Shown piece by piece: positions 1 to 64,000 of a stretch of DNA of 64,000 nucleotides; positions within the stretch are counted from its first letter, which is position 1, and each line of letters opens with the position of its first letter. Under the pieces are notes generated by a model. The model had not been told where the DNA came from. It searched no databases and saw nothing but the letters and a program-made list of their open reading frames with translations. Source of the DNA: an uncultured Lachnospiraceae bacterium (lineage in GTDB: Bacteria > Bacillota > Clostridia > Lachnospirales > Lachnospiraceae); the NCBI GenBank assembly GCA_947588005.1, contig CANPYE010000001.1, forward strand, positions 1 to 64,000, read 5' to 3'. A program made the position numbers and the translations under genes.

Positions 1-691
1 CCACTGCCAGAATGGAGAAGCGCTTGCCCTGGCGGTTGCGCTCCTTCAGCGCATCTACGACGATATTAATATCATAAGGGATCTCAGGAAGCAGGATAAT
101 ATCCGCGCCGCCGGCAATACCCGCGTGCAGCGTCGGCCAGCCTACCTTATGGCCCATGATCTCTACGATAAAGACCCGTCCGTGGGACGAAGCCGTCGTA
201 TGGATGCTGTCGATGGCGTTGGTCGCCACGTTCACCGCGCTCTGGAAGCCGAAGGTCATCTCGGTGCCCCACAGATCATTATCAATGGTCTTGGGCAGGG
301 CGATGATATTCAAGCCTTCTTCGCGGAGAAGGTTCGCCGTCTTCTGGCTGCCATTGCCGCCAAGAACCACCAGGCACTCCAGGCGAAGCTTGCGGTAGGT
401 CTGCTTCATGGACTCTACCTTGTCCAGACCGTTCTCATCCGGCTCACGCATCAGCTTAAACGGCTGACGGGAAGTTCCCAGCATCGTGCCGCCCTGGGTA
501 AGAATGCCTGAGAAATCCCTCGGTTTCAGAATCCGGTAGTCTGTATAGATCAGACCCTTATAGCCGTCCTCGAAACCGATGATCTCCACTTCGTTGTCGT
601 ACAGGTTGTACAGTGCCTTCGCCACGCCGCGCATGGTCGCGTTCAGCGCCTGGCAGTCGCCGCCGCTGGTAAGCATTCCGACTCTAATCAT
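1..691 (-). CDS. pfkA: 6-phosphofructokinase, 3' truncated by window edge
   Basis: Minus-strand translation from ATG at 691: MIRVGMLTSGGDCQALNATMRG...LVVLGGNGSQKTA...LPKTIDNDLWGTEMTFGF...; classic PFK motifs (GGDC, PKTIDND). Confidence 0.95.
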   Translation of the reverse strand, partial: MIRVGMLTSGGDCQALNATMRGVAKALYNLYDNEVEIIGFEDGYKGLIYTDYRILKPRDFSGILTQGGTMLGTSRQPFKLMREPDENGLDKVESMKQTYRKLRLECLVVLGGNGSQKTANLLREEGLNIIALPKTIDNDLWGTEMTFGFQSAVNVATNAIDSIHTTASSHGRVFIVEIMGHKVGWPTLHAGIAGGADIILLPEIPYDINIVVDALKERNRQGKRFSILAV

Positions 692-843
692 GTCCTTAAA
701 TCCCCTTTCTGTAATAGGATAGAGCTATTATATCGTTACAATAACCCCATTGTGTTATTATAATACAAAGGCTGGAATGGGACAAGGGGAAAATCGAGAA
801 AATATAAAATTACCTTAAACTCACAGGAAGCATTAAAAGAAAA

Positions 844-1107
844 TCCGTGCGTCTCACTTTGAACAGCTGTCACAGACGTTACCTGCGCAGTTAGCTCGAT
901 TCAGGCTGCCTCGCGGCACACAGAGTGGTTTGCTTAGTGCTGCTGCATTCCTGCCCTGACACGGTTCACAAAGCTCTGTTGCGCAAGACCCAAACGTCAA
1001 CACCACTTACGCAGGGCAGCTCCACAACAGACTGCCCGGGGTGAGACATCACCCCTGCTAGAGCGGATTGCAGGTACAGGGCACCGCTATCTCCCCGGCT
1101 GCACGGA
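844..1107 (-). ncRNA. ffs: Large (Bacillus-type) signal recognition particle RNA
   Basis: Reverse complement contains GGTGCCCTGTACCTGCAATCCGCTCTAGCAGGG, GTAAGTGGTGTTGACGTTTGGGTCTTGCGCAAC, GTCAGGGCAGGAATGCAGCAGCACTAAG, GTGCCGCGAGGCAGCCTG and CGAGCTAACTGC, all hallmarks of Firmicute scRNA. Ends pair (TCCGTGC / GCACGGA). Confidence 0.9.
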
Positions 1108-1398
1108 AAGGTTATGACTTTATCAGGCCGCCGGCGCATCGCCGGCAAGAAACAGTATAACGGGTTCAGGACGATTTGTCAAGGCGGGAAAGCGGGAAAC
1201 GGACCGGGCGGCAAAACAGGGACGGCACGGCACGTGAGAGCGCCGAGCAGAACGGGCACGCGGAACAGCACAGCACGCAGACACGATATAGAACAGAACA
1301 GACGCGCAGAATGAATTGACAAGCGCGGAAAGTATCCGTAAAATATACTTCATAAAATACCGCGACAGATATAGATACCCTCATTAAGGAGATCCATC

Positions 1399-1917
1399 AT
1401 GACCATGACCCCACAGGAAAAATACATGAAAGCCGCCATCCGCGAGGCGAAAAAAGCGCAGGCGCTGGGCGAGGTTCCCATCGGCTGCGTGATCGAATAC
1501 GAAGGGAAAATTATCGGCCGCGGCTACAACCGCCGCATGACCGACCATACGGTACTGGCCCACGCCGAGATCGCCGCCATTCGGAAAGCATGCCGGAACA
1601 TGGGCGACTGGCGGCTGGAAGACTGCACCATGTACGTGACGCTGGAGCCCTGTCCCATGTGCGCCGGGGCCATCGTCCAGGCGCGGATCCCGCGGGTCAT
1701 CATGGGCTGCATGAATCCGAAGGCCGGCTGCGCCGGATCCGTGCTGGATCTGCTGCACGAGCCAGGCTTCAACCACCAGGTTATGACGGAAAACGGCGTG
1801 CTGGGGGAGGAGTGTTCGCAGATGCTGACATCATTTTTCCGCGCGCTGAGATCTGCGAAGAACGTGGCAAAGGATCTCGCCGCCGCGCCGTCGGACGCAG
1901 AATCTGAAACAACTTGA
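1399..1917 (+). CDS. tadA: tRNA-specific adenosine-34 deaminase
   Basis: HAEIAAIRKAC and PCPMCAGAIVQARIPRV deaminase zinc motifs. Confidence 0.95.
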   Translation: MTMTPQEKYMKAAIREAKKAQALGEVPIGCVIEYEGKIIGRGYNRRMTDHTVLAHAEIAAIRKACRNMGDWRLEDCTMYVTLEPCPMCAGAIVQARIPRVIMGCMNPKAGCAGSVLDLLHEPGFNHQVMTENGVLGEECSQMLTSFFRALRSAKNVAKDLAAAPSDAESETT

Positions 1918-1931
1918 TTTTCCCAGAATCC

Positions 1932-1958
1932 AAAAAACGCGTTGCTGGCGCGTTTTTT
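1932..1958. terminator. Bidirectional intrinsic terminator
   Basis: AAAAAACGCG TTGCTGG CGCGTTTTTT inverted repeat directly after tadA; a second hairpin AAAGGCCG...CGGCCTTTT follows at about 1975-2015. Confidence 0.8.
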
Positions 1959-2050
1959 GCATACTGACGTAACTAAAGGCCGTGGTTTCCGCATCTGGCA
2001 GAACCCGCGGCCTTTTCCTGAACCGCACAACAACTGTACAGAATCCGGCA

Positions 2051-3505
2051 TCAGAACTTCTTCCAGGTATTTCCCGACAATAACACCAGCAGAGGGAACA
2101 GCTCCAGACGCCCTGCCAGCATATCGAAGATCATCACCAGAAGCGCCCTGGCCGAATATACGGAATAATTCGTCGAGGGGCCCACCAACGACAGTCCCGG
2201 CCCGATGTTATTGAGCGTAGCCGCTACCGCAGTGAAATTCGTCACCGCATCCAGATTATCGATGGACAGAAGCAGCACGGAGATGGAGAACACCGCGAAA
2301 TAGGCGGCAAAAAATACATTGGTCGCCCGCACCACTTCATGATCCACGCTCTTGCCGTCCATCCGCACCTTCATCACCCCGTCGGGATGCACATACGTCC
2401 AGATCTCTTTCCGAACCGTTTTAAACAGGATAACGATACGCGACACCTTGATGCCGCCGCCAGTACTGCCGGAGCAGGCGCCGATGAACATGATCATGAC
2501 CAGCACTGTACGCGACATTTCCGGCCACAGATCAAAGTCCACCGTTGAATAACCGGTGGTCGTAATGATGGAGGCCACCTGGAAGGCCGCCTGTTGGAAC
2601 GCCTTCGCCAGACTGTCGAACAGACCGTAGCGCCACACATTGAACGTAACGATCAGGACCGCCGCCAATATAATGCCCAGATACGCGCGGACCTCCTCCA
2701 TCTTAAACGCCGCCGCGGCTTTATGGAACAGAATGAAGAAATACGCGTTAAAATTGATTCCAAACAGGATCATGAAAACGGTTATGACCACTTGATTGTA
2801 AACCGAATAGCTGGCAATGCTGTCGTTGCGCACGCCGAAACCACCGGTGCCCGCGGTACCGAAGGACAGCGTCAGCGCGTCAAACAGCGGCATCCGTCCC
2901 AGAAGGAGCAGACACACCTCGATCACCGTCATGCCGATATAGATAAGATAAAGGATTTTCGCCGTTGTCTGCACCTTCGGCACAAGACGGCTCACCGAAG
3001 GCCCCGGGCTTTCCGCCTTCATCAGGCTCATATGGAAACCGCCGCTCATGGGCAGGAGCGTCAAAAGAAATACCAGCACGCCCATGCCGCCGATCCAGTG
3101 CGTAAAGCTGCGCCAGAAAAGAATGCTTTTCGGCAGCGGTTCCACTTCCGCCAGGATGCTGGCCCCGGTAGTCGTAAATCCGGACACGGCCTCAAACAGC
3201 GCCTGAACCGGATCAGGGATCGCGCCGCTGAGCACAAAGGGCACTGCGCCCATCACGCTGATCGCCAGCCAGCTAAGCGCCACCGCTACAAACCCCTCGC
3301 GGGCGAAAAACACGCTGTTATCCGGGCGTTTTCCACGCAGGAGCATTCCGAAAGCGACGCAGGCGAGCACGGATATAACCAGCGGCCAGAGCGCCGATTC
3401 TCCGTAGATCACCGCCACGACGCAGGACGGCACCATCAGTGCCCCCTCCAGAATAAGCGTCATCCCCACGATATATCGGATAATCAAATAATTCATAACA
3501 CGCAC
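2051..3505 (-). CDS. trkH: TrkH/KtrB family potassium uptake protein
   Basis: Multi-span protein with FEAVSGFTTTGASIL, FGTAGTGGFGV, TTTGYSTVDFDLWP and GACSGSTGGGIK selectivity-filter repeats. Confidence 0.93.
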   Translation of the reverse strand: MRVMNYLIIRYIVGMTLILEGALMVPSCVVAVIYGESALWPLVISVLACVAFGMLLRGKRPDNSVFFAREGFVAVALSWLAISVMGAVPFVLSGAIPDPVQALFEAVSGFTTTGASILAEVEPLPKSILFWRSFTHWIGGMGVLVFLLTLLPMSGGFHMSLMKAESPGPSVSRLVPKVQTTAKILYLIYIGMTVIEVCLLLLGRMPLFDALTLSFGTAGTGGFGVRNDSIASYSVYNQVVITVFMILFGINFNAYFFILFHKAAAAFKMEEVRAYLGIILAAVLIVTFNVWRYGLFDSLAKAFQQAAFQVASIITTTGYSTVDFDLWPEMSRTVLVMIMFIGACSGSTGGGIKVSRIVILFKTVRKEIWTYVHPDGVMKVRMDGKSVDHEVVRATNVFFAAYFAVFSISVLLLSIDNLDAVTNFTAVAATLNNIGPGLSLVGPSTNYSVYSARALLVMIFDMLAGRLELFPLLVLLSGNTWKKF

Positions 3506-4867
3506 CTATCTTGCCAGAATATCATTGATGTCCTGAAGCCCTTTCTGCGTCGTAACAATAATGACCGTATCTCCCGGCCGGATACTGTCCTGGCCTTTGG
3601 GAATGATCACATTGCCGTCGTGGTTGATGCTGCAGACCAGAAGATCTTTCTTAAGCCTGCGGCTTAACTGCGCCAGCGTCATGTTCGCAACTAAGCTGTC
3701 CGGTTTCACGGCAAATTCCAGCGCCTCGGCCCGGTTGTCCAGAATATGGCAGAGGGTCTGCACGCTGCCGCCCACTGCGTTCTGCTGGGAACGGACATAC
3801 TGGAGAATATTGTCGGCGGTTATGTACTTGGGGTACACAACGCTGCCGATATCCAGCCTTTGAATAATACTGTCGAATGCCAGCCGGTTCACCTTCGTCA
3901 CCAGCTTGGCCTTCGTCCGGTCCTTGGCGAACTGGGACAGGAAAATATTCTCCTCGTCGATCGGCGTCAGGGAGACGATAGCCTGCGCAGACAAAAACCC
4001 CGACTGCAGGAGGATCTTCCGGTCGGAACCGTCGCCATTGATAACGGATACGTCCGGCAGCGCCTCGCAGAGGATCTCGCAGCGTTCCCGGTCGCGTTCG
4101 ACGATACGCACGTCGATCTTCGATTCCCGCAGCTGCTGCGCCAGATAATATCCCAGCGTGCCGCCGCCCACGATCAGCGCGTTCTTCACCGGACGGGTCG
4201 AAAGTCCCAGATCCCGGAAGAACCGCTGGCAGTCCTCATGGGCAGCCACAATCGATATCAGGTCATTGTCATGAAGCACGAAATCGCCCCGGGGGATCGC
4301 GATCATCTCGTCCCGCTCCACGGCGCAGATCAGCACCTTAGGAAGACGGTCCGCCAACTTGTACATGGGCTGGCCGCTCATGCCAAACTCCGGCAGGAGC
4401 TTAAATTTAACGATCTGAACATTCCCTCCGGCGAACGTATCGATCTGGATCGCCGACGGGAACTTAAGGAGCATGGCGATCTCCTGGGCCGTCGTATATT
4501 CGGGATTGATGATCATGGAAATACCCATGCTCTCCTTAATAAAGCTGATGTCCTTCTGATACACCGGATTGCGTACGCGGGCGATCGTGCGGCACTGGCT
4601 GACCTTGCGGGCCACCAGGCAGCACAGCAGGTTCAGCTCGTCGGAGCCCGTGACGGCGATCAGTACGTCCGCCACATCGACGCCGGCTTCCTCCAAAACG
4701 CCGATGCTGGCGCCGTTGCCGGAAACGCAGATGGCGTCTACTTCCTCATTAAATTCCGCGAGCTTGCGTGCCTGGGTGTCTACGATAACGATATCATGAT
4801 TTTCTTCGCTCAGCTGCTGGGCCAGAGCGCGGCCCACTTTGCCGCAGCCGATAATGATGATTCTCAT
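3506..4867 (-). CDS. trkA: Trk system potassium transporter TrkA (two RCK/TrkA_N domains)
   Basis: MRIIIIGCGKVGRALAQQLSEENHDIVIVD Rossmann motif, repeated at ALIVGGGTLGYYLAQQL; adjacent to trkH. Confidence 0.93.
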   Translation of the reverse strand: MRIIIIGCGKVGRALAQQLSEENHDIVIVDTQARKLAEFNEEVDAICVSGNGASIGVLEEAGVDVADVLIAVTGSDELNLLCCLVARKVSQCRTIARVRNPVYQKDISFIKESMGISMIINPEYTTAQEIAMLLKFPSAIQIDTFAGGNVQIVKFKLLPEFGMSGQPMYKLADRLPKVLICAVERDEMIAIPRGDFVLHDNDLISIVAAHEDCQRFFRDLGLSTRPVKNALIVGGGTLGYYLAQQLRESKIDVRIVERDRERCEILCEALPDVSVINGDGSDRKILLQSGFLSAQAIVSLTPIDEENIFLSQFAKDRTKAKLVTKVNRLAFDSIIQRLDIGSVVYPKYITADNILQYVRSQQNAVGGSVQTLCHILDNRAEALEFAVKPDSLVANMTLAQLSRRLKKDLLVCSINHDGNVIIPKGQDSIRPGDTVIIVTTQKGLQDINDILAR

Positions 4868-5162
4868 AGGATAAAGGAACCTCCGTGATTCACAGTACGC
4901 CGGTTCGCAGTACGTCTGCGCCTCGTATATATCCGGGCCGATACCGGCAGCCGATCCGAGGCATGCGGGTGTCCCGGCATCTCAGGGCGGCATACTGCAC
5001 AATACATACGCAAACAGTATAGCACTAATTGTTGAATTTCTCAACACCCAAAATCCCATTCCGCTTGAACGCACGGCATTTATGCGGTAAAATGAGGGTG
5101 TCGCGGCATCAGGATATTTGCGGAAACACACCGCGCGGCATCGCGGCAATCAGATAAAAAGG

Positions 5163-6143
5163 ATGAAAACCATGGCAAAGATGAAAATATGCGGACTGCA
5201 GAAGACAACTCTGCTGGACTATCCGGGCAAAGTGGCGGCCACCGTGTTTCTGGGCGGCTGCAACTTCCGCTGCCCGTTCTGCCATAATTCGGATCTGCTC
5301 ACCGGCAGCGCTCCAGAGCGGATGACGCCGGAAGAACTCCTGACGTTTCTGAAACGCCGTCAGGGGATCCTGGAAGGCGTATGCATTACCGGCGGCGAAC
5401 CGACGCTGTGGCCGGAGGACGCGGCGGAGCTGATGCGCCGAATCAAGGAAATGGATTACCAGGTGAAGCTGGATACCAACGGCTACCGGCCCCAGGTTCT
5501 TAAAGATCTGTGCGGACTTGGCGTCGTGGATTATGTAGCTATGGATATCAAGGCCGGAAGACAGCATTACGCGGAAGTATGCGGACACAGTCCGATCCCT
5601 GCTCCGGCAGAACTTACCGGTGATGCGGTCCGCCATACCGGGCAGCCGGAGGAAGGCATGACAGAACCTGCAGAACCCACGGCGGCCGGCATGACGGTCC
5701 ACGCAAAACTTCCAGCCGCAGGCGCGGCGGTTCACGTGAAGCTTCCAGCGGCAGGCGCGGAGGCCCATACAGAACTCACGGCGAACGGCACAACGGTCCA
5801 CGCAAAACTCCCGGCGACAGGCGCCGCGCCCCATGCGGAGTCCCCGGCGGCAGGAACCTTCCGTCTCGCCGCCATCGAGGAAAGCGCCGCCTGGCTGATG
5901 GAAGGCCATGTGCCTTATGAATTTCGCACCACGACAGTAAAAGGAATCCACACCGCAGAGGATTTCACTGACATCGCAGCCTGGATCGGAGGCTGCGAGC
6001 GGTATTTTATCCAGGGCTTTGTGGATTCCGGCAATGTTCTGAAAAGCGGTTTTTCGGCGTATACGCGGGCCGAGCTGGACGAATTCTTAAATATCGTAAG
6101 GAAAACGATCCCCAACGCGGAGATCCGCGGCGTAGATTACTGA
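5163..6143 (+). CDS. Anaerobic ribonucleoside-triphosphate reductase activating protein-like radical SAM enzyme (NrdG2 type)
   Basis: MKICGLQKTTLLDYPGKVAATVFLGGCNFRCPFCHN (CxxxCxxC), GGEPTLW. Carries an in-frame 33-bp tandem-repeat insertion. Confidence 0.88.
   Translation: MKTMAKMKICGLQKTTLLDYPGKVAATVFLGGCNFRCPFCHNSDLLTGSAPERMTPEELLTFLKRRQGILEGVCITGGEPTLWPEDAAELMRRIKEMDYQVKLDTNGYRPQVLKDLCGLGVVDYVAMDIKAGRQHYAEVCGHSPIPAPAELTGDAVRHTGQPEEGMTEPAEPTAAGMTVHAKLPAAGAAVHVKLPAAGAEAHTELTANGTTVHAKLPATGAAPHAESPAAGTFRLAAIEESAAWLMEGHVPYEFRTTTVKGIHTAEDFTDIAAWIGGCERYFIQGFVDSGNVLKSGFSAYTRAELDEFLNIVRKTIPNAEIRGVDY
5694..5858 (+). repeat. Five tandem 33-bp coding repeats (11-aa unit, TVHAKLPAAGA-like)
   Basis: TVHAKLPAAGA / AVHVKLPAAGA / EAHTELTANGT / TVHAKLPATGA / APHAESPAAGT read directly from the sequence. 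Confidence 0.92.
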
Positions 6144-7423
6144 TCCGCGCTCTTTCCGACCCCAGCGCCGGCTTCCGTCAGGCGTATGTCCGTATACCAA
6201 TATCCGAACCGCCCGTCTCCTGCGGGCTGCATTTTCGAGAGAACGAAATTCGGAAAGCCGAACATGGAAGCCATGTATTTTTCATTGCTGTAGTAATGGC
6301 CGGGAACGCCCAGCAGGAAGCGGACGACGCCGTTCGGAGACGAAAGCCGCGCCAGGATCAGATAGCGGTGGTTGTAGTAGCCGTGAAGAAGGAAGCTGTT
6401 GTTGCCGTAGCTCCATGTCTCGCGGGGAAGCAGGCCGATGTCCTGGGGCTTGATCAGAAGAACCTCACAGCCGCCGTGGTAGTCGAAGGCCTGGATCTTC
6501 GGATAATGCCTCTTGAAATGACTCCACAAACGGCCGATGTCGTCCCGTTCCGCCTGCTCCGTCGAATCCGGCGGCGGAAGCTTCCCTTCCGGCTGCTCTT
6601 CCGCCGCCGGCACAGACTGAGACGGCGTCTCCGCGGATGTCTGAGGCGGAACCGCACCGGCTGCAGACCGGGAATCTGTTTCCGGCGTCTGCTGAAAAGC
6701 TGCCCCGTAAGAAGACGGCTGCGGCATATCTGGCTGTGGTATTTCTGTCACCGGCATATCCGGGTGTGGCACTTCCAACGGCCGCGGTCCTTCTGCCGGC
6801 GGCGACACCGGCGGCACCTCCGGCTGTGGCACTTCTTCCGGCGGCATACCCGGATGCGGCACTTCTTCCGGCTTCGGCATTTTTACCGGCGGCACAGCCG
6901 AACCGCCCGCGATCTCCCTCTCGATACTTTCCGTCACCGATTCCCGCGGTAAACCATCCATATCCGCCAGCGTCTTCTCCGTAATCTCAGCGGCGGGCGC
7001 CCTCTCCATTTCCTTCGCCTCGGCGTTTGCCGACGTAACGTTCTCCAGCTCAACCGCCGCCGCGTGGGCCACCGCATCCTCCCAGATCGTCGTATAGCAG
7101 CGCCACGCGTCGTCCAAACTGTGGATCGTCAGGCCGTAGCACTGATCCATTCCCCGTCCGGAACCGTCAATATTATCAAACGGCACCACGGCGCGGAACT
7201 CGCCGCTGCCGCCGCGCAGGAAAATTTTCCCTAGCAGGATCTCTCTGTCCGCAGACAGCAGGTAAACGCCCACATCCTGACCGCCCACGTAGATCCGCCG
7301 GACGCTCACCTGGAGCTTGCACTGACCGGCGCGGGTCTCGATTTTGGCAAAGCCGATGTTCCGCCCTTTCACGCCGCCCTCATACGCATATATGTAAGAA
7401 ATCAATCTCCGATAATCAGACAC
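6137..7423 (-). CDS. Hypothetical protein (DUF6128-like N/C-terminal regions with central Pro-rich repeats)
   Basis: Long ORF; MSDYRRLISYIYAYEGGVKGRNIGFAKIE...YGLTIHSLDDAWRCYTTIWED; Pro-rich linker (EVPHPGMPPEEVPQPEVPP...). Confidence 0.75.
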   Translation of the reverse strand: MSDYRRLISYIYAYEGGVKGRNIGFAKIETRAGQCKLQVSVRRIYVGGQDVGVYLLSADREILLGKIFLRGGSGEFRAVVPFDNIDGSGRGMDQCYGLTIHSLDDAWRCYTTIWEDAVAHAAAVELENVTSANAEAKEMERAPAAEITEKTLADMDGLPRESVTESIEREIAGGSAVPPVKMPKPEEVPHPGMPPEEVPQPEVPPVSPPAEGPRPLEVPHPDMPVTEIPQPDMPQPSSYGAAFQQTPETDSRSAAGAVPPQTSAETPSQSVPAAEEQPEGKLPPPDSTEQAERDDIGRLWSHFKRHYPKIQAFDYHGGCEVLLIKPQDIGLLPRETWSYGNNSFLLHGYYNHRYLILARLSSPNGVVRFLLGVPGHYYSNEKYMASMFGFPNFVLSKMQPAGDGRFGYWYTDIRLTEAGAGVGKSADQ

Positions 7424-7617
7424 CGTTTTCTTCCCTCCCTCTCACTTCCGCTCTGTTTCTCCCGAACCGCAATCCATTTTCTCACAATGCGGCCGGACAG
7501 GCAGTCCTGTTCTGTATCACTATAATTTATGAAGAAACCGTTGCAAACATTCCGGAAAAATGGTACGATTACTATAAAGACGGCCGGGAACAAAGTTTCC
7601 GAATGGAGGTATTACAG

Positions 7618-8364
7618 ATGAAAATTTACAGAGCAGCCGATTATCAGGAAATGAGCCGAACCGCCGCCATGATCCTTGCCGCGCAGATTCAGTTGAAGCC
7701 TGACTGCGTCCTGGGTCTGGCCACCGGATCCACCCCGGTAGGGACTTACGAAGAACTGGTCCGGCAGTACCGGGCCGGGCACCTGGATTTCTCCCGGGTA
7801 AGATCCGCCAACCTGGACGAATATCGCGGACTTACGCGCGATAACGACCAGAGCTATTATTATTTCATGCAGCAGCACCTCTTTGAGCACGTGAACATCA
7901 ACCCGGAGAATACATTTATCCCCGACGGTTCCAGGCAGGACGCTGATGCCGAATGCGCCCGTTACGAGACGATTCTGGAACAACTGGGCGGCGTAGACCT
8001 GCAGATCCTGGGCCTGGGTCACAATGGCCATATCGGTTTTAATGAACCGGCGGATGCATTTGCGAAGGCCACTCACTGTGTCGATCTGACGCGCAGCACC
8101 ATCGAGGCGAACCGGCGTTTCTTCGAGAAGGAGGAGGACGTCCCCCGCCAGGCTTATTCCATGGGAATCGGCACGATCATGCGGGCAAGGAAGATTCTTC
8201 TGCTGGTCAGCGGCAGCGAGAAAGCCGCCATCCTGCATGAAGCGGTCGCCGGGCCGGTGACGCCGCGGGTTCCCGCTTCTATTCTCCAGTTCCATCCGGA
8301 TGTAACAGTGATCGCGGACGAAGCGGCGCTTTCGCGGTTTGATGCCCGACCTTTTGCGGTTTGA
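7618..8364 (+). CDS. nagB: Glucosamine-6-phosphate deaminase
   Basis: LGLATGSTPVGTYEELV, NLDEYRGL, GLGHNGHIGFNEPAD; RBS ggaggt upstream of ATG 7618. Confidence 0.95.
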   Translation: MKIYRAADYQEMSRTAAMILAAQIQLKPDCVLGLATGSTPVGTYEELVRQYRAGHLDFSRVRSANLDEYRGLTRDNDQSYYYFMQQHLFEHVNINPENTFIPDGSRQDADAECARYETILEQLGGVDLQILGLGHNGHIGFNEPADAFAKATHCVDLTRSTIEANRRFFEKEEDVPRQAYSMGIGTIMRARKILLLVSGSEKAAILHEAVAGPVTPRVPASILQFHPDVTVIADEAALSRFDARPFAV

Positions 8365-8417
8365 CGCCTGACCCCTCGTGGTCTGGCAGCTGACCTTTCG
8401 CGGTTTGACGCCTGACA
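8330..8417. repeat. Four tandem 22-bp repeats spanning the nagB stop codon
   Basis: tttcgcggtttgatgcccgacc / ttttgcggtttgacgcctgacc / cctcgtggtctggcagctgacc / tttcgcggtttgacgcctgaca. Confidence 0.92.
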
Positions 8418-8494
8418 AGGTCTTGAATCAGACCGCTGTTTGCGGTAAAATGTAATCAAACACCTTATTCTGTCTGTCAGGGGAAGGAAACGCT

Positions 8495-9589
8495 ATGGAA
8501 TACAAGATCTGTCCGATCTGCGATCAGAAAATGACCAAACCGCACTACTGCGATCACTGCCGCCAGCGGATCAAAACGCCGCTGACCATTAACGTGGATT
8601 ATTACCTGAACGAACGGCATCCGGATACGGAGCACGACTGCTCTTACCACGACTATAACGATCCCGCTTACAATATGCCGTCGCAGCAGACCGCATGGCA
8701 GCCTGACAGACAGATTAAACCCAACCAGCCGCGCAGACGGCAGGTTATCCCTAACGTGCCCCGCAGGGCACAGAGTGGCATCCCCGGGCAGATGTCCATG
8801 CCGTTCGGGCAGAAGAAAACTTATCCCGCGGCTTCCGGCGCCCCGGCGCCGTCTTCATCCGCTTCCCGAACCAGCGGACATAAGACCGCGCCGATCATCG
8901 CCTTAATCGTAATCTTCATTATAGCTGCTTCGCTGATGTCTGTCTTTTCTTTCATATACAGCGCCATGAAAGATATAATGTCCGGCGACTTTGCCTTATC
9001 CCGCTATGAAATTACTGATTTATGGGACACCGGCGGAGACTATGAACCTGCCGCCGAGTATGAAAGCTGGGAGCTTGACGATGCGGACGTTATCGCCGCC
9101 GAAGTTAACTGCAGCAGCTACGGACATTTTCAGGTCACCGAGGATGAGATAGCTGATGATCTGCTCGCTTTCCTTGCGGAGATGGGATATTCAGCCACGT
9201 CGGACGATACCTTTACATCCAATACTGAGGATTCCTACGGCTATACCTCGTTCAACCGATATACTTCTTTCTACTTTGACAACAGAGGTTCGTTAGAGAT
9301 CCTTTCCGATACTGCCACGGATCAGCTGCATTCCGTCAATATTTCCTGGACAGGCGCGGATGAGACGATCCGGATCGCGGAGAAGATCACTTCCATTCTC
9401 CGGGCCAACGACGACTGGTCTCTTTCCGAATCCGACACGGCCGCCTGGCTGGATGATCTGAAAGACCGTCTCCCGAAGCTGGAATACGAGGACGTCACCC
9501 CGGAAGATCTGAGGCACAGCGTCTATGTGTTCGTCTCCTCCTATGAATCAGACGGCTATTATATTTCCTTTGACCGCTGGAGGGATTGA
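8495..9589 (+). CDS. Zinc-ribbon, single-TM hypothetical protein
   Basis: MEYKICPICDQKMTKPHYCDHCRQ zinc ribbon followed by a TM segment (APIIALIVIFIIAASLMSVFSFIY). Confidence 0.75.
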   Translation: MEYKICPICDQKMTKPHYCDHCRQRIKTPLTINVDYYLNERHPDTEHDCSYHDYNDPAYNMPSQQTAWQPDRQIKPNQPRRRQVIPNVPRRAQSGIPGQMSMPFGQKKTYPAASGAPAPSSSASRTSGHKTAPIIALIVIFIIAASLMSVFSFIYSAMKDIMSGDFALSRYEITDLWDTGGDYEPAAEYESWELDDADVIAAEVNCSSYGHFQVTEDEIADDLLAFLAEMGYSATSDDTFTSNTEDSYGYTSFNRYTSFYFDNRGSLEILSDTATDQLHSVNISWTGADETIRIAEKITSILRANDDWSLSESDTAAWLDDLKDRLPKLEYEDVTPEDLRHSVYVFVSSYESDGYYISFDRWRD

Positions 9590-10539
9590 ACGGCATCTTC
9601 GTGTTCCATCAGGTACTGATAGACATCCCTCCGGCTCAGGCCACGATCCCGGGCGGTCAGCCGCATGGCTTCCTTACGCGGGAATCCCTGCGCCTCATAA
9701 AGCGCCACATGTTCTTCGACCGTCAGCTTCTCCCAGGCGCGGGCCTGTTCTTCCTTTTTGGATTCCGCAGTACGGCCTTCAAGAATAATAACGCATTCGC
9801 CGCGGGGTTCTTCCGCAGCAAAGCGGTCCAGAGCCCCGTCGATCGTCGTCTGCCAGGCTTCCTCATATTTTTTGGTCAGCTCCCGGCAGAGCGTCATGGG
9901 ACGGGCGCCGCCCAGAGCTTCTTTTAAATCGCCGAGTGTTTCCGTCAGATGATGGGGCGCTTCGTAAATGATGATCGTGCGCGTCTCATTTTTCAGTTCG
10001 TCCAGAATCCGCCGGCGCTCCTTTTTCTCCGCCGGAAGAAATGCCTCAAAGCAGAAACGGCGGGTCGGCAGCCCGGACAATGTGAGCGCCGTAACGCAGG
10101 CGGACGGCCCCGGCAGCGACGTGACCGGCACACCAGCGGCGCGGCACTGTCGGACCAGTTCTTCTCCAGGGTCGGAGATCGCGGGAGTACCGGCATCCGT
10201 GATCAGGGCGATACGATAGCCTTTCTGAAGCTGCGCCACCAGAGCGCGGGCCTTTTCCACTTTATTGTACTCATGATAGCTGGTCATGGGAGTGTGTATG
10301 CCGTAATGATTCAGAAGCTTGATGCTGTGGCGCGTGTCCTCGGCCGCGATCAGGTCCACATTTTTCAGCGTGTTAAGAACCCGGAGCGTAATATCCTCCA
10401 GGTTGCCGATCGGCGTAGCACAGATATAAAGGGTGCCGGATGGCAGCGCAGTCCGTTCGGCCTCGCCTGAACCGGAACCATTGTGGTTCAAAGCGCTGCC
10501 GGCAGATTCGTTCGAGTCCTCTTTATGCTTATCAGACAT
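9559..10539 (-). CDS. rsmI: 16S rRNA (cytidine(1402)-2'-O)-methyltransferase
   Basis: LYICATPIGNLEDITLRVLNTLKNVDLIAAEDTRHSIKLLNHYGI...LITDAGTPAISDPGEELV. Confidence 0.95.
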   Translation of the reverse strand: MSDKHKEDSNESAGSALNHNGSGSGEAERTALPSGTLYICATPIGNLEDITLRVLNTLKNVDLIAAEDTRHSIKLLNHYGIHTPMTSYHEYNKVEKARALVAQLQKGYRIALITDAGTPAISDPGEELVRQCRAAGVPVTSLPGPSACVTALTLSGLPTRRFCFEAFLPAEKKERRRILDELKNETRTIIIYEAPHHLTETLGDLKEALGGARPMTLCRELTKKYEEAWQTTIDGALDRFAAEEPRGECVIILEGRTAESKKEEQARAWEKLTVEEHVALYEAQGFPRKEAMRLTARDRGLSRRDVYQYLMEHEDAVQSLQRSKEI

Positions 10540-10607
10540 ATAATCCCCTTTCTGCAGACACGGCTCCTATCCGGACAGCCCGCGGCCGCAGCCGGACAGA
10601 TTCCGAA

Positions 10608-11516
10608 TCAGTACCCGTATACATCGCGGATCTCGTCGCTGTAGACGCCCGGCTCTTTGAACACAATAACGGGCGCCTCTATTTTCAACAACGGCCGGCC
10701 GCCGCGAACAGCTTCAATAAGCACCATATTGGCGTCACGTCCGGCATACGGATGAACCGTTTTCATGCGCTTGGGCTCTAAGCCATGCGCACGCATCGTG
10801 ACGATCAGCTCCGGCAGCCGCCGTGGCCGGTGGACCAGGAAGAAACGGCCGCCGGGTTTTAGCAGGCGGGCCGTCTCACGAGCCACGTCGCCGAAGGTAC
10901 AAAGGACCTCATGGCGGGCGATGGCTTTCGGTCCGTCCGGATTCTTAAGGCCGGCGTCTCCGTCCATATAGGGCGGATTGCATGTGACTGCATCGAAGGA
11001 GGCCAGACCAAACAGGCGGCTGGCCTCCTTAATATCTCCCAGTACAATATCGATTTTATCCTGCAGGCGGTTGAGCGCCACACTGCGGGCGGCCATACCG
11101 GCCATCTCTGGCTGAATTTCCAGACCGGTGAAATGCTTTCCTTCCGTCTTCGCTTCCAAAAGGATCGGAATAATGCCGGTGCCGCACCCCAGATCGATGA
11201 CCCGGTCGCCGCGGCGCACCCGCGCGAAGCCGCTCAGCAGCACCGCGTCCATACCGAAACAAAACTTCGTCGTATCCTGGATGATACGGTACCCGTTGCG
11301 CTCCAGATCGTCGACGCGTTCGGTGGGACGTATCTCCACCTCCGGCGCAGTCATCCCCGCGTTCTCAATCTGCGTATATTCGTCCCGAACGCTGCCCACT
11401 TCGCCGCTTTCATGCCTGATCCTGCCGCTAACAGTTTCTTTCATAATCTGTATGTTCTCCGTGGCGCCACAGGCATCTGAAACAGCTTCATATATCGTCC
11501 TGCCGTCCGCCGTCAC
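10608..11516 (-). CDS. tRNA1(Val) (adenine(37)-N6)-methyltransferase-like protein
   Basis: DRVIDLGCGTGIIPILL...VTCNPPYMD (NPPY) motifs; TrmN6/YfiC layout. True start may be internal. Confidence 0.88.
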   Translation of the reverse strand: MTADGRTIYEAVSDACGATENIQIMKETVSGRIRHESGEVGSVRDEYTQIENAGMTAPEVEIRPTERVDDLERNGYRIIQDTTKFCFGMDAVLLSGFARVRRGDRVIDLGCGTGIIPILLEAKTEGKHFTGLEIQPEMAGMAARSVALNRLQDKIDIVLGDIKEASRLFGLASFDAVTCNPPYMDGDAGLKNPDGPKAIARHEVLCTFGDVARETARLLKPGGRFFLVHRPRRLPELIVTMRAHGLEPKRMKTVHPYAGRDANMVLIEAVRGGRPLLKIEAPVIVFKEPGVYSDEIRDVYGY

Positions 11517-12433
11517 AGCTTTGATTTCCCTTCGGACTTTTCCAGGGCCTCCAGCTTCTTTAACTCCGCGTCCTGCGCCTGGTTCTTATCCCCCTGGTTC
11601 TTGTCTTTTTTATTGCGGCGGGGTTTGAACCGGAGCTGCTCCACCTTGTACTCCTTGATCTCGATCTCGTCCTTATCCACGACCATGCGGACCTTCACAG
11701 TCTGGCGCAGCACGTTTACGCTGTGGACTTCGCCTTTCTGTCCGTCGTCAGTGGTAACGGTATCGCCGACTCCCGGCAGCTTACTGTTCAGATATTCGTA
11801 GGTTTCTTCTTCATTCTTAAGGCAGCACATCAGGCGGCCGCAGACGCCCGAGATCTTCGTCGGATTCAGGGAAAGATTCTGCTCTTTGGCCATCTTAATG
11901 GATACCGGAATGAACTCGGACAGATAGGTATGGCAGCACAGCGGCCGCCCGCAGATGCCCACACCGCCGACGATCTTCGTCTCGTCACGGACTCCTACCT
12001 GGCGAAGCTCGATCCTCGTGCGGAACACAGACGCCAGATCTTTCACCAGTTCCCGGAAATCGATCCGCCCATCGGCGGTGAAATAGAACAGGATCTTATT
12101 GTTATCAAATGTGTACTCTACATCGATCAGCTTCATCTCCAGGCCGTGCTTGCGGATTTTCTCCTGGCAGACCTTGAAGGCGTCCTTCTCCTTCGCTTTG
12201 TTCTCCGTCTCGATTCGGTCGTCGTCTTCATTGGCCATACGGATCACGGTCTTTAAGGGCTGGATCACCTTGCTGTCGTCCACATCCCGGTTGCCCAAAA
12301 CCACATAACCGTATTCGATGCCGCGCGCCGTCTCCACGATCACATGCTGGCCGGCTTTAATCTGCAGCTGTCCGGGGGCAAAATAGTAGATCTTTCCCAC
12401 ATTGCGAAATCTTACTCCGATTACTGTTGTCAT
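11513..12433 (-). CDS. ricT: PSP1 C-terminal domain protein, RicT/YaaT family
   Basis: VIGVRFRNVGKIYYFAPG...VGVCGRPLCCHTYLSEF-like GGVGICGRPLCCHTYL and SGVCGRLMCCLKNE. Confidence 0.93.
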   Translation of the reverse strand: MTTVIGVRFRNVGKIYYFAPGQLQIKAGQHVIVETARGIEYGYVVLGNRDVDDSKVIQPLKTVIRMANEDDDRIETENKAKEKDAFKVCQEKIRKHGLEMKLIDVEYTFDNNKILFYFTADGRIDFRELVKDLASVFRTRIELRQVGVRDETKIVGGVGICGRPLCCHTYLSEFIPVSIKMAKEQNLSLNPTKISGVCGRLMCCLKNEEETYEYLNSKLPGVGDTVTTDDGQKGEVHSVNVLRQTVKVRMVVDKDEIEIKEYKVEQLRFKPRRNKKDKNQGDKNQAQDAELKKLEALEKSEGKSKL

Positions 12434-12435
12434 TC

Positions 12436-13425
12436 TTAATTCTCCTTCATCACCAGAAGCAATAGCTCCATGGCGAGTTCCTTATTCACATTGGCCTGCA
12501 GGCGCACACGCGCCTTATCGATGGCCTGCAGGATCATCTCAAATCCGTCATATCCGGTCTGCCGCGCCATCTCGCCGATGGAGGCCAATTCATCTTTGAA
12601 GATCAGCAGGTCCACATCCTTGGTCACCTTGTACATCAGTGCGTCGCGGTACCAGACCTGCATGAAATCCAGACATTCGAAAATATCCATATGCTCGTCC
12701 TCCCAGCCTTTGACGCGGGCCAGCAGGTCGGTAATGTTCATTTTCTTCACATGCTTGAGCACATAAAGCAGTTCCTCATACATGCGCTTAAAATCGTCGG
12801 AACCGGCAAGTTTTATGGCCTTGCCGAGATTCCCCCGGGCGAACGCGGCGCAGAGACGTGCGTCGCTCTCCGGCATTTTTAATACATTTTCCAGATATTC
12901 CTCGATCACCGAATCCTGCAGAGGCTTGAGCTTCAGCTGTACGCAGCGGGAAAGGATCGTGGGCAGGAATGCCTCCGGGTTGGTCGTGAGCAGCAGGATC
13001 ACAGCGTAGGACGGCGGCTCCTCGATGGTCTTAAGCAGCGCGTTCTGCGCCTGGACCGTCATCTTTTCCGCCTCGTCGATAATGTAGATCTTGTAATAGC
13101 TGCTGTAGGGACGAATCATGATGGTATCGGTCACCTGTTCACGGATGTCGTCGACGCCGATGGACGCCGGTTTCTCATGCGCTACATGGATCAGATCCGG
13201 ATGGTTGTCCGACAGAACCTGCTTACAGGCGTGGCACTCCATGCAGGGCTGGCTGCCGCCCTTCTCGCACAGAAGCGTCAGCGCGAACGCATGCGCCAAG
13301 GATTTGCGCCCCATTCCGGCCTCCCCCGCCAGAATATAGGCGTGGGAAATCTTATGCGCATCAATGGCTTTCTGAAAATGCTGTTTCACGGCCTCGTGGC
13401 CCAGGATGTCGTTAAAGCCCGGCAT
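12436..13425 (-). CDS. holB: DNA polymerase III delta prime subunit
   Basis: MPGFNDILGHEAVKQHFQKAI..SHAYILAGEAGMGRKSLAHAFA..IIDEAEKMTVQAQNALLKTIEEPPSY. Confidence 0.92.
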   Translation of the reverse strand: MPGFNDILGHEAVKQHFQKAIDAHKISHAYILAGEAGMGRKSLAHAFALTLLCEKGGSQPCMECHACKQVLSDNHPDLIHVAHEKPASIGVDDIREQVTDTIMIRPYSSYYKIYIIDEAEKMTVQAQNALLKTIEEPPSYAVILLLTTNPEAFLPTILSRCVQLKLKPLQDSVIEEYLENVLKMPESDARLCAAFARGNLGKAIKLAGSDDFKRMYEELLYVLKHVKKMNITDLLARVKGWEDEHMDIFECLDFMQVWYRDALMYKVTKDVDLLIFKDELASIGEMARQTGYDGFEMILQAIDKARVRLQANVNKELAMELLLLVMKEN

Positions 13426-13675
13426 AACGCGGTGTCCCCCTCTCCGCATGGTGTATTCTGCTTTGCATGGCGCGGTCCATGTGGACAGTATACCATGTCC
13501 TCCGGACATGCTCCCTCCGGGGGATGCGCACGGTTCGCTTCGGTGTTTGCCTTCCCGACGGTCGGGCGCGAACCGGCGCGGTATAATCTCTGTCGAGATT
13601 ATAACATAATTTAAATTTTGTGTATAGTTTATTTCGCTGGTATTTTTATGGCCGCGGTGCCGCATCGACGGCCGT

Positions 13676-14347
13676 TTACCGGTTCAGGCGGCCGCGGATC
13701 ATTTCGTGAATTTCTTCAATGGACTTTAACTTTCCTTCTCCATCACAGCATCCGATCCGCTCCCAGCCGTATTTTTCAACCAGAAAAAGGCTGTTCTCAT
13801 AGGAGCGGCGCAGGAAATCCGGATTCGCCTCATGGATATCTTTCTTTGCCTCGTGGGTGATCTTATTGGCGCGCCCCCGGATCAGACGCTCCGAAACCTG
13901 CGGCGGCACATCCAGGAAAAAGACGTGCTCCGGCACCGGCAGACCGCCTTTTACATATTCAAAATCATATTCCCAGTCCAGAAATGCCGTCTTCTCCTCC
14001 AGCGTATCCAGCTTGGCCGCCTGGTGCAGCATATTGCTGGTCACGTAACGGTCGCAGATAACGATATGATCGCTGCCGGACTCGTAAAATTCCTTCCACT
14101 CCTTCAGATAGGAGGCGAAACGATCCACGGCGTAAAACGCGCTCGTCACGTAAGGATTCACCGCGAAGGCGTCTTCGCCAAAGGCACGGCCCAGATACAT
14201 CCGCACCAGCGCCGACGATTCGCTCTCGTAGTTCGGGTAGGATACCTTGCGCACCGGCCGGCCCTGTGCCTGAAGGTATTTGAACAGGAGCCTGGTCTGC
14301 GTCTCTTTGCCGCTGCCGTCGCTGCCCTCTATGACAATTACTTTTCC
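13676..14347 (-). CDS. tmk: Thymidylate kinase
   Basis: MGKVIVIEGSDGSGKETQTRLLFKYLQ...DRYVTSNMLHQAAK. Confidence 0.9.
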   Translation of the reverse strand, partial: GKVIVIEGSDGSGKETQTRLLFKYLQAQGRPVRKVSYPNYESESSALVRMYLGRAFGEDAFAVNPYVTSAFYAVDRFASYLKEWKEFYESGSDHIVICDRYVTSNMLHQAAKLDTLEEKTAFLDWEYDFEYVKGGLPVPEHVFFLDVPPQVSERLIRGRANKITHEAKKDIHEANPDFLRRSYENSLFLVEKYGWERIGCCDGEGKLKSIEEIHEMIRGRLNR

Positions 14348-14384
14348 CATATAAAATATCCTCGCTTTCTGAACGGGTCTGCCG

Positions 14385-16043
14385 TCACGCAAGTACTCGG
14401 AGCGTGACTGCGCTGCGGTCGCGCATACCCTGAATCGGAAGCTGCTGCGCTCTGTAATTCCGGATCGTATCGACGATCTCCTCCGTCAGCACCTCTCCCG
14501 GCACGACAACCGGCGTTCCGGGCGGATACAGATAGACATATTCTCCGGAAATGGATCCGGCAGCGGATTCAAGAGGAAGCGCCTGCGCCGGTCGTTCCTG
14601 CGCCTCATGAATGGGAAGGAGCGCCTGCGGACGCGGCAGCGCCGCAGAGCAGTGAACGCCGGGAGCCGGCGGCCGCTTCGCGGAATCAAGATTCGCTGAA
14701 GCAAAAGCCGTTTCTGCGGTATCGAGAGCCGCCGAGGCAGAAGCCGGTTCTGCAGCATCGAGAGCCGCCGGACCGGAGGCCAGCTTCTCATCGATCGAAA
14801 ACAGCGCCGTCTCCAACCGGTCAAATCCTTCCCGGCTGTCCATCAGCGTCGTGATGGCTGTTATGTAATCCGCGCCGCTCATTTCCATTTCCATGTGGTA
14901 ATCATGGCGAAGAAGCTCTGCCAATTCCGCCCCGGTCAGCCAGGTCCCGCCGGCCGGAAGCCGAGCGTTTCCCGCATTCACACCGCTTACGGACGCTCCG
15001 ATATTCTTCCGAGGCAGCGTTCCTGTATATTTCGTGGATATTACAAGCTTCGAAGTATCTAAATCATATATCCCGGCGCTGCCAACTGCATCTCTGTCCA
15101 GAAGCCGGAGGCAGCGAAGCTTCCGCAGCCGCCCCCGCAGGTCTGTAAGCCGGGCGGCAAAATACCGCATCTCATCTCGGCCATCACCCGCCATATATTC
15201 AATGCATCTCTCAATTCCGGCCATCAGCACATAGGAAGGACTGCTGGTCTGAAAGACCTGCAGAAAATATTTCAGGCGATCGGTATCGACAAGACTGCCC
15301 TGTACATGCAAAAGAGCCGTCTGGGTAAAGGCCGGGAGCGTTTTATGTAAACTTTGAATCACAATATCCGCACCCAATTCCAGCGCGGAAGCCGGGAACA
15401 TTTCCCCAAACGGAAAATGAGCACCGTGGGCCTCATCCACGATCAGCGGTATGCCGTGCCGGTGACAGACGCCGGCGATCCCGCGGACATCCGACACCAC
15501 GCCGTCATAGGTCGGAGAAGTAATAAAAACGGCGGCCGGCAAATCATCCGCATTTATCAACATTTTTTCAATATTCTGCAGCAATAATCCACCTTGCAGC
15601 CCGAAATCTTCAATGATCTGTGGATAAATATACCGAATATTCAGTTCATTCAGCGCCGCCGCATGGTACGCAGCCTTATGGCTATTGCGGGCTAACAGGA
15701 TCGTGCCGCCCCGCGGAACCGCCGCGCAGATCGCGGCAAGCACGCCGCAGGTACTTCCATTTACCAGATAATACGTGTGCCCGGCGCCGTACACGGACGC
15801 GGCCCAGTCCATGGATTCGAGCAGAACGCCCTCCGCATGATGGAGATTATCAAAGCCGTCGATCTCCGTGATATCGATGCTGTACGGATTGGGAAATTCC
15901 GCCGTAAATCCCGCTTTCGTCCGGCGCTTATGCCCCGGCATGTGGAAAGGGTAAACATCGGAACGACAATATTCATTCAACTGCCGGTATAACCGGGGGC
16001 GCGGAAGCCGTTCTTCCATGTCATGCATCCCTCTCATCCGCAA
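14385..16043 (-). CDS. Orn/Lys/Arg decarboxylase-family PLP enzyme
   Basis: YPFHMPGHKRR...NGSTCGVLAAI...DEAHGAHFPFG...SLHKTLPAFTQTALLH (PLP Lys). Start could be 16043, 16028 or 16019. Confidence 0.9.
   Translation of the reverse strand: MRMRGMHDMEERLPRPRLYRQLNEYCRSDVYPFHMPGHKRRTKAGFTAEFPNPYSIDITEIDGFDNLHHAEGVLLESMDWAASVYGAGHTYYLVNGSTCGVLAAICAAVPRGGTILLARNSHKAAYHAAALNELNIRYIYPQIIEDFGLQGGLLLQNIEKMLINADDLPAAVFITSPTYDGVVSDVRGIAGVCHRHGIPLIVDEAHGAHFPFGEMFPASALELGADIVIQSLHKTLPAFTQTALLHVQGSLVDTDRLKYFLQVFQTSSPSYVLMAGIERCIEYMAGDGRDEMRYFAARLTDLRGRLRKLRCLRLLDRDAVGSAGIYDLDTSKLVISTKYTGTLPRKNIGASVSGVNAGNARLPAGGTWLTGAELAELLRHDYHMEMEMSGADYITAITTLMDSREGFDRLETALFSIDEKLASGPAALDAAEPASASAALDTAETAFASANLDSAKRPPAPGVHCSAALPRPQALLPIHEAQERPAQALPLESAAGSISGEYVYLYPPGTPVVVPGEVLTEEIVDTIRNYRAQQLPIQGMRDRSAVTLRVLA
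14662..14769 (-). repeat. About three degenerate 36-bp tandem coding repeats (Ala-rich, ALDxAExAxAS)
   Basis: gaagcaaaagccgtttctgcggtatcgagagccgcc / gaggcagaagccggttctgcagcatcgagagccgcc plus one more degenerate copy. Confidence 0.8.
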
Positions 16044-17005
16044 TTTGCCGACTGTTTCCGCAGTCCTGCTTTCTCAAGAAACTCATCTATACTTTCGGCC
16101 CGGCGGGCGATCCTGTGCCAAGAATTCAGTATGTCGATGCTATGCTCGGACATGATCCGCTTCTGCAATTTATCCGAAAGTTCACCGATATCCTTCAGCA
16201 TATCGCAGATATCTTCTGCTTTTCCTTCTGCTTTTCCTTCGGCCCTTCCTTCAGCGAACTTTTCCTTCCGTTCCAGCTTCATATGTTCCTCAAAATCATA
16301 GTCCGTCAGAAACATCTCCACTACCTCCTCGCTATGCTCAACCAGAATATCAGCCAATATCCCTTCCCTGATACAATCTGCGATTGCACGCCGCACCGCA
16401 TCTTCCAAATCACCGCAAATCTTCATAGATTCCCGAACCCTGGCTACAAAAACAGCATATTCTTCCAATCTCCGGCACTGCCGCATCAATTCCCGGTTCC
16501 GTCCCAGATTAATATTCAGCATAACTGCCGTCACTTCCACTCCCGGCCGGCGGCGGACAGACGTATTGCCCTCTCCCGGCGCAGGCGCACAAAATGCGTC
16601 CGACAAGCGCAGAATCTTTTGATCCGGTTCATAATCCTCGCCATTATAAAATACGATATACTGCGGAAACGGAAGCTGCTGCAGCGAATTACTGTATATA
16701 TTCAGCTTCTGCTTTTTCTCGTATTTTCTGAACAATCTTGCAAAATAAAACAAACCTCTGAGCGGCATATTGGGATTGTCGCTTGACTGATGTTCAAAAA
16801 GATTAAGCGTCGCACCAAACAGAAAAGAAACGTCGTTCTTCATATTCATATAAACGACGTCTTCCAATGTCGTAATTTCCAGCCTATCCGGATCCGTATA
16901 ATGCGTTCCGTTCAGCGCATTATAGAGCGCCAGCAATTCCTTCTTTTCTTTAAAAACAAATCGGAATAATCTGTCTTTATACTTCTTATTCACGCGATTA
17001 CTCAT
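16034..17005 (-). CDS. Rpn/YhgA-like PD-(D/E)XK nuclease-transposase family protein
   Basis: KYKDRLFRFVFKEKKELLALYNALNGTHYTDP...NDVSFLFGATLNLFEHQSSDNPNMPLRGLFYFARLF (D...ExQ). Confidence 0.82.
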   Translation of the reverse strand: MSNRVNKKYKDRLFRFVFKEKKELLALYNALNGTHYTDPDRLEITTLEDVVYMNMKNDVSFLFGATLNLFEHQSSDNPNMPLRGLFYFARLFRKYEKKQKLNIYSNSLQQLPFPQYIVFYNGEDYEPDQKILRLSDAFCAPAPGEGNTSVRRRPGVEVTAVMLNINLGRNRELMRQCRRLEEYAVFVARVRESMKICGDLEDAVRRAIADCIREGILADILVEHSEEVVEMFLTDYDFEEHMKLERKEKFAEGRAEGKAEGKAEDICDMLKDIGELSDKLQKRIMSEHSIDILNSWHRIARRAESIDEFLEKAGLRKQSANCG

Positions 17006-17193
17006 ATTATATCGGTTCCCCTCTTTCATTTCAATATGTAATTCGGTAAAAAGTCCCTGCAATCTGTAAATGATCCTGCGATTACGCTTGGAGCCACAAT
17101 GATGCCATCAAGATATGCGCCGTTTTCCTTTGGAATTTTGGTTGTGGAAATGGCGTTTCTATGAGATAATCAGCAGGAAGGAGGCATATCGCC

Positions 17194-17424
17194 ATGAGAG
17201 TCATAGAATTTAAGATGGAGCGTCAGGGGCTGGTAAATATCGGCGATGAAGTCGAGATCACAGCTCACGAAGCACTCAGCGGCACGAGCTACATCATCGA
17301 ACCGGCGGTGGCCATGTCCGGCTGCTACAAGGGCAGGAACCGCCTAAAGTCGACCCGCGGTATAGTCCGTGATATCAAGCAAAATGACCGGGGGTATTAT
17401 GTCGTGGCAGAGTTCGACGAATAA
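17194..17424 (+). CDS. Conserved small hypothetical protein (76 aa)
   Basis: Good RBS (aggaaggaggcatatcgcc) and codon-rich ORF. Confidence 0.7.
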   Translation: MRVIEFKMERQGLVNIGDEVEITAHEALSGTSYIIEPAVAMSGCYKGRNRLKSTRGIVRDIKQNDRGYYVVAEFDE

Positions 17425-17537
17425 CTCTGCGCGGCGACGGACGAACCAAACCCGTATTTTGGACATATGATATAGCAGACCGGCGGGGACGGGGCCATTT
17501 CCCGGAACTGTCCGGCAGAATATAAAGGAGTGATCAT

Positions 17538-18350
17538 ATGTTTTTCCCAAATTGTGGGTATAATTGTTCAGCTGATAACTGCTGCGCCTCCGGCGGAAAT
17601 ACGGCTGCCGGCCTGAACTGCGGTATACCGGCATGCCCGACCCCCTGTCCATCCTGCTGTCAGGGACCGGTTGGACCTGAAGGACCACAGGGGCCGGTTG
17701 GGCCCGAAGGGCCAGAAGGGCCCCAAGGGCCGCAAGGACTGACCGGGCCTCAGGGACCTCAAGGACCCGCTGGACCGCAGGGCTCCCAGGGGCCGCAGGG
17801 CATAGCAGGACCAGAAGGACCTCAAGGGCCAGTTGGACCGGCCGGACCAGAAGGACCTCAAGGACCACAGGGTCCCGCCGGGCCTCAGGGGCCGATGGGA
17901 CCAGTCAGACCAATAAATGTCATACTGCCCGAGGTAAGCGTCCTTAACGCAGTCAATACTGCCGCCCAGTCCGTTGTTTCCTGCACAGCTCCGCTGCTGC
18001 TCGCCTCCACTCCGGTTCAGGCCGGTACAGCGATCACACATGACGCAGGCAGAGGCATTTTCACGCTGAGCGAAGATGGTCTGTACGAAATTTCCTACCA
18101 TACCACTGTAACCGCCACTGCCTGCGCTCCGGCGACCGTTACCCTGGCTCTGAGCAGCGGCTGCGCCGTCATCGACGGCACTACCGCCTCGGCTTATGTG
18201 GCAGCAGACAACGCTTCGGTATCCGTATCCGCTTCCGGCATTGTCAATGTAACCGGCGGCATTCCGGCGGCTATTTCCCTGGTCTCACCGGCCGGTTTTG
18301 AAAACGCTTCCTACAGCAACACCGCAGTAACCATCCGAAAACTGCACTGA
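17538..18350 (+). CDS. Collagen-like (GXX repeat) BclA-type exosporium/spore-surface protein
   Basis: Cys-rich N terminus, about 28 GPx triplets, then a BclA-like C-terminal domain ([19 protein letters not shown]). Confidence 0.88.
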
Positions 18351-18376
18351 ACCAGGAATTTGTATAATGAGACGCA

Positions 18377-18412
18377 AAAAGAGAACCGTGCGCCATTTCC
18401 CGGTTCTCTTTT
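18377..18412 (+). terminator. Intrinsic terminator after collagen-like gene
   Basis: AAAAGAGAACCG ... CGGTTCTCTTTT inverted repeat. Confidence 0.8.
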
Positions 18413-18444
18413 GTATACATTTCAGATTCGGTTCCCTGTAATCT

Positions 18445-19488
18445 CTACAGATCGTCCTCCAGCGCACTGCTCTTGGCATATGCCGTACTCCGCGCTTCAA
18501 AGAAATCTGTCTTGATCATGTTCGCGTTGGAATACTGGGACACCCAGCGCATGCTGTCCGGCTCCTGCTCATGCCCCTCATAGATCGGATCCAGGCCGAT
18601 ATTCGTGCAGCGCAGGTTACCCAGATATTGAATATAGTCGGTGATCATTCCCTTATTCAGTCCCTGCACATCGTCGCCGATCACATAATGTCCCCAGCGG
18701 ATCTCCTGCTCGCAGCCTTCCTTGATCATGCCGCGGTAGACCGCCTTCTTCTCCTCGGTGAACATCTGCGGCTCCTCCTTCTGCATTTCCAGCAAGATAT
18801 TGCGGAACAGCCACAGGTGCGTATTCTCGTCGCGGTTGATGTAGCGAATCTCCTGCACGGATCCCGGCATCAGGTTATTCCGGCCCAGATTGTAGAAGAA
18901 CATGAACCCGCTGTAGAAATACACGCCTTCCAGAATATAGTTAGCCACCAGCGTCCTCATAAAGACATCCAGTTCCTTATCCTTCTGGAAATCATTATAC
19001 AGATCGCCGATGAAACGGTTTCTGGCCAGCAAATGCTCATCATCTTTCCACTGATAGAGCACGTCGTTGCGCTCCTGCGGCTCGCAGATCGTATCCAGCA
19101 TGTAGCTGTAGCTCTGACTGTGGATCGCCTCCTGGAATGTCTGAATTGCCAGGCACAGATTCACCTCATTAGCTGTTACATACTCGCCGATATTCGGCAG
19201 ATTGGCCGTCTGAATACTGTCCAGGAAAATAAGAAACGACAGCACCTTATCATAAGCCCGTCTCTCCGGTCCCGGCAGTCTCCGGTAATCCTTCACGTCC
19301 ACGCTCATATTAATTTCTTCCGGAATCCAGAAATTGTTCATCGCCTGGCGGTACCAGTCGCTGACCCAGGAGTATTTCATATTATTGAAATCATTCAGAT
19401 TCGTCGTGTTTCCCCCCACCATACGGCGGAACCGTACATCGGTATCGCCCTCCGGGTTAAATAACGGTTTCTTAAGCATTTCTTCCAT
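18445..19488 (-). CDS. nrdB: Class I ribonucleotide reductase beta subunit
   Basis: FLIFLDSIQ, FQEAIHSQSYSYML (E..H...Y), EGVYFYSGF, RDENTHL metal/radical motifs. Confidence 0.94.
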   Translation of the reverse strand: MEEMLKKPLFNPEGDTDVRFRRMVGGNTTNLNDFNNMKYSWVSDWYRQAMNNFWIPEEINMSVDVKDYRRLPGPERRAYDKVLSFLIFLDSIQTANLPNIGEYVTANEVNLCLAIQTFQEAIHSQSYSYMLDTICEPQERNDVLYQWKDDEHLLARNRFIGDLYNDFQKDKELDVFMRTLVANYILEGVYFYSGFMFFYNLGRNNLMPGSVQEIRYINRDENTHLWLFRNILLEMQKEEPQMFTEEKKAVYRGMIKEGCEQEIRWGHYVIGDDVQGLNKGMITDYIQYLGNLRCTNIGLDPIYEGHEQEPDSMRWVSQYSNANMIKTDFFEARSTAYAKSSALEDDL

Positions 19489-19641
19489 TGTTCCGCTCTC
19501 CTTTTCTCACAAAGTATTGTATCTAAAACACAGCAGCGACTCTCATCCCAGCGTCCGCCACCGACCCAGCAGAGTTCCAAACGGACAAGCCCATCTCCGC
19601 GAACCCTTCGCGTCACCCCCCGCTCTCGGATCCCTCTCAGC

Positions 19642-22254
19642 TCAAGACGAACACGCCTCGCACTCCTCCACTTCCAGGCTCTTAGACCGAATATAATAAA
19701 TCGTCTTCACGCCTTCTTCCCACGCAAGAATATACAGCTTCAGCACCTGGCTCAGCGTAAACTCATTCGTAATGTACAGATTCATGCTCTGCGCCTGATC
19801 GATATGTCTCTGCCTCACCCCGCAGGCCCGAATCGACCAGGTCTGATCGATCAGATGCGCATTCTTATAATACCAAAACGTATCCATCGACAGCTCCGGC
19901 GCCACGCGCGGCATCAGTCCATTCTTCTTCTCCTCCAGGAAATACCGGTTCATGATCGGATCCAGTCCCGCCGTCGTCCCTGCGATAATACTGGTGCTGC
20001 TGGTGGGCGCCACCGCCAGAAGATAGCCGTTGCGCAGACCGTTGGCCGCTACTTTCGCCGCCAGCGCGCTCCACCGCTCGTCCGTCAGGTTCCGCTTCTC
20101 AAAATACGCCCCCGTCTGCCAGTCGCTTCCCTCGAAATACAGGTATTTCCCTTTCTCGATGGCATAGTCGCAGCTGGCCTCGATCGCCGCGTAATGGATA
20201 TCCGCGAACACCTTCTCCGCAAATTCCAGATGCTCCTCGCTCTCCCATTTGATATGATGCTTCGCCAGCATATGATGATAACCGCTGACGCCCAGCCCGA
20301 TAGGACGGTATTTCTCATTATTGATCTTCGCGTAGGGCACCGGGAAGAAATTCAGGTCGATCACATTATCCAGGGCCCGCACCACGCTGCGGGTTACCTC
20401 GGTGATCTCCGCCCGGTTCTCCACATCGATATTGCCCAGGGACAGACTGGCCAGGTTGCAGACGACAAATTCGCCTGGCTTCGTCACCGTGACCACCACG
20501 GTCTCCCCGTCCACCGTCTCGATCCGCTGCTCCACCGACGAGATCGCGCTCATATTCTGGGCAATCTCTGTACACAGGTTGCTGCAGTAGATGACGCCTC
20601 TGTGCCCGTTGGGATTCATCCGGTTTACATGGTCCCGGTTAAATGTAAACGGCGTTCCGGTCTCCACCGCGCTCTTAAGGATCAGACGGATGATCTCTTT
20701 GATCGGGATCACACGCTTGCTGATGCGCATATCGTTGACGCAGTCCAGATACCGCTCCGTCCACTCGTCGCCGAAATAGTCCTCCAGCGCATAGCCCTTG
20801 ATCGTCAGGATCTCGTGGGGACACATCAGATACCAGTCCCCGTTCCGGTTGTCCCTGGCCTGCTGCCAGAAATAATCCGGATAGCACACTGCCGGGAACA
20901 CATCGTGGGCCTTCATCCGGTCGTCGCCGTTATTGGTCCTCAGATTCAGAAACTCCGGCAGATCCCGGTGCCACACATCCAGATAGACGGCCACCGCGCC
21001 CTGGCGCATGCCCAGCTGATCCACCGCCACCGCCGTATCATTAGCCAGACGGATCCAGCGGATGACGCCGCCGGCCGCGCCCTCGAAGCCGCGGATCGAG
21101 CTTCCATTGGCACGAACTTTTCCGAAATATAATCCCATGCCGCCGCCGAACTTGCTGACCTTGGCAAAATTGTCGATGCTGCGGTAGATTCCATTTAAGC
21201 TGTCCGGCACTGTATCGATGAAGCAGGACGAAAGCTGGTGATAGGGCTTACGGGCGTTGGAAAGCGTCGGCGTCGCCATGGTCACCTGCAGCCTGCTCAG
21301 CATATCGTAGAACCGTTTCACCCAATACCCCCGGTTCTGCTCCTTCATCGCCAGATGCATGGCTATGCCCATGAACATCTCCTGCGGCGTCTCGACCGGC
21401 ACGCCCTTGTGGGTGCGGATCACATAACGATTCAGCAGAAGCTCCAGTCCGGAGTAGTTCATCAGATTATTCCGCTCCGGATCGAGCCACTGCTCAAACT
21501 GACCGACTTCCTCCCGGGTATAATTCTGTAAAATATACGGTCCGTACAATCCCTGATCCGTCAGGTAAGCGATTTTCTCATAGAAACTATGGATATGCAG
21601 AGCATCCATGGAATCCTTAAGCCGCGCCTCAAAGCCCAGAAGCAGAAGCCGTGCCGCGATCATCTCCCAACGGGGCGCCTCCTGGGTCGTCAGCTCCACT
21701 GCCGATTTGGTCAGAATATTTAATTTCTCCCGCTCTGTCATATCCGGCTTAGACAGAGCCTGGAACTTGGCGGAAAGGTATTCCAAATTATATTCCTCTG
21801 CGTCAAATTCCTTCTGTACGCGAGTCAGCACCCATTCCAGCTGAGCCGCCTTCTCCGTATTCTCGAAGAACCGCATGATCTCCCGGCGGGTGCGGCGCTT
21901 CTTCGAACGCTCCTCGCGGTATAGGATATAGCTTCGCACGACGCGGTAATGACCTTCCTCCATCAGCGTCTGCTCCACCAGGTCCTGAATCTCCTCTACG
22001 GAGAGCTTCAGCTCCTGCTGCCATCCCCCGGGGAATTTTCGCTCTACATGCAAAAGGATCCGATTCAGCTCCTCCTCGCTTACCGGAATACCCACGCTCA
22101 CAAATGCTTTCGAAATGGCGTTCTTGATCTTCTCCGGGCAGTATTCCTGCTCAGAGCGGTCCCGTTTCATAATGTTCATGGCGTTCTTCTCCCTTGCTTC
22201 TCTTTTCTCTTCTGACTGCCGGATACCCGCTTTTCTGTATACTGCAATATTCAT
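19642..22254 (-). CDS. nrdA: Class I ribonucleotide reductase alpha subunit with ATP-cone
   Basis: KRDRSEQEYCPEKIKNAISKAF ATP-cone; ATPTLSNARKPYHQLSSCF; NLCTEI; C-terminal EACSS; next to nrdB. Confidence 0.94.
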   Translation of the reverse strand: MNIAVYRKAGIRQSEEKREAREKNAMNIMKRDRSEQEYCPEKIKNAISKAFVSVGIPVSEEELNRILLHVERKFPGGWQQELKLSVEEIQDLVEQTLMEEGHYRVVRSYILYREERSKKRRTRREIMRFFENTEKAAQLEWVLTRVQKEFDAEEYNLEYLSAKFQALSKPDMTEREKLNILTKSAVELTTQEAPRWEMIAARLLLLGFEARLKDSMDALHIHSFYEKIAYLTDQGLYGPYILQNYTREEVGQFEQWLDPERNNLMNYSGLELLLNRYVIRTHKGVPVETPQEMFMGIAMHLAMKEQNRGYWVKRFYDMLSRLQVTMATPTLSNARKPYHQLSSCFIDTVPDSLNGIYRSIDNFAKVSKFGGGMGLYFGKVRANGSSIRGFEGAAGGVIRWIRLANDTAVAVDQLGMRQGAVAVYLDVWHRDLPEFLNLRTNNGDDRMKAHDVFPAVCYPDYFWQQARDNRNGDWYLMCPHEILTIKGYALEDYFGDEWTERYLDCVNDMRISKRVIPIKEIIRLILKSAVETGTPFTFNRDHVNRMNPNGHRGVIYCSNLCTEIAQNMSAISSVEQRIETVDGETVVVTVTKPGEFVVCNLASLSLGNIDVENRAEITEVTRSVVRALDNVIDLNFFPVPYAKINNEKYRPIGLGVSGYHHMLAKHHIKWESEEHLEFAEKVFADIHYAAIEASCDYAIEKGKYLYFEGSDWQTGAYFEKRNLTDERWSALAAKVAANGLRNGYLLAVAPTSSTSIIAGTTAGLDPIMNRYFLEEKKNGLMPRVAPELSMDTFWYYKNAHLIDQTWSIRACGVRQRHIDQAQSMNLYITNEFTLSQVLKLYILAWEEGVKTIYYIRSKSLEVEECEACSS

Positions 22255-22312
22255 GCCCTTCGGACAAGAGCCCTCCGGGGGATGCGCCTTCGGACATGCG
22301 TGTATTTCAAAC

Positions 22313-22356
22313 TTCTGGCGTCAGACACCCCCTGCGCGGGCTGCCGGACGCCAGAA
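22313..22356 (-). promoter_or_regulatory. Strong hairpin in the nrdA 5' leader
   Basis: TTCTGGCGTC / GACGCCAGAA perfect 10-bp inverted repeat between ackA stop and nrdA start. Confidence 0.6.
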
Positions 22357-22469
22357 CAGCTGCTCTAATGGGTATTATAGATGAATTTTCCTGATACGGC
22401 AATATATAAAATATACTAAATATTGATTCAATTTTTTCTGATTCTACCAGATAGAGGGAAAATATTCGG

Positions 22470-23675
22470 TTATGCCTGTACCTGCCTGGCCACTTCCGCC
22501 GCCTGCCGGGCGATCTCAAGTTCCTCATTGGTGCGGATCACCAGAACGTTCACCTTGGACATGCCGTCGGATATCTTCACGGCTTCGGCAGATTCCCGGT
22601 TTTTCACTTCGTCGATATGAATACCGAGAAATTCCAGATAACTGCAGATCTCCTCGCGGATGTCCGAGTCGTTCTCGCCAACGCCGGCTGTAAAGACAAT
22701 ATTGTCCACGCCGTTCATGGCCGCCGCGTAGCTGCCTACATACTTGGCCACTCTGTAAGCGAAAATCTCACGGGCCATTGCCGCCTTGTCATTATATTTG
22801 ATCTCTGCGTCCTTCAGTTCCCGAAAATCACTGGACAGATTCTTGGATATGCCAAGCACGCCCGACTCCTGGTTCAGGATTTTCATAATCTGCGGCAGAT
22901 CCAACTTCTCCTTCTTCGCCAGAAATTCAAGCGCTCCGGGATCCACATCGCCGGACCGGGTGCCCATAACCAACCCTTCCAGCGGCGTAAAGCCCATGGA
23001 ATTATCCACTACTTTTCCGTATTTGACAGCGCATATGCTGGCTCCGTTGCCCAAATGGCAGACAATGGTCTTCACACGCCGCGGGTCCTGATGCATAAAT
23101 TCCGCCGCACGCTGGGACACATATTTATGACTGATGCCATGAAATCCGTAACGCCGGATCTTGTATTTCTCATAATACCGATAGGGCAGACCGTAAAGAA
23201 ATGCTTTCGGCTCCATAGTCTGATTGAACGCCGTGTCAAAGACCCCTACCATCAGCGTATCCGGCATCAGTTTCCTGCAGGCGTCTACGCCGATCAGATT
23301 CGCCGGATTATGTAACGGCGCAAGGTCATTGCATTCAGTCATAGCCTGGATCACTTCATCGGTGATCACTACAGAGCCAGTAAACTTCTCTCCGCCGTGG
23401 ACCAGCCGGTGCCCGATAACGTCGATCTCCGAAAAATCACCGATCACGCCCTTTTGGGGATCCACCAGCGTATCCAGAAGCACATGGACTGCCTGGGTAT
23501 GGTTCTCCATCGGAACCTGCTCTTTGATCGAGAGTCCGCTGCCCGTCTTATATGTAAATATTCCGTCGATGCCGATGCGCTCGCACACACCGCGGGCCAG
23601 AACCTGCTCGGTCTGCATATCGATTACCTGGAACTTGAGAGATGAACTCCCGCTGTTAATCACCAGAATTTTCAT
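22470..23675 (-). CDS. ackA: Acetate kinase
   Basis: MKILVINSGSSSLKFQVIDM; GHRLVHGGEKFT; CHLGNGASI; TAGVGEND. Confidence 0.96.
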   Translation of the reverse strand: MKILVINSGSSSLKFQVIDMQTEQVLARGVCERIGIDGIFTYKTGSGLSIKEQVPMENHTQAVHVLLDTLVDPQKGVIGDFSEIDVIGHRLVHGGEKFTGSVVITDEVIQAMTECNDLAPLHNPANLIGVDACRKLMPDTLMVGVFDTAFNQTMEPKAFLYGLPYRYYEKYKIRRYGFHGISHKYVSQRAAEFMHQDPRRVKTIVCHLGNGASICAVKYGKVVDNSMGFTPLEGLVMGTRSGDVDPGALEFLAKKEKLDLPQIMKILNQESGVLGISKNLSSDFRELKDAEIKYNDKAAMAREIFAYRVAKYVGSYAAAMNGVDNIVFTAGVGENDSDIREEICSYLEFLGIHIDEVKNRESAEAVKISDGMSKVNVLVIRTNEELEIARQAAEVARQVQA

Positions 23676-23731
23676 GGAATGTACTTCTCCTTCTGCTGGC
23701 CGAATACTCAATGCGCCTCCCCGGGCGCGTC

Positions 23732-23983
23732 TTATTGTTCATTATAATATGACGGCATAGATTTGTCATCCCTTTGGTTCTGATTTTTTTCAACTGCTTT
23801 TTCTACCCGTTTCAGAATTTTCTCAAACTCCCCTTCCGGCGCGGCCGGTTCATCTGAACCATCAAGCCCGGCCGCGATCCGGTCATATTCTTCCGCAAGC
23901 CGTCCCTCGTCTGCTCCGAAGACCACTCTCACTTTTTTGTCCACATATTCATGTTTTGCCTGATCCTGGCCCTTTTTCTTCAC
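23732..23983 (-). CDS. Small charged hypothetical protein (83 aa)
   Basis: ORF upstream of ackA on the same strand; no recognised domain. Confidence 0.5.
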   Translation of the reverse strand: MKKKGQDQAKHEYVDKKVRVVFGADEGRLAEEYDRIAAGLDGSDEPAAPEGEFEKILKRVEKAVEKNQNQRDDKSMPSYYNEQ

Positions 23984-24086
23984 TGTACTACCTCTCCGTC
24001 ACGATTTTCCCTTTGAGGGGTTGACTTTTGGGGACGATTGCTTAGTATAATAATATGTATCTGTTTGCATACCGGAGGCAATGACC

Positions 24087-25154
24087 ATGAAAAAAATCAT
24101 CCTGACCGGCGGCGGAACCGCCGGACATGTAACTCCTAACCTAGCGCTGATCCCGTCCCTGAGGGAACGCGGATATGAGATACGCTATATCGGCTCCTAT
24201 CAGGGCATCGAAAAAAATCTGATCGAAGACGCCGGTATCCCATATGACGGAATATCCTCCGGTAAACTCCGCAGGTATTTTGATCTGAAAAATTTCACCG
24301 ACCCTTTCCGCGTTCTCAAAGGCTGCGGAGAGGCCCGAAAACTGTTAAAACAATACAAGCCTGATGTGGTGTTCTCCAAAGGCGGATTTGTAGCCGTCCC
24401 TGTAGTTCTGGCCGCCAGGCATTACCATATTCCCGTCATTATCCATGAATCGGATATGACGCCCGGCCTGGCGAATAAGCTTTGTATTCCGTCTGCGCGG
24501 AAGGTCTGCTGCAATTTCCCGGAAACCCTGCCGTATCTTCCGCAGGGGAAGGCGGTTCTTACCGGCTCGCCGATCCGTAAGGAACTTCTGGAAGGCGACC
24601 GGCTCGCCGGTCTCAACTACACGCAGCTTTCTGCCGCAAAACCCATTATTATGATCATCGGCGGAAGCCTAGGGGCAGTAGCCGTCAATCAGGCAGTCCG
24701 CAGGATCCTTCCCCGGCTGCTTACCGATTTCCAGGTAATACATATCTGCGGAAAAGGTCATCTGGATGAAACGCTTGAAGGAACCCCCGGATATGTACAG
24801 TTTGAATATGTAGACGCCCCGCTTAAGCATCTCTTTGCCGCCGCGGATCTGGTTATATCGCGCGCCGGAGCCAATTCCATCTGCGAGATCCTTGCTCTGC
24901 GCAAGCCAAACGTTCTGATCCCCCTGTCAGCCGCCGCCAGCCGCGGCGATCAGATCCTGAACGCAAATTCATTTGAAAAGCAGGGTTTCAGTACCGTTCT
25001 GCAGGAAGAAAGTATGACCGATGACACGCTCTATACAGCCATTACCGATACCTACGCGCGCCGCGAGGAATTTATCCATCAGATGGAACACAGCCCTCTG
25101 AACAACGCTGTCAAAACGATTGTCGGACTGATCGAAGAATGCGCGGCCGGTTAA
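24087..25154 (+). CDS. murG: UDP-GlcNAc:undecaprenyl-PP-MurNAc-pentapeptide GlcNAc transferase
   Basis: [23 protein letters not shown]...[12 protein letters not shown]...[12 protein letters not shown]. Confidence 0.95.
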
Positions 25155-25163
25155 AACCGGCCG
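25144..25163. terminator. Shared hairpin across two convergent stop codons
   Basis: CGGCCGGTT-AA-AACCGGCCG; murG and the sigma gene both end inside it. Confidence 0.6.
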
Positions 25164-25693
25164 TCCATCCATTGGGAAAGATATCTGCGAATCCTGCATA
25201 TCCGCATCCGGCAGGTCGATTCCGAAACGTTCAATATGCTGCATACTTCCTCAATAGGCCGTTCCTCAAGCATATACAAAACCACTACAGCCTGCATCTC
25301 AAGACTCATAGACAAGACCCCTTCTCGAAGCCTTGCCACATCTTCCCTGACCGCCATAGCTCCCGCGATATCCGCCGAAACAGACTCGCAGGCCAGACGA
25401 TATTCATTGCCCTGCATGAATTCCTGTATACTGATCTTAGGATGACGGTTTACGGAACGAAAATAATCCATACAGCGGTTTCGCAGTATTTTCATAAGCG
25501 TCGCTTTAACCCGCCTGTCATTCCATTCATCCGCATTATCCAGATACATCTCCATAAATGAGCAGAACGTGTCCTGTACCGCGTCGTCCGCTTCTGCCTG
25601 AGACAGACCATACTTATAGGCTGCAATACGGAGAACTCCCCGATGTTCCACATACAGTGCCTGCAACAATTCTTTTTGTTTCTGTTGCATCAC
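25151..25693 (-). CDS. RNA polymerase sigma-70 (ECF-like) factor
   Basis: [37 protein letters not shown] (region 2) and [28 protein letters not shown] (region 4). Confidence 0.9.
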
Positions 25694-25704
25694 ATCTCCT
25701 ACTC

Positions 25705-26118
25705 CTATAACTCTGCTTTTACTGCCTCAACGATCCGGATTTTATCATCATCATCCAATTCTCCCGGTTCCCAGCTCACGATCCTGGGACCTTTCTCATA
25801 ACGCGGGATAATATGCATATGGAAATGCCGTACCGTCTGACCGGCCGCCTCGCCATTATTCTGAACCAGATTGATCCCGGCGCATCCTAACGCCTTCGTC
25901 ATAGCGGTGCTCAGCTTTTTCGCAAGAGGCAGCACCTTTTCCGCTGTTTCCTCCCGAATCTCACTCAGATCGGCATAATGTTCTTTCGGAAGGATAAGGG
26001 CATGTCCTCTGGACGCCGGTCCCAGATCCAGAATCACCCGGAAAACATCATCCTCATAAAGTGTCGCCGCAGGGATCTCTCCCGCCGCTATCTTACAGAA
26101 AATACAATCATCTTTCAT
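25705..26118 (-). CDS. HIT family (HINT-like) protein
   Basis: CIFCKIAAGEIPAATLYEDD...GQTVRHFHMHIIPR (HxHxH-like). Confidence 0.93.
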   Translation of the reverse strand: MKDDCIFCKIAAGEIPAATLYEDDVFRVILDLGPASRGHALILPKEHYADLSEIREETAEKVLPLAKKLSTAMTKALGCAGINLVQNNGEAAGQTVRHFHMHIIPRYEKGPRIVSWEPGELDDDDKIRIVEAVKAEL

Positions 26119-26135
26119 AGCTGTTCCTCCTGAAT

Positions 26136-26756
26136 TTAATTGAATCTATTGTTTTTTCTGGGCTTCCGGTACAGGATCAGTCCCATTATTACTCCAATTA
26201 CCAGTCCGGCTATATGCGCCGCGTTATTTACACCGGTGCTGGTAAATCCAAAATACAAAGAAAACAGGATCATCACCGCAAGCTGCCGGGCACTTAAATC
26301 CTCCAGTCTGCCGCGGTTTATACTCACAGCATACAACAGTCCTCCGACCACTCCAAACACCGCTCCGGACGCCCCGGCCGATACGGAAATGGCCGTCTGC
26401 TGTAAAGCAGCCGTCTGATCGTACCACAGGGAGACACAGTTCGCTCCGATTCCGCATACCAGATACAGAACCAGATATCGGATGCTTCCAAGGGCACGCT
26501 CCAGATTATCTCCCAGTACGTACAGAACCAGCATATTATTAATGATATGCCCGATTCCAAAGTGCATGAATACAGCCGTCAGAAGACGCCAATACTCCCC
26601 CTGCTGAACTGCCGGCAGATATAAAGCGCCGTGAGCGATCATAAACATCGTATTTTCCGTATCCCCAATCATCTCAAGATACCCGAAATACATAAAATTG
26701 ATCGCTATAATCGTCAGGTTCACGACAGGCAGGCCGGAGTATCTGTTATCTGACAT
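26136..26756 (-). CDS. Rhomboid family intramembrane serine protease
   Basis: HFGIGHIINNM, GASGAVFGVVGGLL (catalytic Ser), NNAAHIAGLVIG (His). Confidence 0.92.
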   Translation of the reverse strand: MSDNRYSGLPVVNLTIIAINFMYFGYLEMIGDTENTMFMIAHGALYLPAVQQGEYWRLLTAVFMHFGIGHIINNMLVLYVLGDNLERALGSIRYLVLYLVCGIGANCVSLWYDQTAALQQTAISVSAGASGAVFGVVGGLLYAVSINRGRLEDLSARQLAVMILFSLYFGFTSTGVNNAAHIAGLVIGVIMGLILYRKPRKNNRFN

Positions 26757-26847
26757 GGCTGATTCCCTCTTTCCGCTCGATACGCGCTCTAAAGCCTTCC
26801 CTGTGATCATACCATATATCCCGCTTTTTGTTAAGTCCGATCATGGC

Positions 26848-28314
26848 CTATTCAAATTTAAAATGAAGATCCGCCAAATCCACCGTGTCGCCTATATGAA
26901 GCTGGATCACTTCGTTGGCCTCCAGCGCACGGCCATTGACCGCGGTTCCGTTCGTTGAGTTCAGATCTGTCAGCCAGTAGGTTTCATCACGCCGGTCGAG
27001 CCGGGCGTGAAGGCGGCTAACCGTGTCTTCCTTAAGGATATAATCCGCAAGGCTCTCCTGCTTTCCGATCAGAAATGGATAATAAGAGATCGGTATCGTC
27101 TCCGCAGTCCCCCCGATCCCGCTCAGGCGGCGTATTACTGTTCCGGACACAGCCGGACGAAGCAGAACCGTATGGGTAGCGTCCTCCGGCATCGGGGGAG
27201 ACGGTTCCGGCAAATGCGCCTCTCCATACTCCCGATCCGCAAAGGAATCCGTCCGGAACGGCGGATCCGGCTCCGATTCTTCAAAGACCATCTCCCATGC
27301 CTGGGGCATGGGCGGGTCTCCTCTGCTCCTGCTTTTGATGTCCTTATTCGTTCCCGGTTCTTCAATTGCTTCACAGCGGTCGGTTCCCCTTCCGCCGGCG
27401 GAAACACAATTTTCGTTTCCCGCAGAAGATCTTACCGGCCGGTACAAAATACCGGCTCCGGCTCCGATCACTGCAAGCACGGCAGCGCCCCCGATCACTG
27501 CCGGACCGTAACGCACAATACCCGGCGTCCCTCTCCACATCCAAAGCGACGCGGCTGCCAGCGCCGGAAGAAATAACCAGCCCATAAGCCTCCCCGGTCC
27601 AGCTCTCAGCTCCGCCTTCCGTATCTCCGCTTTCAGCGCCGCCGTATTGCTGCGTTCTTCCGTCTCCGGGCTGTCTCCGATGGCTATACCGTTTCTTCCC
27701 TCCTCCGGGACTTCTGTATCCCCGCCCGTATACGCGCGCTCCATATCCGAATAATCTTCTTTCATCAGCCATCGAAGCAGATCATTTAATCCGTAATTAT
27801 CTTTAAGGCTCTCCTGATACAGCCCATAGACCAGCATAACCGCTTCCTTATCGCGGTGATCGGTCTTCCCAAGCAGGAATTGCAGAAAACCGCTAAACTC
27901 CCGCGGAAAATCTCCTTTGCGTCCCGGCACCAGGCAAAGCCCCGGCTGAAACTCCGCAAAGTCCATATAGATCAGATCCGGATCCAGGCAAATAAGCGCT
28001 TCGTTCAACAGATAATCTTCCATGCGCGTCAACGTCTGCGCGATCCCCAAAAGCAGCCTGCGTATCTGCGGCGCTGTAATGCCTGTCCGCTCCAGCAGGC
28101 GGGACAGAGGCTGGCGGGATGTGATCTCATAGCAGAACCATAAGCGGTCGTCCTCTCTGCGGATACAGAATTTCAAAAGTCCGTCAATCGTATTGCCGGC
28201 CAGCATCCTTGCCTCAAATTTCTGCTCCAGCTCCTCCCCGGCGGCGATCATCAGATAATTCTGTCTCAGCTCTCTCTTAAACCGAATCTCTGGATTTTTA
28301 TGTTCCGTCATCAC
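26848..28314 (-). CDS. DUF6382-like N-terminal domain plus C-terminal FHA domain protein (Tad-locus associated)
   Basis: C-terminal FHA: YPFLIGKQESLADYILKEDTVSRLHARLDRRDETYWLTDLNSTNGTAVNG. Confidence 0.85.
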   Translation of the reverse strand: MMTEHKNPEIRFKRELRQNYLMIAAGEELEQKFEARMLAGNTIDGLLKFCIRREDDRLWFCYEITSRQPLSRLLERTGITAPQIRRLLLGIAQTLTRMEDYLLNEALICLDPDLIYMDFAEFQPGLCLVPGRKGDFPREFSGFLQFLLGKTDHRDKEAVMLVYGLYQESLKDNYGLNDLLRWLMKEDYSDMERAYTGGDTEVPEEGRNGIAIGDSPETEERSNTAALKAEIRKAELRAGPGRLMGWLFLPALAAASLWMWRGTPGIVRYGPAVIGGAAVLAVIGAGAGILYRPVRSSAGNENCVSAGGRGTDRCEAIEEPGTNKDIKSRSRGDPPMPQAWEMVFEESEPDPPFRTDSFADREYGEAHLPEPSPPMPEDATHTVLLRPAVSGTVIRRLSGIGGTAETIPISYYPFLIGKQESLADYILKEDTVSRLHARLDRRDETYWLTDLNSTNGTAVNGRALEANEVIQLHIGDTVDLADLHFKFE

Positions 28315-28723
28315 GCTTATCTCCCTCTGCTAAATTATCAAAAACCGTCAGCATCCGCATCCTGCTCTCCGGCTCAAAAATACCGGATTCAATCTCCTTC
28401 TGCCAGTTTTCTCCCACCGCAGTTCCATACACTTTATCACCCTTTTTCAGGACGCTGCCTCTTACAGTCTGAAAAGAAAATTCTCCCGGTGTCTCATCCT
28501 CCCGGCAGCGCACAAACTCCACCATATGATGCAGACGCATAACTCCGGTAACTTCCCTGCATTCCTTATAAGCGGTCCGGATCAGAAAAGCCAGCGACAG
28601 AAGAACGATTGTCATAACATAAGACGCCTCCACCGTAAAGGATGCAGGACTTCCCCGAAGCAAATTCCCGCCTCTTTGCAGCAGTTTTAAGCAGCTGCCC
28701 GTTTGATTCCGGTTCCTGTCCAT
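28298..28723 (-). CDS. TadE-like pseudopilin-type protein
   Basis: SPASFTVEASYVMTIVLLSLAFLIRTAY N-terminal TadE-like segment; within Tad operon. Confidence 0.7.
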   Translation of the reverse strand: MDRNRNQTGSCLKLLQRGGNLLRGSPASFTVEASYVMTIVLLSLAFLIRTAYKECREVTGVMRLHHMVEFVRCREDETPGEFSFQTVRGSVLKKGDKVYGTAVGENWQKEIESGIFEPESRMRMLTVFDNLAEGDKRDDGT

Positions 28724-28785
28724 CCGTTCTTTTCCTCCTTATATCGCACAACATCCGAGACCACACTCCGAAATAATACCTTCCC

Positions 28786-29199
28786 TCACCGGCATACAAG
28801 CCACAATCCGGGCAGCCATGCGCACGCCAGAAAAGGGATCGTTTTGTTTCTTCGATTTTCTGTCGTCATGCAGTTTCGCAGGATGACCGCCATACTCCAC
28901 GCGCAGCTGCTCCCCAAAGTCAGCAAAAACAGAAGCAGCGTCTCCCCCGGGTCCAGATAACAGGCCGACAGCAGAAAGAAAAGACCGTCCCCTGCGCCCA
29001 GCGCGCCACCGGTTACCCAGGATATCAGAAGCATTCCCGCTCCAACAGACGCGGACCCCAGGTGCATCCAGACGCCGTCCGCAATCGCGTTTCCTATACC
29101 CGGAATCAGCCATATCCAGAAAATCCGGTACGGTAATTCCCGGCTTCTCAAATCCTCCCACGCCGCAAGCGTCAGGCCCAGCAGCCAGAACCATCTCAT
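28786..29199 (-). CDS. A24 prepilin peptidase-like protein (copy 2 in locus)
   Basis: AWEDLRSRELPYR (Asp 1) and GGALGAGDGLFF (GxGD). Confidence 0.78.
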   Translation of the reverse strand: MRWFWLLGLTLAAWEDLRSRELPYRIFWIWLIPGIGNAIADGVWMHLGSASVGAGMLLISWVTGGALGAGDGLFFLLSACYLDPGETLLLFLLTLGSSCAWSMAVILRNCMTTENRRNKTIPFLACAWLPGLWLVCR

Positions 29200-29202
29200 C
29201 TT

Positions 29203-29985
29203 TTAACCTCCCGAGCAATACGAGCACGGCCCCAGATATTCCACTTCCGAGCGGTGCACCGCACGCACATACGCGACAATCGCGCTGCAGGTACGGCTGC
29301 TGTGATAACTCTCTCCATACGGCATGATATAAACTGTCCCGGCTGCATGACCGCCGCAGCGGTCACATGCTTTATAACGGTGCCCGCTTTCATTCCGGTA
29401 ATCCCCGATTCGGCCGGCCGGTACCGCAGAAAGCCGGTTATACAGATAATGGCAGAAGGAACTGTTATGATAACGCGTACTGTCCTTGCCCACATAAACA
29501 ATCGGATCCTCATCCGCGGTTTCTCCTTCCCCCATTTCCGATACGCCATCGATTCCGACCCACGCGCGCAGCCAGCACCGGCAGCTGCGTTTTACATTGC
29601 CCAGTCCGAATACAGAAAATGGCAGTTTCATCTGATAATTCACGATCAGATCCACGGTTTCTCCGTCCTCCAGAAGAGACGAATCCGCCAGCGACAGCCA
29701 GCGCACAGGAAGGCCGTCTGACCTCATGCGCACAGCGCCTTCCGCATAGGCAAACGCCGCGGCGCTTCCAACCCATCCGCCTTCCTCCGGCGCCAGATAC
29801 GCCGTCTGACTGATTTCTTCTCCGACAGACATAACGATCGCCTGCATCTGCCGTTCCACATCCAGAATCCGAAAGGGCATCATAAGGAGAACTCCCGCAA
29901 ATAGAAACAGCGGCAGTACCAGCGCGGCTTCCACCGTCATACTGGCAGGGGCAGAAAGGAATGCCCTTTTTCTGTTCCGTCTCAT
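29203..29985 (-). CDS. TadE-family protein with C-terminal duplicated HxxxC/CxxC modules
   Basis: SAPASMTVEAALVLPLFLFAGVLLMMPF pseudopilin N terminus; C-terminal YHNSSFCHYL...YKACDRC and YHSSRTCSAI...LGPCSYC. Confidence 0.78.
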   Translation of the reverse strand: MRRNRKRAFLSAPASMTVEAALVLPLFLFAGVLLMMPFRILDVERQMQAIVMSVGEEISQTAYLAPEEGGWVGSAAAFAYAEGAVRMRSDGLPVRWLSLADSSLLEDGETVDLIVNYQMKLPFSVFGLGNVKRSCRCWLRAWVGIDGVSEMGEGETADEDPIVYVGKDSTRYHNSSFCHYLYNRLSAVPAGRIGDYRNESGHRYKACDRCGGHAAGTVYIMPYGESYHSSRTCSAIVAYVRAVHRSEVEYLGPCSYCSGG

Positions 29986-30127
29986 TTTCGAAGGGATTCG
30001 TACCTGGAGAGCTGCTATTTTATTTAAATAGCAATGCAAAATTACATTTATGGCAGGAAAGGGAGAACGATCCTGCATATATTCACAGAAAAAGGACATT
30101 CTTTTCTACCTCCTCTCTTATCTGATT

Positions 30128-32104
30128 TTAATAAGCCCGTTCCGCAGGCGCTTCCAACGGGTATGCACCCGCTTTTCCGGTATATTTTTCCACAATTGGA
30201 AGAGCGAAAAATACATGTTTTCCACTGGCCCTTCCGGTTATCCCCAGCCGGTATGCGCATTTATCTATAGAAAAGCCTTCCTCCTGCCGTTTAAGATTCA
30301 TCTCCATCATGTCCAGGATCCGCATCTGCAGATCCTGATGATCTGTCAGAAAAAGCAGCAGTTTCAGGTAAGTTTCATAGGCGCAGCCTTTTTCACTTTC
30401 CGTCCGTCCGGGAGAGGCCCCCTCTTTCCCCATCTTCAAAAGCCCTTCCAGCGAAAGCTTCCAATCCTCCCGGTTCTTCCATAATGGTACTCTGCCCCCA
30501 GCGTACAGTGTCCGCAGATCCGCAACGGCTTCTCCCATTGCCCATACGCACATGATAAAGCATGCCGTTATCTCCACCAGAGGCGCCAGCCCGGTTACCC
30601 CCACGATGCCTGCCGCCATCCCTCTCGCTTCATCGCGTTTGGCCGGGTCGGACAAAATATGAATCAGATTCAGTCCCTGCCGTATCAGAAGCAGCTGCGT
30701 CATCGTCTCCTGAAGATTATCCCGGTCGCTTTGCTTTCCCTGAAGCAGGTATTCCAGCTCATACTGCACCTGCTTCTTCTCCTCACTTACGGCATTTGTA
30801 AAAAAATGCCCGCAGTATTCATGGAGCAGCACCCGTTCCACCGGCCCGGGCGCCTGAACGCTCCGGCCTGCCGCGCGATGGGATGGAAGCGCTCCTGCCG
30901 CGATTACTCCCGCCGATACCTGCATATCCGCCGGAAGCACCAGCTCCAAAAGGCTGTTCTGCGCAAGCTTCTTTACCTGCTCCAATAACCCCTTCTTCTC
31001 CGTATCGCCCTCGCTGTACTCCAGCTTCAAGCCGCTCCGTTTATATCCGCTCCAGTGTTCGGCCGCGGCGGCAAGCGACAGCTCCGCGTCCATAGCCGCC
31101 GTCTGCCCGCCGCCTTCCGTCGTTTTCACCGTCTGCCCGTCGCCTTCCTCTGCCGCCTTTTCCGCCCGCCTGGCAGCCTGTCTTGCTTCCTCCCAGGCGA
31201 TTTCCGCGTCACGGACGAGCCCCTCCGTCTGTTTAAGCCTTTCCAGATTCTCCTTCCCCGTCTCAAGCTGCGTCAGAATTTCCCGCCTTCTGACGCCATC
31301 GGCGTCTGTATAATCATGATACGGATTCATCTGTTCTTCGAAAAGCGCCGCCCGATCCCCCTGCCAGCTTTCCGCGGCTTCCGTCAGCGTTCTTTCCGTA
31401 TCCGCAAGCTTCTCCGCAAGCCTTTCCGCCTGCCTCTCATAATTCGCAGCAAGCCCGTCCATCCGCCCTGCTTCCTTACGAAAATCAGATGCGCCGGCCC
31501 GAAATCCCGCCGCGTCGTTGGCTGCCAGCCTGGATGCAATCTCCGCCGCGTATTCCTCCTGACGGCTCACACAATCGACAAGCTTCTCTACCGCCTGCTC
31601 CAGCTTCTGCACTTCCGCAGTCTGCGCGTCGTAAGCCTCCGTCAGTCCTCCGGCGGCGGCCGCCTCGCTGATATCCCGAAGAAATTGTCCGCCGTCGTCC
31701 GGCGAAAGCTCCAGATTTCCCCACACGCCGAACCTCATATAATCCACGATCTCCTGCGCCAGATAATCGCCTCCCTGATCCGCAATGCCTGTCCATTCCG
31801 TAATTTCCACGCTTTTCAGCTCCATCGGGTACCAGTTTTCCACCTCCAGATATTTCTCTGTATAAGACCGCAGCTGATCCGCGGCAGCCTGCCGGGACTC
31901 GCAGGGGAGCCCCAGCACCCGGTACTGCTGCCACAGCCGCCTGTGATAGCGGCTAAACAGACTGTCAAGCGCGCCGCCCACAGCGGTCTGAAAATAATAC
32001 CTCGACCCGGCCGTCCTGACCGATTCCGCCATCACGCAGAGAAGAGCGGCCACACACAGAATACACAAACTTAAAAACACCGTGATCTCTCCTCTGTTCT
32101 TCAT
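30128..32104 (-). CDS. DUF5702-like Tad-locus protein with long coiled-coil region
   Basis: MKNRGEITVFLSLCILCVAALLCVMAESVRTAGSRYYFQTA N terminus; long Glu/Ala coiled coil. Confidence 0.75.
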   Translation of the reverse strand: MKNRGEITVFLSLCILCVAALLCVMAESVRTAGSRYYFQTAVGGALDSLFSRYHRRLWQQYRVLGLPCESRQAAADQLRSYTEKYLEVENWYPMELKSVEITEWTGIADQGGDYLAQEIVDYMRFGVWGNLELSPDDGGQFLRDISEAAAAGGLTEAYDAQTAEVQKLEQAVEKLVDCVSRQEEYAAEIASRLAANDAAGFRAGASDFRKEAGRMDGLAANYERQAERLAEKLADTERTLTEAAESWQGDRAALFEEQMNPYHDYTDADGVRRREILTQLETGKENLERLKQTEGLVRDAEIAWEEARQAARRAEKAAEEGDGQTVKTTEGGGQTAAMDAELSLAAAAEHWSGYKRSGLKLEYSEGDTEKKGLLEQVKKLAQNSLLELVLPADMQVSAGVIAAGALPSHRAAGRSVQAPGPVERVLLHEYCGHFFTNAVSEEKKQVQYELEYLLQGKQSDRDNLQETMTQLLLIRQGLNLIHILSDPAKRDEARGMAAGIVGVTGLAPLVEITACFIMCVWAMGEAVADLRTLYAGGRVPLWKNREDWKLSLEGLLKMGKEGASPGRTESEKGCAYETYLKLLLFLTDHQDLQMRILDMMEMNLKRQEEGFSIDKCAYRLGITGRASGKHVFFALPIVEKYTGKAGAYPLEAPAERAY

Positions 32105-32220
32105 CCTTCCAGTGCTCTCCCCTCTCTTTGCATATCCGTCCGCCGCTTCCCGGCTGTCCGCTCCAGCCTTCTCCCCGGACCGGATCACCCTTTACAATCT
32201 TTCTCCACCGCTTAATACGA

Positions 32221-32400
32221 TCAGTATACTTCTTTCGCAGAACTGTTGATCTGCTTAAAAATAGATTCCAGAAGCGTTGTGATCTGCTTTTTGAATATAA
32301 TGACCAGCCCGATTAAAACTACAAGGATCAGAACGATCTCAATTGTCCCAAGTCCGCTCTCATCTTTCATAAACTCTTTATATTCGTCCCATAATCTCAT
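32221..32400 (-). CDS. Flp1-type IVb pilin (59 aa)
   Basis: MRLWDEYKEFMKDESGLGTIEIVLILVVLIGLVIIFKKQITTLLESIFKQINSSAKEVY; class IV prepilin motif GLGTIE. Confidence 0.88.
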   Translation of the reverse strand: MRLWDEYKEFMKDESGLGTIEIVLILVVLIGLVIIFKKQITTLLESIFKQINSSAKEVY

Positions 32401-32453
32401 TATCTTCTCCTCCTGTTTCCGTTCCTTTTCTATTCTGAATCGCAGTTCTTTTC

Positions 32454-33680
32454 TTACTGCATCGACAGCATCGCCGGAACCATAATGATCACCATCACGA
32501 CCAGAAGCAGCAGCATAAGCGGCAGCATCAGTTTCGTCCCGGCTTCTTCGCCAAGCCTTCTGGCTATGGTTTTTTGTTGTTCCCACGCGGACTCCATCTC
32601 CTGATGCAGAAGCTGCGTCAGGTTCTTCGTTCCAGTCCGCCTGTTCTGTTCCAGAAGACTGCTCAGCTTCAGATATTGCTGCAGGCCGCACCTCCTGCCG
32701 AACTGTGCAATCGCCTGTCCTTCCGGAACTCCGCACTGCATCTGCGACTGGGCATCTGCCATCTCCTCATAGGCCGGCCGTTCGGATACACGTCCCTCCT
32801 GCCGGCGTTTTTCATAACTCTGCACGATTCGTTCCCATGCACGCGGTACCGTAAGCCCCGCTCCGACAAACACCATCAGCTGATATACCACATCCGCGTA
32901 ATCGATCTGCAGCTGCTGCCGGCGTCTTTTTTTTTCGTCTTCTCCCCTGCTTTTGTCGCGGGCATAGAAGAGCACCGCCAGCAGGATCCCGAGAAACGGG
33001 ATCGCTTCATAACCGCCATTCTCCTGATAATACCGCAGTCTCCGCCCTTCATAGGTCTCCGGCAGTTTTACCGCCGTTTCCGTCAGGGTTGTCTCGCTCT
33101 CCCTTTGGATCGCCTCTCCAACGGCTGCTGCCAGCCGTTCCGCCTGCGTGAGCGTCCTGGGATATACCGTCACTGCCAAAGCCCGTTCCGCCTGATGCAC
33201 TCCGTCGCTCAGCTTCACCGTCAGCCAGACAGACGCGCCTTCTTCCGGACAGTCCGTATCCTGAACCGTCCCATAAGAGTCCAGTATCTCCGGCGCGTCG
33301 CTGTACCATTCCGCAGTAATGCCGCCATCAAATGAATCCGGCAGCGCAAGATCCGTCTCTACCCGTGACAGACTCTCGTTCTCTCCGCGGATCCGGTCCG
33401 GAAGCGTATCCAGAATCCCCCCAAATATCCTTTCCGCCTCCGCATCCGTATACTGGCGCGCCGGAATGTCCACCTGACAGGCGAGCGGCTCGTCCGCTAA
33501 TCCTTCCACCATAAACTCATACGTCGTCGTCCCCTCCCCATACTCTCCCCGCTCCAGATATCCCCCGGATACGTCGTCAGCCGCTGCCAGGCCGCTGACG
33601 ATCACGCCATAGAGCAGGAACCCACCCGCAACGCATAGAATCTGTACCTTCCATTTTCTCCAAAGCTTCGCTGCCTTCAT
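32454..33680 (-). CDS. Type II secretion system F-domain (TadC-like) protein with large N-terminal extracytoplasmic domain
   Basis: C-terminal T2SSF segment; start ATG 33680 preceded by ggggagatgga RBS. Confidence 0.8.
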   Translation of the reverse strand: MKAAKLWRKWKVQILCVAGGFLLYGVIVSGLAAADDVSGGYLERGEYGEGTTTYEFMVEGLADEPLACQVDIPARQYTDAEAERIFGGILDTLPDRIRGENESLSRVETDLALPDSFDGGITAEWYSDAPEILDSYGTVQDTDCPEEGASVWLTVKLSDGVHQAERALAVTVYPRTLTQAERLAAAVGEAIQRESETTLTETAVKLPETYEGRRLRYYQENGGYEAIPFLGILLAVLFYARDKSRGEDEKKRRRQQLQIDYADVVYQLMVFVGAGLTVPRAWERIVQSYEKRRQEGRVSERPAYEEMADAQSQMQCGVPEGQAIAQFGRRCGLQQYLKLSSLLEQNRRTGTKNLTQLLHQEMESAWEQQKTIARRLGEEAGTKLMLPLMLLLLVVMVIIMVPAMLSMQ

Positions 33681-33683
33681 GTT

Positions 33684-33805
33684 CCATCTCCCCAATCTTA
33701 AGCATTTTTCGCCGGCCGCTTCGTTTCCCCCTATATTCAAGCGATTTCCCGCCGGCCTCTCCGCGTTCCCCCTATACTCAAGCGGTTTCCCGCCGGCCGC
33801 CGGTC
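33684..33805. repeat. Degenerate 41-bp direct repeats (two clear, one diverged copy) between TadB and TadC genes
   Basis: ttccccctatattcaagcgatttcccgccggcc (33725) and ttccccctatactcaagcggtttcccgccggcc (33766), 41 bp apart. Confidence 0.82.
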
Positions 33806-33811
33806 ATGCCC

Positions 33812-34534
33812 CTACGCCACCGAAATATCCAGAATCCGCTTTGCCAGCCGGCAGGCCAGCAGATACACGGCCAGACATGCCGTCATGATCAGCCTTCCGA
33901 ACGCCGTCGTATACATCATGTCAAAGAAGCCGGGCGAAGTGCCGTCAATATAAATGATCATCAGAAACGGCATGGCATTCATCACCTTCTGTTCAAACTG
34001 TTTCGATGTCGTCAGCGTCCGTATCTCCTCCTTAACGGCAAACCGGTCGTCCATGACCTGCACCGTATGAGCGATGACCGGCACCAGCTGTCCCCCGCTT
34101 CTCTTGGCGATCTGGAAAATCCTCGCAAAATTCTCAATCTCCTGCAGCCCGCTGCGCCCGGCGAAATCATTCATCAGCTCCTCCACCGGCCGGTTCATCT
34201 TCATCTGCCGGACCATATTGGACAGCTCCCGGCACATCATTGCGCCGGATCCGTACATCAGCTCCATCTCTCTTTCCGCGGACGCGATGGCGTTCTCCAC
34301 GGACAGCCCTGCGTTCAGCGATGTGGAAATGATCTGGATCGCCTCTTTGAACTGGATCTCCAGCTGCCTCAGCCGCTTTTCCTGCCGGATCTCCCGCATA
34401 TAGGGCGGCATGTACACGAAGGCCGGAACAAGCAGCAGAAAAAATATGATCCAACTCCGGTAAAAGGCATACGATACAAGCCCGGCGAGTCCCGCTCCCG
34501 CTGCCAATGCTTCCGCCCATTCCAGCGCGTTCAT
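33812..34534 (-). CDS. Type II secretion system F family protein (TadB-like)
   Basis: QFKEAIQIISTSLNAGLSVENAIASAEREMELMYG...RIFQIAKRSGGQLVPVI. ORF open to 34723; start inferred near 34534-34610. Confidence 0.85.
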   Translation of the reverse strand: MNALEWAEALAAGAGLAGLVSYAFYRSWIIFFLLLVPAFVYMPPYMREIRQEKRLRQLEIQFKEAIQIISTSLNAGLSVENAIASAEREMELMYGSGAMMCRELSNMVRQMKMNRPVEELMNDFAGRSGLQEIENFARIFQIAKRSGGQLVPVIAHTVQVMDDRFAVKEEIRTLTTSKQFEQKVMNAMPFLMIIYIDGTSPGFFDMMYTTAFGRLIMTACLAVYLLACRLAKRILDISVA

Positions 34535-34610
34535 TTGATACCGACTGTAGTCGGCGGCGCCGCTCGTCCCGCCTTTCTTCTCTGGCGCTCCGGCGTAATC
34601 ATCCCTCGCG

Positions 34611-35873
34611 TCATTCCTCCCCTGCGTCCTGCAGTTTCCGCCGGTTTTCAAGTTCCCCGCATTTCTTAAGCTCCCCGTCTTCAAACTGATAGAGTGTATG
34701 GAGCCCGATCTCGCCATCCTCATACCCCTTCACCTCCACGATCCACAGAACCTTTCGGCTTTTATCCTTGATCCGCCCCAAATGGATCAAAATATCCAGC
34801 GCCGACGCGATCTGACTGCGGATAGCCGTCAGAGGCAGATTCGCGCCCATAAGCACCATCGTCTCCAGGCGGGCCAGCATGTCCCGCGGACTGTTCCCAT
34901 GCGCGCTTGAAATTCCTCCATCGTGACCGGTGTTATACGAACTAAGGAGCTCAAGCGCCTCTTTTCCTCTTACTTCCCCCACAATGATCCTGCTGGGATT
35001 CATCCGCAGCGACGCCCGGATCAGATCCCCGATGCCGATAGCCCCTTCCCCCTGGGAATTAGCCGCGCGGGTCTCCATCCGCACCAGATTCTGCACATGC
35101 TGTATCTGCAGCTCCGCCGAATCTTCAATGGTGACCACTCTCTCATCCTCCGGTATGTACGCTGACAGGGCATTCAGAAATGTTGTTTTTCCGGAGTTCG
35201 TTCCGCCGCTTACAAAAATGTTGTATCCCGCACGCACCAGCTTCTTTAAAAACTCCGCCGCTTCCCGGCTCAGTGTGCCGCTTTCGACCATCATATCCAT
35301 GGTAATGACCCGCGGGAACTTCCGGATGGTCATGACCGGTCCGTCCAGGGATACGGGCGGCAGCACCACATGGACGCGGGATCCGTCCTCCAGCCTGGCA
35401 TCCGCGATCGGAGAAGCCACATTCACCACCCGGTTGACACGGCTGACTACCTGTTGAATCATGTCCTCCAGCTGCTCATCTGATTCAAACCCGTAATCCC
35501 ACCGGTGCATCAGACCCTTTTCCTCCACGAAAATATTCTCCCGGCCATTGATCATTACCTCCGTGATATCCGGATTATCCATGACCTGCTGCAGCACATC
35601 CAGCCTGCGAAACGAATTGAACAAAGATGTCCGCAGCTGCAGCCGTTCCTTTAAAGGCAGGTATTCCCGCTCCGCCAGTTCCATGATATGCCTGTCGATC
35701 ACCTCGCAGAGTTCGCTGTCGTTTATCTGCCTGACGCCGTTTATTTCCTCCCGGATCGCTTCTCTGAGCCTTTGCCGGATTCCTTTTTCCGGCCGTGCGG
35801 CGTCTTGCTGCGCGGGTTCCGCCTTTCCTTCCGAAACCGGCTCTCTCATGCTTCCATGCTTCCAGACGCTCAT
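34611..35873 (-). CDS. cpaF: CpaF/TadA-type secretion ATPase
   Basis: NIFVSGGTNSGKTTFLNALSAYIPEDERVVTIEDSAELQI...GEVRGKEALELL...HGNSPRDML. Confidence 0.93.
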   Translation of the reverse strand: MSVWKHGSMREPVSEGKAEPAQQDAARPEKGIRQRLREAIREEINGVRQINDSELCEVIDRHIMELAEREYLPLKERLQLRTSLFNSFRRLDVLQQVMDNPDITEVMINGRENIFVEEKGLMHRWDYGFESDEQLEDMIQQVVSRVNRVVNVASPIADARLEDGSRVHVVLPPVSLDGPVMTIRKFPRVITMDMMVESGTLSREAAEFLKKLVRAGYNIFVSGGTNSGKTTFLNALSAYIPEDERVVTIEDSAELQIQHVQNLVRMETRAANSQGEGAIGIGDLIRASLRMNPSRIIVGEVRGKEALELLSSYNTGHDGGISSAHGNSPRDMLARLETMVLMGANLPLTAIRSQIASALDILIHLGRIKDKSRKVLWIVEVKGYEDGEIGLHTLYQFEDGELKKCGELENRRKLQDAGEE

Positions 35874-36877
35874 TTCCACGGCTCTCCTTTCAGAAGCTTC
35901 CTCACGTAATCTCCCAGTTCGCTCCACAGGATCTGTTCCAGGTAATCGCCGCTCCGCTTCAGATTCTCCCGAAATGGCAGTTTTATCCGCCGGATACGTT
36001 CCGCCACCCTCTGACGCCCGGTCGTGTTCAAATACGCGCTGAACTCCTTAAGCTTCGCCGCCGACACTTCGTCGTCCAGCACCGGCATATAGATCACATC
36101 ACAGCATTCCAGAACCGGCGTCAGGTTCCGGCCAGGTCTTCCAACATCCACCACCACATATTCATAACCGCATTCCGAAGCCAGCTTCTCGATCAGCTGC
36201 CCGGCCTCGTCGCCGCTCATCTGCTCCAGGTCCTCCGGATACCGGACCGGCGCGATATAATCCATATCCTTCCATGTGTAGACCAGGCTGCGCAGCCGCA
36301 CCACATTAAAGCTTCCCTGCCGCAGATAATAGAGCACGTCCGACAGATCGTTCTTCTGCTCGCCCCCGATGATCTGCTGCAGGCCTGAAAATTCTTCGAA
36401 TCCGACATAGATCGTCTTGCCCTCCCGGGCAAGCTGCTGTCCCAGAAGCAGAGCCATGGAAGTTTTGAAGCACCGGCCCACCGGCGAATAGACCCCCAGG
36501 ATCCTGGCCCTCTGTCCCAGCACCATGAACATCTTCTCCGAAGGCCGGTCGCAATATTTTGCCATTACTTCCCGGATCACACTGTCCGCAGACTGATACT
36601 TATAGACGGCCGGATAGTCCGTCTCCGTCACCGATATCACGTCTCCCTCCGCCAGCGTCACCACAGAATTTGCCTCGATGCCGTTTACATCCTCCCGCGG
36701 CACCATGTCGCTGATCAGCAGGATCTCGATCCGATGCCTGCCCGCAAACTCGCGCAGCAGCTCCAGGGATGTGAACGGCACTACCGTAAACGGCACCTTC
36801 TCCTTCTGATTCACCACGTCGGCAAACCGCTGGGCATATTCGCGGTCCACATCGTAAACCGCCATGATCTTCTCCAT
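35870..36877 (-). CDS. CpaE/TadZ-like ATPase (atypical Walker A)
   Basis: Position in Tad operon; GVYSPVGRCFKTSMALLLGQQLA; YVVVDVGRPGRNLTPVLECCDVIYMPV. Confidence 0.82.
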   Translation of the reverse strand: MEKIMAVYDVDREYAQRFADVVNQKEKVPFTVVPFTSLELLREFAGRHRIEILLISDMVPREDVNGIEANSVVTLAEGDVISVTETDYPAVYKYQSADSVIREVMAKYCDRPSEKMFMVLGQRARILGVYSPVGRCFKTSMALLLGQQLAREGKTIYVGFEEFSGLQQIIGGEQKNDLSDVLYYLRQGSFNVVRLRSLVYTWKDMDYIAPVRYPEDLEQMSGDEAGQLIEKLASECGYEYVVVDVGRPGRNLTPVLECCDVIYMPVLDDEVSAAKLKEFSAYLNTTGRQRVAERIRRIKLPFRENLKRSGDYLEQILWSELGDYVRKLLKGEPWK

Positions 36878-36931
36878 AAAGTCCCCCCTCACGCATCAAT
36901 CTGTATTTCCTATAGTTTCTTTTCCGCCCGG

Positions 36932-37466
36932 TCACACACCCCACAGCAGATACCCCGCATACCCAACAAACAGACAAAAAGCAAACGGTATTACCACACC
37001 ATACCCGTCGCACTCCGCCCTGTAGTATGGCACGATCTCTTTTGTCAGGAACAGCCGCCCGAAATAGGCAAGCAGATAATTGAGACGCTGCCGCAGATTT
37101 CTCTGAAAAAGCAGCTTTACAAGGGCAAGACATGCCCCTACAACGCATCCATATGCAATCGCCTTAAGACCGCTTCCCCACCCCAGGAAGCCGGCCATAA
37201 CGGCCATCAGCTTGATATCCCCCGCGCCTACCATCCGGAGTATGTAAAGCGGGAACAGTACCGCGGTATACGCCGATATCCGAAGAAGGTAGCCTCCTAC
37301 GGCCTGGCCCGCATACCCGGTCTCCGCATCCAGCGCCACAAGCGCCAGTCCGATGAAAAAACCGGCCAGAATCCACAGGTTCGGGATCCGGCGATCCCGG
37401 ATATCCGTAAAGGCGCTGCCAAGCAGAATGACCAGAAGAAGCCCTCTGCGCGCAAAAATACCGCAT
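36932..37466 (-). CDS. A24 prepilin peptidase (CpaA/TadV), probable start-proximal frameshift or non-AUG start
   Basis: Continuous homologous frame GLLLVILLGSAFTDIRDRRIPNLWILAGFFIGLALVALDAETGY...MVGAGDIKLMA extends upstream of the annotated ATG (37339) to about 37457 but lacks an in-frame ATG/GTG/TTG. Confidence 0.75.
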
Positions 37467-37775
37467 CACCCCCTTGAATCCTTATCGCTTTCGGAATCAA
37501 TGCCCGATCAGGGCGGTAAAAAATATGAATGCTTTTGAATAAAACTGACTGATGTTGAGTGGTTATCATTATAACCCATTGCGGAAAAACTTCAATGGTC
37601 AAATTAGCCAAAAATCGCCTCAAAATTTCTACACCGGAATTTTTCCGTATTTTGGTCGCAGAACCTTCTCACTTATACATTGACCAAAACGTCGGAAAAT
37701 GGTAAACTAATCGTGTGCATATTTTTCCCATTTCCCAGAAATACTAGAATTATCAATTTCCGGGAGATGACAAGA

Positions 37776-38006
37776 ATGATTTTATGGAAAAAACGGCGCG
37801 AAGCGCTGGCCGGTCTAAAACGGCAGGAATTAAGGACACAGATCGAAAATACAAGACATACCATCGATTCCGTCCGCAACCACTTCGAGCAGGAGGTGGA
37901 TCCGACGCTGATCGACTGCTGTATCTACGAGCTGAACGCCGCCCAGCTGCGGTACCAGTTTCTGCTGCGGCAATTTAAAGACTTGGAAGGCGTGAGCTAT
38001 TATTGA
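37776..38006 (+). CDS. DUF2508 (YaaL-like) family protein
   Basis: MILWKKRREALAGL...IDCCIYELNAAQLRYQFLLRQFKDLEGVSYY. Confidence 0.78.
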   Translation: MILWKKRREALAGLKRQELRTQIENTRHTIDSVRNHFEQEVDPTLIDCCIYELNAAQLRYQFLLRQFKDLEGVSYY

Positions 38007-38187
38007 GTTACATCTGACACTCAGAGTTTGGCACTTTTCACTGTCAGCCGATCAGTCTGGTGTCATACTGTATCCTGCGCCTGCCGGATCAGGTGCTGCA
38101 GTATCCTGAACCGCCCATGGCCAGGCCGCTGAACTTGCGGCGCCGCGCGCCCGCACAACTACACAATTTCGGAGGACATTCCATATT

Positions 38188-39525
38188 ATGAGCACCTGGT
38201 ATGACCAAGCTGTCTTCTACCATATTTACCCGCTGGGGCTGACCGGCGCGCCGAAGCAGAACCCGCCTGAGGAGCCGATAGTCCACCGTTTCGACGAACT
38301 GATCCGCTGGATCCCTCATATCCGCGCGATGAACTGCAGCGCCGTCTACATCGGCCCCTTATTCGAATCGTCCGGCCACGGTTACGACACCCGCGATTAT
38401 AAGCAGGTGGACCGCCGCCTGGGCGACAATAATGATTTTAAAAAATTCGTCCGCCTCTGCCACGACGCCGGCATCAAGGTCGTGGTGGACGGCGTCTTCA
38501 ACCATACGGGCCGCGAATTTTTCGCCTTCCGCGATATTCAGGAGAAGCGCGATGCGTCCCCGTACAAGGACTGGTACAAGGGCGTGAATTTCGGCTGGGG
38601 AAGCCCCTTCGGCGACCCGTTCGGCTACGAGGCCTGGCAGGGACATTATGAACTTCCCTGCCTAAATCCCTGGAACCCTCAGGTGCGCGAATACATTTTC
38701 GATGTGATCCGCTTCTGGATCAACGAATTCGATATCGACGGCATCCGCCTGGACTGCGCCAACGTGCTAGACTTTGATTTTATGAAGGAAATGCGCTGGC
38801 GCACCGCGCAGATGAAGCCGGATTTCTGGCTCATGGGCGAAGTGATCCACGGCGAATACGCCCGCTGGGTGAATCCGGAGATGCTTCACTCCGTAACCAA
38901 TTACGAACTACATAAGGGACTGTATTCCGGCCACAACGACCACAACTATTTCGAGATCGCCCACACCATAAGGCGTCTTGCACAGGTGGCGGACCGGCTT
39001 TACACCTTCGTAGACAACCACGACGAGGACCGCCTGGCAAGCAAACTGCGGGACAGGGCCCAGCTGTATTCGGTCTATACCCTGCTCTACACGCTGCCGG
39101 GTATTCCATCCATCTATTATGGAAGCGAGTGGGCTATCGAGGGCCAGCGCACAAGAGAAAGCGACGACGCCCTGCGGCCCTGTATCGCAATTGCCGGCGA
39201 GGCGCAGCTTCACAATGATCTGACCGATTATATCGCGAAGCTGGGGCGGATCCATCTGGACAACGACGCTCTCCACGGCGGCCGCTACCAGGAACTGACG
39301 CTGACCACGCGCCAGTACTCCTTCGCCCGTTTCGGCAGCGGTCAGGTCATTCTGACCGCAGTGAATAACGATGAGAATCCGGCTGAGATGTATGTGCCGG
39401 TACCGATTAACGGTTCGGAAGCCGTTGACCTCATAAACGGAATCACCTTCCCCGTCTCTGACGGGCACATTCACATCACAGTCGCGGGCGGCAGGGGTGC
39501 CGTCCTGAAGATCAAGGGGGTATAA
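38188..39525 (+). CDS. GH13 alpha-amylase family glycosidase
   Basis: KVVVDGVFNHTGREF, DGIRLDCANVLD, LMGEVIHG, TFVDNHDEDR. Confidence 0.93.
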   Translation: MSTWYDQAVFYHIYPLGLTGAPKQNPPEEPIVHRFDELIRWIPHIRAMNCSAVYIGPLFESSGHGYDTRDYKQVDRRLGDNNDFKKFVRLCHDAGIKVVVDGVFNHTGREFFAFRDIQEKRDASPYKDWYKGVNFGWGSPFGDPFGYEAWQGHYELPCLNPWNPQVREYIFDVIRFWINEFDIDGIRLDCANVLDFDFMKEMRWRTAQMKPDFWLMGEVIHGEYARWVNPEMLHSVTNYELHKGLYSGHNDHNYFEIAHTIRRLAQVADRLYTFVDNHDEDRLASKLRDRAQLYSVYTLLYTLPGIPSIYYGSEWAIEGQRTRESDDALRPCIAIAGEAQLHNDLTDYIAKLGRIHLDNDALHGGRYQELTLTTRQYSFARFGSGQVILTAVNNDENPAEMYVPVPINGSEAVDLINGITFPVSDGHIHITVAGGRGAVLKIKGV

Positions 39526-39529
39526 GAAC

Positions 39530-41707
39530 ATGGCAAGACCGAAGAAGAATCTGGAAAATGAAACCGCTGTCGAGGCCGCTGCCGCGGAATCCGCAGCAAT
39601 CTCTGCTGATGCAGCCGTGTCAGCTGCGGGAACTGCCAAAACACCGAAGCGCCGCGGCCGGCAGCCGAAAGCTTCGGCCACAGAAGCCGCCGCAGCTACG
39701 GCGGCCGCTGAAACGCCTAAACGCCGCGGCCGGCGGCCGAAAGCAGCAGCCGAAACCGCGCCGGCTGCAGAGTACGTCCATACCGGCAAGCGGGGCCGTC
39801 CCCGCAAGGTGATCCCCATCGGCACGAATTTCATCACCGAAACGGACCGCTACCTGTTCGGCCAGGGCACCCATTACAACATCTATGAGAAGCTGGGCGC
39901 GCACCCGAAGAACTATCAGGGCCAGGACGGCATGTATTTCGCGGTTTGGGCTCCCCGCGCGGCGGGCGTATCCCTGGTAGGCGATTTCAACGGCTGGAAC
40001 CCGGATGCCAACCCGATGACGGTGCTCGGCACTTCCGGCATCTACGAGATCTTCGTCCCCGGCATGGGCCTGGGCCAGCTTTACAAATACGCGGTCACCA
40101 CGAAGACCGGAGCGATCCTTTTTAAAGCGGATCCATTCGCCTTCGAGGCGGAATACCGTCCCGGCACAGCCTCCATCACCGCCGACATCGACGGTTTTAA
40201 GTGGAAGGATGAGAAATGGATGGAAGCCCGCAGGAATACGGACATCCTCAAAGCTCCCTTATCCATTTACGAAGTTCATATCGGTTCCTGGCGCAAGAAG
40301 CAGCGTCCGGAGAAGGACGGCTGCTACACCTACATAGAAGCGGCCCACGAGCTGGCGGAATACGTTAAGCAGATGGGCTACACCCATGTAGAGCTGATGG
40401 GCATCGCCGAGCATCCCTTCGACGGCTCCTGGGGCTATCAGGTGACCGGCTACTACGCCCCCACCTCCCGCTACGGCCAGGCGAAGGACTTCATGTATTT
40501 CGTCAATTACCTGCACCGGGAAGGCATCGGCGTCATCCTGGACTGGGTGCCGGCCCATTTCCCGAGAGACGCCCACGGACTGGCCGACTTCGACGGCGAG
40601 CCGCTGTTTGAGTACGCCGATTCCCGCAAGGGCGAGCATCCCGACTGGGGCACCAAGGTCTTCGACTACTCGAAGAACGAAGTGAAGAATTTCCTGATCG
40701 GCAACGCCCTCTACTGGATCGACCGCTACCACATCGACGGCCTGCGCGTGGACGCCGTGGCCTCCATGCTGTATCTGGATTACGGCCGCTCCGCCGGCAA
40801 CTGGGTGCCCAACATCTACGGCGGCAACCAGAACCTGGAGGCTATCGAATTCTTCAAGCACATCAACAGCGTGATCACCGGCCGACACGACGGCACCATG
40901 ATCATCGCCGAGGAATCGACGGCCTGGCCGAAGATCACCAGGTCGCCGGAAGAGGACGGCCTTGGCTTTAAGTTCAAATGGAACATGGGCTGGATGCACG
41001 ACTTCCTGGAATACATGAAGCTGGATCCCTATTTCCGCAAATACAACCACAACAAGATGACCTTCGCCATGACCTATTCCACCAGCGAGAATTTCATTCT
41101 GGTGCTGTCCCACGACGAGGTGGTCCATCTGAAGTGCTCCATGATCAGCAAGATGCCCGGCATCTACGAGGACAAGTTCGCCAACTTAAAGGTAGGCTAC
41201 ACCTTCATGATCGGCCATCCCGGCAAGAAGCTGCTGTTCATGGGCCAGGACTTCGCCCAGTGGCATGAGTGGGACGAGAAGGTTTCTCTGGACTGGCATC
41301 TGGCCGACGAGCCGCTTCATAAGGATGTGCAGAAATATTTCAGCGACCTGCTGCATATCTACCGTCAGTACCCGGCCCTGTACTCCCTGGACTACGACTG
41401 GAATGGCTTTGCCTGGGTCAACGCCGACGACGCCGACCGCAGTATTTTCAGCTTCATCCGCTACGACGAGACGAAGAAAAAGAGCCTGCTGTTCGTCTGC
41501 AATTTCACGCCGATGGAGCGGTCCGACTACCGGGTAGGCGTGCCGAAGCGCGGCGATTATACGCTGATCCTGGACCAGACCCACGGCGCGTACCTGCGCG
41601 GCGAGGAAAAGAAGGTCTTCAAGGCCAGTAAGAGCGAATGCGACGGCCAGCCCTACTCCTTCTCCTACCCGCTGCCGCCCTACGGAACCGCGATCTTCCG
41701 GTTCTGA
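39530..41707 (+). CDS. glgB: 1,4-alpha-glucan branching enzyme with AT-hook-like N-terminal extension
   Basis: GTHYNIYEKLGAHP..., DGLRVDAVASMLYLDYGR, IIAEESTAWP, LSHDEVVH; N-terminal PKRRGRQPK, PKRRGRRPK, GKRGRPRK. Confidence 0.94.
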   Translation: MARPKKNLENETAVEAAAAESAAISADAAVSAAGTAKTPKRRGRQPKASATEAAAATAAAETPKRRGRRPKAAAETAPAAEYVHTGKRGRPRKVIPIGTNFITETDRYLFGQGTHYNIYEKLGAHPKNYQGQDGMYFAVWAPRAAGVSLVGDFNGWNPDANPMTVLGTSGIYEIFVPGMGLGQLYKYAVTTKTGAILFKADPFAFEAEYRPGTASITADIDGFKWKDEKWMEARRNTDILKAPLSIYEVHIGSWRKKQRPEKDGCYTYIEAAHELAEYVKQMGYTHVELMGIAEHPFDGSWGYQVTGYYAPTSRYGQAKDFMYFVNYLHREGIGVILDWVPAHFPRDAHGLADFDGEPLFEYADSRKGEHPDWGTKVFDYSKNEVKNFLIGNALYWIDRYHIDGLRVDAVASMLYLDYGRSAGNWVPNIYGGNQNLEAIEFFKHINSVITGRHDGTMIIAEESTAWPKITRSPEEDGLGFKFKWNMGWMHDFLEYMKLDPYFRKYNHNKMTFAMTYSTSENFILVLSHDEVVHLKCSMISKMPGIYEDKFANLKVGYTFMIGHPGKKLLFMGQDFAQWHEWDEKVSLDWHLADEPLHKDVQKYFSDLLHIYRQYPALYSLDYDWNGFAWVNADDADRSIFSFIRYDETKKKSLLFVCNFTPMERSDYRVGVPKRGDYTLILDQTHGAYLRGEEKKVFKASKSECDGQPYSFSYPLPPYGTAIFRF

Positions 41708-41720
41708 GAACGTAATTCAC

Positions 41721-41767
41721 TCCGCGCCGGGACTTTCCCGCAGTCATAGGCGAATCCCCGGCGCGGA
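41721..41767. terminator. Hairpin between glgB and response regulator
   Basis: TCCGCGCCGGG / CCCGGCGCGGA 11-bp inverted repeat. Confidence 0.5.
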
Positions 41768-41797
41768 TCATCCTTTCACGAAGGCGAGGTGCTTTCC

Positions 41798-42493
41798 ATG
41801 CAGACAATTCTGGTCTGTGACGACGACAAACAGATCGTCGAAGCGATTGACATTTACCTGACGGGCGAAGGCTTCCGGGTGATCAAAGCCTACGACGGCT
41901 ATGAAGCCCTGGAGCTTCTGGAGACCAACCAGGTGGATCTGATGGTGGTAGACGTAATGATGCCAGGTCTCGACGGCATCCGCACGACCCTCAAGGTCCG
42001 CGAGACCAGCAGCATCCCGATCATCATTCTCTCCGCCAAGTCTGAGGATAACGACAAGATCCTGGGACTCAATATCGGCGCGGACGATTACATTTCCAAG
42101 CCCTTCAATCCGCTGGAGCTGGTGGCCCGGGTCAAATCCCACCTGCGCCGCTACACCCAGCTGGGCAATTTAACCACCCAGACAGCCGAAAACGTCTACA
42201 AATGCGGCGGCCTGCAGATCAACGACGACAACAAGGAGGTTCTGGTGGACGGCGAGCTGATCAAGCTCACGCCCATCGAGTACAATATCCTTCTTCTTCT
42301 GGTGAAGAACGCCGGCAAGGTGTTCTCCATCGACGAGATCTACGAGCAGATCTGGAACGAGGAAGCCATCGGCGCCGACAACACGGTGGCCGTCCATATC
42401 CGCCATATCCGCGAGAAGATCGAAATCAACCCGCGCGAACCGCGCTACTTAAAAGTAGTCTGGGGCGTCGGCTATAAGATTGAAAAACAGTAG
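41798..42493 (+). CDS. OmpR-family response regulator (VanR-like)
   Basis: ILVCDDDKQIVEAIDIYL...VDVMMPGLDGI...ILSAKSEDNDKI; winged-helix C terminus. Confidence 0.93.
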   Translation: MQTILVCDDDKQIVEAIDIYLTGEGFRVIKAYDGYEALELLETNQVDLMVVDVMMPGLDGIRTTLKVRETSSIPIIILSAKSEDNDKILGLNIGADDYISKPFNPLELVARVKSHLRRYTQLGNLTTQTAENVYKCGGLQINDDNKEVLVDGELIKLTPIEYNILLLLVKNAGKVFSIDEIYEQIWNEEAIGADNTVAVHIRHIREKIEINPREPRYLKVVWGVGYKIEKQ

Positions 42494-42502
42494 GAGATAC
42501 AT

Positions 42503-44806
42503 ATGAAGCACGAACCCATTCCCATCGCTATCCGGAAACAGACGGTGATCTTCCTTCACCTTCTGTTTTTGTGCTTAAGCTTCGCCGGCATTACGTTCAT
42601 TATCTTTAATCCGAACTACGGGCGGGGCTTAAACTGGCTGCAGGAGGAAGACTATGCCGACACCCATTCCTTCTCCCGGCAGCTGGAGGAGGATGTGGAC
42701 AACGTCTTCCGCTACGTCCGTTATAAGGACCTTCTGGAGCTGGATGGGGACGTGAATCTGGACGCGGAAATGTTCTGCGTTACCTTCAGCTCCGGCAATA
42801 CCAAGATATATACTCTGGGCGAAGCCGTCAGCTACGCGCGTCGGCTGGGCTATTATCTGAACGACGATTTTGAAGTCGCCGGCGGACCGGACGTTCATGA
42901 ATGGGACTCGCCGGGACCTTCCATGCCGTTTCTTGAGTGGAAAACCTACAGCCCGGAGGAAACCGTAAACTACGAAGGCCCCGGCGACGGTTTCGTTTCC
43001 GTCGAGGAGCTCTCCGTTCAGGTGATGAACGTGCTGGGAGAGTATTACCAGGTCCGCTACAACTATATCGACAAGCCCTCCAACCTGTATTTCCGCGTCT
43101 CCTACGTGGACGATATGGGAAATGAACTTCTCTATACCAACGCCGGCCAGCGCAGCAACGAAGAACTGCGGGAACTCGGCCGCTATCTCTATATGTCCGG
43201 CGAATCTCTTTTCGTGGACAATAATCTCCGGCATGTCCCGGAGAATGTGATCTCCCTTCTGTCGACCAATAACCGCTACGGGAACCAGGACTATTATATC
43301 CTCCTGGCCGTAGACATCGATTTCCCCAATCCGGATCCGTACGCGGAAGCGCAGGCGAACTACCGGCGCTTCCGGACTGAATACATCGGCGGAGCGATCA
43401 TGTTCCTTCTGGGCGCGGCCGGACTGCTGATCACATTAATACAAATGGCGCTTCTGACCGGCCATACGGACGGCGACCGGTCAAGGATCGTGCGGCACTA
43501 TTATGACGAGCTTCCCGTGGAATGCCTCGCCGCCGCCTGTCTGGCTGCCCTGTGGCTGGCGCGGCTGGCCTTAAACACGGTCATTCCGCGGATCATCCGG
43601 CTGATCATCAGCAGCTCCTATCAGGATTACGCCAGGAAAATGATCCGCTATATCCTGATCTACCTGATCCTTCTGTTCGCGTTCTTAAGCGTACTGCGCA
43701 ATTACAAAGCGCATACGCTCTGGAAGGGAAGTCTCCTCTACCGGGGACTCCACCGTATCCTGCCCGCGCTGTCGGGGCTTCCGGTTCCGCTGCGCTTTAC
43801 ATGCGCGTTCATCGGATACCTTCTGGCGGACGTCTGTCTCCTGAGCGGGTTCTATTTCCTGTACACCCAGCGTGAGTCGCTGGGGATCCCTTATCTCTAC
43901 CTGATCCCGCTGCTCGTCCTTGCGGCATTTCAGGTATGGATCTATCTTCTGCTTTACCGGGGACGCGTTGAGAATCAGAAAATTGCCGAAGGGATCTTTA
44001 AGATGTCCGCCGGAGACGCCGGTTACAAGATCGATTCCGACGGCTTCTCGGAAACGGCGGAACGGGTCAGCCAGGCGCTCAATTCCCTGAGCGACGGCCT
44101 GGAGACCGCGCTGTCGGAGCAGGTAAAAAGCGAGCGTCTGAAAGCCGATCTGATCACCAATGTATCGCACGACATCAAGACGCCCCTCACATCCATTATC
44201 AATTACGTGGATCTGCTGAAAAGGGAGAAGATCAGCGATCCGAAGATCCAGAGCTATCTGGATGTCCTCGACCAGAAATCCCAGCGCCTCAAGACGCTGA
44301 CGGAAGATCTGGTGGAAGCGTCCAAGGCCAGCTCCGGCAATATTAAACTGGAAATTTCCGAGATCGATCTGGTAGAGCTCGTGCAGCAGGCAGGCGGAGA
44401 GTTTGAGGAACGATTCGCCATCCGCCATCTGGATCTGGTGTCCTCCCTGCCGGATGAAGACGTTCTGATCGCCGCAGACGGAAGGCGGCTGTGGAGAGTG
44501 CTCGAAAATCTTTATAACAACGCGTTCAAATACGCGATGGAAAACAGCCGGATCTACGTAGATGTGGAGAAAAAGGACGGATACGCGTATTTTACGATCA
44601 AGAATGTATCCGCCAGTCCGCTAAATATTAACGCGGACGAACTGACTGAGCGGTTCGTCCGCGGAGATGTTGCCAGAACCACCGAGGGCAGCGGCCTCGG
44701 ACTTTCGATCGCAAAGAGCCTGACGCAGCTGCAGGGCGGAAGCTTTGAAATCTATATCGACGGGGATCTGTTCAAGGCGCAGGTAGGTTTCCCGGTTCTG
44801 AATTAA
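42503..44806 (+). CDS. Membrane sensor histidine kinase
   Basis: LITNVSHDIKTPLTSIINYVDLL (H-box), VLENLYNNAFKYA (N-box), TEGSGLGLSIAKSL (G-box). Confidence 0.94.
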   Translation: MKHEPIPIAIRKQTVIFLHLLFLCLSFAGITFIIFNPNYGRGLNWLQEEDYADTHSFSRQLEEDVDNVFRYVRYKDLLELDGDVNLDAEMFCVTFSSGNTKIYTLGEAVSYARRLGYYLNDDFEVAGGPDVHEWDSPGPSMPFLEWKTYSPEETVNYEGPGDGFVSVEELSVQVMNVLGEYYQVRYNYIDKPSNLYFRVSYVDDMGNELLYTNAGQRSNEELRELGRYLYMSGESLFVDNNLRHVPENVISLLSTNNRYGNQDYYILLAVDIDFPNPDPYAEAQANYRRFRTEYIGGAIMFLLGAAGLLITLIQMALLTGHTDGDRSRIVRHYYDELPVECLAAACLAALWLARLALNTVIPRIIRLIISSSYQDYARKMIRYILIYLILLFAFLSVLRNYKAHTLWKGSLLYRGLHRILPALSGLPVPLRFTCAFIGYLLADVCLLSGFYFLYTQRESLGIPYLYLIPLLVLAAFQVWIYLLLYRGRVENQKIAEGIFKMSAGDAGYKIDSDGFSETAERVSQALNSLSDGLETALSEQVKSERLKADLITNVSHDIKTPLTSIINYVDLLKREKISDPKIQSYLDVLDQKSQRLKTLTEDLVEASKASSGNIKLEISEIDLVELVQQAGGEFEERFAIRHLDLVSSLPDEDVLIAADGRRLWRVLENLYNNAFKYAMENSRIYVDVEKKDGYAYFTIKNVSASPLNINADELTERFVRGDVARTTEGSGLGLSIAKSLTQLQGGSFEIYIDGDLFKAQVGFPVLN

Positions 44807-44914
44807 GTAACGATAGCTTCTCAGAGCTGTTCCCTGATTCCGCCCCGTCCAGCCCGGCCGCTGGGCCGCGGCCACTGGCGCAGGCGTTCATTCGCCCGGT
44901 GAAAATGCTCCTTG

Positions 44915-46456
44915 CTAGCCGAAGATTCTCCATCCGCAGATAAAATTATTTCTGAACCAGCTTCCCATCGTACGGTGAACCACCTTTCCGTTACCGGAGG
45001 ACGCGTCCACTACCGTTCCGTTCTCGGCGACGATACCCACGTGTCCGGTCACGACAATGATATCTCCGGCGCGCAGGTTATTGAAGCTGGTGACCTTCGT
45101 ATATTTGCCTACGGAACGCCAGCCATAGGAGGTCAGATAGCTCTGTTTGACTCCCACCTGATTCAGACACCAGTAGACAAAGCCGGAACAGTCGAACTGA
45201 TTGGGTCCCTTCGCGCCCCAGACGTAACGGCAGCCCAGCTTGGACTTGGCTGCCGAGATCAGCGCCGCCGCGCTGCCGGACGCCGTACCGGTATTCGCCG
45301 AACCTCCCGAAGAAGAACTTCCGGAACCGGATGACGAATACCGCCGCACATCGGAGCCGGTCAGCTTCGCCATCGTCAGAACGCCCACGGAGCCGTCGCT
45401 GGCAAGGCCGTTGGCGCTCTGGAAATTCTTGACCGCTTTCTCGGTCACTTCCCCGAAATATCCTGTTACATTGGCTGAGGACAGATAACCATACTGGCTT
45501 AAAAGCTTCTGGATCTGGGTCACATTCTCATTCTGGTCGCCCAGAGAGATTCCGTTGGGAACCGCGTCGGAGCTGTTTAACGCTACGCGGGTCGACGGTC
45601 CCAGATAACCGTCTACCACCAGGTCATTCTTCGACTGGAACTGCTTGACGGCTATCACCGTATCGTCGCCGTACTTGCCGTCAGGCGTGGTCGTCATATA
45701 TCCCAGGGCCTTCAGCCGCTCCTGCGCGGCCTGGACCACATCGCTGTGCTCGCCGTAAACCAGCATGTTGGGCTGGACGATATCACTGTAAAGCAGGTTC
45801 ATCGTCTGGCGGCCCACCTTGCCGTCCTGGGTAATGCCGTTGATCTCCTGAAGCTTCTTCACCGCTTCCTCGGTCTTATCGCCGAAATTGCCGGTCACCT
45901 GATCCTCACTGGCAAGATATCCCAGCTCGTAGAGACGCCCCTGGATCCGCTCGATATCGCTGCCCTGCTCTCCCTTGGACGCGGCATAATACTTCGCTTC
46001 CAGATCCATGATAGCTGCCAGCGTATCCGGCCCCACAACGCCGTCCTCCCGCAGGCCGTTCTGCCTCTGAAAGATCTGTACGGCCGCGCGGGTGACCTCG
46101 CCGTAATACTCGGTCGGCTCATCATTGTCCATAAAGCCCAGCTCCATCAGACGGTCCTGCAGATCCGCCACCAGTTCATAAGACTCTCCAATACGAATAT
46201 ACTCCGGCGGAGCTTCCGTCTCCGGCACCGGAAGATTCTTAAGCGTATCGTAATCCGGTCCGTCCATGGTCAGAGGGCTTAACCCCTCGATCGCCGGCGA
46301 GGTCTCCGGCGCCGTCTCCGCGATCACCACGGACGCAGCTTCCTCCGTCTCTCCCGGAGCAGTCTGCGCCGTGCCGGAGGCCGGACTTCCGCAAGCGGAT
46401 AGCCCCAACGCAAGCGCCAGGGCTAAAAATATGTACATCTTTCTTCTGTATCTCAT
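44915..46456 (-). CDS. Multi-PG_binding_1 lipoprotein with C-terminal NlpC/P60 endopeptidase
   Basis: Lipobox LSACGS; repeated PG-binding motifs (VxxxQxxLxxLGY); YVWGAKGPNQFDCSGFVYW ... GHVGI. Confidence 0.92.
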   Translation of the reverse strand: MRYRRKMYIFLALALALGLSACGSPASGTAQTAPGETEEAASVVIAETAPETSPAIEGLSPLTMDGPDYDTLKNLPVPETEAPPEYIRIGESYELVADLQDRLMELGFMDNDEPTEYYGEVTRAAVQIFQRQNGLREDGVVGPDTLAAIMDLEAKYYAASKGEQGSDIERIQGRLYELGYLASEDQVTGNFGDKTEEAVKKLQEINGITQDGKVGRQTMNLLYSDIVQPNMLVYGEHSDVVQAAQERLKALGYMTTTPDGKYGDDTVIAVKQFQSKNDLVVDGYLGPSTRVALNSSDAVPNGISLGDQNENVTQIQKLLSQYGYLSSANVTGYFGEVTEKAVKNFQSANGLASDGSVGVLTMAKLTGSDVRRYSSSGSGSSSSGGSANTGTASGSAAALISAAKSKLGCRYVWGAKGPNQFDCSGFVYWCLNQVGVKQSYLTSYGWRSVGKYTKVTSFNNLRAGDIIVVTGHVGIVAENGTVVDASSGNGKVVHRTMGSWFRNNFICGWRIFG

Positions 46457-46676
46457 AATATGTTCGGTCTTCCTTACTGTTTCAGTTCTTTCTTCTCCTG
46501 TTTGACCAGTCCTTTTTCTTAAACAAAGCCCTTACTGCCCTTTCTCAGAGAAGTACATAAAAAAGTATAACGCGAACCGTCGTTTCTTGCAAGAAAAAAT
46601 TGATACGGTTCTTCCTCGTACGCCGCACGAAAAAAAGCACCGGCCCCGCGGCAATTCCGCAAAACCAGTACTTTCA

Positions 46677-46720
46677 GTGCGCCCTCAGGGACTCGAACCC
46701 TGGACAAATAGATTAAGAGT
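46677..46720 (-). other. 3' fragment of tRNA-Lys(CUU): putative left attachment site of the integrated element
   Basis: Reverse complement ACTCTTAATCTATTTGTCCAGGGTTCGAGTCCCTGAGGGCGCAC: anticodon loop CTCTTAA, T-arm CAGGGTTCGAGTCCCTG, acceptor AGGGCGC; no 5' half. Confidence 0.85.
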
Positions 46721-46879
46721 TCCTTCAGGACGTTTTTTAGTCTCACTTTTCGTCCTTTCCCGTTATTTTTCGTGTGAAACTGGTCATTTCGCGGCGTATA
46801 AAAATATCAATTATCTTTCAATCTGCAACAAAACTGCAACATTTTCACCTTGAATCTCTGCTAATCTCCGTCCTGCCAT

Positions 46880-47158
46880 TCAACAATAGAACTCAACCGA
46901 TCCAAAATAGGAATACCACTTTTGAATAATCTCCTGGCTCCTGGCCTCAATTACTCGCATAATATTCCTTAACACGCCATCCGGTATCCTGGACTTATTA
47001 TTGCATAAAAGGCACTTCCCCGTTTGAGTAATCCATATTTTTGTAGAATTAGCATTCGGACTCCCCTGAGACACATGGACATGTACCGGTTCCAATGGCT
47101 CGCTTTCATTGGCCCAAAAGTATACCCAGTACGAACCGATCTTAAAAATTTGAGGCAT
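46880..47158 (-). CDS. DUF4160-family protein
   Basis: MPQIFKIGSYWVYFWANESEPLEPVHVHVSQGSPNANSTKIWI. Confidence 0.78.
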   Translation of the reverse strand: MPQIFKIGSYWVYFWANESEPLEPVHVHVSQGSPNANSTKIWITQTGKCLLCNNKSRIPDGVLRNIMRVIEARSQEIIQKWYSYFGSVEFYC

Positions 47159-47411
47159 TCGCAAATCCTCCCTTTTGCGAAAATTCAAGGACCAGATGGG
47201 CCGTAGACCGGATAATCTCCCGATACCGCTCCATCTCACTCTCTGAGAATCCGTAAATATCTTCCCATTCATACCCAGGCAAGTAGCAGGTCGCATGATG
47301 GAAGCAGTCCTTCTCGTCCGGCTTCTCGATATAAACCTTAACTTTCCCATCTGGAAACATCTGAGAATGTACAATCTCTGTCTCGTCATCCAACGTTAAA
47401 AACGGATACAT
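47142..47411 (-). CDS. Hypothetical protein overlapping DUF4160 gene
   Basis: MYPFLTLDDETEIVHSQMFPDGKVKVYIEKPDEKDCFHHATCYLP; overlaps downstream gene start. Confidence 0.7.
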   Translation of the reverse strand: MYPFLTLDDETEIVHSQMFPDGKVKVYIEKPDEKDCFHHATCYLPGYEWEDIYGFSESEMERYREIIRSTAHLVLEFSQKGGFANASNF

Positions 47412-47546
47412 CAACGGTTTTCCACCCCCCTGTTGCATTTATTATCTTCTCCATTGTCATGCACATATACGCAACGCTGACTTCATCTTTACATGATTTA
47501 TTATACTCCAACCAACAGATGCCTTGCAATAGTTTTATAACAGCTT

Positions 47547-48938
47547 TCACGCGGGCAATTTGATCGACCGACAGTCATCAAGTATCTTCATGGCCGTTTT
47601 CGATGAATCCGGGAACAGGCCACCATAAATCTTTAAGGTGACCGTCGGATCAGAATGCCCTACTATCGCGCAAACATCCAGCACGCTGACTCCTTCCCCT
47701 CGCTTCTGACTTTCCTTCACGAGTAAACTTACGAAGGTGTGCCTGAGATCATGGAACCGATGCTGAGCAATGCCGGCCTCCTGCAACAGCCGCTGGAACT
47801 CTTTCAAAACTTTCCATGGTCGGAGATAATCACCATATTCATCTGCGAAAAGGAGGCCCTTGTCTATATAGTCATCCCCTGCTTCCTTCTTCTCTCTCTC
47901 AATTTGAGCCATCTGGTACTTGTAAATCTGGCGCAGATTCTGGTTATATGGGACCTTTCGCTCCTTGCCGTTTTTAGGCTTCTTAAGTATTGGAACCACT
48001 ACTGCCGAAATCTCAGGATTGCGATTTTTAACAAAGGCCAAGCTTCTCCTTACCAAAACATAATCCGAATCCACTGACGCGCACACCCGTTTTAATCCAA
48101 GGCATTCTCCCTGACGCATACCACTGTTTACAGCCCACGCAAACAAACCCGCGAGGCGGGAATGAGAGTAGGCATAACTCAAGAAGCGCTCAACATCCTC
48201 CATCGGAAGCACCTTCTGCAAGGCATCTGTATCATCACTGTCACTATCCAGATCCTCTTGATCAGTGTCCAGCATCGCCGCTGTACCTGCCTTAAATGGT
48301 TTTATAGAAGCATGCGGATTTACTGAAATAATGTGCTTTTCTATTGCATATTGAAACGTATTCGCTATAACAAACCGTATATGATTGATCGTAGTTATAC
48401 TGAGGGGCTTTACGTTTAACGCTTTACCTTCCTTGTCTTTTGGCAGCCTCTTTCTCCCTTTTTTTCTCATTTCTGAATAAAAGTCCAAAAGCTGATCTTC
48501 AGTAATATCCGCTATTGCCATCCCGCCCAAAGGGTGTTTCTCTACATAGCCCTGATAGTACGTTTCGTAATTATCCGATGTAGAAATCTGCGCACTAACC
48601 TGCGTTCGTTTCAAATTCATATAAAAAGCTTGATTCAAAGTTGTTTTGGCATCCCCTGTAACTGGCTTAAATGGAGTCACCGAATCATTGGCTGTAATCT
48701 CTATCTCCGTAGGCGGCTCCTTCTCAGCCAATCTGCTGCGAAGTTTTTTCTCCCAAGCCTCAGCATTCTTATTCCTTTTTCTTATAGCTTTTGTCTCTGT
48801 TGCCCCCGTGCCCGATATCCGCCGTGTATACGATTTTCCATCTACCACCACTGTATAGTATTGCTGAGAAATATATCGGTTCCCATCTTGATAGGTAGTC
48901 CCTTTCCCATAAGTTGTCTTTTTTATTTCAACCGCCAT
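47547..48938 (-). CDS. Tyrosine-type site-specific recombinase/integrase
   Basis: SGMRQGECLGLKRV, HRFHDLRHTFVSLL, VGHSDPTVTLKIYGG catalytic motifs. Confidence 0.95.
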   Translation of the reverse strand: MAVEIKKTTYGKGTTYQDGNRYISQQYYTVVVDGKSYTRRISGTGATETKAIRKRNKNAEAWEKKLRSRLAEKEPPTEIEITANDSVTPFKPVTGDAKTTLNQAFYMNLKRTQVSAQISTSDNYETYYQGYVEKHPLGGMAIADITEDQLLDFYSEMRKKGRKRLPKDKEGKALNVKPLSITTINHIRFVIANTFQYAIEKHIISVNPHASIKPFKAGTAAMLDTDQEDLDSDSDDTDALQKVLPMEDVERFLSYAYSHSRLAGLFAWAVNSGMRQGECLGLKRVCASVDSDYVLVRRSLAFVKNRNPEISAVVVPILKKPKNGKERKVPYNQNLRQIYKYQMAQIEREKKEAGDDYIDKGLLFADEYGDYLRPWKVLKEFQRLLQEAGIAQHRFHDLRHTFVSLLVKESQKRGEGVSVLDVCAIVGHSDPTVTLKIYGGLFPDSSKTAMKILDDCRSIKLPA

Positions 48939-48998
48939 AAATAATCCCCTCTTTCCATTTAATTTATGGCGGAGGGAACACCCTCCGCCATCTTTGCA

Positions 48999-49205
48999 TT
49001 ATGCATTGAGATACTCCTCCAGCTTCCGAACCGGGATCAGAATGCGCGTCCCGATTACGACCCGTGGAAAGTCTGGGTTTCTTTTTAGCTCCTGATAGAG
49101 CAAATTTTTAGATATCCCAATACGTTCCGCCGCCTCCGGGACCGAATACGTAATCGCCCGATCATTCACCATCTGTGCATAGCACCTCGCTTTCATTCGC
49201 CCCAT
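48999..49205 (-). CDS. Excisionase-family helix-turn-helix protein
   Basis: YSVPEAAERIGISKNLLYQELKRNPDFPRVVIGTRILIPVRKLEEYL; directly upstream of integrase. Confidence 0.88.
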   Translation of the reverse strand: MGRMKARCYAQMVNDRAITYSVPEAAERIGISKNLLYQELKRNPDFPRVVIGTRILIPVRKLEEYLNA

Positions 49206-51092
49206 AATCTTTTCCCGTTTCTCGTAACGCTCTTAAGACCCACCCCTGTTTTCCGCTTTCAAGAATGAAACCCAGTTCGGCATGTTCTCTAAGACACTTT
49301 TTCATGATATCCAGGCCATAGACTTGATTCTCTGATTTGTCCGTCTTCCTGTTACCAAAAACCCTCTTGAATTTTTCGGAAAATCCATTTTTGAACTTAT
49401 CCTTATCGTCACCCGCAATTATTTTTTCTTTCCAGGCTTCCAAATAATCCCTAAGATCATTTTGGGCAGTGATAAGCTCCAAGCACCCCCTCCAGGCGTC
49501 ATCGGAGAAATCTTTTCCCAACCAAGAAAATTTCTCACGAATCAAAGCGTTTGCATCGCCTTGCTGAATCCGTTGAAAAATCGATTGCCAAAATGGAATA
49601 TCGTACGCACCAATTTTTGTACCCAGCAGGCTATTCACGTGCGCGTTTCTGTTATCTAGGATGGTCAGCGCGTTTCTCATATTCACGATTGGGTTCGGAT
49701 TCGCAATGTATCGCCGATAAAACTCTGTCGGGGAACTGTCGTATACCGTAAGTGCCTGTTGCATCGCTATTGAACTTTTATACATAGACAACATTTGCTC
49801 GGGGTCAGGCGAATGGATGTAGACATTCAAAGTTCCTATCGACGACATTCTCCGTACCCGTCCCAATTCCTGCAAAAAAACGGTTCTGTCATTGCTGAAA
49901 ATCGCCATATTTTTGATTTTGGCATCGCAAATGTTCACTCCGTTCTCCAAAACTTTTGTTGTTATCAACACCCGCGAATCAAATTTTTCGTTCACAACTA
50001 CATTCCGATATTCTTCGCCATCTGACTCGCGACTTTCTTTGCTAGCAGCCGTAACCAATGCTCCCTCATCTAATAACTCAAGCAATCTTTCTCCCTTCCT
50101 AATACTTTCGACGAAAACAATCCATTTTCCATCTGAACGTTTTATTATGTCAACCAAATCATCCAAATCCCTAAATGCAAACGGACGCAATGACGCATCA
50201 TAATCATCGTCGAATTCATAAAGCAGCCAGTCATACACATTCACGCTGGGATTCCATACGGGTTTTTCATTATGGGGCGTGAAGTACTTCAGTAATGGAA
50301 AAACCTGTTCAGGTGTGGCCGACATGTAAATTTTTACTGCACGACGAAATTGGTGCGTTACAATATCAAAGGAAAAGTCCGTAAAAGGGTTGAATGCCGC
50401 GTCATCTAAAAAATAGTGCGGTTCGTCAATGACCACAAAAGCAAACTCTCGCTTCAACAATTGATTATATTCCGATTTTTCCACATTGAAATAATTTTCC
50501 AGTTGCTGATATGAAAGTGCTGTAACGCAGCCGAAATTTTTTACAATATCCAATCCCTCATCGGTGTAAAGCTCCAGCTGGCGCTCCATTCCGAAAATTT
50601 TTGCCAAGCGATTTTTCTCCTGCCGTCCCAGCGTAACGCGATTACTTATATATAGACACTTCAAGCCATTTTCTTTGCACCACGGAATTACGTAATTCTC
50701 AAAAAAGTAGTTTTTACCACCTCCTGTCTGGCACTTGATCATGACATCACATTCGGGGCGCCACCGAGGAAATTCCTCCTTTAATGCTTCACTAACATAA
50801 GTTGCTGGTAACTCAACCCGATACACATCTTCCATCGTTTTCACGTCCTCATACCGATATAGGTTTCTTTTCTCAATCCACACCCGAGGATTTCCAGCGG
50901 GAGGGATTGGTGCCCTGTCATTTGCATTTGGGTACGCGCTGATCTCACCTTCCCACATATTCCGCGCCCCCTTCCGCTCCATGTTTGATATGCTCCATTT
51001 TTTTTTACCTCCTTTTTTTTGATACAACCATTTTACCTCCGTCCTTTCCAATCCGTGTTCACCGCCCAACTCCTTTTCATCTATTAACACCT
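49162..51092 (-). CDS. SF2 DEAD/DEAH-like helicase, accessory; start uncertain
   Basis: IKCQTGGGKNYFFENYV (Walker A-like), FVVIDEPHYF (DEPH), IYMSATPE, QELGRVRR. ORF open to 51210; several possible starts. Confidence 0.78.
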
Positions 51093-51165
51093 TATCACAC
51101 CTCTCAACGTCTTGACATTTTTCTAACCTTCCAGTAATCTTTATATATAAGAAGAAAGGGGAGTC

Positions 51166-52656
51166 ATGATGATTCACGGCAACGATTATATTTCTAAGGC
51201 GGAGCTTCAAAAAATTGTCCTTGCAAACTGTCAGGAAAATACATTAGGCGGACTGTGTAGAGAGATTCTGAAATTATACTCCAGAAAGAATAGTATCTGT
51301 GATGATATATACTGCAATTTCGCGTTACGTGATAATCTTATAGCAGAGCTTTATCTCCAAATATTTAGCTACCTTTCAACCAAGACCCCAAAATTTCTTT
51401 CTTCTGTTGAAACATTTTTGGACAAAACGCGATTTCAAAATATAGCAGACAAAAAACTGACTTACAGCAGCAGAATAACTGCGCAAGCATTCATCGACAA
51501 ATTACACTATTTTGACTATTACGAACCAATTCAACTAATCCCTGCCATTACCTCTGATAAATTGAAAGAATCCGTACCATACAGTGGTGAGGGATATACT
51601 GTTAGATCTAATCCTTATATTATTGAAAACTCGCCTTTGTATCAGTATATATATTCTCATATTTTGACCAAAACTACGAATACTCCCCAAATTTCCAATG
51701 ATGCCTTTATTAAAGAGCTCAAGAATAGTCCTTCTAACACAGAGAAGGACCGTTCATATAAATATAGATTCCACTTTTTGTATAATGGCCGCTATTTTAC
51801 TTCTATATTAATGATGCTTATTGGAAGTTGTAATCCTCCATACACCCAGGGCTATCTTAATACAAACCCGCTTCCAGAGATTAATACAGTATTTGACAGG
51901 CTATTTACCGCATATATACAACCAGAACTGAAACAAGACTTTGAGTCATTATTATTTTTACATTCTGCTGAAAGTATTTTTCAAGTCTCTTTTTTGCTGG
52001 AGTTGTATTCTCTATGGAATAATCTCTTCGACACAAAACGAAATAATACATTAGAACGGTTTTATTATTCCTTTCTCTGCTCCGTCCTTTTAAGAGACTG
52101 CCCTTTTCATTCTATTAAGCTTTACTTTTTAGACAAAATCAAATCTTTTTGTGAAGACGAATGCGTAAATTTTGCGACCATACCAAATTTCGTCAACCCA
52201 TTTTTAGACATAGACCATATTTTCAGTACAGACCCTGAAACAGAATTTTCCATTCTTTTTTATCAGATCCGTGATACTATCAATCTTTTGAACGAACTCT
52301 GTCATACGCTTTATGAGTGTCTTATAGAGACATATATAACTATTGATCAGAACGATTCCATAACTGATTCCATTCCCAAGCTGCTCCATCTATTATGGTA
52401 TCAATTAACGGGAGCCCAACAATTCAACTGGAGCATGCTTGAACGCTTTAAAAATACTGAACCCCGAAAGAGAAACCTTAGTGATTACCATTTGCGCAGT
52501 CTTCTGGACAACTATATCGATTTTTATACACTAAGGCGATTTTTTGATATTAATATCCCTAAAAATTTTGGCCCCCAAAACACCATGTCAAATTTTGCTA
52601 ACCACTTATTTCAGGACGAATACATGCAATATTTAAGAAGGATTAAACAAATTTAA
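51166..52656 (+). CDS. Unknown 496-aa protein, divergent from helicase
   Basis: Long AT-rich ORF with RBS-like gaagaaaggggagtc upstream; no domain recognised. Confidence 0.75.
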   Translation: MMIHGNDYISKAELQKIVLANCQENTLGGLCREILKLYSRKNSICDDIYCNFALRDNLIAELYLQIFSYLSTKTPKFLSSVETFLDKTRFQNIADKKLTYSSRITAQAFIDKLHYFDYYEPIQLIPAITSDKLKESVPYSGEGYTVRSNPYIIENSPLYQYIYSHILTKTTNTPQISNDAFIKELKNSPSNTEKDRSYKYRFHFLYNGRYFTSILMMLIGSCNPPYTQGYLNTNPLPEINTVFDRLFTAYIQPELKQDFESLLFLHSAESIFQVSFLLELYSLWNNLFDTKRNNTLERFYYSFLCSVLLRDCPFHSIKLYFLDKIKSFCEDECVNFATIPNFVNPFLDIDHIFSTDPETEFSILFYQIRDTINLLNELCHTLYECLIETYITIDQNDSITDSIPKLLHLLWYQLTGAQQFNWSMLERFKNTEPRKRNLSDYHLRSLLDNYIDFYTLRRFFDINIPKNFGPQNTMSNFANHLFQDEYMQYLRRIKQI

Positions 52657-52739
52657 TTCATTAGTGTAATAACCTACACATTATTACCCTCTCCATATAA
52701 GGCCCTCAGTTAATGGTAAAATGTCCCATACATTCCCCC

Positions 52740-52779
52740 AAAAGGGGCAGTAAGTCCATCAGGACTTATTACCCCTTTT
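52740..52779. terminator. Bidirectional terminator between convergent genes
   Basis: AAAAGGGGcaGTAAGTCC atca GGACTTAttaCCCCTTTT. Confidence 0.85.
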
Positions 52780-53404
52780 GCTCACGCTCATACCGCTTCT
52801 GCAGATATTTGAAGCGGTCCACGCTTATCCCCATCTGCTCCAAAATATAGCTCCGGGTCAGTTCCTTCTTCTTATACCGCCCATAATATATCTCCCAGTC
52901 TTTTGGAAACCCCTTTTCAGGTCTCCCAAAACGCACTCCCGCAGTTCTGGCCGCATCGATCCCTTCCCTCTGACGTTTGCGAATCGTATGTCTTTCTTCC
53001 TCCGCGATACTTGCCAAAACTTCGATCAGAATATTATTGACCATATCCTGAATCCATTCTTGCCCTTCCTGCAGCTGTATCATAGTTGTCGGGACATCTA
53101 TGATCTGAAGCCGGATTCCCTGCGCCTTAAACCACTGAAGCTCTGTCTTGATATCGTCCTTATTCCTGCTCAGCCTGTCCAGGGACTTTATCACCAGCAC
53201 ATCCCCGCGCCGAAGGCCCAGGGCACCTTTAAGCGCCTGGTATCCAGGCCTGAGCAAATCCTTCCCGCTCTGCTTATCGACGATGATATTCTCTTCTGGG
53301 ACATATTTTCTCAACGCTTCCATCTGACGGTCCAGCTTCTGCCCTGTTGAACTGACTCTCGCATAGCCAAATATCCTCTGCGACAATACATCCTCTTTCC
53401 CCAT
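52769..53404 (-). CDS. Serine recombinase (resolvase/invertase family)
   Basis: RIFGYARVSSTGQKLDRQMEALRKY...LVIKSLDRLSRNKDDI...AEEERHTIRKRQREGI. Confidence 0.93.
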   Translation of the reverse strand: MGKEDVLSQRIFGYARVSSTGQKLDRQMEALRKYVPEENIIVDKQSGKDLLRPGYQALKGALGLRRGDVLVIKSLDRLSRNKDDIKTELQWFKAQGIRLQIIDVPTTMIQLQEGQEWIQDMVNNILIEVLASIAEEERHTIRKRQREGIDAARTAGVRFGRPEKGFPKDWEIYYGRYKKKELTRSYILEQMGISVDRFKYLQKRYEREQKG

Positions 53405-53447
53405 ATCCCATGCTCTCTTTCTATTCTCCAGACCTTTGCAGTCATGT

Positions 53448-53732
53448 CTATACATCTATAATAGACTTCAAAAGTCGGATTCCATCTTTAAGGCCGCCAA
53501 GATACGCCGTCCGTTCATACTCCATCATATCCTCCGTAAGCATATCCATATATGCCTTTACTTTCTCCCCATCCCGACCGGTCAATCCGGCAATCACTTC
53601 ATCCCCTTCCCGTATAATACGATCTCCCATCTCATCATCGTGTCTGTTATGGGGCAGCAGCTTAAGGCGCTCATCCAGCACCATATCAAAAAACTCCTTA
53701 TCAGGAACCTTATCAGATAACTGCTTTGTCAT
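53448..53732 (-). CDS. Hypothetical protein (94 aa; DUF6809-like)
   Basis: Compact operonic ORF; overlaps the upstream gene's stop. Confidence 0.65.
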   Translation of the reverse strand: MTKQLSDKVPDKEFFDMVLDERLKLLPHNRHDDEMGDRIIREGDEVIAGLTGRDGEKVKAYMDMLTEDMMEYERTAYLGGLKDGIRLLKSIIDV

Positions 53733-54744
53733 ATGCTTCCTCCTTTGCGATAGTCTCTAACTCTGTCAGATAAAACACTCCTGTTCCATCGATCGTTTTC
53801 TGCCCAAACAACCGTATGCTGTTATAATCCCTGTCATACAGATAGATATTATCCGCCAGCCATTCCTCCCTTTTCACCTCACTCCTATTGATCTCCATGA
53901 CCATATCCTTCAGATCCTTCAGATCTATCTCATCATCCCACGGCACCAGAATCGTTTCGTGTATGCTTGAAGGAAGGATGACCAGATTTTCACCTATAAT
54001 CTCAGCGAAGTGCTTCAATATATTTGGGTACAGAATCGCTGCTGCCCCATAAGTCCCTGATGAATTGGTCAGAACATACATGGGCTTCCTTTCTATCCCA
54101 AGCAGGGCAGCATTTAGCAGCTGCCCCGCCTGTTCCTTTTTATAGCCATTCTGTTCTGCTATCTCCAAATAAACGCTCTCCATATCCTTCAAAGACACAG
54201 GCAGAAGGACCGGCGTGTTTCTGAGCGCGGCTCCCAGCAGGTCATTTTCTCTGATTCCCCAACTGTCCATCACTTTGGAGGTAATCCTTGTCCACATATT
54301 ATAGCCTTCATCTGCGTCCAGTTTAACACAGAATATCAGTGCAAGGTCAAGTATCCTTATATATGGGACATCCTTGAGGCTGTCCTCATTCATGGTCGCA
54401 CTGACTAACCGAAATACGATCCGGTGCCTGGCTTTTTCAAAATTACTTAATATACAGCGGTGCCTGTCAGCATATGACGCGATACTTACCACCTGTCTTT
54501 TATACTGCCGGCAGATATACTCCGCAATCATATCTAACCCCACGTCTTCGCAGAAATCTTCATAATAAGAATCGATATAGATAAGACAGCCGCTACGGCT
54601 GCCTGTATCTGTGATCTCCAGGACATTTTCGCTTTTATCATTATTTTTATAGAGAGAGGTTGCCCTGACAACGGCACTTTCCCCTAAAATACCGGACACT
54701 CTTTCTACGAGTTCCTTTATGAAATTCTCCTTATCTTTCATAGA
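53713..54744 (-). CDS. DUF5688-like family protein
   Basis: RSGCLIYIDSYYEDFCEDVGLDMIAEYICRQYKRQ...YVLTNSSGTYGAAAILYPNILKHFAE. Confidence 0.72.
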   Translation of the reverse strand, partial: SMKDKENFIKELVERVSGILGESAVVRATSLYKNNDKSENVLEITDTGSRSGCLIYIDSYYEDFCEDVGLDMIAEYICRQYKRQVVSIASYADRHRCILSNFEKARHRIVFRLVSATMNEDSLKDVPYIRILDLALIFCVKLDADEGYNMWTRITSKVMDSWGIRENDLLGAALRNTPVLLPVSLKDMESVYLEIAEQNGYKKEQAGQLLNAALLGIERKPMYVLTNSSGTYGAAAILYPNILKHFAEIIGENLVILPSSIHETILVPWDDEIDLKDLKDMVMEINRSEVKREEWLADNIYLYDRDYNSIRLFGQKTIDGTGVFYLTELETIAKEEAYDKAVI

Positions 54745-54829
54745 TGATCTCCTCTTAAATAGTAAATGGCCGGAGGCAGCAACAGGGCTGCATGTCACCG
54801 TTATTTCTCCTGCCTTTTGCATATGGTTA

Positions 54830-55675
54830 CTATGCGGCTGCCTGCGCACTGCGCGATTTCTTCAAGCCCCGCATCGCTTTGTTATACATATCCCCGGTCA
54901 TTTCATTGATATCCCCAATGCCGTAGCGCTCCAGCACCTTATCAAGAACCACTCCGGTCCGCTGAAGCTCCCGTTCCATCGCGGCCCGCTGACCAGCGGT
55001 GATGCCCTGTTCCTCATTACTGCCCTGCTTGCTGCTCCCGGCCTTAGCACCGCCTTTTTCTGTGTCCCCTGTAGCGCCATCGGCCCCGGACCGCCCGCTT
55101 TTCTGCGCTTGGCCTGTACCGGCATTGCTGACCGCCCCAGTACTGCTGACTGCCCCGGCACTGCTGACCGCCGGGGCTAACACATACACCGGCTGATGCT
55201 TCCCGTTCTCGATCACCAGGGAAGTAATCGATCGGTTTTCATCATAGCCGATGGACGCCACGCTGAACCGTTCATATGTGAAGTACTTTCCGCCCTTGTC
55301 CTCGATCTTTACCCTGCCCGCCGGTATCCAGATAAACGGGGCCTCGTAAAGTTCACGGCCAATTCCCCAGTTGAAGCAGGCCCGCTTAAAACTGTCCGAT
55401 GCCTGGCTCTTCTCTGCCTCGGCATATCCCGCAGTACCCACATCCTGTTTCGATACCCACTGTTTCAGATCACCATCCCATACCTCTACGGTACAGTACA
55501 GGTTTCCCCCGATCTCCTGATGGCTCCGTTTCCATCCCATCGGCCCGAATGTTTCATCCAGTATCTTCTGGTCCACCCGTGCGTCCTTAAAAAGCAGGAG
55601 GTTCAGCCCTTTCTCATTGATCGAACCGACGCGGCACTCGATCTCATCAGCACGCAATGTTCTGATCGTAACCAT
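54830..55675 (-). CDS. Rad52-like single-strand annealing protein
   Basis: MVTIRTLRADEIECRVGSI...YCTVEVWDGDLKQWVSKQDVGT...KSQASDSFKRACFNWGIGRELYE. Confidence 0.82.
   Translation of the reverse strand: MVTIRTLRADEIECRVGSINEKGLNLLLFKDARVDQKILDETFGPMGWKRSHQEIGGNLYCTVEVWDGDLKQWVSKQDVGTAGYAEAEKSQASDSFKRACFNWGIGRELYEAPFIWIPAGRVKIEDKGGKYFTYERFSVASIGYDENRSITSLVIENGKHQPVYVLAPAVSSAGAVSSTGAVSNAGTGQAQKSGRSGADGATGDTEKGGAKAGSSKQGSNEEQGITAGQRAAMERELQRTGVVLDKVLERYGIGDINEMTGDMYNKAMRGLKKSRSAQAAA
55121..55174 (-). repeat. Three tandem 18-bp repeats in the annealing-protein linker
   Basis: ggcattgctgaccgcccc / agtactgctgactgcccc / ggcactgctgaccgccgg, encoding SSAGAVSSTGAVSNAG. Confidence 0.88.
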
Positions 55676-56018
55676 GGTCTCCCAGCCTCCTTTCTGACGA
55701 TGCCCTTCTGTTCTTCTCAAGGAGCATCTTTATAACACCATTGATGTCCTCCCATGTAAGATAACTGAGATGCTCATATCTCAGATAAGTCTCCCAAAGG
55801 GAATAAATCGGCCTTCTGCAGGATGAGAGCAGCGCGTAATACTTCATTGGTATCTGGTCATTATACTGAAAGTACTCAAATACGCAGCAGTAGAAATGGA
55901 TCCTGCCGCTGGCCTCCCAGACCTCCGGCTGGGGCTTTCTATACATCGATGCCCGAAATCTGCTAAAATCCCTGCGGACCGCTCTGTTTACTGTTTTTCT
56001 CAGCGTATTCTTTACCAT
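55647..56018 (-). CDS. Hypothetical protein between exonuclease and annealing protein
   Basis: 123-aa operonic ORF, MVKNTLRKTVNRAVRRDFSRFRASMYRKP. Confidence 0.65.
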   Translation of the reverse strand: MVKNTLRKTVNRAVRRDFSRFRASMYRKPQPEVWEASGRIHFYCCVFEYFQYNDQIPMKYYALLSSCRRPIYSLWETYLRYEHLSYLTWEDINGVIKMLLEKNRRASSERRLGDHGYDQNIAC

Positions 56019-56033
56019 ATCCTCCTTCTCCTT

Positions 56034-56960
56034 TCAAGCCGCCTTGATCGTCAGCCGTCTGGCCGTGGTGGTATTAGAAAAGTTCTCGTATATCTCTGGT
56101 TTCTCTGCTTTAAGTCGCTTCACATCAATACGGACAGATTCTACACTGGCCCATGAAATACGGTAGCCATCTGCATATGCAGCCTCATTGTCAGCCATAT
56201 ACAGCTTGATCTCCTGCTCGATCTGCTTCTGCTCCGCTTCAAGACTCTCTATCTTGCTTACAAGTTCCTCCCTGTGCTTCAGCTTTTCATCAAAACCAAT
56301 GAGCGGGATTGCGTCCTTTTTACCTCCCGGGAAGCAGTCTTTTAGTACATCATCGCAGTCCTTAGACCCATCTGGAGACGGCATAATATGAGGGACCACA
56401 TGACGCTCCCAAAATGCCCTTTCAATCTGTATCAGACTCCAGATAGTCTTATCATCCCACTCAATTTTTGCATACTTGAAATCCCTCCCAAGAATCGCAA
56501 CTGCAATATACCATGACTTCCTTCCTGTGACGGCCATATAATGGTAGCATTGCATCAGATAATGGAGCGGCACCTGACCGTCCTTCCACTTATCTGTGCT
56601 GTACGCACTGGCTGTCTTGCACTCCAGGCCGGCGTCCTCCCCGACGACCAGCCGGTCCACATCTGCGATCATAAACGGGTACTCCCGGCTCCGATACATC
56701 ATATTGGAACGACGCACCTTAAGGCCTGTGGCCTCGCAGAACCGTCTTGCAACATATTCCTCCAGGTCGCGTCCCTGTCGCATCGTCTCGTTATCTACAT
56801 CCTCGGCATCCTCTGATACTTTGCTCTTATAAACACTCATGGCACTGGCATATGGATTCAAACCACAGATAGCTCCAGCGTCAGAACCCCCGATGCCCGT
56901 TTTTCTGAGCCGGAGCCATTCTCCGCGGTCCATGCCCAGTGTTGATATCGTTTCATACAT
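56034..56960 (-). CDS. YqaJ-family (lambda Exo-like) viral recombinase exonuclease
   Basis: WLRLRKTGIGGSDAGAICGLNPYASAMSVY...PFMIADVDRLVVGEDAGLECKTAS. Confidence 0.93.
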   Translation of the reverse strand: MYETISTLGMDRGEWLRLRKTGIGGSDAGAICGLNPYASAMSVYKSKVSEDAEDVDNETMRQGRDLEEYVARRFCEATGLKVRRSNMMYRSREYPFMIADVDRLVVGEDAGLECKTASAYSTDKWKDGQVPLHYLMQCYHYMAVTGRKSWYIAVAILGRDFKYAKIEWDDKTIWSLIQIERAFWERHVVPHIMPSPDGSKDCDDVLKDCFPGGKKDAIPLIGFDEKLKHREELVSKIESLEAEQKQIEQEIKLYMADNEAAYADGYRISWASVESVRIDVKRLKAEKPEIYENFSNTTTARRLTIKAA

Positions 56961-57034
56961 ATTATTTGGGTCTCCTTTTCGATCAAAAATATCTGTTACA
57001 GGTCTAACTTCTTCATACTAACGCTATAAAAATA

Positions 57035-57055
57035 GGAGTGCCGTTTTGGCACTCC
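57035..57055 (-). terminator. Hairpin downstream of DUF932 gene
   Basis: GGAGTGCC gtttt GGCACTCC; T-rich on minus strand. Confidence 0.7.
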
Positions 57056-57114
57056 ATTCATAGGCGGCTGTCCTTTCAATATTGCTGATTTCACGATAAC
57101 TAATAATCTTCCTT

Positions 57115-58047
57115 CTAAGCCGCACTCACCAGTTCATACGCCCGGTCAATCAATGCGTTACCATCTACAGTCCGTGTAAAAAGGTTCTCCCTGTAATTGG
57201 ACCGCTCCTTCAACGGCCTAGCGTGGGTCGCAAAATCAGAGACAGCGTTTACGAACCGATAGGCGTTTCTCCCGACATACTGTAAATCAGGAGCTTCTCG
57301 ATAACGTGTAAGTACGTCCTCTTTCATCTGCAGGATATTCTTGCTTTGCAGTTCAGTCGCACCACTCAGAATAGGGAACAGGGCATCGAGATATTCAAAT
57401 ACCTGCCTGTCTGATAACTTCTGGTGGTTTAACCTGTCTATGACCTTACCCAATTCGGCCATGTATTTCTCTGCATATAAAAGGGTATCAGAAGCATCCT
57501 GCAGCTTGCCTTGAATATCGCCGGTATGGTGGGTAGCCCAACTCCGTTTAGCAGTCGCCAGAGCCAAGTTCAAAGTATTCTGGCATACAACCCTAATCGG
57601 AGTCATGGCCGCTTTGATAGAACTGCTGCCATCATGACTGTTCATGAAGACCAGGTAAGGCGCAATCTCATCGCCAGATATGATATAACGCTTGGGGAGC
57701 CGCGCCAGGAGCCAGGTACGGCGACCATTCTGCAGACTCCCCGCCGTTTCATAAGTAACGCCCTCACCCAACAGCGCGTCTGTAAAGGCGAAGGCGTCTT
57801 CATTCTGAACCACTTTGTAACGGTTTGTTACAATACCGAGAACCTGACCGTCGGTATCTCGGACATTGGCTTTGAAGCCGGAGATAAGAGAACCTTCATT
57901 GGTCATAACAGGCTTCTGGACCACCTGCCAGTCAAGGCCGGCAAGCCTTAAGGCTTCCTTCGATTCAGGGGCCTCCATTACCATCGTACCGAGGCCGTGC
58001 CAGGGTTTCTCTCTGTGATAAAACATGGTTTCAACATCTGCTGACAT
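57115..58047 (-). CDS. DUF932 phage/plasmid-like protein
   Basis: REKPWHGLGTMV...NSHDGSSSIKAAMTPIRVVCQNTLNLAL. Confidence 0.93.
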   Translation of the reverse strand: MSADVETMFYHREKPWHGLGTMVMEAPESKEALRLAGLDWQVVQKPVMTNEGSLISGFKANVRDTDGQVLGIVTNRYKVVQNEDAFAFTDALLGEGVTYETAGSLQNGRRTWLLARLPKRYIISGDEIAPYLVFMNSHDGSSSIKAAMTPIRVVCQNTLNLALATAKRSWATHHTGDIQGKLQDASDTLLYAEKYMAELGKVIDRLNHQKLSDRQVFEYLDALFPILSGATELQSKNILQMKEDVLTRYREAPDLQYVGRNAYRFVNAVSDFATHARPLKERSNYRENLFTRTVDGNALIDRAYELVSAA

Positions 58048-58123
58048 ATAGATTACCTCCTTGAAAATATATTGTTATTGCTATTCAAAGTAATAATATA
58101 TAATTAAAATTATATTATTTCAC

Positions 58124-58164
58124 AAAAAAAGAGCTGTTGCCTGACAACACATTGGCAACAGCTC
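58124..58164 (-). terminator. Strong intrinsic terminator for the cell-wall-binding gene
   Basis: Minus strand GAGCTGTTGCC ... GGCAACAGCTC followed by T-run. Confidence 0.88.
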
Positions 58165-58202
58165 CATAATCACACTGACAGATTACCTCTCTATTTTCTA
58201 TA

Positions 58203-60425
58203 TTACTGAATCCATCGTCCATCTGCATCTACAGCAAAACCATCCGGTGTGGTGGTATTCACATAGAGCGCACCCTTGTAACCATCTGAAACCTCATTAA
58301 AGTAATACCAAATCCCATCAATCGGTTTCCATCCAGTGACCATCGCTCCCTGCGTACCATCCGAAACCGGGTTCAAATAATAGCGGCGGCCGTCTGTATC
58401 GGTAAACCATCCGGTCTGCATGTATCCTTTTTCATCAAAATGATACCAAGCCGTTTTTCCACTATAACTGAGTTCTGCCCAGGCATTCACCGGATATGAC
58501 CCGTCCGGTTTTTTATACCACCAGCCGATCTCATCCTGTTCCCAGCTTCCCGTCTGTGCGGCTGCCTTGACAGTGGAGGTATTTCTTGACGAAGAGCCAG
58601 AACCGCCAGAATATGTCGGCGTTTCTGGTTGCGGTGTCGTCTCTGGCTTAAGTTGTTTCTCAGCAAAAAGGTACATACTGTATTTGTCAGCCACAAAAGT
58701 TATCGTATCATCCCCGCTGTTATAAGTATAATTGACTGTTTCCTGTTTGCCATCATGGACATGGTACAGTTCCAGGTTCGCGGCATTAATACCAGTTGGG
58801 CAGGGAAGCGTAATGACAGCCGGGATAGCAAGACTTGATATCTTCTTATCGTTCTGGTACACACTCAGATCCAAAGGCTGTATCCGATAACCAGACTGGA
58901 ATTCCTCTGGAACGGCCTCGTCTGATGCCGCCACTTTCAGCACGATCTTGGAATTCTCGCTGGCCGAAAGGCCAAGACCTGTTACCGACACAAGGCCGCT
59001 GTCAATCAGTTCCGTCGCAGAAGCATCTACCTCGGAGGAAGCGGTTATCTTCTTCTCGGAATTGTACTGGCTTTCCAGTTCTGTAAGCTTATCCGCAATA
59101 TCATTAATACCTGTTTCCATTGCACCTTTCAGGCCGTCTCCAGCTTTTTTCAGATAATCTACCGCATCTGTCGCAGACAGCTTAAACTGATCGTCTGAAG
59201 TAAAATTGTCCAAAACCCCCTCCAGAATGCTTTCTGCTGCCGTTTCGGAATCATCATCTTTCGACTCATAACTGCAGATAATACCGAAGTCATCCGATTC
59301 TATTGAGCCAAACGAACCTGCCCCTATCTGCAGATTACCAAACACTGCTCCCGGATCTGTGATCGGCACCAAAAGGACCTGGCGATCCCAGTCAATATCA
59401 AACTTTGTCTCTACCGCATAACGAAGGTTAGACTTTCCTTCTTCATAATAAGTCTGAGGAACGCCCACATTGACCCTATATTCATGGCTTACGTCAAATG
59501 CATGGCGGAAAACATCGTAATCTGTCTCCTGCTCAACCCATTTCTCAGCATTTCCCGGTGATGCAATGGATACAGCCTCTACAGTAATCGTAAACGGTAT
59601 TTCTACGGTCTCACCTACAGTGGCCGTCTTAGAATATTCTCCCAATTCAATAGATTTAACCCTAATATCAGAATATGCAACCTCCTCTTCGCTGACATAA
59701 CCATCCGTGCCAAAATCATATTCCTGGCCATCTATGGTCTGCTGTCCGAAAACCTGTTTGCCATCGCTTCCAAAGTAGTACCACCTGCCCTGAGTTTGAA
59801 TCCAGCGATCAACAGCAGCTGACGAGTCTCTCATTCGATAATATCCATCGACAATTGATCCATCACCAAAAAGAATCGCGTCGTAGCCATCGTATGGCTT
59901 AAAATAATAAAAGAAACCGTTAATCTCCTGAAAACCGGTGAGATATTTTCCATCCTGTCCAATATAAACCCACCCATTGGTCGCACTATCATCCCTGTCA
60001 ATAATACCCATTTGAAAGAGTGTTCTCCAACCGTTTGTAGTTATATAAATATCTGTCACATCCTTCAATTCCACTGGATTCCCGTCCGCATCTTTTCCCA
60101 TTGGATTAACGTGCATGTTCTTATCAACGTCAAAAAATGCTCCACCGATCTCTATGGTAGTATCACTTACAATGTATCCTTCTTTATCAGCATAATAGTA
60201 ATTTCCTTTGAAATTTATTACGGTATCATACACCGCATATCCATCCTTGTTTACATAACTCCATCTTCCAGCATAATTAACAAGCTTATTTTTCAGATGT
60301 TCACCATTCTCACCGATAAATACCCACTCATCTCCCTCTGTCTGCCAACCATATGCAAACGCCGGTATAACAGCCAATATTGACAAAACAATAGCTAATA
60401 TACAAGATATAACTCGTTTTTTCAT
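58203..60425 (-). CDS. Secreted cell-wall-binding-repeat protein
   Basis: Signal peptide MKKRVISCILAIVLSILAVIPAFA; N- and C-terminal choline-binding-like repeats (GWQTEGDEWVFIGENG..., WYHFDEKGYMQTGWFTD). Confidence 0.88.
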   Translation of the reverse strand: MKKRVISCILAIVLSILAVIPAFAYGWQTEGDEWVFIGENGEHLKNKLVNYAGRWSYVNKDGYAVYDTVINFKGNYYYADKEGYIVSDTTIEIGGAFFDVDKNMHVNPMGKDADGNPVELKDVTDIYITTNGWRTLFQMGIIDRDDSATNGWVYIGQDGKYLTGFQEINGFFYYFKPYDGYDAILFGDGSIVDGYYRMRDSSAAVDRWIQTQGRWYYFGSDGKQVFGQQTIDGQEYDFGTDGYVSEEEVAYSDIRVKSIELGEYSKTATVGETVEIPFTITVEAVSIASPGNAEKWVEQETDYDVFRHAFDVSHEYRVNVGVPQTYYEEGKSNLRYAVETKFDIDWDRQVLLVPITDPGAVFGNLQIGAGSFGSIESDDFGIICSYESKDDDSETAAESILEGVLDNFTSDDQFKLSATDAVDYLKKAGDGLKGAMETGINDIADKLTELESQYNSEKKITASSEVDASATELIDSGLVSVTGLGLSASENSKIVLKVAASDEAVPEEFQSGYRIQPLDLSVYQNDKKISSLAIPAVITLPCPTGINAANLELYHVHDGKQETVNYTYNSGDDTITFVADKYSMYLFAEKQLKPETTPQPETPTYSGGSGSSSRNTSTVKAAAQTGSWEQDEIGWWYKKPDGSYPVNAWAELSYSGKTAWYHFDEKGYMQTGWFTDTDGRRYYLNPVSDGTQGAMVTGWKPIDGIWYYFNEVSDGYKGALYVNTTTPDGFAVDADGRWIQ

Positions 60426-60690
60426 GATAGGATCCTCCAAAATATTTTTTAATCTCTGCCAATACTGCAATTTCTTCTCCGGCTGATTGTCTGCGCATGA
60501 TTAGTAACCCGTTGCTTCTAGCCCCCTTTCTTATCCTGCTTTCAGCCGCAGCTTCCGTATTACCTATATTGCAATATCCATAATACTTTGCTGTTCATGA
60601 TTATATCATGTATTTATCATATTTTCCATATATATTTCGTGTAATTTTATCTCTTCGTTTAGTTACAATAAGAATAGATGGGGTGATTAT

Positions 60691-60999
60691 ATGGATGCTG
60701 AATATATCAGAAGTCGAATTACTGAACTGCGTATGAAAAAGGGAATTGCAGAACATCGCATGAGTATTGAACTGGGACATAGCAGGTCCTATATGCAGGG
60801 CATATCAAGCGGCCGTGCGCTTCCCAGTATGGCAGAATTTCTGGCGATTTGCGACTATCTCGATGTCACCCCCAAAGAATTCTTCGAAGATGAGAATGTC
60901 AATCCGTCATTATACAGAGACACCCTCGAAAAAATAATTCACCTAACGGAGGAGGATTTAGAAATTATCAATATCATAGCTGATCGAATGTTGCGCTAA
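60691..60999 (+). CDS. XRE-family HTH regulator
   Basis: ITELRMKKGIAEHRMSIELGHSRSYMQGISSGRALPSMAEFLAICDYLDVTPKEFF. Confidence 0.88.
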   Translation: MDAEYIRSRITELRMKKGIAEHRMSIELGHSRSYMQGISSGRALPSMAEFLAICDYLDVTPKEFFEDENVNPSLYRDTLEKIIHLTEEDLEIINIIADRMLR

Positions 61000-61135
61000 A
61001 AAATACTCCCCTTGTTCCTCTATCGACATCATATTTAATAGAGTGAACAGCCTATATTTCGAAATATATATTTTATCAGCTACATCGACATGAACCGAAT
61101 GCCTTGACAGTAAACCACTGAAATACAAACGAAGC

Positions 61136-61285
61136 TTATCTAACGTTCCCAGCAGAACCTTCTGATATCTGTCCCTCTACAGGCCGTCCTTCCAGGAAAA
61201 TCACGATAACGCTGGCCTTCTTCAAAGGGGCTGCCACTTCGAACTGAAGCCGTCCGTTATCATATACACACCGTACTGCTGTCAT
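61136..61285 (-). CDS. Unlisted 49-aa ORF, resembles short antitoxin-like MTAVRxxYDNG proteins
   Basis: MTAVRCVYDNGRLQFEVAAPLKKASVIVIFLEGRPVEGQISEGSAGNVR*; SD-like ggaagggcgaagg directly upstream. Confidence 0.62.
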   Translation of the reverse strand: MTAVRCVYDNGRLQFEVAAPLKKASVIVIFLEGRPVEGQISEGSAGNVR

Positions 61286-61369
61286 CCTTCGCCCTTCCCA
61301 TGCAAGTCCTATATAACTATACTATATGTAATTCACGCCTTTATTACAAGAAAAAATAGCTTCATCTCT

Positions 61370-61660
61370 TCATCCTGCCTCTAATATGGCAATCTGGTGT
61401 CCATAGTCATACATTCTCTCACAAAGATAATGGATTATCTCAGCATATCCTTCCTGAACAGTCTCCATATCTTCTTCTGTTCCTGAGCCGCTACTAAGTC
61501 TGAGTAACGCTTCATATATGACTTCATATAACCTGTCATATTGGCTCCCAGCCTCAAACTCATTATGGACAGTAATGCTGATCTCCCCCTTGAGTTCCTT
61601 CTCTGTAAAACCATTCATAAGTTCAAATACCCTTTCCCTGACATCCTGATAGCGATCCAT
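61370..61660 (-). CDS. Hypothetical protein (96 aa)
   Basis: MDRYQDVRERVFELMNGFTEKELKGEISITVHNEFEAG; operonic. Confidence 0.65.
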   Translation of the reverse strand: MDRYQDVRERVFELMNGFTEKELKGEISITVHNEFEAGSQYDRLYEVIYEALLRLSSGSGTEEDMETVQEGYAEIIHYLCERMYDYGHQIAILEAG

Positions 61661-61731
61661 TGTCTCAGCACCTCCCATGAAAAAAGAAACAGTCCTTTCG
61701 GACTGCTTCACTGATCTGCTATAATGAACCA

Positions 61732-62097
61732 TTATCGGATACTGTCAATAAACTTTAGAAGCATCTTACGTTTATCTGGAGTAAACTCTTCCCAGACCTG
61801 AAGAAGCTTCCTTTGCTGGTCAGAAAGTCCACCCATTGCATCCTCATCGTCAGAGAAGAACTGCATGAGCGAGATCCCAAACGCATCGCATAGGATGCTG
61901 AGTGTAGCAAGTGTCGGCATGGACTTGCCCAAAAGAATATGCGCTACTGTCGTCTGCGACAGACCGGTAATCTGGGCTATTCGATACCGGGTCATATGGT
62001 TCTTCTCACACAGCTGCTTCAGCTTACTGACAACATACTCGTCTATTGACACTGGCAATGCTCCCTTCCCATGTAGTAATAATACCATTTTAACCAA
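61732..62097 (-). CDS. XRE-family HTH regulator
   Basis: LKQLCEKNHMTRYRIAQITGLSQTTVAHILLGKSMPTLATLSILCDAFGISLMQFF. Confidence 0.9.
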   Translation of the reverse strand: MVKMVLLLHGKGALPVSIDEYVVSKLKQLCEKNHMTRYRIAQITGLSQTTVAHILLGKSMPTLATLSILCDAFGISLMQFFSDDEDAMGGLSDQQRKLLQVWEEFTPDKRKMLLKFIDSIR

Positions 62098-62258
62098 TAC
62101 TATCTGGGATGATTAGATACATTATCGTGTCATGATTTTACTGTATTACAATGGAGTATTATGGTAAAATAAATAGCGGTTCAGCCGCAGTCCTAATATT
62201 ATCTTACCACTTTTCTTCTGCTGATACTAGCAATATCAACCGCAAGTTTCGACATGAT

Positions 62259-62389
62259 TAGACAGAGCCTGCCAGGGGCTGTACCGCTTTTGAGAAGGGG
62301 GATATTAAACGGTAAAGGTCCTGGCATAACTAGGGGGCCTCCCTATTATAGCTCTTTAGTTATCGGGCCTCCGGATTCACATCTGTCTA
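62259..62389. ncRNA. Candidate multi-stem structured element
   Basis: Nested perfect inverted repeats: TAGACAGA/TCTGTCTA, TGCCAGG/CCTGGCA, ATAACTA/TAGTTAT; no ORF. Confidence 0.4.
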
Positions 62390-62618
62390 GTACAGATTGA
62401 ACTCATATCTATAATATATATTCATAGTCATTGATATTACCATAATTCGGGATATTAAGTTTTAAACTCTGTTAATATAGCTGATTTCCAATCTATGGAC
62501 CCAGACTCAGGGCATCTGTCAAATGCTGTATCTGACCACCTTGTTTTAGAATCTATATCTTTAACTAAATTCTGAACATTAAAGCTTACACTACTTATAT
62601 CTATGGGATCAGTTCTTG

Positions 62619-62663
62619 CCAAAGGATGCTCCGCTGTCTCTACGACAGCGGTCTATCCTTTGC
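62619..62663. other. Strong two-part hairpin downstream of relaxase
   Basis: AAAGGAT ... CCGCTGTC tctac GACAGCGG ... ATCCTTT. Confidence 0.75.
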
Positions 62664-62709
62664 ATTGTGCCACCATTATAGCCACTTAAGCCTTCTGTTT
62701 ATCTCAGTT

Positions 62710-63210
62710 CTATACAGCATTCTTACAGCTGTCATTTATTAGCTTCCAATGATCATCTTCAAATGTATCTTTCATATGGTTGTATAGCTCTGAGCTGTTG
62801 CTATAAGTCTCAGTAAGTCTTTTGCCATCCATATAGTTGATCGTGTTGACAGCCATATGGACATGCATGTATCTGGGATCACTGCGTGATCCGGTATGTA
62901 TTACATAAACATTCTGAAAGCCCTTATCATAGAAAAACTCAGAAGCAGCCTCAGCACGTTCGATCATATCTAATTCACAGAGTCCTTCATTCTTCGTACC
63001 GATTATAATATGCGTGACCTGCTTCCTATCGTCCTTCTCATACATCTGTTTCGTGAATTCAAAATCCTCTATAATGCCCTGGGTTGAGTACCCAAAGATT
63101 CCTCTGCCTCCATGTACTCCTGCATACCTTGAATCAAACATATAATTTATTACATTGTCTAAAGCATCCTCATTCCTGTGGCTTCCCTGTTTATATATAA
63201 GCTCCGGCAT
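62710..63210 (-). CDS. Small relaxase/mobilization nuclease
   Basis: VINYMFDSRYAG...VTHIIIGT...YMHVHMAVNTIN (HxHxxxN relaxase motif III). Confidence 0.82.
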   Translation of the reverse strand: MPELIYKQGSHRNEDALDNVINYMFDSRYAGVHGGRGIFGYSTQGIIEDFEFTKQMYEKDDRKQVTHIIIGTKNEGLCELDMIERAEAASEFFYDKGFQNVYVIHTGSRSDPRYMHVHMAVNTINYMDGKRLTETYSNSSELYNHMKDTFEDDHWKLINDSCKNAV

Positions 63211-63440
63211 AATTCTCTCCCCGCCTTCTCTAATCTCAATATAGTCTCTAAGCCATCGTATCTCTCTTTCAAATCATTGACACAGTCCATAAGTTCAATA
63301 CAGTTCTTCATAATATTCTGTCGATCAGCATATTCATCCTGAAGGATATATCCTTCCATCAATTTTGTCACGGATACGTTTCGAGCAGCTGCTTGCTGCC
63401 TGGCCAGTTCTTCATGGCGTCCTTGTAGTAATATTTTCAT
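63159..63440 (-). CDS. MobC-like accessory mobilization protein
   Basis: Small protein upstream of and overlapping relaxase; RHEELARQQAAARNVSVTKLMEGYILQDEYADRQ ribbon-helix-helix-like. Confidence 0.6.
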   Translation of the reverse strand: MKILLQGRHEELARQQAAARNVSVTKLMEGYILQDEYADRQNIMKNCIELMDCVNDLKERYDGLETILRLEKAGRELCRSLYINREATGMRML

Positions 63441-63724
63441 ATTGGCTTCTCCCTCGTATAATTATCTTTTTGTTATAATGAAACCTTATAAATGATCTCG
63501 TCCCATCGTCTTTTCATTATTATTATCTATATGTAACATTCTCTGCTCTTAATTAAATTAATACTTATTACATTCCATGAATGCAGCTTCTTCAATCCGT
63601 TCTTCTCAGATTCAGATACCTTCAAGATGGCCTTCCATGGTGATTAAGTTAGATTATCTCGCATTATCTCTTCCCGCCGTATATATATCAATTCATTATC
63701 TACTATTATATATCTATAGTACTA

Positions 63725-63773
63725 ATACTATATAGTATAGCTATATCTACTATACTTAGTAATATAGTAGATA
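63725..63773. repeat. AT-rich palindrome cluster, candidate oriT region
   Basis: ATACTATATAGTAT palindrome (63725-63738) and TATCTACTATA / TATAGTAGATA inverted repeat (63744-63754 / 63763-63773). Confidence 0.5.
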
Positions 63774-63964
63774 GGATAATATATATTAAAAATACATAAT
63801 TCGAACAAGAAGGAATATCGGTGTACCATGTCCCCTATTTCACCTATCCTCCTTCTTTATTCTATATGTTACATATATTAATAAATTGTAAGCAACCCCT
63901 TTTCTTCCCTTATAAAATGATTCTTGATTAACATAATAGTAAAAAAAATAAGGAGGTTCATACT

Positions 63965-64000
63965 ATGAGACACAAAAGAACCGGCAGGTTTCTTAACGTC
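63965..64000 (+). CDS. Start of an unknown CDS, truncated by window
   Basis: aaggaggttcatact ATG AGA CAC AAA AGA...; optimal RBS. Confidence 0.55.
   Translation, partial: MRHKRTGRFLNV

Follow-up and report, generated by a model that had tools for sequence, protein, structure and literature searches.

The nrdG2 gene of the window, the whole stretch of 64,000 nucleotides that was analyzed, carries an in-frame insert of 91 codons (273 bp; 5586–5858, + strand) that is built largely from tandem repeats. Quite probably, NrdG2 is a working enzyme in which the insert forms an inflated surface loop that is intrinsically disordered, has grown by tandem duplication of whole codons and is tolerated. The window is part of contig C1 (82,108 bp), which belongs to a draft genome of 3.05 Mb (G000; 81% complete, 3.8% contamination).

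The nrdG2 gene and its insert

The gene (5172–6143, + strand) encodes an anaerobic ribonucleoside-triphosphate reductase activating protein of 323 amino acids, as identified by TIGR02495, PF04055 and its orthologues. Its start, the ATG at 5172, was picked from the starts of the orthologues, the mechanical start being the TTG at 5118. The original prediction of an NrdG2-type activase is in agreement with a TIGR02495 match of 184.8 bits (curated cut-off: 131.15), which falls into two stretches. The CxxxCxxC motif of the [4Fe-4S] cluster (C30, C34 and C37; 5259–5282, +) is invariant across an alignment of 43 sequences, as are D125 and K127 of the D-I-K motif (residues 125–127; 5544–5552, +), which ends the strand (121–125) preceding the loop. 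The C-terminal half of the enzyme, which according to alignment and AlphaFold2 runs from helix 232–243 on (5859–6140, +), includes the invariant E250, R252-T253-T254 and Q281, and all invariant columns and catalytic motifs of NrdG2 in this alignment are kept in the window protein. The reading frame is open in all sister species, and the dN/dS of the core is 0.037–0.042 between the window gene and its closest species, G011 and G014. Judged from its sequence, the core is under strong purifying selection and the enzyme looks intact and functional; a non-functional gene, which had been named beforehand as a ground for dismissing the loop, is not what these data suggest. No other NrdG-type activase was found in the G000 genome. 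A long open frame that lies antisense to nrdG2 and spans the insert (5109–5951, − strand) most likely arose as a side effect of GC-rich codon usage.

The insert (residues 139–229) occupies the site of an 8-residue linker in relatives. Measured from the conserved glycine to the following helix, the linker of the window protein is 88 residues longer, which fits with the originally noted 80 or so extra residues in frame. The five 33-bp copies reported for 5694–5858 (+) are exactly there, as core units TVHAKLPAAGA, AVHVKLPAAGA, EAHTELTANGT, TVHAKLPATGA and APHAESPAAGT (TRF and phase analysis), but they are only part of an array that comprises eight units and has a super-period of 99 bp. The three units that precede the core ones (IPAPAELTGDA, VRHTGQPEEGM and TEPAEPTAAGM; 5595–5693, +) are degenerate and keep the same 33-bp phase, and units −1, 0 and 1 pair with units 2, 3 and 4 as 99-bp blocks, forming a super-repeat (5661–5759 and 5760–5858, +) with 69 of 99 bases identical. 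TRF reported a period of 33 at 5695–5828 and, as the better solution, a period of 99 at 5671–5854 (score 228). Identity at lag 33 within the insert was 0.56, compared to an expected 0.32 from codon shuffling; the highest value among 5000 shuffles was 0.43, and none of them reached the best lag of the insert. The array exhibits what is expected of a coding tandem repeat, namely units above chance, a period that is a multiple of three and an open frame. Given an open frame and exact repeats of no more than 17 bp in the insert, a collapse or expansion of the array during assembly appears unlikely. A search of the insert DNA against its own genome (81% complete) yielded a single match and no second copy, which argues against a dispersed element.

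The AlphaFold2 model of the window protein exhibits block means (pLDDT) of 90–98 for the core (dropping to 59 at the very C-terminus) and of 30–57 for the loop, which is placed between helices 130–136 and 232–243. The loop had originally been assigned to the inside of the catalytic barrel; the model instead places the disorder between two helices, of which the first is the short one after the DIK strand. The top fold match in Foldseek was the PFL-activating enzyme (3c8f/3cb8; for 3c8f E = 3.5e-11, TMt 0.78). According to the model, the fold is PFL-activase-like with a disordered loop between two helices, and by homology this loop would emerge on the catalytic face.

Differences among the units are commonest at third codon positions (0.49–0.52 vs. 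0.20–0.37; p = 0.004–0.017), in a test that is rough as the units share ancestry. Pooled among the five core units, pN is 0.27 and pS 0.55. His-3, Ala-8 and Gly-10 persist across the core units, with changes at third positions. Together with the third-position excess, this persistence suggests some constraint on the loop residues, of which the loop is perhaps not free.

Loop length among relatives and the partner enzyme

That such a loop is unusual, as had been claimed, holds for its length: from DIK to EFRTT, the window protein has 121 residues, while 32–34 were counted for 96 proteins out of a set of 111 other clostridial NrdG2. It is not unique, however, as sister species carry shorter loops of graded length, which also speaks against the possibility, raised beforehand, that all close orthologues lack the insert. 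The linker has 8 residues in G008, G017, G020, G023 and G025, while within the window's subclade it has 9 in G012, 14 in G001, 16 in G018, 24 in G021, 28 in G004, 31 in G014, 40 in G011 and 96 in the window. In G002, nrdG2 lies on two contigs, each of which breaks off within the loop; with 34 + 24 residues seen, the linker there has at least 58 residues, and the loop has its own, different 45-bp repeat with a 22-bp exact duplication. Relative to the 8-residue linker, the sister species have gained 1, 6, 8, 16, 20, 23 and 32 residues, and G002 no fewer than 50, as compared to 88 in the window; with one genome compared per species, this is variation between species. The window loop shares weak homology with the loop of G011 (p = 0.011), and its homology with the loops of G014 and G004 was not significant.

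When 150 genomes of this family were searched, matches were about 570 bases long for almost every NrdG2 that scored above the cut-off. Nine of these genomes, most of them with longer matches, were examined more closely, and the long readable linkers among them (e.g., in G118, G199 and G147) include extra residues at the same site. In a tree built from the core only, the graded loops are nested, with the longest ones (G000, G011, G014 and G004) forming one cluster, and its 69 sequences require a minimum of eight switches between short and long loops. Other lineages have lengthened the same NrdG2 site independently.

NrdD is present in all 26 of 26 genus genomes. In G000, about 370 bp with stop codons split the copy on contig C3, and another fragment lies at a contig end. 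A compensating insert in NrdD was considered and rejected, as stop codons occur in the gap of the C3 copy and TRF detected no repeat within it. This gap (L128:1205–1576) has continuous NrdD coding sequence on both sides and includes, by eye, a group I intron-like stretch (AGTTCAACGACTATCC); an Rfam search of the gap yielded no credible match. It could be an intron. As a class II ribonucleotide reductase gene (NrdJ; 19642–22254, − strand) is encoded in the same window, class III activity may be non-essential.

Loop growth in other genes

The lengthening of loops is not specific to NrdG2. The shikimate dehydrogenase (AroE) of G000 exhibits a 36-bp tandem duplication and extra residues between NTLVRLPEG and GYNTD. 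Outside the subclade, this stretch comprises 18 residues in 15 genus members; in nine subclade species, its length is 24, 25, 25, 31, 31, 38, 40, 47 and 61 residues, with one further genome lacking a readable match. The nine species with a lengthened AroE are exactly the nine with a longer NrdG2 linker, and the lengths of the two loops within the subclade showed no significant correlation (rho = 0.51, p = 0.16). In the AroE frame of G000 (L203:17003–18133, contig C23), it is the NTLVRLPEG segment that is tandemly duplicated, and the loop has 61 residues vs. 18 in outside relatives.

The Orn/Lys/Arg (OKR) decarboxylase of the window (14385–16043, − strand) has several in-frame loops that are hypervariable among sister species and include repeats rich in Ala, Ser and Pro; repeats are present in G000 and G004. 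It was rejected as a clean marker of the subclade, as the outside relatives G019 and G020 are also long-framed (635 and 717). Stretches built from repeats were also seen in the MalA, RsmF and AAA proteins of G000, and other inserts in RecD2 and RqcH. A MalA-type alpha-glucosidase (L132:12666–15062, − strand; contig C7) contains about four 15-aa repeats (AALSAATEDASAAGK) within its N-terminal part, and an AAA ATPase-like frame (L195:403–2391; contig C15) contains a 23-aa unit about four times (KPAAGASCAAAGEAGTEGTPVDG) in its middle.

When 96 orthologous frames were compared without bias, 15 had an insert of 8 aa or more on the window side vs. 7 on the other. As some of these frames are spurious, the claim of a genome-wide excess of inserts is kept at moderate strength. 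A generally raised repeat density was rejected as an explanation: in sampled stretches, G000 had 17.5 repeats per 100 kb vs. 12–13.5 in G019, G008 and G002, which is a modest excess. Tentatively, loop inflation might be a trait of one whole Lachnospiraceae subclade, by which altered duplication or repair, or relaxed selection, would continually extend disordered loops in many conserved enzymes in parallel; NrdG2 and AroE would then serve as its clocks.

The window has further features of note. A 22-bp tandem repeat with four copies (8329–8416) overlaps the end of the frame at 7603–8364, likely nagB from its sequence, and the gap that follows it. A collagen-like GXX-repeat protein with a weak match to the BclA C-terminal domain is located at 17538–18350, and the bacterial large signal recognition particle RNA (RF01854, 196.8 bits) at 845–1106 (− strand).

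Origin of the loop and known systems

The linker site, with 8 residues in most relatives, has been lengthened stepwise within one subclade of the genus, each time by whole codons. As the anatomy of the array suggests, the units would stem from tandem duplication, be it by replication slippage or by unequal recombination, and lengths that break the frame would be purged by selection. The loop would be tolerated because of its position between two helices, the short one that comes after the DIK strand and its successor, with the core (cluster, SAM site and barrel) folding around it, and NrdG2 would still activate NrdD. The same process would act on other permissive loops, as shown for AroE and seen in the OKR decarboxylase, RecD2, RqcH, RsmF and MalA, and the cause of the inflation would therefore lie at the level of the lineage rather than in NrdG2 itself.

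Alternatively, the loop might be adaptive. Situated right after the DIK strand and a short helix, and thus by homology at the catalytic face where the glycyl-radical enzyme docks, it could modulate the binding of NrdD, the supply of metal or cluster by its regularly spaced His residues, or solubility. The third-position excess, the conservation of His and Gly across the units and the lengthening of the same site in several lineages would fit with this idea. However, the loops of sister species differ strongly in both length and sequence, the His spacing is not preserved between species, AlphaFold2 yields no confident structure for the loop, and AroE, an unrelated enzyme, is inflated in the same species. 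An adaptive role is considered rather improbable.

Far less probable still is a decaying gene or an assembly artefact, the latter having been raised already in the original prediction. The incompleteness and contamination of the G000 draft, the class II enzyme as an available back-up and the G002 contigs that break inside the loop could be taken as hints in this direction, but a core dN/dS of about 0.04, a complete set of catalytic residues and a frame that is open in all sister species do not fit with decay, and neither the short exact repeats (17 bp at most) nor the graded loops in separate genomes fit with an artefact. Least likely of all appears the in-frame insertion of a mobile repeat element, similar to a Rickettsia palindromic element, into nrdG2. 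An in-frame insertion within a conserved gene and inserts in other G000 genes would be expected from such an element; yet the latter differ in repeat unit and length, the search of its own genome (81% complete) revealed no second copy, and the loop grows gradually among sister species.

Closely related enzymes offer a natural series in which a single site is graded from 0 to 88 additional residues, and with which the tolerance of a radical-SAM activase for disorder near its partner-binding face could be tested. The subclade is likewise one in which loop growth in core enzymes is traceable stepwise across unrelated genes.

No report of a comparable NrdG2 loop was found in the literature searched. 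With other NrdG2/TIGR02495 proteins, the window protein shares a score above the cut-off, the CxxxCxxC, GGEP, DTNG, DIK and RTT motifs and the overall fold, and it differs from them by its repeat-built disordered loop and by 121 instead of 32–34 residues from DIK to EFRT. Rickettsia palindromic elements are known to bring extra in-frame sequence into conserved genes, as does the window insert, which, unlike these elements, has no dispersed copies and expands through local tandem units. In prokaryotes, satellites whose units are long mostly have lengths divisible by three and are located within genes (PMC6749651); the window array resembles them with its intragenic units of more than 30 nt and a multiple of three, whereas the examples considered from that work are mostly repeat-domain and surface proteins and the window array is embedded in the fold of a conserved cytosolic enzyme. 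Protein repeats are, in general, enriched in disorder and biased toward protein ends (PMC7230257). The bifidobacterial NrdD carries a lineage-specific surface insert of 43 aa (PMC5535262) and is similar to the window case in that both are large, lineage-specific surface-loop inserts of the class III ribonucleotide reductase system. The signature indels of ribonucleotide reductases are, however, fixed and conserved throughout an order (PMC5535262), whereas the loop of the window activase differs from one sister species to the next in length as well as in sequence.
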